A stretch of 64,000 nt of DNA from the NCBI GenBank assembly GCA_016841945.1, contig JAENYC010000009.1, positions 1 through 64,000 of the forward strand, given 5' to 3'. This DNA comes from Haloplasma contractile. Lineage in GTDB: Bacteria > Bacillota_I > Bacilli_A > Haloplasmatales > Haloplasmataceae. The notes beneath the pieces are model-generated. The model was not told where the DNA came from and ran no database searches. It was given only the letters and a program-made list of their open reading frames with translations. Shown piece by piece: positions 1 to 64,000 of this stretch. The stretch's first letter is position 1. Every line of letters starts with the position of its first letter. Both the position numbers and the translations under genes were made by a program.

Positions 1-436
1 AGATATATGGAGCAAGAAAAATCAAGAAAGAACTAGAAGAAGAAGGTATAAACATTGAAGAAAGAACAGTTGAAAATTACATTAGACAATTAAATATTAG
101 ATCAGTCTATCGTACGGTATATCGTCCTAAACGTATAAGCAGTAATAATGATGATACACTGGTGAAACACATGGCTAAAGAAAAGATATAATATACATCA
201 AATAGATATAAGCAGCTACTACAAAAATAACATTATTGCTTCGTATAGTGCTAAAGGATATCCTTATGATAGCGCTATCATAGAATCATACCATGCTTCG
301 ATTAAACAAGAGCGTTTATACAGAGTAATATAATCGAGTACTTAGAACATGCAAAACAACTTGTATTTGCATTGGGTTTTATAATACAAGAAGGATCCAT
401 CAAAGTCTTGGTTATTTAACCCCAAATGAGTTCTAA
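1..436 (+). pseudogene. IS3-family transposase (OrfB) remnant
   Basis: Broken OrfB-like transposase entering from the left edge. The first part reads YGARKIKKELEEEGINIEER, matching the HTH_21 region that precedes the DDE core in IS3 elements. After a stop near 190 the reading resumes with AKGYPYDSAIIESYHASIK and, after another frame change, RRIHQSLGYLTPNEF. Those are the last catalytic block and C-terminal signature of IS3 OrfB. Most of the DDE core between these pieces is missing, so the element is dead. No terminal repeat could be identified with confidence. Confidence 0.85.
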
Positions 437-659
437 AGACAAAGCCAAAAGGCAGCATAAAATTATAAGTTTTTAGTCTAATATCTTGATATCATATCAA
501 TATGCCATAAAAAATTTTGTGAAAGATAGGTGGGACGATTATAGTAACTTCTTTTCATATTTAAATTTAGAGCCAACAATTTCTAAATGTTTATCCAAAG
601 TAATATAGGGACGATTTTAAAAAAGAAAAGAAATATAAATAATGTAATAGAAAAGTGTG

Positions 660-818
660 ATGTATAGTATTAATGATGTTAATACGATTAATAGCAAAAA
701 AAACTCAGTTGGGAAAACTACATTAATACGATTTATTTTATTTGGTTTAGGTTATCAAATACCTTCAACTAAAAAAATTAACTTTAACAATTATGTTGTA
801 GAAACTACGATAACTTAG
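660..818 (+). pseudogene. P-loop ATPase N-terminal fragment
   Basis: A 52-residue open stretch beginning ATG at 660 contains NSKKNSVGKTTLIRFILFG, a Walker A motif in the context typical of SMC/RecF-like AAA ATPases with the NSxGKTTLLRF signature. Such proteins occur in several accessory ATPase systems. Translation stops at 816-818. Nothing downstream continues the fold, so this is the 5' remnant of a gene of roughly 500 or more codons. The exact family cannot be fixed from so little. Confidence 0.6.
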
Positions 819-893
819 TAATGGTATAGAGATACGAGAGCTCTTGAAGAAAAACTTACTAGAACTGAATCAGAGTTAAAAAAATAAAAAAAA

Positions 894-974
894 ATGTTTT
901 CATTAGCAGAATATCAAAAAGAGATTAAACAAAAAAAAGAAGTCATCTATGAAACAACTAGTTCAATATTATAG
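894..974 (+). pseudogene. Short coiled-coil remnant, probably of the same ATPase gene
   Basis: A 26-codon stretch rich in Glu, Lys and Gln (MFSLAEYQKEIKQKK...). Just before it, at about 836-886, lies a charged stretch reading RALEEKLTRTESELKK. Both look like pieces of a coiled-coil arm such as follows the P-loop in SMC-like ATPases. I read them as internally deleted leftovers of the gene whose start is at 660. Very short, so the assignment is tentative. Confidence 0.3.
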
Positions 975-1049
975 GTAAAGTGGAATAAGATGAATAATAC
1001 TATTATAAGAGTATCTATAATGAACATAATGAAAGTATGAGGTAATAAA

Positions 1050-2030
1050 TTGGGAAATATGCTTAAAGATAAAAACACAAAAATTGATATAACCGATAAC
1101 ATTAACGGAGTTAATGCTGAAAATAATTATTATTTTCCTCCTTTTATTGATCACCATCAACATATATTCAGTTCAACTATTACATCTATTTTAGACGGAG
1201 TACAGCCCATTACAGCAGAAGATGTGGTAAATTTACTTGATTTAGCAGGTATATGTAAGGCGGTTTTACTTTCTGCTTCGTATATTTATGGTAGCCCAAC
1301 TAGAAGGATTAAAGATGAGTACTGTAAAGTAATGGCCGAAAATGATTGGACAGGGGAACAAGCAAATAAATTTCCAGATAGACTACATGCATTTTTAAGT
1401 CTTAACCCACTTAAGGAATATGCTCTAGACGAGATTGAAAGGTGTTCTAAAAATCCATTGTTACGCAACGGCATTAAGCTTCATTTTGGAAATTCCGATG
1501 TACAACTAGATAACCCTGAACACGTTAAACAAATACAAAGAGTATTTCAAACTGCAAATAAATATCAAATGGCAATTGTAATACATCTTCGTCCTTCTAT
1601 TACAAAAAACAGACCTTATGGTACTGACCAAACCCGTATATTTATAGAACAGTTATTACCACATGTACCAAATGTTCCAGTACAAGTTGCTCATCTTGCT
1701 AGTGCTGGTCCTGGTTATGATGATCCATCAGCTCATGATGCCATGGATGTACTAGCTGGTGCAATAGAAGTACGTGATAGCAGAACATGTAACCTATTTT
1801 TTGATGTAGCAACTGTAGCTAATTTAGACATATCACAAGATTATGCTTCGTTGATTACAAAATTTATTCGGCGAGTTGGGATTAATCGAGTATTTTATGG
1901 ATCAGATGCAGCTATAGGCGATAATCTTAGACCACGTGAGGGTTGGAAAGCTTTCTGTAAATTACCGTTATTTAAAAAAGAACTAATGGAAATTGCTAGT
2001 AATATTGCACCATATTTAACAAATAAGTAA
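1050..2030 (+). CDS. Amidohydrolase-family (amidohydrolase 2 / COG2159-like) metal-dependent hydrolase
   Basis: A 326-residue TIM-barrel hydrolase. Visible family features are the HxH metal site in PFIDHHQHIF (residues 31-40), the strand-borne His in VIHLRP and QVAHLASAG, and the late Asp in VFYGSDAAIG. Members hydrolyse or decarboxylate small substrates, and the substrate here cannot be told. The start is TTG at 1050, preceded at seven bases by TGAGGT. It is isolated among degraded mobile DNA, yet it has no frameshift and all key residues remain, so it is probably functional and probably acquired. Confidence 0.75.
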   Translation: MGNMLKDKNTKIDITDNINGVNAENNYYFPPFIDHHQHIFSSTITSILDGVQPITAEDVVNLLDLAGICKAVLLSASYIYGSPTRRIKDEYCKVMAENDWTGEQANKFPDRLHAFLSLNPLKEYALDEIERCSKNPLLRNGIKLHFGNSDVQLDNPEHVKQIQRVFQTANKYQMAIVIHLRPSITKNRPYGTDQTRIFIEQLLPHVPNVPVQVAHLASAGPGYDDPSAHDAMDVLAGAIEVRDSRTCNLFFDVATVANLDISQDYASLITKFIRRVGINRVFYGSDAAIGDNLRPREGWKAFCKLPLFKKELMEIASNIAPYLTNK

Positions 2031-2455
2031 TGTTAACAGCGCAATTAGATAAACATCTCCAATAATCACATATGACCTGTAACCAGCCTAATATGGAGTA
2101 AAAACAATCCTTTCAAGCAAGAAAGAGGATGAATTAATCACATAGTATATGATCTCATCCTCATCTGGATCAAAAAAAAAGAAAAAAAACTTAAAAATAT
2201 AGCAATAATAAGTCGTGAAATACTACTAAAACCTTCAAATATACTAAATATATCTTAATAATAATTTGCATTGCTTTATACCTGTTTATATGGCATTTAA
2301 TCCACGATAAGGAAGAGTGTAACGGTTCAAGTCCGTCTACCAGCACCACTTTTTATTTAATATAACGATGAAAATAAGGTTGAAAATAATATCCAACCTT
2401 TTTTATTATTGTCAATTGATAGGTATAAAGTCAATAAAGCATCTTTTTTTAGAGA
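2031..2455. other. Intergenic region with an imperfect hairpin and a tRNA 3' fragment
   Basis: No protein gene seen. An inverted repeat GAGGATGA / TCATCCTC (2125-2132 and 2155-2162) could form a hairpin and may terminate the amidohydrolase transcript. The only other recognisable element is the tRNA 3'-end fragment at 2321-2348, described separately. Confidence 0.5.
2321..2348 (+). other. tRNA 3'-end fragment, candidate attachment site
   Basis: The sequence carries a T arm (AACGG TTCAAGT CCGTC, 2321-2337), a 7-base acceptor strand TACCAGC, a discriminator A and an encoded CCA at 2346-2348, followed by a T-run. Four of five T-stem pairs form. No D arm, anticodon arm or 5' acceptor strand precedes it, so this is not a complete tRNA gene. 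Fragments of this kind are left where integrases recombine at the 3' end of a tRNA gene, which fits the mobile debris to the left. Confidence 0.65.
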
Positions 2456-2737
2456 TTATCTAATTTTAGAAAATAAATAGGAACTATAATCTTTAATATC
2501 ATGCATATTTAACATATTATATTTAATCTTAACATTTTCAAAGTACTTAAAAATTGATTCTTTTTTAATTATTTTATTAGATTGTTGATAATACTTTAAT
2601 CTTTCTCTTGCTAGTTGCCAAGGATATTCACTATGAGTCATTTTCTCTAATATTTTACCACTATAACAACCAAAACTATCAAATATCTCATTCAAAAACT
2701 CTTTAGTATCATTAAATAACATTAAAAAAAGAGTCAA
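2456..2737 (-). pseudogene. Truncated Panacea (SocA-like, DUF4065) domain protein
   Basis: A 93-residue product resembling the C-terminal half of the Panacea/SocA domain: FLNEIFDSFGCYSGKILEKM then THSEYPWQLARE matches the family pattern of a conserved Tyr/Gly helix followed by LTHxExPW. The N-terminal half is missing, and an in-frame stop lies just upstream of the TTG that would have to serve as start, with no good ribosome site. Panacea proteins act as antitoxins or proteolytic adaptors. No toxin partner is visible here. Confidence 0.6.
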
Positions 2738-2940
2738 TTTAATCCATTCAATTAATAAATTTTAATTTTATATAATCATCCTCTAAACATTCTAAGAAAA
2801 TAATATTATTATTGATAGTAAATGATGATACAATGGGTAAAACAAAAGTAATTTATCTTTTATTACATGAAAAATATTATAATGAGAAAATAATATCTTA
2901 AAATAATTTTATATATTTATATTAAGATATTGCACATAAA

Positions 2941-2972
2941 AAGATGTTTTCTAATTTTATAGAAAGCATCTT
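2941..2972. terminator. Bidirectional hairpin terminator
   Basis: AAGATGTTTTCT pairs with AGAAAGCATCTT (one G-U wobble) around an 8-base loop. A-rich sequence lies to its left and T-rich to its right. It insulates the glycan operon promoter from the degraded region upstream. Confidence 0.6.
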
Positions 2973-3007
2973 TGTTATATTCTAAAACATCCACTATCAT
3001 TAGCTAT

Positions 3008-3025
3008 TGTTCCATATAATGAACA
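3008..3025. promoter_or_regulatory. Candidate operator of the IclR-family regulator
   Basis: TGTTCCATATAATGAACA is an 18-bp imperfect palindrome with 5-bp perfect arms, ending 10 bases before the -35 box. Its size and GTTC/GAAC arms resemble IclR-family sites. The operon encodes an IclR protein at 6112, so autoregulation is a natural reading, but this is inferred. Confidence 0.45.
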
Positions 3026-3035
3026 GTTATTCTTA

Positions 3036-3064
3036 TTTACAAACAATCATAAAATTGTTATAAT
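3036..3064 (+). promoter_or_regulatory. Sigma-A promoter of the uronate-glycan operon
   Basis: TTTACA (3036-3041), a 17-base spacer and a perfect TATAAT (3059-3064), 38 bases before the first start codon at 3103. Confidence 0.75.
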
Positions 3065-3102
3065 GGAGTGGAAAATATTACTATTGAAAGGTAAGGGAGA
3101 AA

Positions 3103-5064
3103 ATGTTTAAGAAAATACTAGTTGTTATTATTAGTATTGTTTTAGTTTTAATTGCTTTAGGTTCATGGATGGCATATGATTTTTTTAAAAATGATAAGGT
3201 AGATAAAATACCATCTAGACCTAGTGAAAGATTAGAGGGTTCGATTAATCATGTTTTATATGATTTAGAGAATGACATTGAACCTAATTTTGATGTTATC
3301 ACAAATGTTATGGACTATGTTGAGGGTCGATATGATGTATCAGATTTTAGATTACAATCTACAACACGAATTCTTTATGAACATAGTGAAGATGTTCCAT
3401 CTACATATTTAGATGATATTAAAGATACAGTTTTAGGATTTAAGTATTGGATGGACCAACCAGGAGAGGATTCGATGTGTTTTTGGAGTGAGAATCATCA
3501 AATCATGTTTAGTGCCAGTGAATACCTACTTGGTCATTATTATCAAGATGAAATTTTCACTAATGATGGATTAACAGGCCTACAACATAAGGAGATGGGA
3601 AAAGAAAGAGTTCTAACTTGGTTAGAACAACGTTGGTTATATGGGTTTACTGAATATTATTCTAATACTTATTATGTTGAAGACATCGCTCCTTTGTCTA
3701 ATTTAGTAGATTTTGCGCCGGATGAAGAAGTGCGCATTAAAGCATCTATTATATTAGACTTACTTCTTTATGATCTAGCAACACAATCTTATCAAGGAAC
3801 TTTTGTTTCAGCCTCAGGTAGAATGTATGAAAATGGTAAAAAGCACCCAGATAATCATTCAATGAGATCAGTTGTTGAAAACATTTGGGATTATGAAGTC
3901 GGTAGTGAAAGAAAGGGAATGGATTTAAATTTTATATATAACAATAATTATATTGTCCCTGAAGTGATTAAAGAAATTGGTAATGATCATAATGAGGTCA
4001 TTATTAAAGCTTCTAATGGTTTAACATTAGAAGAACTAAAAGAAAAAAATTTAATTGGACAAAATGATCCTCAAATTATGATGCAGTGGGCTATGGAGGC
4101 ATTTACTAATCCAGAAGTGATTACTAATTCTATGAAATATATTAACAACAACAATATGTTAAGCAATGAATTTTTAAATGATTTTAAAATGGTAAACATT
4201 ACATTACTTCGAGAATTAGGTCTATTACCTTTAGTATCTAAAATATTAAATCCAAAGACAAACGGTACCGCTATTGAAAGAGGGAATATATATACTTATA
4301 AAACCGATGATTTCTATATGTCAACTGCACAAAATCATCAACCAGGTGAATTTGCTGACCAACAACATGTTTTTACTACAACCCTTTCAAATACCGTTAC
4401 TGTCTTTCATCAACATCCAGCTAAAGCTATTGGAGAGGGCGCACTTTCAGGAAGTCCTGGATATTGGGTGGGATATGGAAGATTCCCTCATAGTGTACAG
4501 GATGAAAATATCAATTTAAGTATATACAAAATTCCAGATAAAACGGGATTTATGGAAGATGGCTTGTCCTATTTCACCCATGCTTATTTTCCAACCACAT
4601 TATTTGATGAATACACGATTGAAGGTAATTATGCCTTTGCAAGAGTTGATGATACCTATGCTGCGTTAATAGGTAAAAATGATTTGTATCTAGGACAAGA
4701 TATTACAGACCCGAGCGTTACATCAACCGATGACTTAATTCAAGATGGCGCTATTACCTATTGGGTAACAGAAGTCTCTAGTGCATCTCTTGATGGTACC
4801 TTTACTGAATTTATGACAAGAATTAAAGAAAATGATATAAACTTTGATTCTTCATCTCTAACATTACAATATGATTCTTCAAAACAACTAGAAGTCACTT
4901 TTAAAGGCGATTTTCTGGTTGATGATGAAGTAATAGATACTAATTATAAACGCTTTGATTCTCCATATGCTAGTGTTTTAAGAGAAGCGGATACAATGAC
5001 AATCTCATTTAATAATAAATCGTTATATTTAGATTTTTATAATATGGAAAGGAGGGAAGATTAA
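3103..5064 (+). CDS. Membrane-anchored candidate polysaccharide lyase or glycoside-acting enzyme
   Basis: 653 residues. Residues 5-25 form one hydrophobic segment preceded by lysines, with no lipobox, so it is probably anchored by its N-terminus with the body outside. The rest is helix-rich early and apparently beta-rich late, as in (alpha/alpha)-toroid lyases. I do not recognise the family. It is clearly paralogous to the product at 9238: both share WSENHQ (128-133 here), YYVEDIAPL, GRMYE, STAQNHQPGE (407-416), GRFPHSVQD and YFTHAYFPTTLFDEY. The conserved His, Asn, Tyr and Arg are candidate catalytic residues. Operon context with GH105-like, KduI and KduD genes supports cleavage of a uronic-acid polymer outside the cell. 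Start has GGGAG three bases upstream. Confidence 0.6.
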   Translation: MFKKILVVIISIVLVLIALGSWMAYDFFKNDKVDKIPSRPSERLEGSINHVLYDLENDIEPNFDVITNVMDYVEGRYDVSDFRLQSTTRILYEHSEDVPSTYLDDIKDTVLGFKYWMDQPGEDSMCFWSENHQIMFSASEYLLGHYYQDEIFTNDGLTGLQHKEMGKERVLTWLEQRWLYGFTEYYSNTYYVEDIAPLSNLVDFAPDEEVRIKASIILDLLLYDLATQSYQGTFVSASGRMYENGKKHPDNHSMRSVVENIWDYEVGSERKGMDLNFIYNNNYIVPEVIKEIGNDHNEVIIKASNGLTLEELKEKNLIGQNDPQIMMQWAMEAFTNPEVITNSMKYINNNNMLSNEFLNDFKMVNITLLRELGLLPLVSKILNPKTNGTAIERGNIYTYKTDDFYMSTAQNHQPGEFADQQHVFTTTLSNTVTVFHQHPAKAIGEGALSGSPGYWVGYGRFPHSVQDENINLSIYKIPDKTGFMEDGLSYFTHAYFPTTLFDEYTIEGNYAFARVDDTYAALIGKNDLYLGQDITDPSVTSTDDLIQDGAITYWVTEVSSASLDGTFTEFMTRIKENDINFDSSSLTLQYDSSKQLEVTFKGDFLVDDEVIDTNYKRFDSPYASVLREADTMTISFNNKSLYLDFYNMERRED

Positions 5065-6119
5065 TGAATGAATGTTATGAAAAAATCATAAAACTAAGTC
5101 AAGATACGATGAAACGATTCCAACCTCAAAATTTAAAATGGATGTGGGGAGAAGCACTACTTATGCATAGTTTAGGTATGCTTGAAAGTCAAAATCCAGA
5201 TATTGATTATTTTTCCTATATTAAAAAGTATGTTGATAGCCATATAGAAAAGGGATATCGTGTTGACCAATCAGATACCCTTGCACCAAGTTTAGCCGCT
5301 TATTATTTGTATAAGAAAGAACCTATTGAAGCATATAAAGTAATAATTGATAAAGCTATTAATTATATCTTTAACGCTGAAAAAATCATAGAAAATATGC
5401 CCAACCACTTAGGTCATAGTTTAGAAGGCAAGTTCTATCCTAAATCGATTTGGGTGGATTCTATCATGATGTATGGTGTTTTCACTTCATTATATGCAAA
5501 AGAAAATAATCATAAAGAACTAATGGATTTTGCGAAAACACAACCAATGTTTTTTGCCAAATACTTACAAGATGATGAGGACAAACTATTCTATCATTCC
5601 TACTGGACAAAAAGAAAACATACTTATCCTAAGAAGAAACTCTTCTGGGGTAGGGGAAACGGTTGGGTCATCGCCGCAATGCCAATGTTACTTGACAATT
5701 TAGAAGAAGGCAAAGAAAGAGATTTAGCACTTAAAATTTTACAAGAAACAAGTCATGCTTTAGAAAAATATCAAAGAGAAGATGGTTTTTTTGAAACCGT
5801 TATTAATAAGCCTGGAAAAACCTATATTGAATCAAGCGCAACAGCTCTCATTGCTTCTGGATGGCTACATGGTGTTAGAAAAGGTTACTTAGATGAATCT
5901 TATAAAGAAAAAGGGTTAAAGGCCTTAAAAGCAGTTGTTGATTCATTAGAAACAAAAGATGGTTGTTTAAGTATGCCATTGATTAGTGCACCAACAATTC
6001 CAATCCCATTCATGCCTTATCTGGGTTATAAATTAACCCCACGTGGCAATGACTGGAGTTATGGACTAGCTGCCTTATTTTTCGCTGGATATCATTTAAA
6101 GGAGTTAAACAATGAATAA
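5064..6119 (+). CDS. Unsaturated uronyl hydrolase, GH105/GH88-like
   Basis: 351 residues, a typical length for YteR/YesR-type (alpha/alpha)6 barrels. These enzymes hydrate the 4,5-unsaturated uronic acid left by polysaccharide lyases and so release 5-keto-4-deoxyuronate. Recognisable blocks are WMWGEALLMHSL (N-terminal), WVDSIMMYG with the candidate catalytic Asp, and FWGRGNGWVIAAM, the GRGNGW signature of GH105. There is no signal peptide, so it acts in the cytoplasm on imported oligosaccharides. Its ATG shares one base with the previous stop, and GGAGGG lies seven bases upstream. This gene is the strongest evidence that the operon degrades lyase products. Confidence 0.85.
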   Translation: MNECYEKIIKLSQDTMKRFQPQNLKWMWGEALLMHSLGMLESQNPDIDYFSYIKKYVDSHIEKGYRVDQSDTLAPSLAAYYLYKKEPIEAYKVIIDKAINYIFNAEKIIENMPNHLGHSLEGKFYPKSIWVDSIMMYGVFTSLYAKENNHKELMDFAKTQPMFFAKYLQDDEDKLFYHSYWTKRKHTYPKKKLFWGRGNGWVIAAMPMLLDNLEEGKERDLALKILQETSHALEKYQREDGFFETVINKPGKTYIESSATALIASGWLHGVRKGYLDESYKEKGLKALKAVVDSLETKDGCLSMPLISAPTIPIPFMPYLGYKLTPRGNDWSYGLAALFFAGYHLKELNNE

Positions 6120-6891
6120 TCATAGTCCAACGATTCGTGTTGTTAAAATACTCGATTTAGTGAGTCAACATAATCAAGATGGATTAAAATTAAGTGAAAT
6201 TGTATCTATGCTTGATATCCCTAAAACAACTGTATTTAATATTGTAAACACTTTAGTTAAAGAAGAAATACTAGAAGAACAAGGGGATATCGTAAAAGTA
6301 TATCATTTAGGTTTTAAAGCTTTTATGATTGGTAATAAATACAGTGAAAATGTAGATATCGTTAATATCAGTGGACCTTGGCTAAAGGAACTCTCTGAAC
6401 AAACTAAAATGACCTCTTTTATCGCAAAATATGATCATTTAAAAATGGTGTATATCTTTAAATATGAACCAAGAGGAGCCTTGATTACAACGGCTAATAT
6501 TGGGTCCAAAAATTATCTACACTGTAGTGCACTTGGAAAAGCCTATCTAAGTACGTTAGATGATGAAACACTAAATCATGTTTGTAATCAGTTAACTTAT
6601 AAAAAGTTGACTAAAAATACAATCGTACATAAAGAAGATTTAATAAAAGAAATAAAAAAGGTGAAAACTAATGGATATAGTATTGACAATCGTGAGATTG
6701 AAGATCACATGATTTGCTTTGGTGCACCGGTCTATAATCATCTAGGTGAATTTGAAGCATCGGTGAGCCTTACAGCACTTTATAATGAGAAAATTGATAC
6801 AAAAAGATGTGGGCAACATATCAAACAAGTTGCCAATAAGATATCAGCAAAATTAGGTTATCAAAAAGGAGATGATACATATGAAATTTGA
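6112..6891 (+). CDS. IclR-family transcriptional regulator
   Basis: 259 residues. An N-terminal winged helix occupies about residues 5-65 (LKLSEIVSMLDIPKTTVFN is the recognition region). The IclR effector-binding domain follows, with the family signature HCSALGKAYLS. KdgR-type members respond to 2-keto-3-deoxygluconate or related uronate intermediates and repress the pathway, which suits the neighbours. It overlaps the preceding gene by 8 bases and the kduI coding frame by 11, so it is co-expressed with its targets. Probable site: the palindrome at 3008-3025. Confidence 0.85.
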   Translation: MNNHSPTIRVVKILDLVSQHNQDGLKLSEIVSMLDIPKTTVFNIVNTLVKEEILEEQGDIVKVYHLGFKAFMIGNKYSENVDIVNISGPWLKELSEQTKMTSFIAKYDHLKMVYIFKYEPRGALITTANIGSKNYLHCSALGKAYLSTLDDETLNHVCNQLTYKKLTKNTIVHKEDLIKEIKKVKTNGYSIDNREIEDHMICFGAPVYNHLGEFEASVSLTALYNEKIDTKRCGQHIKQVANKISAKLGYQKGDDTYEI

Positions 6892-7717
6892 TGTCAGATA
6901 TTCAACACATCCAGAAGATTCAAAACACTATGTAACAGAGGAGTTAAGAAATCACTATTTAATCAGTAAAGTTTTTATAAAAGACGAAATTAGCTTTACT
7001 TATTCTCATAATGATAGAATTATCGCAGGTGGTATCATGCCTGTTTTGAAGAAAGTTGAATTGCCTAATTCTAAAGATTTAGGTGTTGATTTTTTCCTTG
7101 AAAGAAGAGAAATGGGTGTCATTAATATAGGGGGAAAAGGAACGATTACTTTAGATGGCAATAAGTATGAACTTTGTAATCGAGATGGCATGTATATTGC
7201 ACAAGGGACAAAAGAAGTGGTTTTTGAATCAAATGATAAAAATGACCCAGCAAAATTCTATATTAATAGTGCGCCTGCTCATATTCGTTATGAAACGAAA
7301 AAAATCAGTTTAAAAGATGCAAATGCGGTTCATTTAGGAAGTGACGAAACACTTAATAAAAGAACTATTTATCAATTTGTACATCCTGATGTCTGCAAAA
7401 GTGCTCAACTTGTCATGGGATTAACGATGTTAGCACCTGGTAGTGTATGGAATACCATGCCCGCGCATACCCATGAAAGACGGATGGAAGTTTACTTCTA
7501 TTTTGATATGAAAGTAGAGACAAGAGTCTTTCATTTCATGGGTGAACCTCATGAAACAAGACATCTTGTATTAAGTAATGAACAAGCGATTATTAGTCCG
7601 TCTTGGAGCTTACATTCTGGTGTCGGTACATCTAATTATACTTTTATTTGGGGAATGTGCGGTGAAAACATAACCTTTACGGATATGGATCATATCAAAA
7701 TGGATGAATTAAAATAA
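6881..7717 (+). CDS. kduI: 5-dehydro-4-deoxy-D-glucuronate isomerase
   Basis: Converts 5-keto-4-deoxyuronate to 3-deoxy-D-glycero-2,5-hexodiulosonate in the cytoplasm. The sequence follows E. coli KduI closely over its length, including YSHNDRIIAGGIMP, FLERREMGVINIGG and the zinc-binding cupin motif MPAHTHERRMEVYFYFD. I place the start at ATG 6881 because AAAGGAG (6865-6871) sits nine bases upstream. The earlier ATG at 6872 touches that site. This gives 278 residues, the same as E. coli. It overlaps the end of the IclR gene. Confidence 0.95.
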   Translation: MKFDVRYSTHPEDSKHYVTEELRNHYLISKVFIKDEISFTYSHNDRIIAGGIMPVLKKVELPNSKDLGVDFFLERREMGVINIGGKGTITLDGNKYELCNRDGMYIAQGTKEVVFESNDKNDPAKFYINSAPAHIRYETKKISLKDANAVHLGSDETLNKRTIYQFVHPDVCKSAQLVMGLTMLAPGSVWNTMPAHTHERRMEVYFYFDMKVETRVFHFMGEPHETRHLVLSNEQAIISPSWSLHSGVGTSNYTFIWGMCGENITFTDMDHIKMDELK

Positions 7718-8481
7718 TGACTAAAATTGGACTTCAAACCTTTACAATACGTCGTTATATTCAAAAGGAAAAAGATATTGATAAAAGTTTTAAATTATTA
7801 AGCGATAAAGGAATTAAGTATTTAGAACTGGCTTATGTTGATTTTAATTTAAATAATGTTCAGTTAATTAAAAAATATTTAGATAAATATCAACTACAAG
7901 TAATCAGTACTCAAATAAAATATCCTATAATTTTAAAACATTATGATGAAATTGTTCAAATTTTAAAATTATTGAATGCGTCGTATTTAGCCATTAGTGT
8001 CATCCCTTTTAGAAGTTTATATTTAGGGAAAAAGAGATTAATAAAATATGTCAATTGTATGAATAAATTAGGACAATGTTTAAAAAATGATGGGTTAAAA
8101 TTGTTGTTTCACCATCACAATTATGAATTTATTAAATATCATCATGAGCTCGCAATTGATATTATCATTAATCATATGAATCCTAATTATGTTAATTTAT
8201 TAACCGATACCTATTGGATTAGTAAAGGTGGTTTTAATGTTTTAGAATTTCTTAAAAACCATTGTCAGGTTATTAAAGGTATCCACTTAAGAGGAATTAA
8301 AAATAATCGTGATACAAATCTATTAGACTCTGAATTTGATTTTAAACCTATCATTGACTTTATGATCAAAAACCAAATTCCATATGGTGCGATTGAACAA
8401 AATACAAAAGAACCCTTTACAGAAATAGAAAAAAGCATAAAACAAATACAATCTTTAGGAGGCATAAAATGTTTAAACTAG
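7717..8481 (+). CDS. Sugar-phosphate isomerase/epimerase-like TIM-barrel protein
   Basis: 254 residues with the fold signature of the xylose-isomerase-like/AP-endonuclease-2 barrel: an N-terminal KIGLQTFTIRR strand, LKLLFHHHNYEF with clustered histidines, LLTDTYWISKGG with a metal-ligand Asp, and KGIHLRGI. Members isomerise or epimerise keto-sugars using a divalent metal. Here it lies between kduI and kduD, overlapping the stop of the former and the start of the latter, so it may act on a uronate intermediate or provide an alternative isomerisation. The substrate is unknown. No signal peptide. Confidence 0.7.
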   Translation: MTKIGLQTFTIRRYIQKEKDIDKSFKLLSDKGIKYLELAYVDFNLNNVQLIKKYLDKYQLQVISTQIKYPIILKHYDEIVQILKLLNASYLAISVIPFRSLYLGKKRLIKYVNCMNKLGQCLKNDGLKLLFHHHNYEFIKYHHELAIDIIINHMNPNYVNLLTDTYWISKGGFNVLEFLKNHCQVIKGIHLRGIKNNRDTNLLDSEFDFKPIIDFMIKNQIPYGAIEQNTKEPFTEIEKSIKQIQSLGGIKCLN

Positions 8482-9215
8482 ATGATAAAGTTGCAATTGT
8501 GACAGGGGTTTCAAGGGGACTTGGACAACAAATGGCAATAGGACTTGCAAAAGCAGGTGCAGATATTGTAGGCGTAGGAGTCAGTGATATGAGTGAAACA
8601 CAAGAAAAAATAGAAGCGATTGGTTCAAAATTCTTAGGGATACAGGCTAATTTGACTACCACAAAAGATATTGATGATATTGTTGAAACTACAATTGATA
8701 AAATGGGAAAAATTGATATATTGGTTAATAATGCTGGTATGATTAGAAGAGAAGACGCCATGGAATTTAGTGAAAAAAATTGGGATGATGTGATGAACTT
8801 AAATATTAAATCACTGTTTTTCTTATCTCAAAAAGTCGCGAAACATTTTATGAAAAATGGGGGAGGAAAAATCATTAATATTGCCTCTATGTTATCATTC
8901 CAAGGCGGAATACGCGTTCCATCCTATACAGCGAGCAAATCGGCTGTGAGAGGATTAACCATGGCACTTGCCAACGAATGGGCAAAATATAACATCAATT
9001 GTAATGCGATAGCACCAGGTTATATGGCAACCGATAATACAAAGGCATTAAGAAATGACTCTAAACGAAGTCAAGAGATATTAGATAGAATCCCTGCAGG
9101 AAGATGGGGATTACCTAGTGACTTAGAAGGCCCCATCGTATTTTTAGCAAGCGAAGCATCTAATTATATAAATGGTGCGACAATTCCTATAGATGGCGGA
9201 TGGTTAGGAAGATAA
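8469..9215 (+). CDS. kduD: 2-dehydro-3-deoxy-D-gluconate 5-dehydrogenase (SDR family)
   Basis: 248 residues. A classical short-chain dehydrogenase: TGVSRGLGQ cofactor loop near the N-terminus, NNAG motif, catalytic Ser in NIASMLSF and YTASK active site, plus the C-terminal PIDGGW typical of KduD. It reduces the KduI product to 2-keto-3-deoxygluconate. Position just after kduI separates it from other SDRs. AGGAGG lies six bases before the ATG, inside the end of the preceding gene. The kinase and aldolase needed afterwards (KdgK, Eda) are not in this window. Confidence 0.88.
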   Translation: MFKLDDKVAIVTGVSRGLGQQMAIGLAKAGADIVGVGVSDMSETQEKIEAIGSKFLGIQANLTTTKDIDDIVETTIDKMGKIDILVNNAGMIRREDAMEFSEKNWDDVMNLNIKSLFFLSQKVAKHFMKNGGGKIINIASMLSFQGGIRVPSYTASKSAVRGLTMALANEWAKYNINCNAIAPGYMATDNTKALRNDSKRSQEILDRIPAGRWGLPSDLEGPIVFLASEASNYINGATIPIDGGWLGR

Positions 9216-9237
9216 AATAAAGAAGGGTGGTTAGGAG

Positions 9238-11064
9238 ATGAAACGAGCTCCATTCTTTGAGATCCATGTACCAAAAATAATGGAGGATTTTATTCAAGGA
9301 AAAACAAGTGATGAAAAAAACTTGTTTGAATTTTGTGATTTTATCGATACAAGAGAAGACTGTAATGATTTTCGTATGATATCACTTCAAAGACTTTATC
9401 TTCAGTATCATGATTTACTATCAAAAGAGGCTAAAGAGAGAATTAAACAAACTATTCTTAACTTTAGATACTGGATGAGTGAACCAGGTCATGATAATAT
9501 GTGTTATTGGAGTGAAAATCATCAATTATTATTTGCATCCATTGAATATATCGGTGCTTCATTATTTAAAGATGATTTATTCACAAATGAAAACAAATAT
9601 GGTAAAGATAAAATTGCCTATGCGAAACAACGGATTCACCATTGGTTTGAAACAAGGTTTCACACAGGTTTTATAGAATGGCATTCCCATGTCTACTATG
9701 CGGAGGATTTAGCAGCTCTCATGCATTTAATTGACTTTAGTGAAGATAAAGAAATAAGTAAAAAAGCGACCATTATTACAGATATTCTATTTTTCGATAT
9801 GGCTTCACACAGTTATAAAGGTAATTTTGCATTAACTCATGGTAGAAGCTATGAAAAACAAAAAAAGCAGCCTAAAGAAGCAGATATTACACCAATTATT
9901 CGAGATGCTTTTGAATTTGGGAATGTATATTACCAACCAACCCATATTCACAGTATTTTTAAATATCGGTTGAACTATCATGTACCAGAAATCATTAAAC
10001 AGATTGCTCATGATGAAAATGAAGTCATAATAAAAGATTCTATGGGATATGATTTAAAAGATGTAAAAAATGAGTTAAATTTAAAAGATGAATTAGACCG
10101 CAATATCCTTTGGCAAATGGAAGCCTTTACTAATAAAGAATCCATTGAACATACCATAGATATGTTAAATGAATACGAGATGTATGATAATGATTTTTTA
10201 AGTGATTTTAAAAGTATTTCACATCCACTGCTTAGAAAATTAAAACTATTACCACTCGTTTCTATCATTTTAAATCCATTCACAAATGGTGTGGCTATAC
10301 AAAGAGCTAATACCTATACTTATAAAACAAAGCATTACTCACTAAGTACTGCGCAAAATCACCATCCTGGTGAGTGTGGTGATCAACAACATATTATGAA
10401 CTTATGTATCAATGAAGATGTCAATCTCTTTATTACCCATCCAACGATTATCTCATATAGTGAGGAAAATGAATATTTAAGTTTATCACCTAATGAGTGG
10501 GTAGGTAATGGAAGGATGCCGCATAGCGTACAAGATAAAAATATTAATATATCCATTTTTAGATTACCTAAAAAACCAACTTTTATGGAAAAAACGATGC
10601 TTCATTATACCCATGCCTACTTTCCAACACATCTATTTGATGAATATGAAGTATCTAACAACTATGCATTTATAAAAGTAGGGAAGGTACTTGTCGCATT
10701 CATTGGTAAAAATGATTTAGAATTAAAAGAAAATGATGAACTTATCCAAAAAGGTCAGGATACCATATGGATTACTGAAGTAAGTACAACTGAAAAAGAA
10801 TCATATCAAACTTTTAAAGATAGAATAAAAAATAATAAAATAATGACCACAAATAAAACGGTTCATTATGAAAGTATAGAAAAACAATTTTACTTACATT
10901 ATAAAAAAGACTTCTTTGTAAATGGAAATAAAGTCAATTTAAATTATGACCGGTTTGATACTCCATATATCAGAGCTAAAAGATATAGTGATGAATATAA
11001 AATTAATTACCTTAACAAAACTTTAGTTTTAAATTTGAATAAATGTATGAGAGAAGAGGTTTAA
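9238..11064 (+). CDS. Cytoplasmic paralogue of the large glycan-acting enzyme
   Basis: 608 residues, no signal peptide or membrane segment. It shares its whole length with the anchored protein at 3103: WSENHQ (residues 91-96), YYAEDLAAL, GRSYE, STAQNHHPGE (370-379), GNGRMPHSVQD and THAYFPTHLFDEYE. I do not recognise the family; I suspect a toroid-type polysaccharide or oligosaccharide lyase. An outer anchored form and an inner soluble form suggest sequential depolymerisation, with transport by the next gene between the two. AAGGGTGG lies about eight bases before the start. Confidence 0.6.
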   Translation: MKRAPFFEIHVPKIMEDFIQGKTSDEKNLFEFCDFIDTREDCNDFRMISLQRLYLQYHDLLSKEAKERIKQTILNFRYWMSEPGHDNMCYWSENHQLLFASIEYIGASLFKDDLFTNENKYGKDKIAYAKQRIHHWFETRFHTGFIEWHSHVYYAEDLAALMHLIDFSEDKEISKKATIITDILFFDMASHSYKGNFALTHGRSYEKQKKQPKEADITPIIRDAFEFGNVYYQPTHIHSIFKYRLNYHVPEIIKQIAHDENEVIIKDSMGYDLKDVKNELNLKDELDRNILWQMEAFTNKESIEHTIDMLNEYEMYDNDFLSDFKSISHPLLRKLKLLPLVSIILNPFTNGVAIQRANTYTYKTKHYSLSTAQNHHPGECGDQQHIMNLCINEDVNLFITHPTIISYSEENEYLSLSPNEWVGNGRMPHSVQDKNINISIFRLPKKPTFMEKTMLHYTHAYFPTHLFDEYEVSNNYAFIKVGKVLVAFIGKNDLELKENDELIQKGQDTIWITEVSTTEKESYQTFKDRIKNNKIMTTNKTVHYESIEKQFYLHYKKDFFVNGNKVNLNYDRFDTPYIRAKRYSDEYKINYLNKTLVLNLNKCMREEV

Positions 11065-11065
11065 A

Positions 11066-12493
11066 ATGAAAGAAGAAAGATTAAACTTAAAAAAGATGTT
11101 AATTTTTGGTAGTGGAGACTTATATGGTGGTGGGGCACAAGTCATCATAAGTTTCTTCTATTTAATATTTTTAACTGATGTTGTTGGTTTACGTCCGTCA
11201 CTTGCTGGACTGATTGTGTTAATCGCTAGAATTTGGGATGCGATTAGTGACCCATTAATGGGTCATATCACGGATCGAACGAAAACACGTTGGGGAAGAA
11301 GAAGACCGTATTTCTTCTTAGGATTTTTCTTAATTATATTGTCCTATTCATTATTATGGTTTCCAACTAGTTTTCAAACAGATTTAGGAAAATTCATATT
11401 TTGCTTAACCAGTTATTTATTCTATTCAACGGTTGTCACAATGGTGATGGTACCTTATTCAGCATTTAGTGCTGAAATTTCAAGAGATTATGAAGAAAGA
11501 AATAAAGCCAATGGATTCAGATTGTTTTTTTCACAATTTGCATCACTTCTTGGTGCTGTATTACCTCTAACGATTGTGGCATTATTTACAACTGAGAAAA
11601 CAGGATACGGCGTCATGGGACTTGTTTTTGGTATTTTTTTCGCGATACCTTTCCTACTTATCTTCATATTCCTTAGAGAAAGCCAATATAAAGAACTAGT
11701 AAAAACAAAATTCTCTTTAAAATCATTCTTTAAACCATTTAAAGTGAGAACTTTTAGAATATTAATTGGATTATATATTGGTGCATTTATCACAATGGAT
11801 GTTATCAGTGCCATATTTGCATATTTTATGCGTTATTATCTCAATCGACCTGATGATACTACAATTGTCTTAGGAATTTTATTAATATCTGTTGTCGTAC
11901 TATTACCATTTGTTGTATATGGTGCTAATAATATTGGAAAAGGAAAAACCTTTAGCATGGGTGCCTTTATCGCAATGGTTGGTGTTGTATTACTTGCGCT
12001 ATTACCTCAAGATGTAAGTATTGTTGTTGTCTACATTGTTGCATCAGTTGTCGGAATAGGTTTAGCACCTTGTATGGTGATACCGTGGTTTATGTTTCCT
12101 GATGCAACCGATGCGGGTGAATTAAAATTTGGTGAACGAAATGAAGGTTCATTTTCCGGTATAATGACATTTGTTAGAAAATCAACGAGTGCTGTTGCCA
12201 TATTTGCTGTTGGTGTTATTTTAGACATTGCAGGTTATATTGAACCCATCACAAATGCTGATGGGTCACAAACGTACTTTGATCAACCTGAACAAGTTTT
12301 AAATGCTTTTAAAATCATAGTTGCTGTAATACCAATTGTTTTAATGAGTACAGCTATTTATTTAGCACTTATCTATCCATTAAATAAACAAAGACACGAT
12401 AAATTACGTTCTCATTTAGAGAGTATTAAAAAAGGTGAAAACTCTCCATTAACAGATGAAGAGATACAAAAATTAAATGAAGATTTAGTATAA
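11066..12493 (+). CDS. GPH-type (glycoside-pentoside-hexuronide) cation symporter
   Basis: 475 residues with twelve hydrophobic segments. The family signature RIWDAISDPLMGHITDRT and the RWGRRRPYFF loop identify the GPH (MelB/YicJ-type) branch of the major facilitator superfamily, which brings in glycosides and hexuronides with H+ or Na+. The last gene of the operon, two bases after the previous stop and followed by a terminator, it is the likely importer for unsaturated oligouronides. The exact cargo is inferred from neighbours. Confidence 0.88.
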   Translation: MKEERLNLKKMLIFGSGDLYGGGAQVIISFFYLIFLTDVVGLRPSLAGLIVLIARIWDAISDPLMGHITDRTKTRWGRRRPYFFLGFFLIILSYSLLWFPTSFQTDLGKFIFCLTSYLFYSTVVTMVMVPYSAFSAEISRDYEERNKANGFRLFFSQFASLLGAVLPLTIVALFTTEKTGYGVMGLVFGIFFAIPFLLIFIFLRESQYKELVKTKFSLKSFFKPFKVRTFRILIGLYIGAFITMDVISAIFAYFMRYYLNRPDDTTIVLGILLISVVVLLPFVVYGANNIGKGKTFSMGAFIAMVGVVLLALLPQDVSIVVVYIVASVVGIGLAPCMVIPWFMFPDATDAGELKFGERNEGSFSGIMTFVRKSTSAVAIFAVGVILDIAGYIEPITNADGSQTYFDQPEQVLNAFKIIVAVIPIVLMSTAIYLALIYPLNKQRHDKLRSHLESIKKGENSPLTDEEIQKLNEDLV

Positions 12494-12520
12494 AGGTACT
12501 TTTAATTAAGTACCTTTTTT
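12492..12520 (+). terminator. Intrinsic terminator of the glycan operon
   Basis: AAAGGTACTT / AAGTACCTTT with a 6-base loop followed by a T-run. The stem begins within the stop codon of the symporter gene. Confidence 0.85.
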
Positions 12521-12531
12521 TAATTTTTGTA

Positions 12532-12560
12532 TTGACAAAACATTGATTATATAATATAAT
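12532..12560 (+). promoter_or_regulatory. Promoter of the TetR-flavodoxin cassette
   Basis: TTGACA (12532-12537), 17-base spacer, TATAAT (12555-12560). Repeated operator-like boxes begin at the last base of the -10. Confidence 0.8.
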
Positions 12561-12593
12561 TGAACAGCGTTAAATTATTGAACAGTGTTAAAT
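12560..12593. promoter_or_regulatory. Paired TetR operator candidate
   Basis: Two copies of TTGAACAGYGTTAAAT at 12560-12575 and 12578-12593, 18 bases apart. They differ at one base and each contains the half-palindrome AAC-AGY-GTT. They cover the transcription start and the 5' leader, ending just before the GGAGG of the TetR gene, the usual place for an autorepressor site. Confidence 0.7.
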
Positions 12594-12606
12594 TGGAGGA
12601 AATGAT

Positions 12607-13227
12607 ATGACAAGGGAAAGGCAAATAAAAAAACAAGAAGAGGTAAAGAAAAAAATATTAGACGCTGCTAAAGAGATTATAACGGAAAATGGTTTTGAAG
12701 GTTTATCAATCAGAAAAATTACAAACAAACTAAACTATTCACCCGGTATCATTTATCATTATTTTAAGGATAAAAATGAAATTATTGAGACTTTAGTTGT
12801 AGAAGGATATCAAAGGATTTTAGCTTCTCAAAAAATAGATGAAAATAATGTAAATGACCCAAAATCAGAAATTAGAAAGAAAATTAGTGCTTATATTGAC
12901 GCTGTATTAAAATATCCTGAAGAATATAAAGCGTTTATGATGAGTCATGATCCTAAAATATTAAATAAAACAAGGATCCTTCAAAGAGGTATTTCTAAAA
13001 AAAGCAAAACTATTGGTGCTTTAACAAAAAACATTCAAAGGGGAATCGATTGTAATCTCTTTAAAGAATACGATGCAGAACTAACAGCACAAATATTATG
13101 GGCAGGTGCTTATGGGTTAATCATTCGTTTAATTACAGAAAAAGATATTACGGATGAACAAAAGAATCGTTTAATTAGTCATCATTTTAAAATTTTATTT
13201 AAAGGCATTATAAAGGAGGAAAAATGA
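12607..13227 (+). CDS. TetR/AcrR-family transcriptional regulator
   Basis: 206 residues. The N-terminal TetR helix-turn-helix occupies about residues 15-62 (LSIRKITNKLNYSPGIIYHY is the recognition helix region), followed by a helical ligand domain. It heads a three-gene cassette with the flavodoxin and FMN-binding genes and is preceded by paired boxes overlapping its promoter, so it probably represses the whole cassette including itself. The inducer cannot be guessed. GGAGG lies seven bases before the ATG. Confidence 0.85.
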   Translation: MTRERQIKKQEEVKKKILDAAKEIITENGFEGLSIRKITNKLNYSPGIIYHYFKDKNEIIETLVVEGYQRILASQKIDENNVNDPKSEIRKKISAYIDAVLKYPEEYKAFMMSHDPKILNKTRILQRGISKKSKTIGALTKNIQRGIDCNLFKEYDAELTAQILWAGAYGLIIRLITEKDITDEQKNRLISHHFKILFKGIIKEEK

Positions 13228-13745
13228 AAACTTTAATTGTTTATGGTACGAAGTATGGATCTGTTAAAAAATGTATTGAAGTATTAAAACAAAGTTTACA
13301 AGGAGAAGTAGAGGTATGTCATTTGAAAGAATGCAAAGTGAAATCAATTGATGAATATCAAAATATCATCATCGGTGCCTCTGTTTACATGGGCCGTATT
13401 CAAAAGTCTGTTAGACGTTTTATAACAAAGTTTTTGAATGAATTATTAATAAAAAGAGTAGGTTTATTTACCTGCTGCATGGCACAAGGAGAAGGAGCTT
13501 TAAATCAACTAAAAAAGGTTTATCCTAATGAGTTAGTAAAAAAAGCGGTAGTGATGGATTATTTTGGTGGAGAAATTATATATCATAAAATGAAGCCATT
13601 CCATCGCTTTGTAGTTAATATGGTCAGTAAAGCAGATCAAAAGGAAAATCAAGATTTTCCAAAATTAGATGAAAATAAAAGTGCAAGTTTCTTTAGAGAT
13701 GAAGAAATTAAAACATTTGCATCAATTATAAATCAAGGAGGTTAA
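13224..13745 (+). CDS. Flavodoxin-domain protein (HemG/protoporphyrinogen-oxidase-like)
   Basis: 173 residues. The FMN phosphate loop is visible in VYGTKYGSVKKC (residues 5-16), followed by the flavodoxin strand IIIGASVYMGRIQ. The layout matches the flavodoxin_5 branch that includes HemG, but many such Bacillota proteins are general electron carriers, and no haem genes are nearby. Its ATG overlaps the end of the TetR gene by four bases. With the flavin-carrying membrane protein downstream it may form a small electron-transfer pair. Confidence 0.75.
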   Translation: MKTLIVYGTKYGSVKKCIEVLKQSLQGEVEVCHLKECKVKSIDEYQNIIIGASVYMGRIQKSVRRFITKFLNELLIKRVGLFTCCMAQGEGALNQLKKVYPNELVKKAVVMDYFGGEIIYHKMKPFHRFVVNMVSKADQKENQDFPKLDENKSASFFRDEEIKTFASIINQGG

Positions 13746-13746
13746 A

Positions 13747-14136
13747 ATGTTAAAGAAAGTCATTTTCATTGCTAGTATTTTATTTGGTGTATTTATATTA
13801 TTAGCAGTAGGGGGAATACTCTTACTTATGCATGGTCAAAAAGATGTTTTAAATGCTGAAATAACGCCTATCTCATTACAAAATCTTGAAGATGATACCT
13901 ATACTGGAGAGTTTAAGAGTTTTAGATGGTCTAATAAAGTTGAAGTAACAATAGAAAATCATCAAATTGTAGAGATTAAAATAATTGATGATATATTGTT
14001 ACCACAAGAAGAAGTTTCTAATGAAATTCTTGAACAAGTCATTGAAGAACAATCATTAGAGGTGGATGGAATATCAGGTGCTACGGTGACTTACAAAGCT
14101 TACTTAAAAGCGATAGAAAATGCACTAAAAGAATAA
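13747..14136 (+). CDS. Membrane-anchored FMN-binding domain protein
   Basis: 129 residues: an N-terminal hydrophobic helix (about 4-28), then an FMN_bind domain. DGISGATVTY near residue 111 fits the D-x-x-S/T-G-A-T motif at which ApbE attaches FMN to the threonine, as in RnfG/NqrC-type subunits. The domain should face outside the membrane. The preceding flavodoxin and shared TetR control suggest an electron-transfer role, perhaps to an extracytoplasmic acceptor. AAGGAGG lies five bases before the start. Confidence 0.75.
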   Translation: MLKKVIFIASILFGVFILLAVGGILLLMHGQKDVLNAEITPISLQNLEDDTYTGEFKSFRWSNKVEVTIENHQIVEIKIIDDILLPQEEVSNEILEQVIEEQSLEVDGISGATVTYKAYLKAIENALKE

Positions 14137-14144
14137 TAAAAATA

Positions 14145-14175
14145 AGGATATCACACTTGTGATATCCTATTATTT
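14145..14175. terminator. Bidirectional terminator
   Basis: AGGATATCAC / GTGATATCCT, 4-base loop, with A-rich left and T-rich right flanks. It ends the TetR cassette on the plus strand and the mini-gene at 14180 on the minus strand. Confidence 0.85.
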
Positions 14176-14179
14176 TTAT

Positions 14180-14272
14180 CTAATAACGATAACAAGTACA
14201 TCCTATTATAACGAGTAAAATAAATAATACAAGAATTGTTGCATAAATGTTAGTATATCCATATCCTGACAT
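14180..14272 (-). CDS. YjcZ-like sporulation mini-protein
   Basis: 30 residues: [20 protein letters not shown] followed by VIIGCTCYRY. A Gly/Tyr head, one hydrophobic helix and a Cys/Tyr tail match the YjcZ/YjcM-like sporulation membrane peptides of Bacillota. I choose the ATG at 14272 because GGAGG ends seven bases upstream; longer readings skip that site. It is the first of three related genes on this strand. Confidence 0.75.
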   Translation of the reverse strand: MSGYGYTNIYATILVLFILLVIIGCTCYRY

Positions 14273-14367
14273 ATGCATTCCTCCTTTCAATGTATCATAT
14301 GATTTTAATAACTGATGACATATTATAAACGTATAGTTATTGATAAAATAAGTCATTGACATAAAGA

Positions 14368-14390
14368 AAACTACCGTTTACCGGTAGTTT
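14368..14390 (-). terminator. Terminator of the second YjcZ-like gene
   Basis: AAACTACCG / CGGTAGTTT hairpin with a 5-base loop; a T-rich run follows on the minus strand. Lies 13 bases past the stop of the gene at 14404. Confidence 0.7.
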
Positions 14391-14403
14391 AAATGAGATA
14401 TTA

Positions 14404-14523
14404 TTAGCAGCATCCAAAGCCAGTATAGCAAGCACAACCAATAATAGCTAATAAGATGAATAATACTAATATAATAGCGTAACCATAACCATATCCGTAT
14501 CCACCAGCAACACCGTTAGCCAT
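14404..14523 (-). CDS. YjcZ-like sporulation mini-protein
   Basis: 39 residues. Head [15 protein letters not shown], then helix [18 protein letters not shown] and tail TGFGCC. The GYGYGYG head with a single helix and cysteine-rich tail is diagnostic of the YjcZ family. AAAGGGGG lies just upstream of the ATG at 14523. A terminator follows, so it is transcribed alone. Confidence 0.85.
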
Positions 14524-14649
14524 AGTAATCCCCCTTTCTACTATGTCATTTTATAATATGTTACTGAGACAAATTATTATAGTTAATTCGTTTATTATTT
14601 ACTTTTTTTTATAAAAAATACATATTAACACATATTATATGGTAAAAAA

Positions 14650-14674
14650 AGACCACTGATAAAATCAGTAGTCT
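14650..14674 (-). terminator. Hairpin terminator
   Basis: AGACCACTGAT / ATCAGTAGTCT around AAA with one mismatch. On the minus strand it is followed by seven T residues. Confidence 0.65.
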
Positions 14675-14798
14675 GCTCTTGATAGGTAGGATATTATGAA
14701 GATTAAAGGTTCATGTTATAGTATGCTTTGATTTATAAATGTATTAATGAATTCGCTTATTATTTTTAAGTTTCTTAAATTAAAATATTGGATATAAA

Positions 14799-14826
14799 AA
14801 TGGCTCTTGTTTAAACAAGAACCATT
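14799..14826 (-). terminator. Hairpin terminator
   Basis: AATGGCTCTTGTTT / AAACAAGAACCATT, one mismatch, followed by a T-run on the minus strand. It is probably the first terminator after the mini-gene at 15020, with 14650-14674 as a backup. Confidence 0.7.
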
Positions 14827-15019
14827 AATGATCTCAATATCATAAAATAGTATTATTGTATTGTTAGTTGTTCACTTCCTACCATAGAGACAGAATATCA
14901 TGCTTTATCTAGACAGTGAAAAATTCATAAAGTATTATTGACATTTAGATAAAAGAGACGGAGGAATTCTTTTTATCTAATTTAATTCATCTGTTAGTCA
15001 TTTCTTGAGCATGTTTAGA

Positions 15020-15127
15020 TTAGCATCCCCATCCTGTATAGCATGCACATCCAATAATTGCTAATAAAATAAATAGAACTAGAACTATTGCATAACCATA
15101 ACCGTAACCATAACCTGCACCTTCCAT
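15020..15127 (-). CDS. YjcZ-like sporulation mini-protein
   Basis: 35 residues: head [20 protein letters not shown], then [15 protein letters not shown]. The helix and CACYTG tail are nearly identical to the product at 14404, so the two are recent duplicates. AAGGAGG lies seven bases upstream of the ATG. Confidence 0.85.
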   Translation of the reverse strand: MEGAGYGYGYGYAIVLVLFILLAIIGCACYTGWGC

Positions 15128-15242
15128 AAGAAAGCCTCCTTTCACCTAACATCCATAGTATCATATGAAGAAATCGTCTAAAAAGTCAGTACATTTGTTT
15201 ATTTTTTTAAGAAAAATTGTATTTTTTTATTAGAAAATAAAA

Positions 15243-15267
15243 AACACGGTTATTTTATAACCATGTT
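15243..15267 (-). terminator. Terminator of plsY
   Basis: AACACGGTTA / TAACCATGTT hairpin with a wobble pair, overlapping the plsY stop. A T-rich run follows on the minus strand. Confidence 0.7.
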
Positions 15268-15916
15268 ATTTATATTTTTGTCCGACTTTTCGTTCATTTC
15301 CATTTATGAGACGTTTATAATTAGGTATATGCCTCCATATAACAAAAGTCATTAAAACAAAAATGGTAATAATTAATGATATATCTGAATTAAAAGGTTT
15401 AAAAAATGGGTTATCACTAAAGATATGAGCAATAATTGAAATTATAAATATTACGATAGCAACTGCAGTTGATGCTAAAGAAACATATTTTGAAAGCAAA
15501 ATAGTAATGATAAAAGTGATAATTCCTATTATAAAGATTGGCGGTGAAGTGAATAGAATAACACCACCACTTGTAGCGACTGCTTTACCACCACGGAATT
15601 TCGCAAAGATTGGGAAGACATGTCCAATGACAGCGGTAATACCAAAAATAATAGCTGGTATACTGGAATCAAATATAATTGGAAATAGATGATTAGCTAG
15701 TAGGATGACAGCGCCACCTTTCAAAACATCCATCGCACCTACAAATGAACCTAATTGCTTCCCTAAAACACGTACTGCATTCGTACCCCCTAAATTTCCA
15801 CTTCCATGGTTTCTTATATCAATATTTTTAAATAATTTTCCTATAATAAGTCCTGAAGGAATTGAGCCAATTAAATAACTTATAATAAAAAATAAAGTAT
15901 TATATAATATGTACAA
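15266..15916 (-). CDS. plsY: Acyl-phosphate:glycerol-3-phosphate acyltransferase
   Basis: 216 residues with five or more membrane helices. It makes lysophosphatidate, the first step of phospholipid synthesis, from acyl-phosphate. The three family motifs are clear: SIPSGLIIG, GSGNLGGTNA and the glycine-rich GGKAVATSGG. The start is TTG at 15916, with AAGGAGG nine bases upstream and no better codon. Divergence from parE/parC next door matches the neighbourhood of yneS-parE-parC in Bacillus. Confidence 0.92.
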   Translation of the reverse strand: MYILYNTLFFIISYLIGSIPSGLIIGKLFKNIDIRNHGSGNLGGTNAVRVLGKQLGSFVGAMDVLKGGAVILLANHLFPIIFDSSIPAIIFGITAVIGHVFPIFAKFRGGKAVATSGGVILFTSPPIFIIGIITFIITILLSKYVSLASTAVAIVIFIISIIAHIFSDNPFFKPFNSDISLIITIFVLMTFVIWRHIPNYKRLINGNERKVGQKYK

Positions 15917-16005
15917 TCTAAACTACCTCCTTGATAAAAAATTATAGCATAAATCCTATCATTTGCATAGAGTTTTATATTTTTCTTAATTTTTTTACTA
16001 AAATT

Positions 16006-16014
16006 TGGTATAAT
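16006..16014 (+). promoter_or_regulatory. Extended -10 promoter of parE
   Basis: TGGTATAAT has both the TGn extension and a consensus -10 hexamer, 31 bases before the parE start. No good -35 is visible, as expected for an extended -10 promoter. Confidence 0.5.
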
Positions 16015-16044
16015 CATTATAATGTTATTGTATAGACTGAAAGG

Positions 16045-17976
16045 GTGAATGAAATGCCAAAGAAATTAAAATATAATGAAGAATCAATACAAGTATTAGA
16101 AGGCTTAGAAGCAGTTAGGAAACGTCCTGGAATGTATATAGGTTCAACTGATTCTAGAGGTCTTCATCATTTAGTCACTGAAATAGTTGATAATGCGATA
16201 GATGAAGCAATTCAGGGTTATGGTAATGAAATAAATGTTACGATATTTAATGATAATAGTGTGGAAGTACAGGATTTTGGTCGTGGAATTCCAACAGGAA
16301 AACATAAAACAGGAAGACCAACGCTCGAAGTCATTTTTACTGTTTTACATTCAGGAGGAAAATTTGATGCCAATAGTTATAAAACAGCAGGTGGACTCCA
16401 TGGTGTTGGTGCAAGTGTCGTAAATGCATTGTCTGAGTATCTAGAAGTAGAAATTAAACGTGATAATAAGGTATATACTCAACGTTTTGAAAAAGGTGGT
16501 AAGAAAATTTCTCCTTTAAAAGAGACGGGGAGAACAAATAAAACTGGAACAACGATTCGATTTAAACCCGATAGAACGGTTTTTTCTAATACAAAATTTA
16601 AATTTGAGTTACTTGAAGAAAGATTTCGTGAATCAGCTTATCTATTGAAGGGACTAAAAATAAACCTGATTGATAAAAGAACAGGACGTAGTGAAACCTT
16701 CCATTATGAGGATGGATTAGTTGCGTTTATTAAAGAGTTAAATGAAGGTAAAAATACAATGCATGAGGTTGCCTTTATTACTGGTGTTAGTCATGATATT
16801 GAAATAGAATATGCTTTTCAGTATGTTGACACTTATTCTGATAATTTCTTGTCTTTTGTTAATAATGTCAGAACAAGAGATGGTGGAACCCATGAGATTG
16901 GTGCTAAATCTATTATGACAAAAGTCATCAATGAATTAGCACGTAAAAATGCTTATCTTAAAGACAAAGATAAGAATTTAGAAGGCACTGATATAAGAGA
17001 GGGGCTAACTTGTATTGTGTCAGTCCGTATACCTGAAAACTTACTACAATTTGAAGGTCAAACAAAGAGTAAACTTGGAACACCTGAGGCTAGAACAGCG
17101 ATTGAAAGCCTATTATCAGATGAACTTACTTTTTACTTTACAAAAAATCCTGATGTATTAGATAATATTGTTTCAAAAGCCTTAAAAGCGGCAAGTGCTC
17201 GTGAAGCAGCACGTAAAGCACGAGAAATTGCACGTTTAGGTAAAAAAGTTAAAACCAATATGAATTTAAATGGAAAATTGACCCCAGCACAATCAAAGGA
17301 CCGAAAAAAGAGCGAATTGTTTATTGTTGAAGGAATATCAGCAGGAGGGAGTGCTAAACAGGGGAGAGATAAAAAATATCAAGCTATTTTACCACTTCGT
17401 GGAAAAGTTATCAATACTGAAAAAGCGAAGGTCAATGATGTTTTAAAAAATGAAGAGATTAATGTGCTTATCAATACCATAGGAGCCGGTTTTGGTGCTG
17501 ATTTTAATATTAAAAAAGTTAATTATGATAAAATCATCATTATGACAGATGCAGATACAGATGGTGCTCATATTCAAATTCTGTTATTAACCTTTTTCTT
17601 TAGATATATGACATCATTAATTGAAAATAAAAAGGTATTTATCGCTTTACCACCACTTTATAAAATCAGTAGAAAAAATGGTAGTGATTATGCATACAGC
17701 GATGAAGAACTAGAAGATATAATAAAGAAATTAAAAGGAAATTATACCATTCAACGATTTAAAGGATTAGGTGAAATGAATGCTGATCAACTATTTGAAA
17801 CAACGATGAATCCTAAAACAAGAACTTTAATAAGAGTAAACATAGATGACGCAATAGAAGCTGACCACTTTTTCACCATATTAATGGGGGATCAAGTAGA
17901 ACAACGCCGTAATTGGATTGAAAATAATGTCTCTTTTACATTAGAAGATAATTTTAGTATTGAGGAGTTAGAGTAA
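16045..17976 (+). CDS. parE: DNA topoisomerase IV subunit B
   Basis: 643 residues. The ATPase subunit of topoisomerase IV, which decatenates daughter chromosomes. The GHKL ATPase carries EIVDNAIDEA and GGLHGVGASVVNA; the TOPRIM domain shows EGISAGGSAKQGRD and TDADTDGAHI; QRFKGLGEMN lies near the C-terminus. Pairing with parC, and with plsY next door rather than recF/dnaN, argues for ParE over GyrB. The start could also be the ATG nine bases downstream (MPKKLKYN). The stop overlaps parC by one base. Confidence 0.92.
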   Translation: MNEMPKKLKYNEESIQVLEGLEAVRKRPGMYIGSTDSRGLHHLVTEIVDNAIDEAIQGYGNEINVTIFNDNSVEVQDFGRGIPTGKHKTGRPTLEVIFTVLHSGGKFDANSYKTAGGLHGVGASVVNALSEYLEVEIKRDNKVYTQRFEKGGKKISPLKETGRTNKTGTTIRFKPDRTVFSNTKFKFELLEERFRESAYLLKGLKINLIDKRTGRSETFHYEDGLVAFIKELNEGKNTMHEVAFITGVSHDIEIEYAFQYVDTYSDNFLSFVNNVRTRDGGTHEIGAKSIMTKVINELARKNAYLKDKDKNLEGTDIREGLTCIVSVRIPENLLQFEGQTKSKLGTPEARTAIESLLSDELTFYFTKNPDVLDNIVSKALKAASAREAARKAREIARLGKKVKTNMNLNGKLTPAQSKDRKKSELFIVEGISAGGSAKQGRDKKYQAILPLRGKVINTEKAKVNDVLKNEEINVLINTIGAGFGADFNIKKVNYDKIIIMTDADTDGAHIQILLLTFFFRYMTSLIENKKVFIALPPLYKISRKNGSDYAYSDEELEDIIKKLKGNYTIQRFKGLGEMNADQLFETTMNPKTRTLIRVNIDDAIEADHFFTILMGDQVEQRRNWIENNVSFTLEDNFSIEELE

Positions 17977-20492
17977 TGGGTAGACAAATGAAAGAAATAA
18001 ATACGATTATTGATGAAAAAATCGAATCGGTTTTATCAGATCGTTTTGCAAGATATTCTAAATATATTATTCAAGAAAGAGCGTTACCAGACGTACGGGA
18101 TGGTCTAAAACCTGTACAACGAAGAATTTTGTATTCAATGTATAAAGAAAGAAATTTAAGTGATAAAACTTACCGAAAATCAGCGAAAACAGTAGGTAAT
18201 GTCATTGGTAACTACCATCCACACGGAGACTCATCGGTTTATGATGCCATGGTTAGATTGAGTCAAGATTGGAAAATGCGAGAGATATTAGTCGATATGC
18301 ATGGAAACAATGGCAGTATTGACAATGATCCACCTGCAGCAATGCGTTATACAGAAGCAAGGTTATCAAAAATCGCTGAAGAATTAACCAGAGATATTGA
18401 TAAATATACGGTGGAATTTGCCTTAAATTTCGATGATACTGATACAGAACCCACTGTTTTACCTTCAAGATATCCCAATGTATTAGTAAATGGCTCTCAA
18501 GGGATTTCATCTGGATATGCAACTGAAATACCTCCACATAATTTGGATGAGGTTATTTCAGCAACAATATATCGTTTAAAACATCCCCTATGTTCTTTAG
18601 ATGAGGTCATGAATATGATGCAAGGCCCTGACTTTCCAACAGGTGGTATCGTACAAGGAATTGATGGCATAAGACAAGCATATGAAACAGGAAAGGGTAA
18701 AATTGTAATTCGATGTAAATATCATTATAATGAAAAGAAAAATCAGATTATTATAACTGAAATTCCTTATGAAGTGAATAAAGCCAATCTTCTCAAGAAA
18801 ATAGAAGATATACGGCTAAACAAAAAATTAGAGGATTTAAGTGAATGTCGTGATGAATCAGATAAAGATGGTTTGAGAATCGTGATTGATTGTAAAAAAG
18901 ATGGGAATAAAGAACTTGTTATCAATTATTTACTGAAAAATACAGACTTAAAAGTCAATTATAACTTTAATATGGTCGTCATTCATAATAAACATCCAAA
19001 ACGTTTAGGCGTATTACCAATATTAGATGCATATATTGACCATCAAAAAGAAGTGATTATAAATCGCTCTAATTATGAACTAACAAAATCAAGAAAAAGA
19101 TTACATATATTAGAAGGGCTTGTCAAAATGGTCAGTATTTTAGATCAAGTTATCTATACCATCAGACATTCAAAAAATAAACAAGATGCAAAAGAAAATA
19201 TAATCAATCAATTTGAGTTTACCGAAGAACAAGCAGAAGCTATTGTAACTTTACAATTATATCGTTTAACATCAACCGATATAGAAATCCTTGAAGAAGA
19301 AGCAAGAAAACTCACGAGATATATTAATGAATTACTAGAAATATTAAATTATGAAGACAAATTAGTTAAACTCATCATACGCGAATTAGATGGAATTAGA
19401 AAACAATACGCAAATCCTCGTAAAACTGAAATACAAAAAGAAGTAGAAGACATACAAATAGATGTAACAGAAATGATTAAATCTGAAGAGGTTGTATTAA
19501 ATATCACAAAACATGGATACATCAGAACCTATAAGCCGAAGAATAATGAGATGCCTATTGATAATTCTAGTCTTACTTCAAAGGATTTTATTATTGCTAA
19601 TTTACTAGTCAATACATTAGATACATTATTAATCTTCACAAATAAAGGTAATTATATCTTATTATATGTCCATCAAATAGATATCGTAAAACAGACGGAC
19701 TTCAAACAACATATTAACGATATTATTCGTATAGAACCAGATGAGCATATTGTGAAAGTGGTACCAATCCAAGAATTTAGAGACAATCAATTTATTATAA
19801 TGGCCACTAAAAAAGGATTTATAAAACGAAGTCCCCTTTCTGAATTTGAAGTGACGAGAAATAATAAAACATATACAGCGATTTCCTTTAAAAAAGATGA
19901 TGATGCATTAGTGAATGCCTATCTATCTGATAATAAAAATCGTGAGGTAGTGATTATCACGCATAATGGTTACTTAAATAAATATGATGAAAATCAAATC
20001 CCTGTTAATAAATTAAAAGCATCGGGTGTGAAAAGTATTAACCTTAAACCAGATGATGATGTTGTGTCCTTCCATTATATCTATAATGAACAATACAACC
20101 TTATTTTACTAACGAATAGGGGGAATATGAAAAAAGTGAATCTTTCTGACCTTTCTTTTTCTGTAAGAACAAATCGAGGTACGATGTCTTTAAGACGTTT
20201 AAAGAAAAATAGTCATCAGTATGTGGGTTCAGCTTTCATCAAAACGAGTGAACCATTTGTTGTAGAAAAAGACGAGAGTTATACGACCATTTATAATGAT
20301 TTAACTTCCTATTCAGATATAGTGAGTAATGGAAAATTGTACGAAGCGTTTAATAAAAATGAAACAATGTATCATTTAGTCGAAATAACAACAAACTTAA
20401 TCAATGTTTTTAGTGAAAAAAACACGAATATAGAAGAAAAAGATAAACAAATTGATAAAAAAAATTATGAACAACTAGAATTATTTAAATAA
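17976..20492 (+). CDS. parC: DNA topoisomerase IV subunit A
   Basis: 838 residues. The DNA-cleaving subunit partnered with ParE. The breakage-reunion domain shows RALPDVRDGLKPVQRRILY, the quinolone-determining segment HPHGDSSVYDAM and the catalytic tyrosine in AAMRYTEARL. A coiled region follows, then a six-bladed beta-pinwheel repeat domain (about 490-800). The charged C-terminal tail rich in Lys and Glu is ordinary. Translationally coupled to parE by TAATG. Confidence 0.93.
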   Translation: MGRQMKEINTIIDEKIESVLSDRFARYSKYIIQERALPDVRDGLKPVQRRILYSMYKERNLSDKTYRKSAKTVGNVIGNYHPHGDSSVYDAMVRLSQDWKMREILVDMHGNNGSIDNDPPAAMRYTEARLSKIAEELTRDIDKYTVEFALNFDDTDTEPTVLPSRYPNVLVNGSQGISSGYATEIPPHNLDEVISATIYRLKHPLCSLDEVMNMMQGPDFPTGGIVQGIDGIRQAYETGKGKIVIRCKYHYNEKKNQIIITEIPYEVNKANLLKKIEDIRLNKKLEDLSECRDESDKDGLRIVIDCKKDGNKELVINYLLKNTDLKVNYNFNMVVIHNKHPKRLGVLPILDAYIDHQKEVIINRSNYELTKSRKRLHILEGLVKMVSILDQVIYTIRHSKNKQDAKENIINQFEFTEEQAEAIVTLQLYRLTSTDIEILEEEARKLTRYINELLEILNYEDKLVKLIIRELDGIRKQYANPRKTEIQKEVEDIQIDVTEMIKSEEVVLNITKHGYIRTYKPKNNEMPIDNSSLTSKDFIIANLLVNTLDTLLIFTNKGNYILLYVHQIDIVKQTDFKQHINDIIRIEPDEHIVKVVPIQEFRDNQFIIMATKKGFIKRSPLSEFEVTRNNKTYTAISFKKDDDALVNAYLSDNKNREVVIITHNGYLNKYDENQIPVNKLKASGVKSINLKPDDDVVSFHYIYNEQYNLILLTNRGNMKKVNLSDLSFSVRTNRGTMSLRRLKKNSHQYVGSAFIKTSEPFVVEKDESYTTIYNDLTSYSDIVSNGKLYEAFNKNETMYHLVEITTNLINVFSEKNTNIEEKDKQIDKKNYEQLELFK

Positions 20493-20502
20493 TTGGCAAT
20501 AA

Positions 20503-20531
20503 TTGACTTATTTGGTAATTTATTATATAAT
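20503..20531 (+). promoter_or_regulatory. Promoter of the small membrane protein gene
   Basis: TTGACT (20503-20508), 17-base spacer, TATAAT (20526-20531). Confidence 0.75.
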
Positions 20532-20569
20532 TTATTAGAACAATAATATTAAAGGGGGTAACCTTAAAA

Positions 20570-20914
20570 ATGAAGGCCATACTAAAAATTATTTGGTTCG
20601 CATTAGTCGTAGTGCTTATTCAAAGATTTGGTGCTAATATAATTGAAACAAATGTTGGAATATTAGCGGACAAGCTTGTTTCTAATTTTCCAGAAAACAT
20701 ACAAAATACACTAAAATTAGACCAACTATTGTCTGTTAATACTATTAAACAATTAGTTTTTGTGATTGGATTATTTCTAGGATTAGATATTATTAGTGGA
20801 GATATAAAAGGTTTAATTAAAGGACCAGTTAAATTAGCATTCAATGGTGTACTTTACCTTATTGGTTTTTCAGTTATATTCTTCTTATTAAATGAGTTTT
20901 CTATTGTTTTATAA
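20570..20914 (+). CDS. Small membrane protein, unknown function
   Basis: 114 residues with three likely membrane helices (about 5-20, 59-77 and 88-110) and a short amphipathic stretch NFPENIQNTLKLDQLL between the first two. No motif or family recognised. It has its own promoter, a strong AAGGGGG ribosome site and a following hairpin, so it is a genuine single-gene unit between parC and the Fic-like operon. Confidence 0.6.
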   Translation: MKAILKIIWFALVVVLIQRFGANIIETNVGILADKLVSNFPENIQNTLKLDQLLSVNTIKQLVFVIGLFLGLDIISGDIKGLIKGPVKLAFNGVLYLIGFSVIFFLLNEFSIVL

Positions 20915-20964
20915 TGATGTTTTTTGTCAATTATTTTAATCAGTTCAATAATATGAATATATTT

Positions 20965-21010
20965 AAATGGAAATATTTGAATTTTTTGACTTCTAAATAT
21001 TTCCATTTTT
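20965..21010. terminator. Long inverted repeat, probable terminator
   Basis: AAATGGAAATATTT (20965-20978) and its exact complement (20995-21008), separated by 16 bases and followed by TT. The 14-bp perfect stem could end the upstream gene. It also abuts the promoter region of the next operon and could instead be a regulatory site. Confidence 0.5.
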
Positions 21011-21061
21011 ATATATTTGATATATAATTATACTAAAGTCATAAAAAGGGGGGATATAGTG

Positions 21062-22066
21062 ATGTATTTCTTTCAAAATATTAAAACAACACCATATGCA
21101 CCACAACTGATTACTCAATTAACTAGACTTTATGAAAATAAAGGAAAAGAACTTTATTATTTGACATTAATAAAAGCTGACAGTAAAATCATTAAACAAA
21201 ATGTGATAGAAAAGGATGCTGAATATTCAGGACATTTAATTCATATCGAATTATCTAATCAAAAATATAGATTATTAACACAACAAGGGTTGACTCCAAC
21301 AAATAGAAAAGAAAAGTTAATTGCTAATTTTTTGAAGTTTTTTCAAATCATGCATAAAGCTGAATCTAATTGGAAATTGACTTCAAGTGGTGTCATTGAA
21401 ATACAAGAATTTATTTTCCGTGAATTTGACCCTAATTCAAGTATTGAAAGAAAAAGAAATCGACTTGAAAAGAAAAGTGAATTAGATAATTTAATTAATC
21501 AATTTAATAAATTAGTTAACGAACAGGAATGTGAATTAGTGACTCTTTTTTGTGCCTTTATTATTGATTTTATAAATTTAAGAATATTTGATCATTATAA
21601 TGAGTTCATTGGTATTATTTTATTAATGTTATTATTAAAACAATATGGTTATAAAATCGTTGATTATATTAGTTTTTTTAACTCGGTATATAATGAAGAA
21701 GAAAAATATGTTGAAGCTGTTAATAAATCCTCACTCAATTGGGAAATAGGGTTACCTCAATATCATTTCTTTACAGTTTTTATCATCGATATATTAAATA
21801 AAATGTATGATAATTTTGAAAAATTATGTAAAAACTTTCAAAGTGACAAACAATATAGTAAAGAGGAACTAGTTGAACAAATTGTAAATAGTTTTAATCA
21901 TTATTTTACCAAAGAAGATATAAGAAAATATAATCCATACATAAGTGATTCTACAATTAATCGTTCTCTTAAGAATTTACGTGAAAGAGGCGTGATTGAG
22001 CCAACAGGAAAAGGGCGCTCAGCGAAATGGCGAAAAATTAGACATGGAAAATATCAAACATTTTAA
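21062..22066 (+). CDS. Degenerate Fic-fold protein with C-terminal winged helix
   Basis: 334 residues. Residues 100-255 read like a Fic domain: a hydrophobic helix (ELVTLFCAFIIDFINL), then the loop position, then ILLMLLLKQYGY and a YVEAVN helix, as in HPFxDGNGR-LLxNLLLLKxGY...YYEALN. At the loop, however, it reads IFDHYNEFIG (175-184), lacking the catalytic His and the GNGR phosphate loop, so AMP transfer is unlikely. Residues 265-326 form a winged-helix module (STINRSLKNLRERGVIEPTG). It could be a transcription factor using a dead Fic domain as a sensor. ATG at 21062 chosen for the GGGGGG eight bases upstream. First gene of a likely three-gene operon. Confidence 0.55.
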   Translation: MYFFQNIKTTPYAPQLITQLTRLYENKGKELYYLTLIKADSKIIKQNVIEKDAEYSGHLIHIELSNQKYRLLTQQGLTPTNRKEKLIANFLKFFQIMHKAESNWKLTSSGVIEIQEFIFREFDPNSSIERKRNRLEKKSELDNLINQFNKLVNEQECELVTLFCAFIIDFINLRIFDHYNEFIGIILLMLLLKQYGYKIVDYISFFNSVYNEEEKYVEAVNKSSLNWEIGLPQYHFFTVFIIDILNKMYDNFEKLCKNFQSDKQYSKEELVEQIVNSFNHYFTKEDIRKYNPYISDSTINRSLKNLRERGVIEPTGKGRSAKWRKIRHGKYQTF

Positions 22067-22107
22067 GTGAATTGTTTTAAGGTATAATTAAAAAGTAGGT
22101 GAGGGAA

Positions 22108-23904
22108 ATGGAATTAACGAAAGATCAAATGAAGGTTGTTGAAACACCACTTGGTGTTAATTTATTAATAGAAGGATACTCTGGTGTAGGCAAAACAACA
22201 GTACTATTAAAAAAATATGAACAACTTATTAAAAATAAACAAGTTTCACGAAATGAGACTATTTTTATCGTGCATGATGAAATAAAAAAACAAATTGTTC
22301 ATGATCAATACTTTCTACTCTCATCTAAGTATGCAGATTTAAACATATATACAATGAATGAGTTAATTCATAAATATCTTCAGAAAATGGAATTACCACT
22401 TTTTCAGCATACCATTACTCAAAAAGAAAAAAAATCGATAATAACGGATATTATTCAATCCTTTGGAATTGAACGACCAGATTTTGATTTTACAATTGAT
22501 TTTGTTTTAGATGAAATTAATTTTATACAATCGACAATTTGCTTAAAAGATGATGATGAAATTAATGATACATTAAAGATGGAGTTAAAGAAATATCTAT
22601 TGTCTCCTAGAAGATCCATCAAGAAAGGATTATTATCTTTTAGAGAAAAACAAGATATTTGGGTTATATATCAAGAGTATTTAAATAGAGCATTAGGAGA
22701 AGATTTTTTTGATGAACAAACATTTTATCAAAGCTTTTTACGTTTGATTTATCATCAAAAAGATAATGATGAGTTGGCCATGACATTTGATCACGTATTC
22801 GTTGATGATATACAGGATTTTTCCAAAATCCAACTTGACATTATCTATCTTTTTTATCAACAAAATCATGAAGGACATTCATGTTCATTAACTATAGATG
22901 AATTAAAATCAAAAGATAGGTATAAAAATTATAAAAATAGTTTATTATATAAAGAAATACAAAAATCAATCATTTTAGATACAAACTTTAGAAATAGTCA
23001 TAATGTATTTCAAATTATTAAGTCGAATCTAACAAATAATGAATTGATTGAACCTAAAATAAACTATGAATCGAATATGAAACAAGAAGGTCATAAATCA
23101 GTATTAACCTATTATTATAATAAACGGAGTGATGAAAAGCGAGAAGTGTTTTTCGATAGATTGGATTTACTCGTTAATAATATGGGATACACTTTAAAAG
23201 ACATTTTGGTCATGTTTACTGATTTAGATAATTTAAAAGAAATGAAACAAGAATGTCTCATGAATAATATAAAAGTTTTTGATATCTATGACCATGTTGA
23301 GGATAAAGGTACAGATGCAATTACATTTATTCATAAATTAGAAATAACAAATTGTGAGTTTAAAGTAGTCATCATCTATGATGCGGATAATAAAAAATTA
23401 TGTACCGGTCCAATTAATAAAATTATTAATATTAATAAAAACTTTGAAGATTCTATATATTTTTATACCGCCATATCCAATGCAATTGATTTTCTCACCA
23501 TCAATTCTTCAATATCAGAACCATCTCATTTATTATTACCATCTCATATTGATTATCAATATTTTGTTTTTGATATTGGTTCTAAGTTTGAAATTAAATC
23601 AACTTTAAATGTGTATCGTATTAGTGATTTTATTGCCTTTATTAAAGATAATTTAATCAAATATTATGGGTACGCATTAGAAGATTTAACGACTCATCCA
23701 ATATTTGATATTTTAATTGAGAATAATGATGAAAAAATAGGAATCAAGATTCTAGATTATAATATAGATAATGATGTGATTCAATATATTTTGAAAAATG
23801 GAGAAGATTTATCCTATATTGTTATTTTTGATAGTCATCATTATTTGACATTCAAGAATGTAAACAATGACTTTATCCGTGACATTGATATACCAAAAAA
23901 GTAA
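22108..23904 (+). CDS. Divergent UvrD/Rep-like (SF1) ATPase
   Basis: 598 residues. Begins LTKDQMKVVETPLGVNLLIE, a Q-motif-like start, with Walker A GYSGVGKTT (23-31). Walker B is VDDIQDFSK (232-240) in place of the usual DExQD, and there is an arginine-bearing ILDTNFRNS (289-297). The expected motif III (VGDxxQSIY) and motif V (TxHxxKGLE) are not recognisable, and motif VI reads FYTAISNA rather than YVALTRA. The last 100 residues contain LEDLTTHPIFDILIENND, reminiscent of a Mrr-type nuclease fold but without the usual ExK. Helicase activity is doubtful; ATP binding is likely. Lies 41 bases after the Fic-like gene. Confidence 0.55.
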   Translation: MELTKDQMKVVETPLGVNLLIEGYSGVGKTTVLLKKYEQLIKNKQVSRNETIFIVHDEIKKQIVHDQYFLLSSKYADLNIYTMNELIHKYLQKMELPLFQHTITQKEKKSIITDIIQSFGIERPDFDFTIDFVLDEINFIQSTICLKDDDEINDTLKMELKKYLLSPRRSIKKGLLSFREKQDIWVIYQEYLNRALGEDFFDEQTFYQSFLRLIYHQKDNDELAMTFDHVFVDDIQDFSKIQLDIIYLFYQQNHEGHSCSLTIDELKSKDRYKNYKNSLLYKEIQKSIILDTNFRNSHNVFQIIKSNLTNNELIEPKINYESNMKQEGHKSVLTYYYNKRSDEKREVFFDRLDLLVNNMGYTLKDILVMFTDLDNLKEMKQECLMNNIKVFDIYDHVEDKGTDAITFIHKLEITNCEFKVVIIYDADNKKLCTGPINKIININKNFEDSIYFYTAISNAIDFLTINSSISEPSHLLLPSHIDYQYFVFDIGSKFEIKSTLNVYRISDFIAFIKDNLIKYYGYALEDLTTHPIFDILIENNDEKIGIKILDYNIDNDVIQYILKNGEDLSYIVIFDSHHYLTFKNVNNDFIRDIDIPKK

Positions 23905-23922
23905 ATAGAAAGGTTGGATAAA

Positions 23923-24099
23923 ATGTTAAATAAAGACTCATATATTTTTATTGGATTGTTCTTAGTATTATTTGCAGGATTTGGTTTATTAGCATCCATC
24001 ATTTATGAACTCAATATACCACTGTCAATAATAGTAGGTGCACTTGTAGGAATTATTATAGGTGGTGTCATCGATTATATGAAGACAAAAAGAGCATAA
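23923..24099 (+). CDS. Two-helix membrane protein, unknown function
   Basis: 58 residues: two hydrophobic helices (about 7-25 and 32-50) with a short linker and a Lys/Arg tail (YMKTKRA). GALVGIIIGGVID is glycine-rich and suggests helix packing. AAAGG lies before the ATG at 23923. It closes the Fic-like / helicase-like operon, 18 bases after the ATPase gene and immediately before a terminator, so a functional link is possible but unproven. Confidence 0.6.
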   Translation: MLNKDSYIFIGLFLVLFAGFGLLASIIYELNIPLSIIVGALVGIIIGGVIDYMKTKRA

Positions 24100-24111
24100 G
24101 CTCTTTTTTTT
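24087..24111 (+). terminator. Terminator of the Fic-like / ATPase operon
   Basis: AAAAAGAGC ATAA GCTCTTTTT with an extended T-run, overlapping the 3' end of the small membrane gene. Confidence 0.85.
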
Positions 24112-24119
24112 GTTCATTT

Positions 24120-24210
24120 AGTTTAATAAAAGTAAACTTTTTTAATGACAAGTATTGACAAAATAACATAAAATGTATTATAATTCTAAATTGTTTACAA
24201 GTATTAAACT
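24120..24210. promoter_or_regulatory. Promoter flanked by two inverted operator copies (pot operon)
   Basis: Promoter TTGACA (24155-24160), 18 bases, TATAAT (24179-24184). To its left AGTTTAATAAAAGTAAAC (24120-24137) and to its right, in opposite orientation, GTTTACAAGTATTAAACT (24193-24210). The two match at 15 of 18 positions, and each has GTTTA/TAAAC arms. Likely sites for the XRE-cupin regulator encoded just downstream. Confidence 0.65.
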
Positions 24211-24248
24211 TAATGTTTATTAATGTGATACATAGAAAGGATGATAAG

Positions 24249-24788
24249 ATGGAAATCGGAAGTAAGATAAAAAGCCTTAGAATGGAAAATGGTTTAACTC
24301 AGGAAGAGTTAGCAGACCGATGTGAACTAACCAAGGGGTTTATTTCACAATTAGAAAGAGAAATGACATCGCCTTCAATTGCCACGCTTTATGATATTTT
24401 AGAAGCATTAGGGACAACACTTAGTGAATTTTTTGAAGAAGATGATGATGAAAAAATCGTATATTCTAAAGAAGATATTTTTATTAAAGATGATGAAGAT
24501 TACAGAATGAAAATACATTGGATTATTCCGAATGCTCAAAAGAATGAAATGGAACCGATTCTAATTGAACTTGAACCAAATGGATTATCATATCGACATA
24601 CACCTCATCCAGGTGAAGAATTTGGTTATGTTTTAGAGGGTGAAATAGAACTCATTCATGGGAAAAGAAAAATGTTAGTAAAACAAGGAGAATCTTTTTA
24701 TTTTTTTCCTAATAAAGATCATTACATCAAAAATAAAGGAAACCAAGTCGCAAGAGTTTTATGGATATCAACACCACCTAGTTTTTAG
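24249..24788 (+). CDS. XRE-family regulator with cupin domain (PuuR-like)
   Basis: 179 residues. Helix-turn-helix at 1-60 ([20 protein letters not shown]) and a C-terminal cupin_2 domain (about 105-172) with [12 protein letters not shown]. Such proteins, of which PuuR is the best known, often control polyamine or amino-acid genes and bind the ligand in the cupin. It is the first gene of the pot operon, so it probably senses polyamine and regulates uptake. ATG at 24249 is favoured by AAAGGA seven bases upstream; an earlier frame extension lacks a site. Confidence 0.85.
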
Positions 24789-24805
24789 TTAGGAGCGTAG
24801 ATATT

Positions 24806-25855
24806 ATGAAAAAATTAATTGAAATAAAAAATCTATCAAAAGAATTTGATGGTGAAATCGTACTAAAAGAAATAGATTTAACCATAAAAGAAAACGAATT
24901 TGTGACATTATTAGGTCCTTCTGGATGTGGTAAAACTACTATTTTAAGAATATTAGCTGGCTTTGAAACCCCAACTACAGGAGATATTTTATTTGAAGGC
25001 CTTTCCATTGTTAATCTTCCTCCCAATAAAAGGAATTTGAACACTGTTTTTCAAAAATATGCATTATTCCCACATCTAAATGTATTTGAAAATATTGCCT
25101 TTGGTTTAAGACTTAAAAAAATGAAAGAAAAAGATATTGTACAAAAAGTAAAACAGATGTTAAAACTTGTTAAACTAGAAAATTATGAGCATAGAAATGT
25201 TAATCGTTTATCAGGCGGGCAACAACAACGGGTTGCAATAGCACGTGCTTTAGTTAATGAACCTAAAGTATTATTACTAGATGAACCTCTTGCAGCCCTG
25301 GATTTAAAATTACGACAAGAAATGCAATATGAATTAAAAGAAATGCAGAGACAAACAGGAATAACATTTATTTATGTCACCCATGATCAAGAAGAAGCAT
25401 TGACGATGAGTGATACCATCGTTGTATTAAATAATGGTTTGATTCAACAAATCGGGACCCCAATTGATATCTATAATGAACCTAAAAACCGTTTTGTTGC
25501 AAACTTTATTGGTGAAAGTAATATTATATCAGGTATTATGATTGATGATTATAAAGTGAAATTTGAAGATTATATATTTGATTGTGTTGATAGAGGATTT
25601 CATTTTAATGAACCAGTCGATGTCATTATAAGACCCGAGGATTTGAGTATTGTACCAAACGATAATGCACCAATGGTTGGAGTAGTGGAGTCAATTATTT
25701 TTAAAGGGGTTCACTATGAAATTTGTGTGATTGTAAATGGTAAAGAATACGTTGTTCATACAACCAAAAATGCGACGATTGGTGATATTGTCGGTTTAAC
25801 AGTAGAACCACAAGATATTCATGTGATGGAAGTAGGGGTTGTACTGAATGAATAA
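24806..25855 (+). CDS. potA: Spermidine/putrescine ABC transporter, ATP-binding subunit
   Basis: 349 residues. Cytoplasmic ATPase: Walker [11 protein letters not shown]-loop [10 protein letters not shown], signature [10 protein letters not shown], Walker [12 protein letters not shown] and H-loop YVTHDQEEA. The C-terminal third (about 240-349) is the TOBE regulatory domain of the PotA/MalK group. The potABCD order with a cognate binding protein supports polyamines as cargo. Its stop overlaps potB by eight bases. Confidence 0.93.
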
Positions 25856-26696
25856 ATCACTTAATAGGTTATCATATCCCTATCTTTTATGGACTTTTAT
25901 CATGATAGTCATTCCATTTTTTCTAATATTTATATATAGTGTTACCTCTAGTAAAGAAGGTAGTCCTGTTATTTTTCAATTTACGTTTGATCATTATAGG
26001 GAGTTTTTTAGCCCATCTAATATCAACATATTAAATAAATCAATCTGGCTAGCATTTCAGACGACTGTGTATTGTTTAATACTTGGATATCCTGCTGCAT
26101 GGATTATTTCAAAAATAAATATACGTAAACAAAACGCAATCATATTGTTTTTTATCTTGCCCATGTGGATAAACATGTTACTTAGAACATATGCTTGGCA
26201 GATTATATTGGGAAGAAGTGGAATATTAAGCACTTTTTTTAATATCATAAACATAAAGTATGAAGGAATTTTATATACTGATTCAGCAGTTTTAATTGGT
26301 ATGGTCTATAATTTTATACCCTTTATGGTTTTACCAATTTTTACAACATTAATAAAAATAGATGACAATTTAATTGAGGCTGCTTATGATTTAGGCGCTA
26401 GCACAAAAGAAACTTTCTTAAAAATTATTTTTCCTCTATCATTACCAGGTGTTGTGACAGGGATTATACTGGTATTTTTACCGGCAGTGAGTTCATTTGC
26501 TATCCCTCGACTGCTAGGTGGTGGCCAATACGTATTGATTGGTAACCTCATAGAAAAGCAATTCTATCTGTTAGGGAACTGGAATTTTGGTTCTGCTATC
26601 GCAATTATCCTCATGATTTTAATCATCATATCCATGATGTTTATGAAAAAGACTGATGAATTAAAATCTAGAGGAGGGGGAACGCTGCCATGGTAA
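25848..26696 (+). CDS. potB: Spermidine/putrescine ABC transporter permease
   Basis: 282 residues, six membrane helices. The cytoplasmic EAA loop, which docks the ATPase, is seen in [20 protein letters not shown]. The first of two permease halves; overlaps potA and potC. Confidence 0.92.
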
Positions 26697-27478
26697 AAAG
26701 ATATCAAAAATTATATTTAGGACTGATGTTTTTGTTTCTTTACGCCCCAATATTCGTACTCATTTTCTTTTCCTTTAATCAATCTGAATCAATGGGTCAT
26801 TGGAGTGGCTTTTCGTTAAAATGGTATAGAGAATTATTTAGAAGTGAACGGATCCAAAATGCCTTTTTCTATACAATCGTCTGTGCAATTATTTCAACTA
26901 CTGTCTCTACAATTTTAGGGACCATATCAGCACTGGGTATATATAAAATCACAAAAAAACTGAGAGAACTCGTATTAAATGTTAATTACCTTCCAATCAT
27001 CAATCCTGATATTGTAACGGCAGTATCTTTAATGATTCTATATATTTCCATTGGTTTTCAAAGAGGTTTTTCTACCATGGTTTTCGCTCATATAATGTTT
27101 AGTACACCCTATGTCATCTTAACTGTACTGCCACGATTAAATACCATGGATCCAAATATAATTGATGCAGCAACGGATTTAGGAGCGACTCCTTTACAAG
27201 CTGTACGTAAGGTCATCATACCAGAAATAATGCCTGGGATTATTGCTGGGGCTTTGATAGCTTTTACAATGTCCATTGATGATTTTGTGATTAGTTATTT
27301 TAATACAGCAAATAGTGTCACTAATCTATCAATTGAGATATATAATATGGCTCGAAGAGGAGTGAAACCAACTGTCAATGCATTAGCGACGTTGATGGTT
27401 GCATTTATTATATTGTTTGTATTTATTGTAAATAAAATAGGAAACAATCATAAATCTAAGGAGGTTTTAAAAAAATGA
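26690..27478 (+). CDS. potC: Spermidine/putrescine ABC transporter permease
   Basis: 262 residues, six membrane helices; EAA-type loop DAATDLGATPLQAVRKVIIP. The second permease half. It ends in TGA, which overlaps the potD ATG in an ATGA arrangement; this also shows that TGA is a stop codon in this organism. Confidence 0.92.
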   Translation: MVKRYQKLYLGLMFLFLYAPIFVLIFFSFNQSESMGHWSGFSLKWYRELFRSERIQNAFFYTIVCAIISTTVSTILGTISALGIYKITKKLRELVLNVNYLPIINPDIVTAVSLMILYISIGFQRGFSTMVFAHIMFSTPYVILTVLPRLNTMDPNIIDAATDLGATPLQAVRKVIIPEIMPGIIAGALIAFTMSIDDFVISYFNTANSVTNLSIEIYNMARRGVKPTVNALATLMVAFIILFVFIVNKIGNNHKSKEVLKK

Positions 27479-28635
27479 AAAAAATAGTATGTTGTATGAT
27501 TTTTCTTGTAGTATTTATAACCCTTTCATCTTACCCGGTTCAAGCTGAAGAAATAACAACCTTAAATGTTTATAACTGGGGAGAATATATAGATGAAGAC
27601 GTCATTGATTTATTTGAAGCAGCGCATCCAAATGTAGAAGTGAATTATGAAACATTTGATTCTAATGAATCGATGTATACCAAATTAACAATGGGTGATG
27701 CTAATTATGATGTCATTATTCCATCAGATTACATGATTGAAAGACTCATAAAAGAAGACCGATTAGTAGAATTAGATGTTACTAAATTAACTCATTATAA
27801 TGAAATATCTAATGAATTCTTAGTAAAATCAGAAGTATTTGATCCCAATAATAATTATGCAGTCCCTTACTTTTGGGGTACAGTCGGCATTTTATATGAC
27901 ACAACAAAGGTAGATGAAACAGTTGATTCATGGTCTATTCTTTGGGATGAAACATATAAAAATCAAATATTTATGTACGATAGTCAGAGGGATTCACTCA
28001 TGGTCGCATTAAAACTACTTGGTAAATCAATGAATACTACTGATAAAGAAGATCTAGAACTGGCAAAGAATAAATTAATAGAGCAAAGACCTCTGGTTTA
28101 CTCTTATGTTACTGACTCAGTTATTCAACAAATGATTAGTGGGGAAGCAGCACTTGCAGTTGTTTATTCAGGTGATGCAGCCTATATTATGGATGAAAAT
28201 CCTGACATGGCATTTGCGATTCCACAAGAAGGAACGAATTTTTGGATTGATTCTATGGTCATTCCAAAAACAAGTCAAAATATAGATTTAGCTCATGAAT
28301 TCATAGACTTTATGTGTGATCCTGATATTGCATTAAGAAATACTGAATATGTTATGTATTCATCACCGATCGAATCAGTATTTAATAATGTCATCACAGA
28401 AGATTGGGCTAATAATATCGCTTATAATCCAGATGGTGTGATTGATGTATTTGGTGGTTCTATTGAAACAGAAGTATTTAGAGACCCAGGAGATTTTATT
28501 ACAGAGTATGATAAAGTTTGGTCAGAAGTATTAGCACCTAAACCTAACTATTTAATCCCAATTATAATTGGAGCAATTGTAATAGTAGCAGGAAGTGCAT
28601 ACTACATTATTACAAAAAAGAAAAAATCTTATTAA
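27475..28635 (+). CDS. potD: Spermidine/putrescine-binding protein with C-terminal membrane anchor
   Basis: 386 residues. An N-terminal signal peptide ends near VQA (residue about 24) and the mature protein opens with LNVYNWGEYIDEDVIDLF, the standard PotD start. Unlike the lipoprotein PotD of many Gram-positives there is no lipobox cysteine at the cleavage site. Instead residues about 359-381 form a C-terminal hydrophobic helix followed by KKKKSY, so the protein should be tethered by its tail. AAGGAGG precedes the start. Polyamine specificity is inferred from family and operon. Confidence 0.9.
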   Translation: MKKIVCCMIFLVVFITLSSYPVQAEEITTLNVYNWGEYIDEDVIDLFEAAHPNVEVNYETFDSNESMYTKLTMGDANYDVIIPSDYMIERLIKEDRLVELDVTKLTHYNEISNEFLVKSEVFDPNNNYAVPYFWGTVGILYDTTKVDETVDSWSILWDETYKNQIFMYDSQRDSLMVALKLLGKSMNTTDKEDLELAKNKLIEQRPLVYSYVTDSVIQQMISGEAALAVVYSGDAAYIMDENPDMAFAIPQEGTNFWIDSMVIPKTSQNIDLAHEFIDFMCDPDIALRNTEYVMYSSPIESVFNNVITEDWANNIAYNPDGVIDVFGGSIETEVFRDPGDFITEYDKVWSEVLAPKPNYLIPIIIGAIVIVAGSAYYIITKKKKSY

Positions 28636-28657
28636 ATATACTTCAATAGAATAGAGT

Positions 28658-28690
28658 AAGGGAACCATTCATCTAATGGTTCCCTTTATT
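28658..28690 (+). terminator. Terminator of the pot operon
   Basis: AAGGGAACCATT / AATGGTTCCCTT perfect 12-bp stem with a 5-base loop, then TTATTTCTTATT. Confidence 0.88.
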
Positions 28691-28922
28691 TCTTATTATA
28701 ACATTCTTGGTGAGAGAGTAGAACACATATATTGATATGCTTATTCATTTTAAATTGTCAATGAACGGCATTTAGTAACTCTTAACCGGTAAGTCAGTTG
28801 AAAATATTAACTTCCTATAATATATCTTATGTTAACTATTCAAAAGATGTAGTTTAATATAAATAAACAATATAATTTAGTATTTATATACAATATTTTA
28901 TGTTTTTACATTATTTGAAATA

Positions 28923-28960
28923 ATAAAATACATCATATTAATAGTAATGATGTATTTTAT
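28923..28960. repeat. Perfect 14-bp inverted repeat
   Basis: ATAAAATACATCAT and its exact complement, separated by ten bases. No strong T-run flanks it on either side. It could be a weak terminator for dps read-through or a protein-binding site. Confidence 0.5.
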
Positions 28961-28973
28961 AGTCAATAATTAT

Positions 28974-29053
28974 GTTTACTTTCACTAGTTTACTTTCATT
29001 TCTAGTTTATTGTTTAGTATATACAAACATCGACATTTTAGTATATGTAAACA
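28974..29053. repeat. Cluster of GTTTAC boxes and 17-bp repeats
   Basis: GTTTACTTTCA occurs at 28974-28984 and 28988-28998 (14-base period), followed by TAGTTTAT (29003-29010). Then TTTAGTATATACAAACA (29013-29029) and TTTAGTATATGTAAACA (29037-29053), 24 bases apart. The GTTTAC/GTAAAC hexamer is the same as in the arms of the pot operator candidate. Confidence 0.6.
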
Positions 29054-29196
29054 CTACACATTGATAATTGTAATATTAATCTCTATCATATCTTGTCATA
29101 ACCTCGCCATTTTTATATGAAAAATTGACAATATATGATTGATTTAAATATAGCCATTAAAAAATAATTTTTATCCCCCTACTTTGAACATATATA

Positions 29197-29622
29197 TTAC
29201 TTCAAAAATTGTCGTAAAAAGTATAATTGTTTACTAAAGAAATTAGTTTGATCTGTAAAATAATCTACTAATGATAAGGCATCTTCATACATATTACCCA
29301 ATTTATAAGCTTTCTCATTTAATAATTCAAATTGTTCAATTTCATATTTAATGGTTTCTCTTGCGGTATAGTCTTTTGATTCCATGGTTTTTATATCCGC
29401 TAAATCATATATTTCTGGTAAATCTGTTAGTGGATATATTCCCATTCCTTTAAAAATCTCTGCTAGTTGATCAATACTATCAAATAGAAAATCATACTGT
29501 TCCTCATAGAGTTCATGTAATGTTAAAAATAATCCCCCTGTAACATTCCAATGAAAATTTAGAACATTATGTAACATGGTATTTAAATCTGCAAAATACT
29601 TTTTTAAACTTTTTTCATCCAT
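29197..29622 (-). CDS. dps: Dps-family ferritin-like DNA-protecting protein
   Basis: 141 residues, all helical. The inter-subunit ferroxidase site is visible: LNFHWNVTG (His), then LHELYEEQYDFLFDSIDQLAE (Asp/Glu ligands). Dps dodecamers oxidise and store iron with peroxide and protect DNA. The start is ATG 29622, six bases after GGAGGG; an upstream in-frame extension has no site. Monocistronic by spacing. Confidence 0.88.
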   Translation of the reverse strand: MDEKSLKKYFADLNTMLHNVLNFHWNVTGGLFLTLHELYEEQYDFLFDSIDQLAEIFKGMGIYPLTDLPEIYDLADIKTMESKDYTARETIKYEIEQFELLNEKAYKLGNMYEDALSLVDYFTDQTNFFSKQLYFLRQFLK

Positions 29623-29807
29623 TTTTCTCCCTCCTGTAACAATATATGACACAAGACTACGTAAGTTGCTATTAAATTTAATTGCTGTGAAAGATGTTGT
29701 TACTTTTTGTAGACTGTGAAATTGATTAATTAGTTAATGGCTTTTTCGACATCATTTTTATTGATAAAAATAATCACTTTTTAATTATGACTATATTTAA
29801 ATCCTTA

Positions 29808-31172
29808 TTAATGAACTAAGTTATGTAAATACTTTCCTGATTTGTAACGAATATAACATAATATATCTTTAATCACTAGCTCAAATGTTATGATTAAATA
29901 GATGAGCGGAATAGACAATGAAGTAAAATAAACAAGTATATACGCCATTGGAACAGCATACCCCCACAAGGTAACGAGTTCAAATAAGAATGCATAAGTC
30001 GTATCGCCCCCACTTCTTAATATACCGACTATAAATGTAGCTGCGAGAATATTAAATGGCATATAACCTGCTAATACCAGTAGACAGTATTGAATATTGT
30101 CAATGACAACTGATCCTTGTTCATATAGAAATAACGGAATTAGTGGTATGATTCCTATAAAAAGTATGGAGGTTAAGAATCCAAATCGTATTGAATTATA
30201 GATAAATAGTTTTGCATACCATTTAGCATCATCAATTTTCTTTTCTCCAATCTTTTTACCAATCATAATAGCACTTGAATTAGCAATTCCCATCGTAAAA
30301 ACAGTTAATAAGGCGACAATGGTATCGAAAAGTTGCATTGAAGCCAGTGCTTCTGTTCCAATTCTTCCATAGGCTGCAAATATTGCTACGATCCCCAATG
30401 ACCAAAAGAACTCATTTAAAACAACTGGGAATGACTTTAAATATATTTTTCTAAATAGTGATGGTTCAAATATATAGTTTTTAAATCTTATATATAAGAC
30501 TTTATTTTGGGTCATCAATATATAAGTGATATATAAAAACAACTGTAAACTACGAGATATAACAGTCGCTATAGCTGCGCCTTCAACTCCCATTTCTTTA
30601 AAACCAAAATGACCGAATATTAATGTATAATTTAACAAAGTATTTGTTCCTAAACCAAAAATGGAAATCATTAAGGGTAACATGACTTTTTCTGTACTCC
30701 GAGAAACCATCTCTATACTAAATACGATAGATGAGATAGTAAATGAAAAACAAGCAATTTGAAGATAAGAAGTACCTAGCTTAATAACTATTTCATCATC
30801 TGAAAATAACTTCAATATTTCATTAGGGAGTAAAAAAGAAAGAACGGTAACAATGCTCGATATGAAAACTCCCGTCATAATGGCGGTCATATATACCGTT
30901 TGTAGCCTTTTCATGTCCTTTTTTCCCCAATATTGTGAAACAAATACACCAAAACCACTGTATACACCATATAATGTAACCATCATTAAGAAAAATACCT
31001 TATTACTACTCCCAACCGCAGCTACTGACGCTTTTCCTAACTGACTGATCATAAGTGTATCTACCATATTTAAAGATGATCCTAAAAAAGCTGTCAAAGC
31101 CATAGGAATTGCTAAACGAAATAGTCCTTTATAAAATATTTTATTATTTGAAAAAGCATATTTTTTAAACAT
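29808..31172 (-). CDS. MATE-family efflux transporter
   Basis: 454 residues in two homologous six-helix bundles. Begins with the family hallmark ALTAFLGSSLNMVDTLMISQ and carries GVFVSQYWGKKD and SRSLQL loops typical of NorM/DinF-like MATE pumps, which export cationic drugs or metabolites with Na+ or H+. Substrate unknown. I place the start at ATG 31172, five bases after AGGTGG. It follows the SNF2 gene on the same strand by about 40 bases. Confidence 0.85.
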   Translation of the reverse strand: MFKKYAFSNNKIFYKGLFRLAIPMALTAFLGSSLNMVDTLMISQLGKASVAAVGSSNKVFFLMMVTLYGVYSGFGVFVSQYWGKKDMKRLQTVYMTAIMTGVFISSIVTVLSFLLPNEILKLFSDDEIVIKLGTSYLQIACFSFTISSIVFSIEMVSRSTEKVMLPLMISIFGLGTNTLLNYTLIFGHFGFKEMGVEGAAIATVISRSLQLFLYITYILMTQNKVLYIRFKNYIFEPSLFRKIYLKSFPVVLNEFFWSLGIVAIFAAYGRIGTEALASMQLFDTIVALLTVFTMGIANSSAIMIGKKIGEKKIDDAKWYAKLFIYNSIRFGFLTSILFIGIIPLIPLFLYEQGSVVIDNIQYCLLVLAGYMPFNILAATFIVGILRSGGDTTYAFLFELVTLWGYAVPMAYILVYFTSLSIPLIYLIITFELVIKDILCYIRYKSGKYLHNLVH

Positions 31173-31193
31173 ATTGACCACCTACAACAAAGA

Positions 31194-31216
31194 GAATGAG
31201 CTTTTTAGGCTCATTC
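31194..31216 (-). terminator. Hairpin after the SNF2 helicase gene
   Basis: GAATGAGC / GCTCATTC around a 7-base loop, overlapping the stop codon at 31211. The T-run is short (TCTTTG), so read-through into the MATE gene is likely. Confidence 0.45.
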
Positions 31217-34200
31217 AAATAACTCCAATATCTCTTCATCAGACATTTTAGTAATAATACCATCGTCTTCAACGATAATCGAGTCCGCTAGTTTTAATTT
31301 TGTTTCTTGTAATTTAAGAATTTTTTCTTCAATTGTATTCTTAGTAATTAATTTATAAACTTGAACTTTATTTTTTTGCCCAATTCGATGCGTTCTATCA
31401 GTCGCCTGATTTTGTGCACTCATATTCCACCATGGATCATAATGAATCACAACATCAGCACTGGTTAAATTTAATCCCGTTCCCCCTGCTTTCAAGGATA
31501 TTAAAAATACCATTGTATCATCATGGTTAAAACGATCCACTAATCTTTTTCTTTCTTCTTTTTTTGTACTACCTTGTAGTAAATAATATGAAATCCCTTT
31601 TTCAGTTAACCTTTGTTTAATAATAGCTAACATTGATGTGAACTGAGAAAATAATAGTATTTTATGTCCTGATTCAATTGAAGTTTCAATCAAATCTAAA
31701 CACATGGTTAATTTAGTACTTTCTCCTTTATAATCATCATAATACAATCCTGGGTCACAACAAATCTGTCTTAAACGTGTAAGCATTGATAATATCATCA
31801 GTTTATTTTGACTAAAACTAGAAGATTTTATCTTTTCACTGATTTCTTGTTTAATTAATGCTACATTTGCTAAATATAATTTCTTTTGTTCGCCCTCTAT
31901 ATAAGCATACATTATAGATTCTGTCTTATCTGGTAGTTCTTTTAAGACTTCTTTTTTTAATCTTCGTAAGACAAACGGCGTTACTAATTTTTTCAATCTA
32001 TTTAAAGCTTCTATATTATCTTTTTTTACAATTGGAATTTCATATTGTTGATTAAACTTCCGATATGTATATAAATAACCTGGCATTATAAAGTCAAAAA
32101 TAGACCAAATTTCAGCTAAATTATTCTCTATCGGTGTACCTGTTAATGCAAACCGATGATGACTATTAATTTGTTTAACAGAACGAGCGTTTAAAGTATG
32201 ATAATTTTTTATATATTGTGCTTCATCAATGACATGAAACATAAAGGTTTTATCTTTATATAAATCAATATCTCTTTTTATGTAATCATAAGAAGTGACC
32301 ACAACATCATAATGATTCATGTGATTCATTAATTGTTTTCGTCTATCAATAGATCCTATGATAGTTAAAACCCTTATATGAGGTGCAAAATGATTAAATT
32401 CCATCTCCCAATTGAGGACCAATGAAGCAGGACAAACAACTAATGATGGTATGGAATTCTTTGTATCATCTATATAGGATTGAATTAAAGAAATCATCTG
32501 TATGGTCTTCCCTAATCCCATATCGTCCGCTAATATGCCTCCAAAACCATAATGACTCAATGTCTTTAACCAACGAAATCCTGTCTTTTGATAATTTCTT
32601 AATACATTTTTCAAAGAATTAGGTACGACAAACGCAGTATCGTCGACATCCTTTACATCACGGACGATTTCTTTAAATTGATGATCGCGTTCTGATTGAA
32701 TGAACTCACTATTTTTTAGTATTTGGTCTAAAAATAGCGCCCTATATTTTGGTACAGAAACAGCTTTTGTTTCTAAGTCCTCTTCTGAAATATCTAGTCC
32801 ATCTGTGATTTGTGCTAACTCAGATAATGCATTGTCTTCTAAAAGCGTTAGTGAACCATCTTTTAATCGGTAGTATTTTTTATTCCTTTTATAAGCATCT
32901 AGTATTTCTAATAATTCGTTCATTGGGTATTCAGATGTATCGATATTTAAATCGAGTAAATGATGATTAACATTGACACCAATTTTTACACGAGGTGATT
33001 TTCTAATCATTGTTTTAAAACGATCAGAAACGTAGATTTGAATATATTCTGACAAATCTTTTATCCCTTCAATATATAAATTATATATCATTTCATCTTC
33101 TTCTATCATATACTTTTTTCTATCCCTATCTCTATATTCAAAATATTGATTCATGATATTTTTGGCAATTAATTCTTCTTTTACATTACGATAAGTAGAC
33201 CCACTCGTATCGTCAAATGCATCAAACTCTAAATCATCATAAATAAATATGAGTTTTGCTGATACTAAGTTGTCATCTTCTAAGTCAATATATAATTTTG
33301 AGATTAAAGGTATCGGTTCATAAGCTTGTAATAAATGATCATCTGCATCAACTATCACCTCATCTTTTATTTCTTGTAGGACATTAGCACAAAATGAAGC
33401 CATATCTTGATGACTAATGATAAGGGCGGATCCTTTATTCATCAATGATTCTAATAATAACCCAACTTTATCCATATATTTTTCATTTAATCGGTATAAA
33501 CAAGATTCAATTAAAATATATTGGTAGCTTTCACCTTTTATTAATAATGCTTCTTTAAAATTAACTGAAACTTGAAATGAACTATCATCTTTAGGTTCAA
33601 TACTTAAAATAATATTTGGTTTTTGATTGATAAATAACACATTTTTTTCTAATCCATTCTCCAAAAACATAATTTTCTTATTAATATATATATTAAAAAA
33701 TTTATCAAGTGCACTTGGTGAAATAACTAAATATCTTTCATCACGTTTAGAGGAATAATATCGTTTTTCTAATTGGTAAAAATGAGATTCATAATAGGTA
33801 TTTAAGATAAATTTAACTATAGGTTTAGAGTCTTCAGAAAATTGATCTATATGATGATAAAAGGTTAAATTCTTACCATATTCTGTTACATTATGTGCCT
33901 TCATATCTTGATAGAATTTAGTTAAATTTCTTAATACATAAGGCTTAACATGGCCAATAGTAAAACTCATTACTATTTTTCCTTTATAATCAATTTCTAA
34001 TTTTGGTATGATATGTACGCTTTGAAAAGTTTTTTCAGACATCATTTCATTAATGCTTCTATTTGTGTATTTGGCAATCATTTTTGAAGCTACTTTATCA
34101 GTTTTAGTGACATTTTTTCCAATATGTTTAGGTTTGTTGTCAATATCATAATAATAATGAAGAAGGAGTGCAATGATATGTTTACATGAACCTTTATAGG

Positions 34201-34429
34201 TATTAAATGCTTTGCATTGACAATTATAATCATTTAATTCTCCAAGTTCATTGATTTCTGCGCTAACTTGATAAATATTATTTAGACTCCCAATTACCTC
34301 AGCTGTTAAAATAATATTTCTAGAGATATTTATGTGATAATTTTGAACATGACCGTTTTCATAATAATCAACACCACGTTCAAAAGTAATTTGATTCGAT
34401 GCAGTTTGTTTAATTTGTTTAATATTCAT
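31211..34429 (-). CDS. SWI2/SNF2-family helicase with SWIM zinc finger
   Basis: 1072 residues. An N-terminal SWIM finger (about 50-95) with ligands CQC and CKH; a long middle region of the bacterial SNF2-associated type; then the helicase core (about 600-1060). The core has ADDMGLGKTIQ (Walker A), DEAQ (Walker B), LTGTPIENNL and C-terminal half QATDRTHRIGQ. These proteins remodel nucleoprotein complexes or RNA polymerase (HepA/RapA-like) and are common single genes in Bacillota. AAGGAGG precedes the start. Function beyond DNA-dependent ATPase is not known. Confidence 0.9.
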   Translation of the reverse strand: MNIKQIKQTASNQITFERGVDYYENGHVQNYHINISRNIILTAEVIGSLNNIYQVSAEINELGELNDYNCQCKAFNTYKGSCKHIIALLLHYYYDIDNKPKHIGKNVTKTDKVASKMIAKYTNRSINEMMSEKTFQSVHIIPKLEIDYKGKIVMSFTIGHVKPYVLRNLTKFYQDMKAHNVTEYGKNLTFYHHIDQFSEDSKPIVKFILNTYYESHFYQLEKRYYSSKRDERYLVISPSALDKFFNIYINKKIMFLENGLEKNVLFINQKPNIILSIEPKDDSSFQVSVNFKEALLIKGESYQYILIESCLYRLNEKYMDKVGLLLESLMNKGSALIISHQDMASFCANVLQEIKDEVIVDADDHLLQAYEPIPLISKLYIDLEDDNLVSAKLIFIYDDLEFDAFDDTSGSTYRNVKEELIAKNIMNQYFEYRDRDRKKYMIEEDEMIYNLYIEGIKDLSEYIQIYVSDRFKTMIRKSPRVKIGVNVNHHLLDLNIDTSEYPMNELLEILDAYKRNKKYYRLKDGSLTLLEDNALSELAQITDGLDISEEDLETKAVSVPKYRALFLDQILKNSEFIQSERDHQFKEIVRDVKDVDDTAFVVPNSLKNVLRNYQKTGFRWLKTLSHYGFGGILADDMGLGKTIQMISLIQSYIDDTKNSIPSLVVCPASLVLNWEMEFNHFAPHIRVLTIIGSIDRRKQLMNHMNHYDVVVTSYDYIKRDIDLYKDKTFMFHVIDEAQYIKNYHTLNARSVKQINSHHRFALTGTPIENNLAEIWSIFDFIMPGYLYTYRKFNQQYEIPIVKKDNIEALNRLKKLVTPFVLRRLKKEVLKELPDKTESIMYAYIEGEQKKLYLANVALIKQEISEKIKSSSFSQNKLMILSMLTRLRQICCDPGLYYDDYKGESTKLTMCLDLIETSIESGHKILLFSQFTSMLAIIKQRLTEKGISYYLLQGSTKKEERKRLVDRFNHDDTMVFLISLKAGGTGLNLTSADVVIHYDPWWNMSAQNQATDRTHRIGQKNKVQVYKLITKNTIEEKILKLQETKLKLADSIIVEDDGIITKMSDEEILELFE

Positions 34430-34502
34430 GTAAATACCTCCTTTTTCCTTCTTATTTTACATGATTTTTATATAGAAGTAAATGACTAGTATTAGAACAA
34501 AA

Positions 34503-34538
34503 AAAACAAAACAAAATGATTAAATTCTGTTTTGTTTT
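34503..34538 (-). terminator. Terminator of the spoIIM-deoB cluster
   Basis: AAAACAAAACA and its exact complement TGTTTTGTTTT flank a 14-base loop; minus-strand T-run follows. Just past the deoB stop. Confidence 0.6.
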
Positions 34539-34543
34539 ACCTT

Positions 34544-35722
34544 TTATTGTAAATCATTTAAGAAACTACTTCCTATTTGACCTTTCTTTACACCATAATT
34601 TTCTGCAATAGTAGCACCTATATCCGCAAATGATGTTCTAATAGGTAATGCTTTTGGATGTTTAAACATCTTACTATACACTAATAATGGTACATATTCT
34701 CTCGTATGATCAGTGCCATGATGAATAGGGTCATTTCCATGGTCAGCGGTGAGTATCAATAAATCATCATCTTCTAGATGATGGAGTATTTTTTCTAAAT
34801 AAGCATCAAATACATTGAGGGCTTCTCCATAACCCAATGGATTTCTTCTATGACCATATAACGCATCAAAATCTACTAAGTTCATGAAACATAGTCCCTT
34901 AAAGTCCTTATTCATCATATCAAGGAATATTTCACATCCATGTTTATTTGATTTAGATTTATAAGCTTCTGTTATGCCTTCGTCATCGTATATATCTTGA
35001 ATTTTTCCAATAGATATGACATCATAATGGGCCTCTTTTAAGAAATTTAGTACTGTTTTTTGAAATGGTTTTAAAGCATAATCATGTCTATTGGCTGTTC
35101 TTTTAAAATGATGCTTATCACTTCCAATAAATGGCCTTGCGATTACTCTTCCAACTTTCCATTCATCTTTTAATGTGATTGCTCTGGCAATCTCACAGAT
35201 TCGATATAATTCGTCAACAGGAATTATGTTCTCATGACAAGCGATTTGTAGGACGGAATCAGCTGAGGTATAGACAATAATATCTCCTGTTTCCATATGT
35301 TTTTCACCAAGTTCTTTTATAATCTCTGTACCAGATGCTGCCTTGTTTCCAATTACTCTCCTTCCTGTTTTTTCTTCTAATTCATGAATCAAGGCATTTG
35401 GAAAACCAGTTTCAGTGAAGGTTTTAAATGGTTTTGTCACATGAAGTCCCATTAACTCCCAATGACCTGTCATCGTATCTTTACCAACTGATAATTCTTT
35501 CATCTTTGTATAATAACCATTTGATTTTTTTGTAGGTGGTACATTCTTAATTTCTGTTAAATTCCCATAACCTAATTTTTGCATATTAGGTAAATTTAAT
35601 TCCATTTTTTCTGATATGTGTTTAATGGTATTAGCCCCTTCATCTCCATATTGTTTCGCATCTTCTAACGCACCACAACCTAAAGAATCTAGCACAATTA
35701 AAAAAGTTCGTTTAAATTTCAT
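34544..35722 (-). CDS. deoB: Phosphopentomutase
   Basis: 392 residues, the full length of the family. Interconverts ribose (or deoxyribose) 1- and 5-phosphates in nucleoside salvage. Alkaline-phosphatase-fold metal motifs [11 protein letters not shown] at the N-terminus, [13 protein letters not shown] with the phosphorylated threonine, and [15 protein letters not shown]. Its ATG overlaps the TGA of xerD. In Bacillus the homologue (drm) likewise follows xerD. No purine nucleoside phosphorylase follows it here. Confidence 0.95.
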
Positions 35723-36648
35723 TTTTTATCACCTTTAATATTTAATTTTTTACGAGGATGATAGTGATTCACCACTTCGTTTAACTTTTTCGCATTAACA
35801 TGGGTGTATATTTGGGTCGTAGATATATCACTGTGTCCAAGTAATTCCTGTATATAGCGAATATCAACTGAATTAGCGAGCAGATGTGTCGCAAATGAGT
35901 GTCTCAGTTTATGAGGAGATATATTTCTCTTTAGATTAATTTTGGCGGCATGTTTTTTTAAAATTTTGAAAAAGTGTTGCCGAGTGATTCTTAACCCATT
36001 ACGACTTAAAAATAAAACTTGATTATCATAGTGAATATTTAATTTATTTCTCGATAATCTTAAATATTTTTGTAATAATGTTATCGCAACCTCACCTACT
36101 GGAATAATTCGCTCTTTGTTTCCTTTACCATGACATTTGACATATCCCATTGATAGATTGATATCAGAAATATTTAAATTAACTAATTCACTGATTCTTA
36201 ATCCTGTTGAATATAGTAGCTCAACCATGGTTTTATTTCTTAGTTCAATCGCATTGTTTTCTGTAAAACTATTGAGTAAGTCATCTACTTCTTGAATAGA
36301 TAGTACATTTGGTATCTTCTTTTCTAGTTTGGGTTGAACAATAAAAGACGATACATTCTCTTTTGTATAATGATTTAAAAATAAAAATCTATGAAACATT
36401 TTTATAGAAGAAATCTTTCTAGAGATAGAATTAGATTTTAAGTTTGAATCATATAAATTACTGAGAAATTCGTTGATATTTTCCTTTTTTATTTGATTGA
36501 TATCTTTTATATTCAAAGTATTCCTTAAGTACTTCGTATACTGCATAATATCAAGTTGATAGGATTCAATCGTTTTTTGACTTAAAGTTCTTTCAATGAG
36601 TAGATAATGACAAAATTCATCGATATAGTAGTCAAAATCAGTTTTCAT
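35719..36648 (-). CDS. xerD: Tyrosine recombinase XerD
   Basis: 309 residues. Acts with a partner at the chromosome dif site to resolve dimers. N-terminal SAM-like DNA-binding domain (1-95); catalytic domain with [12 protein letters not shown] (Arg), [12 protein letters not shown] (His-x-x-Arg) and [15 protein letters not shown] (His and the tyrosine nucleophile). Synteny with fur and deoB identifies it as the chromosomal enzyme rather than a phage integrase. I choose ATG 36648, which overlaps the end of fur; longer starts run further into that gene. Confidence 0.9.
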
Positions 36649-37096
36649 CACGATCACCATTTTGACATTCTTTACAAATACCACTAATAGTTAATTCATG
36701 ATTTATGATTTTAAAACCATAATTTTCTTGAATTGTTTTTTCTAATTTCTCTAAATCATCATTAATTTCTATCACCTTACCACATTGATTACAGATAAGG
36801 TGATGATGAAAGTGTTTTTTATTTAAGTCAATTAAATCATATCGTGTCATTTCTTCTTTTTTGAAGTTCACCTTATTTAATATACCACAACTACAAAAAA
36901 GTTCTAATGTTCTATAAACAGTAGCCTGTCCTATTTTTGAATCATTTAACTGTTTAACAATATCTTCAGCTGTTAAGTGTTCATGTTTATGATCAATTAA
37001 TACTTTTAGTATTTCAATACGCTGTGTTGTAATTTTAGCTTGATTATCTTTTATCCTTTGAAGATACTGTTTTAATTCATAATCTGATGTTATCAT
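36638..37096 (-). CDS. fur: Ferric uptake regulator family protein
   Basis: 152 residues. A winged helix (TTQRIEILKVLIDH, QATVYRTLELF) and the dimerisation domain with HHHLICNQCGK and ICKECQ, giving two CxxC structural zinc pairs. Between spoIIM and xerD, as for B. subtilis fur. It could respond to iron or another metal; PerR and Zur share these motifs, but the position favours Fur. Confidence 0.85.
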   Translation of the reverse strand: MITSDYELKQYLQRIKDNQAKITTQRIEILKVLIDHKHEHLTAEDIVKQLNDSKIGQATVYRTLELFCSCGILNKVNFKKEEMTRYDLIDLNKKHFHHHLICNQCGKVIEINDDLEKLEKTIQENYGFKIINHELTISGICKECQNGDRDEN

Positions 37097-37110
37097 TTAT
37101 TATCACCATC

Positions 37111-37767
37111 TTATATTAAAGATTTTAATATGTTTATGAAGGATTGCCCGAAAATACTCATAATAAGTGCATAAATGACTAATACACCTACAGCGAAAAA
37201 GAGTTTATTATAATATTGATTAATCAGTTCTTTAATGTATTTTCGGCTACTACTTTGAAAGAAATTGTTTAATATTGTAAGTGATAGTCTTATAGAATGA
37301 CTTGAAATATAAATTAATAATGGGATTAATATAATATTTTGTGGAAAGGTATAAAAAAATCCTACCACTATTCCCTGTAATCCTAATTGATAACTAAAAC
37401 TACTAATAACAAGTCCATACATAAAACCATCAAAAAATACGATAAATATAACTAATATTATACCAATAATTGTCAAAGATAGAAACCAAATTAAAAAAAT
37501 ATAAATAAAATGTGTAAAAAAACTCTTCATTAATAAAGAAAAAGATTTTTCAACTGATAATGCAAATATTGTATCTTTAACAGAATTAACCACGGTTAAT
37601 AGACCTTTCCTATTTAATTCATAACTAACCGCATTTCCGGATAAAAAACCAACGATAAAAATAGTCGTTGAAAATAGATAATAATGCATATATTTATGCG
37701 TTAATCTCTTTGTAATGGGATATTCTTTTGGTTTAATTCCATACTGTCGATTTATTCTTCTTTTCAT
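37111..37767 (-). CDS. spoIIM: Stage II sporulation protein M
   Basis: 218 residues with five membrane helices. SpoIIM is the scaffold of the SpoIIDMP complex that remodels peptidoglycan during engulfment of the forespore. Family hallmarks are the N-terminal basic segment before helix 1, FLSGNAVSYELN and the central FFDGFMYGLVIS. Immediately upstream of fur, as in Bacillus. Its presence supports real endospore formation. Confidence 0.85.
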   Translation of the reverse strand: MKRRINRQYGIKPKEYPITKRLTHKYMHYYLFSTTIFIVGFLSGNAVSYELNRKGLLTVVNSVKDTIFALSVEKSFSLLMKSFFTHFIYIFLIWFLSLTIIGIILVIFIVFFDGFMYGLVISSFSYQLGLQGIVVGFFYTFPQNIILIPLLIYISSHSIRLSLTILNNFFQSSSRKYIKELINQYYNKLFFAVGVLVIYALIMSIFGQSFINILKSLI

Positions 37768-37836
37768 ATCATTCGCCGCCTCTTTATCACTTATTCTTTA
37801 AATTATATTGATAAAGATAGGGAATTATTATGAAAT

Positions 37837-38589
37837 TTATTTTTTATTAGAAAAAAATTGACGATTAATATGGTCGATTAAACGTGGAAATATCTGATAG
37901 ATGATATTCAATAAACCTATTGAATAAGGAATATTGACTTTTCTTTTCTTTTTTACATAAGCACTATATATTTTTTTTGCTACTATATTTGGATAAAGAA
38001 CCTTTTTTATATTTGAATAATAGTTTGAATCTTTAAAAAAATTGGTTTTTACTGTAATAGGATGAACTGTTAAAACATGTAAATTTGGAAAATCTAATCG
38101 TAATGAATTTGAAAAACCATATAATGCATATTTAGAGGTCGTATAAGCACTTGAATGTGCATTAGGTAAATAACTAAGAATGGAACAAATATTAATTACA
38201 GCGCCATTATTTCGCGTTAAATTGGCGATTAATAATTTAGTCATTAACATGGGAGCAATCACATTTACATTGATTTGATTTTTAATAGTTTCTAAACTTA
38301 AATCTTCTACTTTTTCAAAATATGAGATTCCTGCATTATTAATTAAACAATTGATTTCAAAATGTGTATTAATATTTTCAATTGTTTGGGTTATCGTTTC
38401 AGTATCATTTAAATCACAAATAAAACATTCAATAGAAACTTCATATAAAGCTTCTAGTTCATCTTTTATTTGGTATAGTATATTAATCCTTCTCGCTATT
38501 AAAATTAAATGGTGGCCCTCTTTTGCGTACTTATAAGCTAATTCCTTACCTATACCACTAGAAGCACCAGTAATGATGGTATATTTCAT
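37837..38589 (-). CDS. Short-chain dehydrogenase/reductase
   Basis: 250 residues. A classical SDR: TGASSGIGKELAYKYA cofactor loop, CDLNDTE, NNAGISY, NICSILSYLP and YTTSKYAL active site (Tyr-x-x-x-Lys). The tail is hydrophobic and basic (about 225-250), suggesting membrane association, as in the DltE/YqjQ branch. The substrate is unknown. Confidence 0.85.
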   Translation of the reverse strand: MKYTIITGASSGIGKELAYKYAKEGHHLILIARRINILYQIKDELEALYEVSIECFICDLNDTETITQTIENINTHFEINCLINNAGISYFEKVEDLSLETIKNQINVNVIAPMLMTKLLIANLTRNNGAVINICSILSYLPNAHSSAYTTSKYALYGFSNSLRLDFPNLHVLTVHPITVKTNFFKDSNYYSNIKKVLYPNIVAKKIYSAYVKKKRKVNIPYSIGLLNIIYQIFPRLIDHINRQFFSNKK

Positions 38590-38600
38590 TTTTTACACAC

Positions 38601-39788
38601 TCATTTCTTTATTTTATAACCTTTTTTAATCGTATCTTCACCAAATTTTCGATTTATATTATTGATAATTTTAATGACTTCTTCATCTTCAAGATGTTTA
38701 TCATAATCAAATAAGCTCAGTTGTTCATAATACTCCTTTTTTTCAATAATATGAGCAGTACTCACACCAAGTAAACGAATCGGTCCATGATTCCATAAAG
38801 CATCAAATAAATCACATACAACATCATAAATTTCTTCAAAGGAGTCGGTATAATCATTGATTGTTTTACTTTTACTATGTGTTGTAAAATTAGCGTACCG
38901 GATTTGAATACTAATCGTTTTCGTTAAATAATGATGTTTATTTAATCGATTAACAACATGCTTGGTTAACTTTTCAAGATGATGATACGCAATGGTATCC
39001 ACAACGATATTTTTTTGATAAGTCGTTGAATTACCAATGCTTTTATTTTCACTATACCTATCTGGATCAACGACATTATTACCATAACCTAAAGCATTTT
39101 TATAAAAATGTAAATATTGGTTTCCCAGAATTTTTTTTGCGATTATTTTATTTTCACTATTTACTAAATCCCCTATTGTACGGATACCATTTTCGATTAA
39201 TTTGGGAGCTGTTTTCTTCCCAATGCCATACATATCACCGATGGGTAAAGGCCACAACTTCTCTTTTATTTCTTTATTACGTAAAACTGTTATCCCTAAA
39301 GGTTTTTTCATATCAGATGCCATTTTAGCTAAAAACTTATTTGTCGCTATCCCAATACTAGAAGGTAATTGATAATCATTTAATAGTTTTTGTTGAATTT
39401 CTTTCGCTAAGGCCATCGGATGAATACTCTCACAACGTCTCGTGACATCTAAATAGGCTTCATCAATTGAGGCAACTTCAATTAAGTCAGTATATTGTTT
39501 TAAAAATTCGATGAAATTATGAGATTGCTTTTGATAAAGTGCCATGTTACCTGGAATAATCATTAATTGCGGACATAATTTTTTAGCTTGATAAACAGGC
39601 ATCGCAGATTTCACACCATATTGACGGGCTTCATAACTGGCTGTAGAGATAACACCTTTATTATAGAATGCATTTTTTCCTGCAATAGCAATAGGTTTAT
39701 TTTTATATTCAGGGTGATGAATCAATTCACAAGAAATAAAGAAAGCATTCATATCAATATGAAAGATAATTTTTACAATATTTTTCAT
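38601..39788 (-). CDS. dinB: DNA polymerase IV (Y family)
   Basis: 395 residues. Error-prone lesion-bypass polymerase. Palm motifs FHIDMNAFFISCE (Asp ligand) and ASIDEAYLDV (Asp-Glu), finger-thumb helix-hairpin-helix region GDMYGIGKKTAPKL, and the little-finger domain. The C-terminus contains QLSLFDYD, a QLSLF-type beta-clamp-binding motif. AGGGGTG precedes the ATG. Just 12 bases upstream of the SDR start, so probably co-transcribed. Confidence 0.93.
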   Translation of the reverse strand: MKNIVKIIFHIDMNAFFISCELIHHPEYKNKPIAIAGKNAFYNKGVISTASYEARQYGVKSAMPVYQAKKLCPQLMIIPGNMALYQKQSHNFIEFLKQYTDLIEVASIDEAYLDVTRRCESIHPMALAKEIQQKLLNDYQLPSSIGIATNKFLAKMASDMKKPLGITVLRNKEIKEKLWPLPIGDMYGIGKKTAPKLIENGIRTIGDLVNSENKIIAKKILGNQYLHFYKNALGYGNNVVDPDRYSENKSIGNSTTYQKNIVVDTIAYHHLEKLTKHVVNRLNKHHYLTKTISIQIRYANFTTHSKSKTINDYTDSFEEIYDVVCDLFDALWNHGPIRLLGVSTAHIIEKKEYYEQLSLFDYDKHLEDEEVIKIINNINRKFGEDTIKKGYKIKK

Positions 39789-39877
39789 GTGTTCACCCCT
39801 TTTATTTTAAGTAAAATTATATTATAATAGTAAAGGATATAATATTATTATAACATTAAAAAATTGAGGTGAAAACA

Positions 39878-40069
39878 TTGGCAAAAAAATCAAATAAAAA
39901 ACCTGGACAAAATAAAAAAAATAATAATAATTCAGCTCTATTAATGAAAAAAAGAAATTCTAATCTCAATCAAAAAAAATCAACAAAAATCATTGTCTAT
40001 CTAATGGTTTTAGCATTTGTTGGACCGATTATTGCTGGATTAATTTTATGGATAATAAGATTAAATTAA
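39878..40069 (+). CDS. Small Prli42/DUF4044-like membrane protein
   Basis: 63 residues: a Lys/Asn-rich hydrophilic head (residues 1-37) followed by one helix in KSTKIIVYLMVLAFVGPIIA. The K-x-x-KIVVYLMxxxMVG pattern resembles the Prli42 stressosome anchor and the DUF4044 peptides of Bacillota, though the head is longer than usual. I prefer the TTG at 39878, seven bases after AGGTG; the GTG at 39869 overlaps that site. Function by resemblance only. Confidence 0.55.
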   Translation: MAKKSNKKPGQNKKNNNNSALLMKKRNSNLNQKKSTKIIVYLMVLAFVGPIIAGLILWIIRLN

Positions 40070-40071
40070 TA

Positions 40072-40106
40072 AAAAAATACTACACGATTTCTGTGTAGTA
40101 TTTTTT
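40072..40106. terminator. Bidirectional terminator
   Basis: AAAAAATACTACAC / GTGTAGTATTTTTT around a 7-base loop. It serves the small membrane gene on the plus strand and spo0A on the minus strand. Confidence 0.9.
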
Positions 40107-40110
40107 TATA

Positions 40111-40902
40111 TTAAGATGCTTTTCGATGTTCTAATCTTAGACGATCAGCAATCATCGCAATAAATTCTGAATTCGTCGGTTTTGATTTTGCTAAACTGAC
40201 GGTATAACTAAATATAGAACTAATTGCGTCAATATTACCACGGTTCCAGGCTACCTCTATCGCATGTCTAATCGCACGTTCTACTCTAGAAGAGGTTGTC
40301 CGAAATTTTTTCGCCACCTCCGGATACAATACTTTTGTGATAGAACCTAATATTTCGATATTATTATATACCATAGAAATAGATTCTCTTAAGTATAAAT
40401 ATCCTTTAATATGTGCAGGAACACCAATCTCATGCAAAATAGCTGTAATTTCAGAATTTAAATCAGTTGGTGTGTCACTTTGAATGGCGAAAACACTGTT
40501 TTTCGATTTTTTAGTCGCTTCTGTTTTATTACCTAAATCGTTTATCAAGTCAATTATATGCTTGACATTAAACGGTTTCATAACAAAGTAATCTGCGCCT
40601 AATTCTGAGGATTTAACCAATAATGATTCTTGATTAAATGCGGAGAAAACAATGATGTGTTTTGGCCGATTATAAGAACCATCAGTTGATAATTTTTGTA
40701 GGACCTGAATTCCATCAAAGTTAGGCATAACAATGTCTAATAATAAAACGTCAACTTCTATTGTTTTTAGTTTTTCGAGTAAACTAACACCATCATAAGT
40801 ACATCCAATGACTTCCATATTATCTTGATGATTGACTATTTCTCTCATCATGGTAACATGTTCTCTACTATCATCTGTGATAAAAACCTTTATCTGTGAC
40901 AT
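40111..40902 (-). CDS. spo0A: Sporulation master response regulator Spo0A
   Basis: 263 residues. The receiver domain has FITDDSREH acidic pocket and the phosphorylated Asp56 in [12 protein letters not shown]. The C-terminal Spo0A DNA-binding domain carries [19 protein letters not shown], the conserved recognition helix, and [19 protein letters not shown]. It directs entry into sporulation by binding 0A boxes. Directly downstream of spoIVB, as in all spore formers. A GAGGGGG site precedes the ATG. Confidence 0.97.
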
Positions 40903-40945
40903 AAATATACAATCCCCCTCTAAAATATATCAAAAAAGCTTACAA

Positions 40946-40981
40946 TCTAATTATAAAATACTTATTATATCAAGTTCAATA
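40946..40981 (-). promoter_or_regulatory. Probable spo0A vegetative promoter
   Basis: On the minus strand TTGAAC is followed after 18 bases by TATAAT, about 45-50 bases upstream of the spo0A start. A second TATAAT preceded by TTGA lies inside the spacer and may form an alternative extended -10. Confidence 0.5.
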
Positions 40982-41024
40982 ATTATTTCATGTTTTCCGA
41001 TTATTTTATATATATAATCGCCTT

Positions 41025-41086
41025 TTCGACATATTTTTATAGAATAAAAATGGTAAAATTGATAAAGTGAAGTCGAATTTGTCGAA
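41025..41086. promoter_or_regulatory. 0A-box-like sites upstream of spo0A
   Basis: TTTGTCGAA (41078-41086, core TGTCGAA 41080-41086) and, in the opposite orientation, TTCGACA (41025-41031); both match the 0A-box core TGTCGAA exactly. A partial AGTCGAA lies at 41071-41077. They sit between spoIVB and the spo0A promoter, which suggests autoregulation as in Bacillus. Confidence 0.7.
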
Positions 41087-41097
41087 AAATCGTACGT

Positions 41098-42141
41098 TTA
41101 TCTAATATCAATTCCCATATCTTCTAACATAAACTCTATATAAACACCATAACCTATTGTCGTATCATCAACTAATACGTGAGTGACTGCCCCAACAATT
41201 CGATCATTTTGAATAATGGGACTTCCACTCATTCCTTGGATAATTCCGCCTGTTATATCTAACAGTCGTTCATCTGTAATTTTAATTTTAATACCTTTAA
41301 TGTCTTTTTGATCTTGTTTGACTAAATCGATAATCTTAACATCGAATGCTTCAACTTTTTCTTTGTTAATGACGGTTAATATGCAGGCATCTCCTAGTTT
41401 AATATTTTCTTGGGTTGCTATTTTCATTTTCTTTTTATGTACAAAAGCTTTTTTCTCCACTTTCCCGTAAATACCAGTCATTAGATTTTGATCGATTGAC
41501 CCTACATTATCTTTACTGAAAAGGGCTTTCTTTTCTCCAGGATTTCCTCTTACACTTTTGTTAATACTTGTGACCTCTGCTTTTTTGATAACACCTTCTG
41601 TTTTATACATTTTAATATCAGGAATATTCTTATCCTGTATTTGGTGTCCTAAAGCGCCATAGTAGATGTCATCATAAATAAAGGTTAAAGTTCCTATTCC
41701 CATAATATTATCACGTAAATAAATACCTAAACTAATCATGTTATTATTAGTCTTTGCTGGATACATTTTTTTGTTCAGGATTTTATTATCTCGCTTAATA
41801 ATTATATTCATTGGTCGATTTTGACCATCTTTATATCTTATAAGCTCATTTTTAATATCTTCTATCCTACTGATCTTCTTTCCATCAATATATAAAATGA
41901 TATCTCCTGATTGTAACCCAGCATTTTTTCCTGGATTGACCACATTTTGTTGATTTCTGACACTATAGGTGTCAACAACAATCACATTTGTTTGTAATTC
42001 AATTCCAATTGTTTCCCCACCTGGAGTTAAATAAATATCCTCTGCTTTAATAGAATGTCCTAAAACATCCATATTAAAAAAGAAAGATATTATGATGGTA
42101 AATAGGACGGTAATAAAATGTTTCTTTACATTAATATCCAT
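41098..42141 (-). CDS. spoIVB: SpoIVB serine peptidase
   Basis: 347 residues. An N-terminal membrane/signal segment (about 8-28), a PDZ domain (about 55-120, GLQSGDIILYIDGKKI) and an S55 peptidase domain with the nucleophile Ser305 in GGIIQGMSGSPII. In Bacillus it is secreted from the forespore and triggers pro-sigma-K processing through SpoIVFA. Somewhat shorter than the B. subtilis protein. Adjacent to spo0A and recN, as in all spore formers. Confidence 0.93.
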   Translation of the reverse strand: MDINVKKHFITVLFTIIISFFFNMDVLGHSIKAEDIYLTPGGETIGIELQTNVIVVDTYSVRNQQNVVNPGKNAGLQSGDIILYIDGKKISRIEDIKNELIRYKDGQNRPMNIIIKRDNKILNKKMYPAKTNNNMISLGIYLRDNIMGIGTLTFIYDDIYYGALGHQIQDKNIPDIKMYKTEGVIKKAEVTSINKSVRGNPGEKKALFSKDNVGSIDQNLMTGIYGKVEKKAFVHKKKMKIATQENIKLGDACILTVINKEKVEAFDVKIIDLVKQDQKDIKGIKIKITDERLLDITGGIIQGMSGSPIIQNDRIVGAVTHVLVDDTTIGYGVYIEFMLEDMGIDIR

Positions 42142-42258
42142 TCACCTCAATTCCTTGCAAGCTACATTTTTATTGTTGTCGATTTTTAAAATTATATGAT
42201 ACATTTAAAGGAATAATTAATGGAAGTAAAGAAACATATATTATATAATCAAATTCTA

Positions 42259-43953
42259 TCAATTAGTATTTATTTTCAATAAATTTTTTGCATTATTAAT
42301 TACCACATCATTGACCTCATCACCCGCAATCATTTTAGCGATTTCTAAAATACGTTCATCTTCATTTAATAATTGTACATTTGTATATGTTCTATTATTC
42401 TCCTCTACTTTTGAAATGTATAAATGATGATCACTAATACTTGCAACTTGTGGTAAATGAGATATACAAAGTACTTGCGTATATTTGGAAATAGATTTTA
42501 TTTTTTGCGATATCGCACTTGCTGTAATACCAGATACACCTGTATCAATTTCATCAAAAATAATTGTTGATAGATTTTGTTTCTCTGTTAATATTGTTTT
42601 TAATCCTAGCATAAAGCGAGATAATTCTCCCCCTGATGCAACTTTTGATAATGGTTTTGTTGGTTCACCTAAATTAAAAGAGACATGAAAATCTACTGTA
42701 TCTAATCCTGTATCATTAAATATTTTATCATTAAGGTATTGACTTTCATCAATTGAGATTTCATTAAACACAATATGAAAAGTTGTATTGCTTAATTTTA
42801 AATCACGAAGATGATTGAGTAAATTCATTTCTATATCTTTTGATACATTTTTTCTTTGTTCTCTTAGTTTTAATGCAATGGATAAGGTTTCTTCAAATTG
42901 TTTTTTTAATGCTACTTGTAAATCTTTCAATATCATGTCAAAATTTTCAATTTTTTCCATTTTTTCATTTAGACCTTTTTGATAGTCGATTAACGCTTCT
43001 ATTTCCATTTTATATTTACGTTTTAGCGTTGAATATACATTTAAACGCGATTCGATTTGATCTAATTCATTTGGATTATAATCTAGGTCTTGAATCTCAT
43101 CTGAAAGTATTTTAGATAAATCATCTAATTGATAATAAGCAGATAATAAGGTATCATTTAACTCACTGTATTTTGGGCTAATAGTAGATAATTTACTTAA
43201 GTGATTTGCGCTATCGTATATATTTTCTAAAACTTTATTTTCTACTAATTGATGATATGCAGTATTTAAGTTTTCAAAAATCTTATCGTAATTGATATAA
43301 TGATTTCTTTTTTCATTTAACTCATCATATTCTGAAAGACTAATATTTGCTTGCTTAAATTCATTTTGTTGAAACTGATAAAAATCTAGTTTTTCCTGAT
43401 TTTGTTCATTTTCTTTAATTAATTGTTTATACTTTTTCATCGTTTCTAAATACTTATTCAAACTCATTTGATACGTCTTTAAATCATCAGAAAAACTTTC
43501 ATCACAAAATGAATCAATAAAATATAAATAATTACTTGTATTAATGAGTCTAGTTGTATCATGTTGTACATGAACATCAACTAAATATGATCCAATTTGT
43601 TTTAATTGATTAACTGTAATAAATTGTCCATTTAATCGACAGAGATTTCTACCATTTTTTGAAATCTCACGATTAATGATTAACATATTTTCTTCATCTA
43701 CAATACCAGATTCATCTAAAAGCTGTTTAATTTTAGGATTATCGTAAAAAAATACGCCTTCTACAATCGCTTTTTCTTTATCAAAACGGATCATTTCATT
43801 CGATGCGCGTTCGCCTAATAATAAATTAATTGCATCAATAATTATTGATTTTCCTGAACCTGTTTCTCCTGTTAACACCGTCATTTGATCATCAAAGGCA
43901 ATGGTTAAATCATCGATAATCGCAAAATTTTTAATTTTTAACTGCGATAACAT
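42259..43953 (-). CDS. recN: DNA repair protein RecN
   Basis: 564 residues. An SMC-like ATPase used in double-strand-break repair. Walker A GETGSGKSIIIDAI near the N-terminus, a coiled-coil pair (about 150-365), then signature VASGGELSRFMLG and Walker B IIFDEIDTGVSG. Start at ATG 43953, preceded by GGGTGAT; the GTG nine bases earlier lies inside that site. Adjacent to tlyA without the argR gene that separates them in Bacillus. Confidence 0.95.
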   Translation of the reverse strand: MLSQLKIKNFAIIDDLTIAFDDQMTVLTGETGSGKSIIIDAINLLLGERASNEMIRFDKEKAIVEGVFFYDNPKIKQLLDESGIVDEENMLIINREISKNGRNLCRLNGQFITVNQLKQIGSYLVDVHVQHDTTRLINTSNYLYFIDSFCDESFSDDLKTYQMSLNKYLETMKKYKQLIKENEQNQEKLDFYQFQQNEFKQANISLSEYDELNEKRNHYINYDKIFENLNTAYHQLVENKVLENIYDSANHLSKLSTISPKYSELNDTLLSAYYQLDDLSKILSDEIQDLDYNPNELDQIESRLNVYSTLKRKYKMEIEALIDYQKGLNEKMEKIENFDMILKDLQVALKKQFEETLSIALKLREQRKNVSKDIEMNLLNHLRDLKLSNTTFHIVFNEISIDESQYLNDKIFNDTGLDTVDFHVSFNLGEPTKPLSKVASGGELSRFMLGLKTILTEKQNLSTIIFDEIDTGVSGITASAISQKIKSISKYTQVLCISHLPQVASISDHHLYISKVEENNRTYTNVQLLNEDERILEIAKMIAGDEVNDVVINNAKNLLKINTN

Positions 43954-43965
43954 ATTTATCACCCA

Positions 43966-44766
43966 CTATCTAATTTCATGTGCTAAATCAACTACTTTTT
44001 GAGTATTGATATGTGTTTTTTTAGTATCTTTACAATGCTTTAAATAAAGTAAAAATTCTATGTTCCCTTGTGTTCCTTTAATTGGTGAAAAGGTAAGATT
44101 AAGTACTTTATAGTCAATAGATTCACAAAAAGAAATCATTTGATTAACAACGGATAAATGGACTGACTTGTCTCTCACAATTCCCTTTTTTCCAACTAAT
44201 TTTTTACCTGCTTCAAATTGTGGTTTAATTAAAGCAATCACTTTACCATTTATCTTTAAAATTGTCTTTAAAACAGGGAGAATTAAACGCAATGAAATAA
44301 ATGAAACATCAATCGTTGCAAAATCAGGTTGTCCATTTGTAAATAATTTAGGCGTTGCGTAGCGAAAATTACATCTCTCTATGGTGATGACTTGATTGTG
44401 TGAGCGCATTTTCCAATCCAATTGATTATACCCCACATCTAAAGCATAAACTAATTTAGCACCATTTTGTAATGCACAATCGGTAAATCCTCCAGTTGAT
44501 GCACCGATATCTAATACAATTTTGTCTTTTAAGTTGATTTTAAATGTTTTAATAGCTTTTTCTAATTTATAACCACCACGAGATACATATGGACAGGAAT
44601 TTCCCTTCACTTTAATCTCTTTATTTATCTCTATTTTTTCACCTGGTTTTAAAATCTTTTCATTGTCAACTAATACAAGGCCTGCCATAATGCCTCTTTT
44701 AGCTTTTTCTCTCGATTCATAATAACCCTTTTCAACTAATAGTATATCTATCCTTTCCTTAGGCAT
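43966..44766 (-). CDS. tlyA: TlyA-family rRNA 2'-O-methyltransferase / hemolysin-like protein
   Basis: 266 residues. N-terminal S4 RNA-binding domain (about 3-62, RIDILLVEKGYYESREKAKR) and an FtsJ-type methyltransferase with SAM motif VLDIGASTGGFTDCAL, then LDVGYNQLDWK and the catalytic-lysine region ALIKPQFEAG. In mycobacteria the family methylates 16S and 23S rRNA. Start at ATG 44766; it overlaps the end of dxs by eight bases. Confidence 0.88.
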   Translation of the reverse strand: MPKERIDILLVEKGYYESREKAKRGIMAGLVLVDNEKILKPGEKIEINKEIKVKGNSCPYVSRGGYKLEKAIKTFKINLKDKIVLDIGASTGGFTDCALQNGAKLVYALDVGYNQLDWKMRSHNQVITIERCNFRYATPKLFTNGQPDFATIDVSFISLRLILPVLKTILKINGKVIALIKPQFEAGKKLVGKKGIVRDKSVHLSVVNQMISFCESIDYKVLNLTFSPIKGTQGNIEFLLYLKHCKDTKKTHINTQKVVDLAHEIR

Positions 44767-46633
44767 CTTTATTCTCACCTTTTATTTTTTTAATGAATGA
44801 TAAGATGGATGCTTCATCTAATTTTAAATCTTGATAAATAAGCGTTCTATCTCCTTGTTCAACAAATTGATCATCTATCGCTAAGCTATAAATATGATGG
44901 GTATTTAACCCTTTAGATTGAGCATATTCTAAAATGGCACTGTTTAAACCACCAATTTTAACCACTTCTTCAAATACAATGATCGGTTTTTGTGTCTTTA
45001 GCAACTCCTCTAACATATCTTGATCGAGTGGTTTTATAAATCTTGCATTAATAATCGTAGCATTTAATTGATTATTTTCACATAAATCCATTAAATAAAA
45101 GACACTTGGACCATACGTGATAAATATTAGTTCAGTTCCTTCTCTTTCTTTTGTCCAAGAACCAATTTCTAAGTTTTCAAACACATGACGATTAATATCA
45201 CCCATGATGGTATTACCTCTTGGATAACGAATAAAAGAAAGTTTTTTATTTTTAAACGCGGTAAATAATAAATTATAGGCTTCTTTTGCATCTTTTGGCA
45301 TCATGACCATGGTATTTGGAATATGGCGTAAAAATGCTACATCAAATATACCTTGATGAGTATCCCCATCACCATCTACCAATCCTGCACGGTCAACACC
45401 GACAACAACTGGTAAATTCTGTCTTGCCAAATCATGACTTACTTGATCATAAGCCCGTTGTAAAAAGGTTGAATATATCGCAACAAATGGTTTCATATTA
45501 TTTTTTGCAAGACCACCAGCAAAGGTAATGGCGTGTTGTTCAGCAATCCCAACATCTATTAAGCGATCAGGAAAAGATTTCTCAAAAATCTGAAGTGCTG
45601 AACCATTTTTCATCGCTGGTGTAATGGCCACAATTTTATCGTCATCTTTTGCAAGCCGTGTAACCGCCTCACTTATTATACTACTCCAACTTTTTAATTT
45701 TTCTTTATTTTCTTTGATAGATTTTCCTGATGAAATATCAAATGGTGAAACACCATGCCATAATCCTTCAGTATCTTCCTCAGCATAAGGGTAACCCTTT
45801 CCTTTTTGAGTGATAGCATGGATAAGGACTGGTTTATCAATCGCTTTAACATTATTAAATGTATGAATTAAGGTTGGCAAATCATGTCCATCTATCGGTC
45901 CATAATATTCAAATCCCATTTCTTCAAATATATTGTTTTGTAAGAAAAAAGATTTGATTCCATCACGAACCCTCTTGGCTAAATTAAACATGTGTTTTTC
46001 TTTATTAATCACGTTTAAATAAATATTTTTTGCCTTATTATATTTACGACTTAAACGCATTTTATTTAACATATTGGTCATAGCACCAACATTTCTCGAA
46101 ATTGACATTTTATTATCATTTAATATCACAATCACTTTCTTATTCGATTGTCCTAAATGATTTAGTGCTTCATAGGCCATCCCACCTGTTAATGAACCAT
46201 CACCAATCATCGCAACCACATGATATTTCTCATTTAAATAATCTCTTGCATAAACAAAACCTGCGGCAGCTGATATAGATGTAGAACTATGACCTGTTTC
46301 CCATATATCATGTACACTTTCACTACTCTTTGGATATCCACATAATCCTTTATATTTTCTTAACTTATCAAAGTATTTCGCTCTCCCAGTTAAGATTTTA
46401 TGGGTGTATGCTTGATGACCGACATCAAAAATTATTTTATCATAGGGACTACTAAATACTCTATGCATAGCAACAGTTAGCTCAACGACACCCAAATTAG
46501 GTGCCAAATGCCCTCCTGTTTTAGAAACACTTTCGATTAAAAAGGTGCGAATTTCATCGCACAATTCTTTTAATTGTTCGATTGACATAGAAGATAAAAA
46601 TTCTGGATTCTTAATTTCATATAATTTCTGCAT
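44759..46633 (-). CDS. dxs: 1-deoxy-D-xylulose-5-phosphate synthase
   Basis: 624 residues. Condenses pyruvate and glyceraldehyde 3-phosphate, the first step of the MEP isoprenoid pathway. Thiamine-diphosphate motif GDGSLTGGMAYEALN with its distal Asn; second-domain block GVDRAGLVDGDGDTHQG. I place the start at ATG 46633 (MQKLYEIKNPEFL), which aligns with the usual N-terminus; upstream codons overlap ispA and would add an atypical tail. ispG lies elsewhere in this window. Confidence 0.95.
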   Translation of the reverse strand: MQKLYEIKNPEFLSSMSIEQLKELCDEIRTFLIESVSKTGGHLAPNLGVVELTVAMHRVFSSPYDKIIFDVGHQAYTHKILTGRAKYFDKLRKYKGLCGYPKSSESVHDIWETGHSSTSISAAAGFVYARDYLNEKYHVVAMIGDGSLTGGMAYEALNHLGQSNKKVIVILNDNKMSISRNVGAMTNMLNKMRLSRKYNKAKNIYLNVINKEKHMFNLAKRVRDGIKSFFLQNNIFEEMGFEYYGPIDGHDLPTLIHTFNNVKAIDKPVLIHAITQKGKGYPYAEEDTEGLWHGVSPFDISSGKSIKENKEKLKSWSSIISEAVTRLAKDDDKIVAITPAMKNGSALQIFEKSFPDRLIDVGIAEQHAITFAGGLAKNNMKPFVAIYSTFLQRAYDQVSHDLARQNLPVVVGVDRAGLVDGDGDTHQGIFDVAFLRHIPNTMVMMPKDAKEAYNLLFTAFKNKKLSFIRYPRGNTIMGDINRHVFENLEIGSWTKEREGTELIFITYGPSVFYLMDLCENNQLNATIINARFIKPLDQDMLEELLKTQKPIIVFEEVVKIGGLNSAILEYAQSKGLNTHHIYSLAIDDQFVEQGDRTLIYQDLKLDEASILSFIKKIKGENKDA

Positions 46634-46658
46634 CGTATCACTTCTTCCCGACATAAAT

Positions 46659-47537
46659 TTATTTATTTCTTTCAACAATTAATTGAAAAATATTTCTTAA
46701 AATACTTTCTTGAATCCCTAAACTAGTGATGTAATCTAGTGCTTTTTGATAGTGATTTAAAAGTTCCCGATTAGATTGTTCTAATCCTAATAAACTGACA
46801 TAAGTTGTTTTATGATTTTTTTCATCACTATTATTAGGTTTCCCCATTAATGTTTTATTACCAACTACATCTAAGATATCATCTTTAACTTGAAAGGCAA
46901 TTCCAATATGATAACTTGCTTTTTTTAGAGTATCTAAGATTTTATCATTTTGATTGGCAATAATTGCTCCACCTATTAAAGCAAATTCTATCAATTTTCC
47001 AGTTTTATGATAATTAATATGCATTAATTTTTCAATCATTTTACGTTTAGTTTCATTTTCAATATCTAACTGTTGTCCACCTATCATTCCATTTGCACCA
47101 CTGCACATTGATAATAAGTTAACGAGTTTAACTTTCACATCATTTTTTAGCCAATTATCACATGAAATTAATTGAAAACTGTCGACCAACAAACTATCTC
47201 CAGCCAAAATAGCTGTCGCTTCACCAAACACTTTATGATTCGTTAATTTCCCTCTTCTATAATCATCATTATCCATAGAAGGTAAATCATCATGGATTAA
47301 AGATGAGGTATGAATTAATTCTAATGCAGCTGCTGTATTTATCCCTTTATGAACATCTTCGGAAAAAGCATCTATTGTGGCTAAGAGTAATAAGGGTCGA
47401 ATTCTTTTCCCACCAGCAGTGTAAGAATATTTCATGGCTTCTTTCAATGTGTCTGCGATATCTAGTTTCTCTATAAAAGATAAACACATCTTATTAACAA
47501 GATGTAAATACTTATCACGAAAGCACTTTAAGTCCAT
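46659..47537 (-). CDS. ispA: Farnesyl/geranylgeranyl diphosphate synthase
   Basis: 292 residues. A short-chain trans-prenyltransferase. First aspartate-rich motif IHDDLPSMDNDDYRRG, second FQVKDDILDV, both complete. It extends IPP/DMAPP made by the MEP pathway, next to dxs. Start at ATG 47537 with AGGAG six bases upstream. Product chain length is assigned by analogy with YqiD/IspA at this position. Confidence 0.93.
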   Translation of the reverse strand: MDLKCFRDKYLHLVNKMCLSFIEKLDIADTLKEAMKYSYTAGGKRIRPLLLLATIDAFSEDVHKGINTAAALELIHTSSLIHDDLPSMDNDDYRRGKLTNHKVFGEATAILAGDSLLVDSFQLISCDNWLKNDVKVKLVNLLSMCSGANGMIGGQQLDIENETKRKMIEKLMHINYHKTGKLIEFALIGGAIIANQNDKILDTLKKASYHIGIAFQVKDDILDVVGNKTLMGKPNNSDEKNHKTTYVSLLGLEQSNRELLNHYQKALDYITSLGIQESILRNIFQLIVERNK

Positions 47538-47538
47538 A

Positions 47539-47736
47539 TTATTCTCCTGTTTTCTCACCATTTATTTTTACGACTAGTTTTTCAGCTTCTTGTAATTTTT
47601 CATAACAATAACCATATAAATCTAATCCACGTTGATATAGTTTTATACTCTCATCTAAATTAATGACACCAGATTCTAATTTTTTCACCACTTCTTCTAA
47701 CTCTTCCATGGCTTTTTCAAACGTCATATCACTCAT
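47539..47736 (-). CDS. xseB: Exodeoxyribonuclease VII small subunit
   Basis: 65 residues with the family signature MTFEKAMEELEEVVKKLESG and LDESIKLYQRGLDLY. Its helices bind the large subunit. Overlaps the xseA end by eight bases. Confidence 0.93.
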   Translation of the reverse strand: MSDMTFEKAMEELEEVVKKLESGVINLDESIKLYQRGLDLYGYCYEKLQEAEKLVVKINGEKTGE

Positions 47737-49006
47737 ATTTCGTCACCTCTTTATTTTTAACCTCACAATGTATCAACCCATCTTTTAAATAAACCTTTAC
47801 AACGTCTTCAATCCTCACCTCATCAATACTACTAATCGGTTGTTCTCCCTTTTTAACAATTGAATAACCTTTATGTAATATAGAGAGTGGATTAACGAGT
47901 TCCAATTTATTAATAAGTTGAGTAAATTTGTTGTTTAATCGCGTATAGTTTTTATCAAAATAATAGTCAAGTTTATTTTTATTTGTTTCTAATTTTTGAT
48001 ATTCATTTATTAATAAAGATTTAGGATTATTTTTTTCTAAAATAGCGAACAATTTGTCCAATTTAAAGTAATGTTGTTCATAGAGTCGACTTGGATTTAT
48101 AAAGACATAACTATTTTTTAACTTGTTTAAGCTTTGTTGATGATTTTTAAGCATATTGTTAATCACTTGTTGTAATCTATTATGATATTGATTGAGTTGT
48201 ATCATTAAATCTCGTTTATTAGGAACAACTAATTCTCCTGCAGCAGTTGGCGTCGCAGCTCTCATATCAGCCACAAAATCACTGATGGTAAAATCTGTTT
48301 CATGACCCACTGCAGATATGATTGGTATATCAGATTGATAAATGGCATAGGCGACATCTTCTTCATTAAAACACCATAAATCTTCAATAGAACCGCCACC
48401 GCGTCCTAAAATAATGACTTCAACATCTTTATCACGATTTGCTTTCTGAATTGAATGAATGATATCATCTTTCGCTTTCACACCTTGTACAAGGGTTGGA
48501 TAGACAATTACTTCACATAGAGGATATCTTCTTTCAATGGTCGTTGTGATATCACGAATTGCAGCACCTGTGTTAGATGTAATAACACCAATTTTATTTG
48601 GAAATTTAGGAATTGGTAGTTTATGCATTCGATCAAAAAGTCCTTCTTTTTGAAGTCTTTCTTTTAATTGTTCAAATCGAACATACAATTCACCTAATCC
48701 ATCTAAAATAATGTTGGTTACGTAAACTTGATATGAACCACCCTGTAAATATAAAGAGACATAGCCCTCAATGATGACATTCATGCCGTCTTCACATTGA
48801 AATGAAATATTTTTTGCATGCTTAGAAAACATCACAGCGCTAATTTGCGATGTTTCATCTTTTAATGTGAAATAAAAATGACCTTTACTATGGTGTTTAA
48901 AATTTGAAATCTCACCTTTAATCAAAATATTTTGTAAATTAACGTCATTATCAAAACAATACTTTAAATACTTATTTAAAGCCGTCACGGTTAAAGGTTC
49001 ATTCAT
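47729..49006 (-). CDS. xseA: Exodeoxyribonuclease VII large subunit
   Basis: 425 residues. N-terminal OB fold (about 5-100, ILIKGEISNFKHHSKGHFYF), then the nuclease domain with GVITSNTGAAIRDI, GRGGGSIEDLW and GHETDFTISDFVAD, and a coiled-coil (about 280-375) for XseB binding. Degrades single-stranded DNA from both ends. In Bacillus folD lies between this gene and nusB; here it does not. Confidence 0.95.
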   Translation of the reverse strand: MNEPLTVTALNKYLKYCFDNDVNLQNILIKGEISNFKHHSKGHFYFTLKDETSQISAVMFSKHAKNISFQCEDGMNVIIEGYVSLYLQGGSYQVYVTNIILDGLGELYVRFEQLKERLQKEGLFDRMHKLPIPKFPNKIGVITSNTGAAIRDITTTIERRYPLCEVIVYPTLVQGVKAKDDIIHSIQKANRDKDVEVIILGRGGGSIEDLWCFNEEDVAYAIYQSDIPIISAVGHETDFTISDFVADMRAATPTAAGELVVPNKRDLMIQLNQYHNRLQQVINNMLKNHQQSLNKLKNSYVFINPSRLYEQHYFKLDKLFAILEKNNPKSLLINEYQKLETNKNKLDYYFDKNYTRLNNKFTQLINKLELVNPLSILHKGYSIVKKGEQPISSIDEVRIEDVVKVYLKDGLIHCEVKNKEVTKYE

Positions 49007-49021
49007 TTATATCAACTACTT

Positions 49022-49435
49022 TCAAGCCTTAATACTCACTCTGATCTTATCTAGTACACTATTATTAAATGCAGATGCTTTACGATCACCTAAATCAATG
49101 TATTTTTTAGTGATTTCAACTGCCTCATTAATAATTACTTCATGAGGAATGTCTTTTTTAAATAACAACTCATAAGTCGCAAAGCGAATAATGGATAAAT
49201 CTAAATAAGATAATCTCTCAATCTTATAATTTTCTAAATTAAAAGAGATGGTTTCATCTATTTTTTCTTTGTGGTCTAAAACACCATTTATGCTTTCAAA
49301 AATATAGTCAGTTGCCTTTAACTCATATTGAGATTGAGTAAGGACATAATGTACGGTATCATAAACATCATTATTTGATAACTCCATACTATATAACGAT
49401 AAAATAATTATTTCTCGTTCTTTTTTTCGGCTCAA
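49022..49435 (-). CDS. nusB: Transcription antitermination factor NusB
   Basis: 137 residues, all helical. SRKKEREIIILSLYSME at the N-terminus and YLDLSIIRFATYELLF, DIPHEVIINEAVEITKKY match NusB, which joins S10 on boxA RNA to promote rRNA antitermination. Start probably TTG at 49435, following AGGTGAT; a GTG nine bases earlier is possible. Confidence 0.9.
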   Translation of the reverse strand: MSRKKEREIIILSLYSMELSNNDVYDTVHYVLTQSQYELKATDYIFESINGVLDHKEKIDETISFNLENYKIERLSYLDLSIIRFATYELLFKKDIPHEVIINEAVEITKKYIDLGDRKASAFNNSVLDKIRVSIKA

Positions 49436-49495
49436 TTTTATCACCTATATTCTAAAAAATATCATTATTATTATATCACAATAATAAAAAATAAA

Positions 49496-49517
49496 AAACC
49501 ACTATTGTTAGTGGTTT
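49496..49517 (-). terminator. Terminator of asp23
   Basis: AAACCACT / AGTGGTTT with a 6-base loop, followed on the minus strand by TTTATTTTTTATTT. Overlaps the asp23 stop. Confidence 0.75.
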
Positions 49518-49881
49518 AAAAATTAATATTTACTACATGCACATAAACACGGGAAACTTCAAGAAAAGTCATATTGTAAATCGCTTGTTTTACATTCTCT
49601 TGAACTTTCTTTCCGACTTTATGAATTGAATCACCATATTTTACATCAATATACAAATCGATAACAATGCCATTTTTTACGATTTCGGCATTAACTCCGC
49701 TACGATGATTGCGATTAAAAGCATCAGTGACAACTTTTGTTATTTTATCATGCATTGATGCAACCCCATCTACTTCTAATGCGGAATTAGAAGCGATGAC
49801 TTCTAATACTTTTAGATTAACATTGATATTTCCGTATTTGGGTTGGTTATTTATATCTAACTGAATATATTTTACTTCCAT
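49516..49881 (-). CDS. Asp23/Gls24-family envelope stress protein (YqhY-like)
   Basis: 121 residues. The Asp23 domain is seen in VLEVIASNSALEVDGVASM and YGDSIHKVGKKVQENVKQAI. The Bacillus counterpart YqhY, at the same locus next to accBC, affects acetyl-CoA carboxylase activity; here accBC is missing from the locus. ATG 49881 chosen for GGAGGG seven bases upstream. Confidence 0.9.
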   Translation of the reverse strand: MEVKYIQLDINNQPKYGNINVNLKVLEVIASNSALEVDGVASMHDKITKVVTDAFNRNHRSGVNAEIVKNGIVIDLYIDVKYGDSIHKVGKKVQENVKQAIYNMTFLEVSRVYVHVVNINF

Positions 49882-49954
49882 TGGTATCCCTCCTGCATTA
49901 ATATTATTATATATCAACAGGCGGAGTTAATGCAAGTTTCTCTTTAATATTTGT

Positions 49955-50452
49955 TTAATTTACATCGATTATTGAGAATTGTACGATGACATTTGTATCA
50001 GCGCCAAATTGACTTTTTGCCATTAAGATGATTTGATTCACTTCTTCTAATGTCAAATTATCAACATATACTGACACATTTACTTCAGAATCAGATGCTC
50101 TTACAAAAACATCGTCATATCCAATGTTCATGATTTGTGTTTCAAGTATGCCCTCATTTTGTGCTAAGGTTTGAATCTTTTGAATGGTTTCAATCGCTAC
50201 ATTTTTATCTTCTACACTTACATTAGTTGAAGCTAAAACACCTTGTAAAGTAGTGATCATTGTTTGTCTGCTATCATTTAACTCTTGACGTAACTGCTCA
50301 AATTCTTCGGATTTATTTATTGTTTCATTAACATCAGAAGTCGTCGTTGTACCTTGTTCATTAGGTTTGTTATCAGGAAGCGCAAAATAATAAATTGACA
50401 GCATCACTATCATCACAACCATGAAAATCGTAACTTTACCTTGTGGTTTCAT
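49955..50452 (-). CDS. spoIIIAH: Stage III sporulation protein AH
   Basis: 165 residues. An N-terminal anchor (about 7-24), an acidic/Thr linker, then the ring-building YscJ/FliF-like domain near the C-terminus (about 90-160: NVAIETIQKIQTLAQNEGIL, VSVYVDNLTLEEVNQIILMA). In Bacillus SpoIIIAH in the mother-cell membrane meets SpoIIQ to form the feeding channel. Here it stands alone between efp and asp23; spoIIIAA-AG are not beside it. Confidence 0.88.
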   Translation of the reverse strand: MKPQGKVTIFMVVMIVMLSIYYFALPDNKPNEQGTTTTSDVNETINKSEEFEQLRQELNDSRQTMITTLQGVLASTNVSVEDKNVAIETIQKIQTLAQNEGILETQIMNIGYDDVFVRASDSEVNVSVYVDNLTLEEVNQIILMAKSQFGADTNVIVQFSIIDVN

Positions 50453-50679
50453 AAAAATAATAACCTCCTCTAAATATCTCTATTTAAAAATATGATTTTT
50501 AAATTAAAAATAATACTAATATTTACACTTTCTTCAAAAAAAATAATCTTTTTGCTAAGAAAAGTGAAAATATGGTTAAAAATTCAACATTAGTACTATT
50601 TTCTTCCTAGGCTATTACTAATATAATGAAACAAAAGGTAAAAAAATAACTAAAATCATCAATTTTTTTTAAAAATTAA

Positions 50680-50705
50680 AAAAACCTATGTAGAAATAGG
50701 TTTTT
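50680..50705 (-). terminator. Terminator of efp
   Basis: AAAAACCTA / TAGGTTTTT with an 8-base loop; long T-run on the minus strand. Confidence 0.8.
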
Positions 50706-50709
50706 CATC

Positions 50710-51270
50710 TTATTTTGCACGAGAAACATATTTGCCATCTGCTGTTGAAATGATGACTTGTTCTCCATTTTCTATAAAAAGTGGGACTTGAACGCTTAAT
50801 CCTGTTTGAAGCACAGCGTTTTTTGTCGCGTTTTGTGCTGTATCTCCTTTAACCGCAGGTTCGCATTCTATAATTTCTAAAACCACTTTATCTGGTAGTT
50901 CAATTCCTAGTATTTCTGTTTCATACATGACAACCTTTACTTCAAGACCTTCATAAATAAAATTCGCTTCGTTTTCTAATTGTTCTAAAGGAATTTCGAT
51001 TTGTTCAAAGGTATCATTATTCATAAACACATAGAAAGTACCACTATTATATAAATACTGCATTGATTGTTTTTCTATATGTGCAGGTTTAAACTTTTCT
51101 GAGGAATTAACTGTTAAATCAACAACACTGCCTGTGCGCAAATTTCTTAATTTTAAACGAACAAACGCAGCACTACGAGCTGATTTAACATGTTGATAGT
51201 CCAAAACAGAAAAAATACTATCATTATGTTCTATTGTCATACCAGTTCTTAAGTCACTACATGTAATCAT
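50710..51270 (-). CDS. efp: Translation elongation factor P
   Basis: 186 residues in three domains (KOW-like 1-63, OB 65-127, C-terminal OB 128-186). Rescues ribosomes at polyproline stretches. C-terminal signature KNAVLQTGLSVQVPLFI is typical. The loop that reaches the peptidyl-transferase centre reads HVKSARSAAF, so residue 32 is Arg rather than the Lys of Bacillus EF-P (PGKGAA). Start at ATG 51270 with GGAGG seven bases upstream. Confidence 0.93.
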   Translation of the reverse strand: MITCSDLRTGMTIEHNDSIFSVLDYQHVKSARSAAFVRLKLRNLRTGSVVDLTVNSSEKFKPAHIEKQSMQYLYNSGTFYVFMNNDTFEQIEIPLEQLENEANFIYEGLEVKVVMYETEILGIELPDKVVLEIIECEPAVKGDTAQNATKNAVLQTGLSVQVPLFIENGEQVIISTADGKYVSRAK

Positions 51271-51327
51271 ATTAAAACCTCCTATTTTCATTACCATTCA
51301 TATTATATAAAAAAAATACACGTTTGT

Positions 51328-51765
51328 CTATCTCTTGCGCATTTCCAATATATATTTAATCGCTTCAATATAGCCATCTAACCCTTTACCTATGATGGTA
51401 TAATCACATACATCCTCTATCACACTCTCTTTTCTAAAAGCTTCTCTCTCTTTAATATTGGATATATGAACCTCTACTTTTAAGCATTTTACTATTTCTA
51501 AAGCATCACGTATCGCATAAGAATAATGAGTAAAAGCACCGGGATTAATAATTAAAGCATCATATTGATCTAAAAAAACATCATGAATGGCTTCAATCAC
51601 CTCACCTTCATAATTACTTACCATAAAATCATAATCTATTTTGTTATTAATACAGAAATGAGCAATCATATTTTCTAAATCCTGTATGGTTTTATTCCCA
51701 TAAATACTGATTTCACGTTTTCCTAATAGATTTAAATTAGCACCATTAATAATCTTAATTTTCAT
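51328..51765 (-). CDS. aroQ: Type II 3-dehydroquinate dehydratase
   Basis: 145 residues. Third step of the shikimate pathway. NGANLNLLGKRE with the catalytic Arg/Tyr region (IYG), INPGAFTHYSYAIRDAL and VEVHISNIKERE are all family signatures. GGAGG precedes the start. Together with aroK two genes downstream, aromatic amino-acid synthesis is present. Confidence 0.95.
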   Translation of the reverse strand: MKIKIINGANLNLLGKREISIYGNKTIQDLENMIAHFCINNKIDYDFMVSNYEGEVIEAIHDVFLDQYDALIINPGAFTHYSYAIRDALEIVKCLKVEVHISNIKEREAFRKESVIEDVCDYTIIGKGLDGYIEAIKYILEMRKR

Positions 51766-51888
51766 CTGCTTCCTCCAATTGCTTATTAATTAAATTTTAT
51801 AATAATTTCAGTAAAATGAAAAGTCCTGTATAATATAATTTTATTTTTTATTCAAACCATGATATAATTTATCCTGGAGGCGATAAAC

Positions 51889-52266
51889 ATGCAATGGTAT
51901 CATTATACACTAATAGGTGTCATAATATTTTTAATCACATTAGTGGTCATTTCCTATTTTCAAGCTAAAAAAGCGAGTTCAAAATTAGATGCAGAGACTT
52001 TTAAACAAAATATGAGAAAAGGTCAATTAATTGATGTTCGAACTAAACAAGAATTTAAATCGGGCCATATTAATGGAGCAAGAAATATAAGTGTAACAAC
52101 CATTGGTCGTGATTATCAAAAATTAAGAAAAGACCTACCCGTTTATATCTATTGCTCAACAGGTAGACGAAGTAGTCGTGCAGCAATCTATTTAACTTCA
52201 AAAGGCTTTAATGAAATTTATGAATTAGATAAAGGCTTAAAAAATTGGAATGATCCATTAAAATAA
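51889..52266 (+). CDS. Membrane-anchored rhodanese-domain protein (YqhL-like)
   Basis: 125 residues: an N-terminal helix (about 6-24) then a rhodanese domain with IDVRTKQEFKSGHINGARN and the active-site loop YCSTGRRSSRAA (catalytic Cys). Transfers sulfur to cyanide or other acceptors; physiological role unclear. A TATAAT at 51863-51868 and a GGAGG site precede it. Faces aroK convergently with a shared terminator. Confidence 0.88.
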   Translation: MQWYHYTLIGVIIFLITLVVISYFQAKKASSKLDAETFKQNMRKGQLIDVRTKQEFKSGHINGARNISVTTIGRDYQKLRKDLPVYIYCSTGRRSSRAAIYLTSKGFNEIYELDKGLKNWNDPLK

Positions 52267-52297
52267 AAACGATAGATAAATTTAGTCTATCGTTTTT
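52265..52297. terminator. Bidirectional terminator between rhodanese gene and aroK
   Basis: AAAAACGATAGA / TCTATCGTTTTT with a 9-base loop, overlapping the last codons of aroK. Confidence 0.9.
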
Positions 52298-52779
52298 ATT
52301 ATAATTCTATCACAAATAGATTCAATTGATAATCCATCACAAGATATCTCAATATCACAAACTTTATCATATAATGTTTTACGTGTATCAAATATATCTT
52401 TTAATGAACACTCGTTTAATAAGGGACGTTTATTTATCTCCTGTTGATTTAATCGATTCATTAATTCTTCAATCGATACCTTTATATAAATAATAATCCC
52501 ATTCTTTCTCATAAATTTGACGTTATCCTCATTTAATATGATGCCACCACCTGTTGCAATGATCGTACTTTGATTAAATGTCAGGTGTTGTAATACTATT
52601 GATTCTATTGCACGAAAATGAACCCAGCCAAATTGATTAATAATTTCTTTTACAGATAGATTGTGTTTTTTTTCTATTAGTTGATCGGTATCAACAAAAT
52701 CATAATCTAACTTTGATGAGAGTGTTTTTCCAATACTTGTTTTGCCACTTCCCATCATACCGATTAAAAATATGTTCAT
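52282..52779 (-). CDS. aroK: Shikimate kinase
   Basis: 165 residues. Walker A GMMGSGKTSIGK, the shikimate-binding DTDQLIEKK and FRAIES, the GGGI loop, and RPLL lid arginine in NKRPLLNE. Phosphorylates shikimate. At the end of the comG operon, immediately downstream of comGG, so probably transcribed with it. Confidence 0.93.
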   Translation of the reverse strand: MNIFLIGMMGSGKTSIGKTLSSKLDYDFVDTDQLIEKKHNLSVKEIINQFGWVHFRAIESIVLQHLTFNQSTIIATGGGIILNEDNVKFMRKNGIIIYIKVSIEELMNRLNQQEINKRPLLNECSLKDIFDTRKTLYDKVCDIEISCDGLSIESICDRIIIKTID

Positions 52780-52791
52780 ATTTATACTCCC

Positions 52792-53172
52792 TTACCTAAT
52801 TTCTATGGTTAGTTTATCTGAATCCACATCATATGTGATAATGCCAAATTCATCTATGTCTTCATGATTAATACGAAAACTAATCGTCCATTTGTTTATA
52901 GATGAATCATAATAATAAGTCAAATAGATAAAATCTTCATCATAATAAATGAGTTCTGTTTCATAATTTAACGCTTGATTTAAAATAATTTTTTCTTTAA
53001 TATGACTTTTAGCCCGTTCTTCTAAAATAAAAATATGATAATAATTATTTTTATCATTATAGTAGTTATTCGTGTTTAAACTACACAAAACGACAAAAAT
53101 GAACATGTTTAATACAAAGATGAACAGAAATAAAGCATAAGGAAGAAAGAAACCATGTTTATTATGACACAT
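52792..53172 (-). CDS. comGG: ComGG-like minor pseudopilin
   Basis: 126 residues. One N-terminal hydrophobic helix (about 8-30) preceded by KHG and no obvious E5, then a polar Tyr/Asp-rich domain. The assignment rests mainly on position as the last pseudopilin gene of the comG operon, overlapping comGF; sequence identity in this family is low. Confidence 0.65.
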   Translation of the reverse strand: MCHNKHGFFLPYALFLFIFVLNMFIFVVLCSLNTNNYYNDKNNYYHIFILEERAKSHIKEKIILNQALNYETELIYYDEDFIYLTYYYDSSINKWTISFRINHEDIDEFGIITYDVDSDKLTIEIR

Positions 53173-53593
53173 AAAAGATAACCTGTGTATAATATATTTG
53201 ATTCATTTGATTGATGATAGTAATTTCAATGTAGTAATTATTTAATATAAAGTTTATTTCTTTGATTCCATCTATTATCGCATAACTTGAGTTATTAATT
53301 TTCATCACGATGGCATTATTGTAAACATAGTATTGATAATGTTGTTGTCTATAATCATATTTTAAATAATTTGAACCTATTTCATATAGTGTTGCTTCTT
53401 TTAAATGATTTTCAATTCTTAATACGAGTGTTTCATAAGTTAAGGTATTATTATTTTTGATAATTTTACTATGAATATTTATATTATAAAATATTTGTTG
53501 ACATAAAACAAATAAATTTAAAAGGATAAATAAACAAAAAACAAGTTCTAAGTAACTAAAGCCAGACTTTTTCACAAACAGTTTTTCTTTCAT
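53162..53593 (-). CDS. comGF: ComGF-like minor pseudopilin
   Basis: 143 residues. A type IV prepilin leader: KKSG/FSYLELVFCLFIL, with cleavage after Gly and Glu at +5, then a hydrophobic helix and a beta-rich head. Overlaps comGE and comGG. Subunit of the DNA-uptake pseudopilus. Confidence 0.75.
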   Translation of the reverse strand: MKEKLFVKKSGFSYLELVFCLFILLNLFVLCQQIFYNINIHSKIIKNNNTLTYETLVLRIENHLKEATLYEIGSNYLKYDYRQQHYQYYVYNNAIVMKINNSSYAIIDGIKEINFILNNYYIEITIINQMNQIYYTQVIFYVS

Positions 53594-53855
53594 TTTTTAT
53601 ATCCCACCAATAGATACATAAAGTATTATTTTCTAAAATAATTTCATAATCTTCACTTGTTGTGAATGGTTTACCACTTTCTACTAATACTACATTAAGT
53701 GTTAATGTTTGTTTCATCTTATATGATAATTTATGATTTTCTAGTTGCATTATTAACTGATTCAAGGGCACTAAAAAGCTATAAATTAACGTGGTTAAAA
53801 TAACAAAACACAGCATTAATTCATAAAAAATATATCCTTTTTTACTATGTAACAT
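53556..53855 (-). CDS. comGE: ComGE-like minor pseudopilin
   Basis: 99 residues. Leader SKKG/YIFYELMLCFVIL with Glu at +5, then a short domain ending KVWL. I prefer ATG 53855, which gives a seven-residue leader; a GTG at 53876 is also possible. Overlaps comGD by 11 bases and comGF by 38. Confidence 0.7.
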   Translation of the reverse strand: MLHSKKGYIFYELMLCFVILTTLIYSFLVPLNQLIMQLENHKLSYKMKQTLTLNVVLVESGKPFTTSEDYEIILENNTLCIYWWDIKNERKTVCEKVWL

Positions 53856-54252
53856 AGACTCGACCACTCTTTTCACTAATACTTATCAAATAAGTATGAT
53901 TTTCACAACTCAGTTGAAATGAAACAGGGCTAATCACTTGACCATGACTGATTTCTATTGTAGAAGAACTGATTATAAATGCTTTGTCATAATTTCTTCT
54001 TATTACAACCGTCATATTCCCATCATTAAACACATAGGTATTTAAGTTAGGAATAATATAAATTTTAATGGTTGTAAAATGTGTCGTTGAATAAGTTAAA
54101 CCATATAAAATATCTGATTCTAAGGTTTTAATAAAATAATTGACTTTTACAGTACAGCTTGATTGTTTACTAAAGGGAATCAATAATAATATCGAAGTGA
54201 TGATACTTATCATAAATATTAATTCTATTAGATAACTACCCTTTTTATTCAT
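53845..54252 (-). CDS. comGD: ComGD-like minor pseudopilin
   Basis: 135 residues. Leader MNKKG/SYLIELIFMI with Glu at +5 and a typical N-terminal helix. The head ends SGRVYVT. Overlaps comGC by four bases (TGA/ATG). Confidence 0.78.
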   Translation of the reverse strand: MNKKGSYLIELIFMISIITSILLLIPFSKQSSCTVKVNYFIKTLESDILYGLTYSTTHFTTIKIYIIPNLNTYVFNDGNMTVVIRRNYDKAFIISSSTIEISHGQVISPVSFQLSCENHTYLISISEKSGRVYVT

Positions 54253-54563
54253 TGTGAAGTTGTTGTGGTTTCAGTCGTAATAGATGCGACTCCATCAATA
54301 TAACTTATTGAAGTTCCATCAAAACAAGTTGTTGATTTAATATAGTTTTCATCAACTAGAGTTTGTAAATCACTTGGAAGCATATTATGGTCAATGACAT
54401 AAGCTTGAATTTGTGTATTCACCAATTCAACATATGCTTCACATGATTTATGATCTAAACTCTCTTTTGTATTTGAAATATTAGGAATTATTAAAAACAT
54501 TAAACCCGATATAACGATTAAAACAATCATTAACTCTGTTAATGTAAATCCTTTTTGATTCAT
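54249..54563 (-). CDS. comGC: Major competence pseudopilin ComGC
   Basis: 104 residues. A textbook prepilin: MNQKG/FTLTELMIVLIVIS, Phe at +1 and Glu at +5. The head has two cysteines (SCEAYV, TTCFDG). It builds the pseudopilus that pulls transforming DNA to the membrane. AAAAGGAGC precedes the start; a 15-base gap separates it from comGB. Confidence 0.93.
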   Translation of the reverse strand: MNQKGFTLTELMIVLIVISGLMFLIIPNISNTKESLDHKSCEAYVELVNTQIQAYVIDHNMLPSDLQTLVDENYIKSTTCFDGTSISYIDGVASITTETTTTSQ

Positions 54564-54580
54564 AAAACGCTCCTTTTCTA

Positions 54581-55510
54581 TTATATGTTTTCAGATATTT
54601 GAAGCATAGGTATCATCACAATATAATAAATTAAAAAGATATTGATAGATAGTAAAGAAAATAAACCAAATTGAATATAGTAAGATAATTTTGTCAGATG
54701 GTCAATCAAAATTTCTTCATAAATCGTGATATAATCTTTTAACGCATTAACCAAGTCATTTGTTTTCATTCCTAACTTAAAATACTGCAAGAAAGATTCT
54801 GAATAAGATGAAGATAATCCTAATTTAGAATCATTTAATAAAGCACTTTCTAAATGCTTAAAATTATATATCTTTGGATTTAAACTTGATTGTAGAATAA
54901 TAAATGCTTCTTCTAAACTGTTTCCACAACTTAACAAAATCACTAATTGCTTAGCGAGTATAATTGTACGATATAATTTGATTGAAGGAACTAGGTTGGC
55001 TAGATTTTTTTTATGGTATAAAATGAAAAAAATCATAAATAAGATACAAGCAATCCATTTTAATAAATGAAAACTAATGATAATTAAAACTTTATTTTGA
55101 ATAATAGAAAACTCAATTAGTAAATTTTCAATGATTGGATAAAGATTAATTCTAATCATTTCAAAACAAAATAACGCAAAACCAAATAAAATAACAGGAT
55201 AAAGTAAAACTTTATTCATTTGTTTCTTTATCTTAAGGTAAAAATCAAATTGTTCTTCTAATAGACCAAAGGCTACTTGTATTTTATTACTCTTTTCTCC
55301 TATCTGAATAGTATCATGCACAAATGGTTTGAACTTTAAAATCTTAAATGTATGTGATAATAAGTTGCCTTCATCTAGTTTTTGTTTCATTCTAGAAATG
55401 ATATTACCATGTACCTGTTTCATCATGTCTATAGCTTCTAATAACGAGTACCCTTTTATTAATAGTCGGTTTAATATTTTAACTATCATATATTGTCTTT
55501 CACTATTCAT
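54581..55510 (-). CDS. comGB: Competence inner-membrane platform protein ComGB
   Basis: 309 residues. A T2SF/PilC-like platform: cytoplasmic KGYSLLEAIDMM and SFKP-type FKILKFKPF segments, then membrane helices at about 100-118, 150-170 and 285-305. A second cytoplasmic repeat KLYRTIILAKQLVILLSCG contains the GNSLEEAF motif. Connects the ComGA ATPase to the pseudopilus. Overlaps comGA by four bases. Confidence 0.88.
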   Translation of the reverse strand: MNSERQYMIVKILNRLLIKGYSLLEAIDMMKQVHGNIISRMKQKLDEGNLLSHTFKILKFKPFVHDTIQIGEKSNKIQVAFGLLEEQFDFYLKIKKQMNKVLLYPVILFGFALFCFEMIRINLYPIIENLLIEFSIIQNKVLIIISFHLLKWIACILFMIFFILYHKKNLANLVPSIKLYRTIILAKQLVILLSCGNSLEEAFIILQSSLNPKIYNFKHLESALLNDSKLGLSSSYSESFLQYFKLGMKTNDLVNALKDYITIYEEILIDHLTKLSYYIQFGLFSLLSINIFLIYYIVMIPMLQISENI

Positions 55511-56475
55511 GACTTTATCACCTTTAGATTAAGCTCATCGATATAATCAATAATTTTCTTATAAGAAAAAGTACCTCCCATTTTTATATACTGAAGTGCC
55601 TCAAGAATCTTATTTTGACTTAAATATTCAAAAATGATTTTTTTACTATTTTGATACACTGTTAACCGTTGATTAGTAACCAATAAAAATGTTTGTTCAA
55701 GGTCAATAATAGACAATCCAAACTCTATAAAGCGATATAGGGCTTTTAAAGCATTACTAGCATGCATGGTGCTAATTACTAAATGTCCAGTTAAAGCAGC
55801 CCGAATGGCACTTTTTGCGGTATATTCATCCCTAATTTCACCGATAAATATAATATCAGGGTCATGTCGTAAAATTTCTTTAACCCCACTATCATAATTC
55901 ACACCAGCATTTTCATTCACTTGTAGTTGTACAAAACCTTGTTCATAATGTTCAACCGGGTCTTCTATTGTTACAATGGATAACCCTTGTTTTTTAAAGC
56001 GATTTAATAAACTGTATGTCAAAGTCGTTTTACCAGAGCAAGTTGGACCCGTAATTAAAACTAATCCATTAGATTGTTGTAAACAATTAATAAATATTTC
56101 ACTTTTTTCTTTAAATAATAATAAATGTTCTACCTCCTCTTCAAACTGATGATGATTAATTCTTAAAACGATACTTTCACTATCAAAAGAGGGCAAAGTA
56201 GATACTCTAATACGCATCAACTGATTATTGAACATCATATTCAAAGCACTAGATTGAGGACTTTTAGATACGTTTAAGTTCATATGACTTTTAAATTTAA
56301 TATAAACAATTAACCGTTGATAATATTCTTTTTTAATTTCTTTACATGGAATTAATTGATCATCCACTCGTAATTTAACTGAACAATATTTTTGATCATT
56401 TAAAAAATGGATATCAGTCGCATTTTTCTTTTTCGCTAATAAAATAATATCTTGTAAGAAACGATTAAAATCAAT
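55507..56475 (-). CDS. comGA: Competence pilus assembly ATPase ComGA, apparent AUU start
   Basis: 322 residues if read from ATT at 56475. GspE/PilB-family ATPase: N-terminal module ATDIHFLNDQ...VKLRVDDQL, Walker A GPTCSGKTTL, Asp box TIEDPVEHYEQG, Walker B DIIFIGEIRD and His box LVISTMHASNA. The only conventional start in frame is the GTG at 56367, which would remove 36 residues of conserved N-terminus. In-frame TAG at 56491-56493 closes the frame upstream. ATT at 56475 lies exactly seven bases after GAGAGGGGG, so an AUU start is the simplest reading. First gene of the comG operon. Confidence 0.8.
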   Translation of the reverse strand: MDFNRFLQDIILLAKKKNATDIHFLNDQKYCSVKLRVDDQLIPCKEIKKEYYQRLIVYIKFKSHMNLNVSKSPQSSALNMMFNNQLMRIRVSTLPSFDSESIVLRINHHQFEEEVEHLLLFKEKSEIFINCLQQSNGLVLITGPTCSGKTTLTYSLLNRFKKQGLSIVTIEDPVEHYEQGFVQLQVNENAGVNYDSGVKEILRHDPDIIFIGEIRDEYTAKSAIRAALTGHLVISTMHASNALKALYRFIEFGLSIIDLEQTFLLVTNQRLTVYQNSKKIIFEYLSQNKILEALQYIKMGGTFSYKKIIDYIDELNLKVIKS

Positions 56476-57057
56476 TCTACATCCCCCTCTCTAGTCCTCG
56501 TGTTTATATACGCTGTTTTCATAATTATTTATTTAAAACTCTAAATATTATTCTGTTATATTTAAACACCAAACAAAAAAACGGTTACTAATTAAACAAT
56601 CAATTAGTAACCTCATAAATTCTTTTATAATCTATCTCTATTAATTAAGGTTTTAACTCTTATGGAATTTATTGTTATCTCCTTCAATTATTACATCTTG
56701 GAATTGATTTATAAAAAATATAATTATTATATGATAGGATAATTTCAACCTATTTTTATTATTCTGTATAAAATCAATAATTACATTATAATTAACTTCT
56801 TTCCATACAATAAACTTTTTTGAAAATTCAGGCAATACTACTAGTGTTTTTTATAATATATATTTCTCTATATAAAAATTATAAATGCTTGAATATTTTT
56901 TACTAGTTATACTATGTTTTTATTAAATGAAATACAAGTTACCCGATAACGTTTGACACCTTAAATAGAAAGAGAAGTTAGAAATGTTTATATATCTTGT
57001 TGAAATGAATCAAACACATTGTATCAGAAAAATTTAAAAAGAATAATTTAAAACCTT
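56476..57057. other. Region upstream of comGA
   Basis: Holds the comGA ribosome site, a minus-strand terminator at 56583-56612 and a poorly supported 60-codon minus-strand reading frame (56653-56835, TTG start, no ribosome site). I could not recognise a ComK-type box or a clear promoter. Confidence 0.45.
56583..56612 (-). terminator. Terminator upstream of the comG operon
   Basis: GGTTACTAATT / AATTAGTAACC perfect 11-bp stem, 8-base loop, followed by seven T residues on the minus strand. It would end transcripts coming from the metallo-hydrolase side. Confidence 0.85.
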
Positions 57058-57687
57058 CTACTTTAAATAAGGATTATGTTTTTTTTCATGTCCAATTGTG
57101 GTATTATCTCCATGCCCTGGATAAACCATAGTATCATCAGGTAATCTAAAAAGTTTATTTTTAATATTTTTTAGTAATTGTTTTGTATTACTATAATGAA
57201 AATCGGTTCTTCCTATACTTAATTTAAACAAGGCATCACCTGATATTAAGATTTTCTCCTCTTTAAAATAGAGACAAATACTATCAGGACTATGACCAGG
57301 TACGTGTAAGACATTGAGTTTAAATCCTTCTACAACTTTTGTTTCCTCATTTATGTTTTTAACGACGACATTTTTATCTAAAACAATAGATGAAATTTCT
57401 GGAACATACGATGAAAGATTTTGATTCCCTTGATATAATAAATCATTGGCTTTTTTATGAACATATAATGGTACATCAAAATATTTAATTACCTCATTAC
57501 AAGAGATAAAATGATCAAAATGCGCATGGGTTAAAATAACACCGAGTACATTAAGATGATGGTTGTTAATATATTTTAATATGCCTTTGATATTACTACC
57601 AGGGTCAATTAAAAGACAATGATTATCTTCTATAATAAAGTAAGTATTTACTTCTAAATAATTTTGATTAAATTTCTCTAATTTCAT
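57058..57687 (-). CDS. MBL-fold metallohydrolase (YqgX / glyoxalase II-like)
   Basis: 209 residues. The metallo-beta-lactamase fold with LTHAHFDHFISC (HxHxDH), HVPGHSPDSICLY, SGDALFKLSIGRTDF and YPGHGDNTTIG supplying the two-metal site. The glyoxalase-II/YcbL branch hydrolyses thioesters such as hydroxyacylglutathione analogues. Located by comG and glcK, as yqgX is in Bacillus. Overlaps glcK by four bases. Confidence 0.88.
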   Translation of the reverse strand: MKLEKFNQNYLEVNTYFIIEDNHCLLIDPGSNIKGILKYINNHHLNVLGVILTHAHFDHFISCNEVIKYFDVPLYVHKKANDLLYQGNQNLSSYVPEISSIVLDKNVVVKNINEETKVVEGFKLNVLHVPGHSPDSICLYFKEEKILISGDALFKLSIGRTDFHYSNTKQLLKNIKNKLFRLPDDTMVYPGHGDNTTIGHEKKHNPYLK

Positions 57688-58628
57688 ACTTCACCTAAAT
57701 TCTTCGCTAAATAAGCAGCACCGTATATCCCTGCTTCGTTTTCTAAAGTCGCAAGTTTAAATTCAGTTGTGTCCTTTATACTATAAAAAGCATATTGTTT
57801 AAAGTATTTTATTACAACATCTAAGATAATTTGCCCTGCCCTTGATACTCCCCCACCAAAGACAAAAACTTGCGGATTAGTAATAACACCCATCGTTGCG
57901 CAAACAAAACCTAAGTTTTGGCCAAAAATCTCAATTGTTTCTTTGGCAATTGAGTCATTTTTTTTAGCTGCATCAAAAACTGTTTTCGCACTGATTTCAT
58001 CCTCATATCTTAATAAAGATGGCGTTTCTTTTTCAGTTAACAATTTTTTTGCAAGTCTTACAACACCAGTCGCTGAGGTAATGGTTTCAAGACATCCTAT
58101 CTTCCCACAATTACATTTAAATGGACTATTTAAAGAAGGTGCATGACCAATTTCTCCACCAGTTCCTGTGTGGCCATCAATAACTTGATGATCCACAACA
58201 ACCGCACCACCAACACCGGTTCCTAAAGTAATAAATACTAAGTTTTGATAGCCACTTCCACCTCCTTTCCACATTTCACCTAAACCAGCAATATTGGCAT
58301 CATTACTAACTGCCACTTTTAAATCCAAAAGATTTTCTAATCCATCTTTTACATTAACAATACCCCATCCCAAATTCACACATCCATTGACTACACCGTT
58401 AGTAACAGGACCTGGTACTCCAATTCCAACTCCATATATATTTGATTTATTAACTTGTTTTTCTTTCATATGTTCCTTTAATGAATTCGCAATATCGGTT
58501 AAAATGGTTTGTCCATTATTTTCTGTATTAGTTTTGATTTCAAATTTATCAATAAGTTCACCTTCTATTGAAAATAAACCTAGTTTAACACTTGTTCCAC
58601 CGACATCAACACCGTATAAATATTTCAT
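57684..58628 (-). CDS. glcK: ROK-family glucokinase
   Basis: 314 residues. Phosphorylates glucose with ATP. GVDVGGTSVKLGLF phosphate motif, ASND-type ANIAGLGEM catalytic Asp region, ROK signature with GHTGTGGEIGHAP and the zinc site CNCGKIGCLET. AGGAGG precedes the ATG. Matches B. subtilis GlcK in length and in position near yqgX. Confidence 0.93.
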   Translation of the reverse strand: MKYLYGVDVGGTSVKLGLFSIEGELIDKFEIKTNTENNGQTILTDIANSLKEHMKEKQVNKSNIYGVGIGVPGPVTNGVVNGCVNLGWGIVNVKDGLENLLDLKVAVSNDANIAGLGEMWKGGGSGYQNLVFITLGTGVGGAVVVDHQVIDGHTGTGGEIGHAPSLNSPFKCNCGKIGCLETITSATGVVRLAKKLLTEKETPSLLRYEDEISAKTVFDAAKKNDSIAKETIEIFGQNLGFVCATMGVITNPQVFVFGGGVSRAGQIILDVVIKYFKQYAFYSIKDTTEFKLATLENEAGIYGAAYLAKNLGEV

Positions 58629-58691
58629 TGAAACCTCCTATTTTTAATAAAAATTCAACAATACATATTATATCACATGTTTTATTCTATG

Positions 58692-59936
58692 TTAATGAAC
58701 TTCTAAATAATCTGAGTGATTTTTATGATATGATAAACCTAATATCACCCAAAAATAAGGTGCGACCACTACAACACTAATATTAAAAAAAGCTTGAACT
58801 AAATAACCAATTACAGCACTAAATATAGTGTATGAATAACATCTATTCTTTTCATTTTGTATAATGGATGTTTTTATAATATGTTTCATCACTTCAAAGA
58901 TAAACAACAAATAAAAAATGAGTGCTGGTATTCCCAATGTAACCGTAATATGTAAATATTCATTATGCGCTTTATCAACATATCCATGAATATAATCGTT
59001 TGTATCATCATTTGGAAAAGCTAGACCAAATGTATCAGGACCAGAACCATGTAACCAATATTCACTCACTAAAGGAAGTGATTTACGCCAAATAAATATC
59101 CGATTTGATCCACCTCGATTTACATCTGTGGATATTTGTTCAATTGTTTTATCTATGCGATTTGTTACGGGATGGTACTGATCAGAATAATTAACCGCTA
59201 AGAAAATAATAAAAAAAGAAAGAGATAAGATAATCCACTTTTTCCATAAATGATTTCTTTTATAAATAATGATTATAAACATACAGGTATATGCGACAAA
59301 AGAACCTAACCAACCGCTTCTGGTTTCTGATAATAATAAGGTTAAAAAGATAATACTGGATGTTAATAGATAAAAGTAACGATACATTTTATCAGTTTGT
59401 AAATATAAAATCATAGATAATGGTAAAGTGAGGGTGATAAAAGAGCCAAAAAAATTAGGATTACCAAAAAAACTAAAACTTCTTGTCCAATTTGTTTGAT
59501 AACTTAATCTTGGCAAAGGATCTATTTGATAGTGCTGTAAAATACCATAAAAACAACTGATGAAAGACACTATGACAAGTGTTTTTATAAACATTTGTTT
59601 TTTTTCTTTTTCTATAAAACGATATGAAAAGAAAAAGAGCGAAGCATAGGATATAAAGATAGGAAAACCTTCATGTCTCAAATCGGAACCAACTAAAGAT
59701 TGATGTATATCAATTGAAAATAAAGTTGAAATCATAACGAATATAATAAATAACAATAAATAAATTTCCGCTCTACTGATTTTTTTAAATTGATTTTTGT
59801 ATTTAAACATAAATAAAATCCATAAACCAATAATATAGAAATTTAAGAAGGCAAATTTATAAATAGTGTAATTAATATATCCAGGTATAAATATTAATGG
59901 AAAAATAATGATAAATATCCATATTGCTTTACTCAT
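58692..59936 (-). CDS. O-antigen ligase/polymerase-like (Wzy/WaaL family) membrane protein
   Basis: 414 residues with about eleven membrane helices and one large outside loop (about 250-320) containing RGGSNRIFIWRKSLPLV, GSGPDTFGLAF and DKAHNEYLHI. The R...H-NEYL pattern is the Wzy_C/O-antigen ligase signature. In Gram-positives such proteins transfer or polymerise surface glycans or teichoic-acid-like polymers. Start at ATG 59936 with GGAGG five bases upstream. No glycan synthesis genes adjoin it. Confidence 0.8.
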   Translation of the reverse strand: MSKAIWIFIIIFPLIFIPGYINYTIYKFAFLNFYIIGLWILFMFKYKNQFKKISRAEIYLLLFIIFVMISTLFSIDIHQSLVGSDLRHEGFPIFISYASLFFFSYRFIEKEKKQMFIKTLVIVSFISCFYGILQHYQIDPLPRLSYQTNWTRSFSFFGNPNFFGSFITLTLPLSMILYLQTDKMYRYFYLLTSSIIFLTLLLSETRSGWLGSFVAYTCMFIIIIYKRNHLWKKWIILSLSFFIIFLAVNYSDQYHPVTNRIDKTIEQISTDVNRGGSNRIFIWRKSLPLVSEYWLHGSGPDTFGLAFPNDDTNDYIHGYVDKAHNEYLHITVTLGIPALIFYLLFIFEVMKHIIKTSIIQNEKNRCYSYTIFSAVIGYLVQAFFNISVVVVAPYFWVILGLSYHKNHSDYLEVH

Positions 59937-60007
59937 AGAATCCTCCATTATATAACATTATATTCATTATAATAAAGGATTTGATTTAAGTAAAGTACCA
60001 ATAATAC

Positions 60008-60036
60008 AAAAAAACTGACTACCTAGCCAGTTTTTT
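60008..60036 (-). terminator. Terminator of rpmG
   Basis: AAAACTG / CAGTTTT stem with a 10-base loop; a T-run follows on the minus strand. Immediately past the rpmG stop. Confidence 0.7.
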
Positions 60037-60186
60037 TTATTTTTTCTCTCGATGTAATGTTTGTTTATTACATCTAGAGCAATATTTTTTAAGTTCTAAA
60101 CGCCCTGTTTGTTTACGTTTATTTTTACTTGTGATATAGTTATGTTCTTTACATTCTGTACATACTAATGTTAAGTTCACACGCAT
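60037..60186 (-). CDS. rpmG: Ribosomal protein L33
   Basis: 49 residues: [19 protein letters not shown], then [20 protein letters not shown] and KQTLHREKK. Two CxxC pairs (CTEC, CSRC) make it the zinc-binding form. Its ATG at 60186 is preceded by GGAGG. Monocistronic, between sodA and the ligase-like gene. Confidence 0.95.
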
Positions 60187-60277
60187 TTAGATTACCTCCA
60201 TTCGTATACGAATCACATATATATTGTTGCAACTACTTAATTATAACATTTTTTGTATATTTTTCAAGATTTTTTTA

Positions 60278-60904
60278 TCATTTATTCATCGCCTCATCAT
60301 AACGATGTTCAATTTCATCCCAGTTTAATATATTAAAAAATTGATCGACATAATCAGCTCTTCTATTTTGATATCCTAGATAATAAGCGTGTTCCCATAC
60401 ATCGATGATAATAAGTGGTGTTTTGTTAAAACTATAAGGGGTATCTTGATTTTTAGTGGTCATGACTTCTAACTCTTTATTTGCGTTATCAAGGACTAAA
60501 AAGCCATATCCTGAACCAAATACACTTTTAGCTGCTTTTCCCAATTCAGTTCTAAAATTTGTAAAATTACCAAATTTATCATTAATTGATTTTAGTAATT
60601 TTCCACTTGGCTCACCACCACCATTTGGTGATAAAATAAACCAATACATATTATGATTGGCATACCCTCCTCCAAATTTAATTAATTTTTCTCTTATCGC
60701 ATCAGGTATTTGTTTTAAATCTGACAACAACATTTCGATGGATTTACCTTTTGCGAGTTTCTCATATCCTTCTAATGTCGCCAATAAATTGTTTAAATAA
60801 GTTTTGTGATGCTTGGTATAATGAATTTCAACCGTTTGTGCATCTATAAAAGGTTCTAATCCATCGTATGCATAAGGTAGTTTAGGTAACTCATAAAGCG
60901 CCAT
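60278..60904 (-). CDS. sodA: Superoxide dismutase (Fe/Mn)
   Basis: 208 residues. Metal ligands: His28 in VEIHYTKHHKTY, His in YANHNMYWFILSP, Asp and His in DVWEHAYYLGYQN. GGAGG lies just before the ATG. Detoxifies superoxide in the cytoplasm; metal choice cannot be read reliably. Divergent from ispG. Confidence 0.95.
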   Translation of the reverse strand: MALYELPKLPYAYDGLEPFIDAQTVEIHYTKHHKTYLNNLLATLEGYEKLAKGKSIEMLLSDLKQIPDAIREKLIKFGGGYANHNMYWFILSPNGGGEPSGKLLKSINDKFGNFTNFRTELGKAAKSVFGSGYGFLVLDNANKELEVMTTKNQDTPYSFNKTPLIIIDVWEHAYYLGYQNRRADYVDQFFNILNWDEIEHRYDEAMNK

Positions 60905-60934
60905 GATATCCTCCTTTTATATATATAAATTTTA

Positions 60935-60963
60935 TTGCTTCTGTTAATGAATATTGTTATAAT
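60935..60963 (+). promoter_or_regulatory. Probable ispG promoter
   Basis: TTGCTT (60935-60940), 17-base spacer, TATAAT (60958-60963), 77 bases before the ispG start. Confidence 0.6.
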
Positions 60964-61039
60964 TGTTTTGTATGTAGAAAGGTCTACAATATCTATTATA
61001 TGCACAATAAATTAAATAATAAGAAGGTGGCATTAATTC

Positions 61040-62113
61040 ATGTATAAACGTTTAGAAACAAAACCTGTTAAAGTTGGAAGTATACAAATTGGTGGTCAAA
61101 ACCGTTGTGTCATTCAAAGTATGACTAATACAAAAACAAAAAATATTGAAGATACCGTTCATCAAATCAATCGATTAGAAAAAGCCGGTTGTGAAATCGT
61201 CAGAGTTGCTGTATTAGATGAAGAAGACGCATTCGCAATAAAAGAGATTAAAGAAAAAATAAATATTCCACTGGTAGCTGATATTCATTTCAACTATCAA
61301 TACGCCTTAATTGCCATCAAAAACGGGATAGATAAGGTGAGAATCAATCCAGGTAATATAGGAAATGAGGAACGGATAAAGGAAGTTGTGAATGCTTGTA
61401 AACTCGCAAAGATTCCAATAAGAATTGGCATTAATAGTGGTTCTTTAGAAAAACATATATTAAAATCTTATGGTCATCCTACACCCAATGCCATGGTTGA
61501 AAGTGCAAAATATCATGTTGAATTATTAGAAAAATTTAAATTTGAGGACATTGTCATATCTTTAAAATCATCGGATACTCAAATGGCGATTAAAGCCTAT
61601 GAATTAGCATCAGATACTTTTTGTTACCCACTCCATTTAGGCATCACAGAAGCTGGCACTAAATTTACAGGTACGATAAAAAGTGCAATTGGGTTGGGTA
61701 TCTTATTACACAAAGGAATTGGAGATACCATAAGAGTATCTTTATCCGATGACCCTGTAGAAGAAATCAAAGTATGTAAAGAGATCTTAAAGAATTTTGA
61801 TTTAATCAAAAATGTTCCAACGCTCATTTCTTGTCCGACATGTGGTCGTCTTCAATTTGATTTAATCCCTATTGTCAAGGAAATCGAAGATTTTCTACAA
61901 AATATTCATTCAGATATCAAAGTCGCTGTGATGGGATGTGCTGTAAATGGACCTGGTGAAGCAAAAGAAGCAGACATTGCGATAGCTGGTGGAAAGAATA
62001 TGGGCATGTTAATCAAAAAAGGTGAAATAATAAAAAAAGTGAACCAAGAAGATATGGTTCGTACATTAAAAGATGAAATAATAAAAATGAGTCAAAATAG
62101 TAAAACTACCTAA
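61040..62113 (+). CDS. ispG: (E)-4-hydroxy-3-methylbut-2-enyl-diphosphate synthase
   Basis: 357 residues. Iron-sulfur enzyme of the MEP pathway. N-terminal barrel with [28 protein letters not shown]-terminal 4Fe-4S domain with SCPTCGR and [16 protein letters not shown]. Together with dxs and ispA it shows that isoprenoids are made by the MEP route. AGAAGGTGG precedes the ATG. Confidence 0.96.
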
Positions 62114-62130
62114 CCTTTAGGTAGTTTTAT
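62102..62130. terminator. Terminator of ispG and the pilMNO-like cluster
   Basis: AAAACTACCTAA / TTAGGTAGTTTT with a short loop and T-rich flank. Lies between convergent stops at 62113 and 62117. Confidence 0.8.
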
Positions 62131-62710
62131 TATCTTTATAAAATAAATAATATTCCATTTGTACTTTAATATTTGGGTCATCTGGTAAAAATTCACCTGG
62201 TAAAATAAAGTCTATATTACTAATATAGATACATCTCACACTAGTTTGTAATTCTTCAATATAAGTTGTGATATTTTCTTCATCTAATACATGAAAAGAC
62301 ACAGAAACTTTCACAGCTTTTACATCTTTCTTATTAAGATTACTTGACCAGTTTATATTAGTAGGCATACTTTCATTTGTTAGAGATACACTTAATAATT
62401 CAGCATTAGAAATGAGAATAGGTCTATCGACATAAAACAAAATTATTTCCCTTTCATCATAGTAATCAGGTATCATCATGTCATACTTACTATCTTCATA
62501 AACTCTTTCATTATATTCTTCTATTTCATCGATAATATCTTGTAGTTTTCCATTTTTTCCATCATATTCATTTGCGATTTGTTTTTCTCTCTCAATATCT
62601 TTTGTGATAGTATTTACAATAATTATTCGATAATTTAAAAACGTAATAAAGGTTAAAACAATAATTAATAAAAACCAAATTAAGAGTCTATAAAATATTT
62701 TATTTCTCAT
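62117..62710 (-). CDS. PilO-like pilus assembly protein
   Basis: 197 residues: a short cytoplasmic tail, a membrane helix (about 8-30), a coiled-coil linker (about 35-70) and a small alpha/beta domain with FHVLDEENITTYIEEL, the form expected of PilO. Overlaps the gene at 62707 by four bases. Assignment rests on architecture and order. Confidence 0.55.
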   Translation of the reverse strand: MRNKIFYRLLIWFLLIIVLTFITFLNYRIIIVNTITKDIEREKQIANEYDGKNGKLQDIIDEIEEYNERVYEDSKYDMMIPDYYDEREIILFYVDRPILISNAELLSVSLTNESMPTNINWSSNLNKKDVKAVKVSVSFHVLDEENITTYIEELQTSVRCIYISNIDFILPGEFLPDDPNIKVQMEYYLFYKDNKTT

Positions 62711-63363
62711 TCAACATCACCCACTTTAGGGCAATATTCATTATCAGGTTCTATGGTAATTTGAATCGTTGTTTTAACACGGTCATCAACAATTGTATAA
62801 TTTCCTACTTCTACGAAAGACACATATTTAATTCTTTCAACTTGATTTTGATAAGCTGTTAAATCATCAAAATTATCAAATTGAATGACAACTGTGAATG
62901 CATAATTTTCTTCACTAAATTGTAAGGATTCTATAAAGCTATGCAACGGTTTAATCTTTACATTATTTTCTGGTTTAGAAAGATCATTATATGATAAATG
63001 ATCATGAACATCTACATAAGTTGCATCCTCATCAAATATCAACATGACTTGATTAAAATCCACTTTACTATTTAATAGGTCTATAACTGCACCATCATTA
63101 TTGTGAAATATATCGTGATAGAAAAAATCCAATTTATATCTTAATTCTTCCTCTTGATGAAATTTTTCCGCATTTTCACTTTTTAAATTGTTTAATTCTG
63201 CATTTAAATTCATATATGGTAGATAAATTAATAAGAAATTAATAATTACAAAAATTAAAACAATGATAAAAACAACTAAACGTAATAAATAATCACGCTT
63301 GGCTTTTTCAGGTAAAAGCTTTATTTTAATTTCATTAATGCCTCTTATTCTTTTTCTTCCCAT
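62707..63363 (-). CDS. PilN-like pilus assembly protein
   Basis: 218 residues: an N-terminal basic stretch with KIKLLPEKAKRDY (the PilN INLLP-like motif that meets PilM), a membrane helix (about 30-50), a coiled coil (about 52-80), then a ferredoxin-like domain. Second gene of a PilM-N-O-type set. Confidence 0.65.
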   Translation of the reverse strand: MGRKRIRGINEIKIKLLPEKAKRDYLLRLVVFIIVLIFVIINFLLIYLPYMNLNAELNNLKSENAEKFHQEEELRYKLDFFYHDIFHNNDGAVIDLLNSKVDFNQVMLIFDEDATYVDVHDHLSYNDLSKPENNVKIKPLHSFIESLQFSEENYAFTVVIQFDNFDDLTAYQNQVERIKYVSFVEVGNYTIVDDRVKTTIQITIEPDNEYCPKVGDVE

Positions 63364-63375
63364 TTTCTCACCAAC

Positions 63376-64000
63376 CTACAAACTCATTGATATTGGTAAA
63401 TAATATTTTGTTAAGTCTCTATTAATAGATGACTTAACAGGTAAATCTTTAATAATCTCCACTTCTATTTCCATCTTTTCATTTATGATTTCTTGTAAGT
63501 TTCTTGTAAAGTTAATATCTGTATAAATCACAATCTTTTGAACAGTTTCAGTATTCTTAGTAAATTGATATTGAAAAAAGTGACATATTCTTTCTAATAC
63601 ATCAAGGATTTGATCCATATAGAAATCTTCATCATAATCTTCTATTTCAAATGTATCACGTAATGATAAAATAGGTATTTCATTATCAAATACAGTTAGG
63701 ATATGAGTATTTTCTCTAATTTGAGTAAACATCGTAAATCGTTGATCATTATTTCTAATCGCTTTAGAATACAAATATAGTTTTCGAGTTAAAAGTGGTG
63801 ATAAAAATGAATCAACTACGTTTTTCTTATGTTTTTGAATCACTCGTAAATAAGATGTCATAATTTCTTTAGATGTTGTGAACATAATGATATCTTTATC
63901 ATCCTCATCTTGTTCACCATTAGGATAATCTACAACATCAATAATCGGATCTTTAAAAGGTAGAGATTGAAGTGATTCTTCTAATTCAAGACGTAAATAT
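63376..64000 (-). CDS. PilM-like actin-fold pilus protein (3' part only)
   Basis: The open frame continues to the right edge with no stop, so the start is outside the window. The readable part opens YLRLELEESLQSLPF then DPIIDVVDYPNGE and IIMFTTSKEIMTSYLRVI. That is the PilM layout of L-R-x-E-(I/L)-E...P-F...V-D-Y followed by VxxxPKExVxxYLxxL. The next ATG inside would be at 63885 but lacks the conserved first part. Third gene of the cluster, 12 bases from the pilN-like gene. Confidence 0.7.
   Translation of the reverse strand, partial: YLRLELEESLQSLPFKDPIIDVVDYPNGEQDEDDKDIIMFTTSKEIMTSYLRVIQKHKKNVVDSFLSPLLTRKLYLYSKAIRNNDQRFTMFTQIRENTHILTVFDNEIPILSLRDTFEIEDYDEDFYMDQILDVLERICHFFQYQFTKNTETVQKIVIYTDINFTRNLQEIINEKMEIEVEIIKDLPVKSSINRDLTKYYLPISMSL

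What the first reader, a model, noticed from the sequence alone, without database searches (positions are those of the whole stretch)
55507..56490. comGA appears to start at AUU
The conserved N-terminal module of the ATPase is encoded between an in-frame TAG at 56491-56493 and the first conventional start (GTG 56367). ATT at 56475 lies seven bases after GAGAGGGGG. AUU starts are rare, best known from infC, where they give IF3-sensitive low initiation. A competence operon limited this way would be a new control point.
Basis: partly seen in the sequence, partly recalled or inferred. Interest (0 to 1): 0.65.

Follow-up and report, generated by a model that had tools for sequence, protein, structure and literature searches.

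The report
Competence ATPase gene starting at AUU
In a small bacterial family (Haloplasmataceae), the first gene of the DNA-uptake pilus operon is apparently read from a weak AUU/AUC/AUA start codon instead of AUG, the class otherwise best known from infC, so DNA uptake may be throttled at translation initiation.

Summary
ComGA's conserved N-terminus opens at ATT 56475, with no ATG/GTG/TTG between the in-frame TAG (56491-56493) and GTG 56367. It is not a sequencing error. All 8 held genomes of the family carry comGA, and 7 lack a canonical start at this place: AUU in four (including the window), AUC in two, AUA in one; one has GUG. The same-genus genome reads TAA-AAA-AUU-GAU, which pins the start. 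Outside the family, 32 of 33 comGA genes have ATG/GTG/TTG there. Among 283 G000/G001 ortholog pairs, comGA and infC are the only intact genes with conserved coding clearly upstream of the first canonical start; infC begins AUC/AUU/AUA in all 8 genomes. The comGA Shine-Dalgarno is stronger than 95-99% of genes at the AUH sites, matching the 'extended SD plus non-canonical start' layout described in Staphylococcus. Best reading: a conserved AUH start that keeps ComGA (and, by ATGA overlap in 5 of 8 genomes, ComGB) synthesis low and open to IF3 discrimination. The start codon is well supported by comparison; reduced initiation and IF3 control are inferred. The kind is known (infC, sigR, ccpN, cvfC1); its use on a competence operon appears new in the papers searched.

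The parts
56473..56475 (-). ATT (AUU) initiation codon of comGA
   Evidence: Only near-cognate start at SD distance between in-frame TAG and GTG 56367; AUU/AUC/AUA at the same place in 6 relatives
55507..56475 (-). comGA, competence type IV pilus ATPase, 322 aa from AUU
   Evidence: NF041000 300.4 bits, Pfam T2SSE
56483..56491 (-). extended Shine-Dalgarno GAGAGGGGG, 7 nt before AUU
   Evidence: Duplex energy stronger than 98% of genes; anti-SD GGATCACCTCCTTTCT read in same-genus 16S
56491..56493 (-). in-frame TAG closing the frame upstream
56504..56513 (-). conserved promoter-like box GCGTATATAA
   Evidence: Aligned in family comGA leaders, degenerate in G006; similar boxes before comGA in other families and in comEA; promoter role inferred
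56494..56499 (-). conserved GAGGAC, probable start of the short 5' UTR
   Evidence: transcription start inferred
56477..56482 (-). out-of-frame ATG-TAG start-stop pair between SD and AUU
   Evidence: not conserved in relatives
56365..56367 (-). first canonical in-frame start (GTG, residue 37); rejected as the start
   Evidence: first canonical codon at residues 35-57 in six genomes compared
56583..56612 (-). terminator-like hairpin of the upstream gene, insulating comGA
54581..55510 (-). comGB; its ATG overlaps the comGA stop (ATGA 55507-55510), so translation is probably coupled
54249..54563 (-). comGC major pilin
   Evidence: NF040999 91.6 bits
52792..54252 (-). four further small ORFs in comGD-comGG position
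   Evidence: ORFs 53845-54252, 53556-53876, 53162-53593, 52792-53172; named by position only

Best explanation
comGA is initiated by fMet-tRNA at AUU 56475. An unusually long SD:anti-SD duplex places the ribosome on a codon that IF3 discriminates against, so the operon's first protein (and, through the ATGA overlap, ComGB) is made at a fraction of the AUG rate and in inverse relation to IF3 activity. The site is an ancestral trait of this family (AUU in 4 genomes, AUC in 2, AUA in 1, GUG in 1). Shown by comparison: the start site, the codon class, its conservation, SD strength, the comGB overlap, and infC with the same class. Inferred: reduced initiation, IF3 sensitivity, and the purpose (keeping the pilus motor scarce and limiting leaky DNA uptake outside induced competence).
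For: ATT with SD and no other start; AUH at the same place in 6 relatives from separate assemblies, including the isolate Inordinaticella fortuita 4B; G001 TAA-AAA-ATT pins it; N-terminus under purifying selection; 32 of 33 outside genes canonical; only comGA and infC stand out as intact genes in 283 pairs; SD stronger than 95-99% of genes at AUH sites; infC AUH in all 8; experimental precedents for AUU/AUA with extended SD giving about 10% of AUG (PMC13009471) and IF3 repression of sigR GTC (PMC5472188).
Against: No expression, ribosome-profiling or peptide data. G005 uses GUG, so the weak codon is not indispensable. The strong SD could restore near-normal expression. Absence of AUG among 7 AT-rich sequences does not by itself prove selection against AUG.
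Confidence: 0.6

Rival explanations
1. AUU is the true start but has no regulatory role: a drifted weak codon tolerated because the extended SD compensates and ComGA is needed only in small amounts.
For: Very strong SD; GUG in G005; third base varies.
Against: Switches from AUG to AUU are extremely rare (1 of 61,358 ancestral AUG starts, PMC5622118), yet the AUH class persists across most of the family's genera; only infC behaves alike in the sampled genes.
Confidence: 0.3
2. Sequencing or assembly error: the real start is ATG, or TTG/ATG brought into frame by a missed base in a G or T run.
For: In the window alone one extra G (56483-56487) would join ATG 56522, and one extra T would join TTG 56474, to the frame.
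Against: Relatives from separate assemblies show AUH at the same place with a different surrounding sequence; upstream stops lie 6 codons (G000) and 2 codons (G001) away.
Confidence: 0.02
3. A canonical start is used upstream or out of frame (ATG-TAG at 56482, TTG within ATTGAT) with re-initiation or programmed frameshifting into comGA.
For: ATG-TAG follows the SD directly in G000; G001 has ATG-GGA-GGG-GGA-TAA; ATTGAT contains TTG in G000, G001 and G004.
Against: None of these elements is conserved: G002, G007 and G006 have no TTG at that place, G007 and G003 have no upstream ATG mini-ORF, and no slippery site is shared.
Confidence: 0.04
4. Translation starts at the first canonical codon (GTG, residue 37) and the upstream similarity is not coding.
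For: Gene callers limited to ATG/GTG/TTG would choose it.
Against: N-terminal codons 2-36 are under purifying selection; outside ComGA proteins carry the same module from canonical starts; the first canonical codon falls at unrelated places in relatives (residues 35, 35, 37, 43, 55, 57).
Confidence: 0.02

Closest known systems
infC (IF3) AUU/AUC/AUA start
   Same: AUH start after a good SD; present in all 8 genomes studied here
   Different: infC autoregulates its own product; comGA does not encode IF3, so any effect would be one-way
Streptomyces sigR GTC start (PMC5472188)
   Same: conserved non-canonical start on the first gene of a regulated operon, repressed by IF3
   Different: GTC rather than AUH; a sigma factor in an oxidative stress switch
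Staphylococcus/Bacillus ccpN (AUA) and Staphylococcus cvfC1 (AUU) (PMC13009471)
   Same: conserved AUH start with extended SD; cvfC1 is also the first gene of its operon
   Different: different genes; tested by Ribo-Ret and luciferase (about 10% of AUG), which comGA is not
ComGA of other lineages of the class
   Same: homologous ATPase, similar GTATATA-type box in several
   Different: ATG/GTG/TTG starts in 32 of 33 sampled

Membership tests
ComGA (competence type IV pilus ATPase) | NCBIfam NF041000 score above cut-off and comG operon context | tested here: met
   300.4 bits vs 300; comGB (NF041012, below cut-off) and comGC (NF040999 91.6 vs 75) follow
Conserved non-canonical (IF3-discriminated) start codons | No ATG/GTG/TTG available; AUH at SD distance | tested here: met
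Conserved non-canonical (IF3-discriminated) start codons | Codon class conserved in relatives | tested here: met
   7 of 8 family genomes AUH; one GUG
Conserved non-canonical (IF3-discriminated) start codons | Extended SD pairing | tested here: met
   -13.8 to -18.8 kcal/mol at AUH sites, stronger than 95-99% of genes
Conserved non-canonical (IF3-discriminated) start codons | Reduced initiation relative to AUG | not testable with these tools
   needs reporters
Conserved non-canonical (IF3-discriminated) start codons | Response to IF3 level or IF3 fidelity mutants | not testable with these tools
   IF3 gene present in all 8 genomes; response untested

The most novel reading that the evidence does not exclude
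Natural competence in Haloplasmataceae is gated by IF3: the AUH start makes pilus-motor synthesis, and through coupling ComGB, depend inversely on IF3 activity, tying DNA uptake to the state of the translation machinery. This would be the first competence operon known to be controlled by start-codon fidelity.
Probability: 0.35. Interest if true: 0.75.

Novelty: new member of a known kind. Interest (0 to 1): 0.52.

Why it matters
Few non-canonical bacterial starts outside infC are well characterised, and gene callers limited to ATG/GTG/TTG truncate or extend such proteins. A family-wide case on a competence operon widens the set of likely IF3-sensitive genes, offers a translational control point for DNA uptake, and gives a comparative recipe (conserved N-terminus plus extended SD plus AUH) for finding more.

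Tried and rejected
Sequencing error (rejected by relatives); alternative-frame TTG or ATG with frameshift or re-initiation (not conserved); start at GTG 56367 (N-terminus conserved); RNA hairpin hiding the comGA start (single-sequence folds show no shared structure; no Rfam family). Search for other genes sharing the promoter box GTATATAWN{2,6}GRGGRC: besides comGA the hits lie inside or next to unrelated genes, as chance would give. Protein scan of genome contigs with a single sequence found nothing; with the alignment it named the family. The 16S was not found in G000, so the anti-SD was read from same-genus G001 and from G006. In that scan other large N-terminal overhangs looked like broken or fragmentary genes, a transposase, or an overlap with an upstream gene, all without SD plus AUH (read by eye).

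Full report
Observation. On the minus strand the frame is TAG (56493-56491) AGA GGG GGA TGT AGA ATT(56475) GAT TTT AAT CGT ..., and the first ATG/GTG/TTG is GTG 56367, residue 37. The product matches ComGA (NF041000, 300.4 bits) and is followed by comGB and comGC.

Conservation of the start. The family held here has 8 genomes and all carry comGA. The named records among them are Inordinaticella fortuita strain 4B and Haloplasmataceae or Bacilli MAGs, so the family is Haloplasmataceae; the window's own genus is probably Haloplasma (inference). At the aligned N-terminus the sequences read: G000 GAGAGGGGGATGTAGA-ATT; G001 GGGAGGGGGATAAAAA-ATT; G003 AAAGGAGGAATCT-ATT; G004 AAAGGAGGGATAATA-ATT; G002 AAAGGAGGGAAATT-ATC; G007 GAGAGGAGGGAAACT-ATC; G006 AAAGGGGGACGCTACC-ATA; G005 AAAGGAGAAAAAT-GTG. 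In G001 the frame is TAA-AAA-ATT, leaving no room for another start. G003 and G002 have an in-frame TTG or ATG 24-27 nt upstream, but these overlap the promoter-like box or the expected transcript start, have no SD evident by eye, and are not shared by the others.

Specificity. Of 33 comGA genes outside the family drawn from the class, 32 have ATG/GTG/TTG at the expected distance from the DIH motif; the exception (G017, L121) is ambiguous. Four more outside genes seen (L020, L024, L027, L028) start with ATG. Within the genome, 283 reciprocal ortholog pairs between 1.04 Mb of G000 and 1.28 Mb of G001 were tested for conserved coding upstream of the first canonical start. As intact genes, only comGA (37 and 43 residues) and infC (39 residues in G000) stand out; the other overhangs were judged by eye to be broken genes, repeats or overlaps with a neighbouring gene (a smaller run is). 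infC starts AUC, AUU or AUA in all 8 genomes.

The N-terminus is coding. Between AUU and residue 36, dN/dS is 0.36 (G000/G001) and 0.13 (G002/G007); these are short stretches and the values are rough. The module aligns with outside ComGA proteins from their canonical starts.

SD strength. The anti-SD GGATCACCTCCTTTCT was read in G001 and G006 16S genes (none was found in the G000 assembly). Computed duplex energies at comGA are -15.5 (G000), -13.8 (G001), -17.4, -17.5, -16.2, -14.7 and -18.8 for the AUH sites, and -13.4 for the GUG site, against a median of -10.25 for 172 G000 genes; the AUH sites rank above 95-99%. Only about 3% of internal AUH codons have an upstream energy of -9 or lower.

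Mechanism. Inferred from precedents: IF3 destabilises 30S complexes on codons other than AUG/GUG/UUG, and a long SD compensates in part. In Staphylococcus, AUU (cvfC1) and AUA (ccpN) starts with extended SD gave about 10% of the AUG output in poor medium (PMC13009471). In Streptomyces, IF3 represses the sigR GTC start (PMC5472188). Among 61,358 reconstructed AUG starts only one switched to AUU (PMC5622118), so keeping AUH across a family is unusual. The comGB ATG overlaps the comGA stop as ATGA in G000, G001, G002, G007 and G004, so a limit on comGA translation should pass to comGB. A terminator-like hairpin (56583-56612) and a conserved GCGTATATAA-GAGGAC leader suggest a dedicated promoter and a 5' UTR of roughly 30 nt; this is inferred. 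No shared RNA structure covers the start.

What is not shown. No expression data exist here. The GUG in G005, and the composition argument (AT-rich third positions seldom give G), mean selection against AUG is suggested, not proven. IF3 control of competence is therefore a hypothesis at about one in three.

Novelty. The kind is known (infC, sigR, ccpN, cvfC1). Three full-text searches pairing comGA, competence or natural transformation with non-canonical or ATT starts gave no report of such a start on a competence gene (the two hits were judged by title and abstract only); the library is open-access papers only.

Noticed in passing
L100 2020-2094 (G000:C33), L101, L098, L103, L099 (comEA leaders): comEA starts at ATG, but a conserved long inverted repeat (AAAATCCCTC..GTGTATATA..GAGGGATTTTT) encloses a promoter-like box in its loop and pairs with the SD; 5 of 18 pairs show compensatory change. 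Read-through transcripts would hide the RBS, while transcripts starting inside would not.
   Followed up: partly
L121 / L013 (G017 comGA): An outside-family comGA with no ATG/GTG/TTG at the expected place (CAGGAGTCGGGCCCCTCG-ATT-CAT; its genus mate G066 has TTG-TCT-ATT-CAT): possible second AUU start or a damaged start.
   Followed up: partly
L061-L066, G000:C65 (ORF C65|-|87354, minus strand): ORF of about 160 aa whose N-terminal part lies in another frame than the rest (the ortholog in G001 is intact), probably a frameshift in the assembly or a decayed gene.
   Followed up: no
window 56477-56482: Out-of-frame ATG-TAG start-stop pair wedged between the comGA SD and its AUU; not conserved, but could compete for ribosomes in this species.
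   Followed up: partly
L147, L148, L140, L149, L012: GCGTATATA-like box directly upstream of the comGA SD in several other families, suggesting a widely shared competence promoter element.
   Followed up: partly
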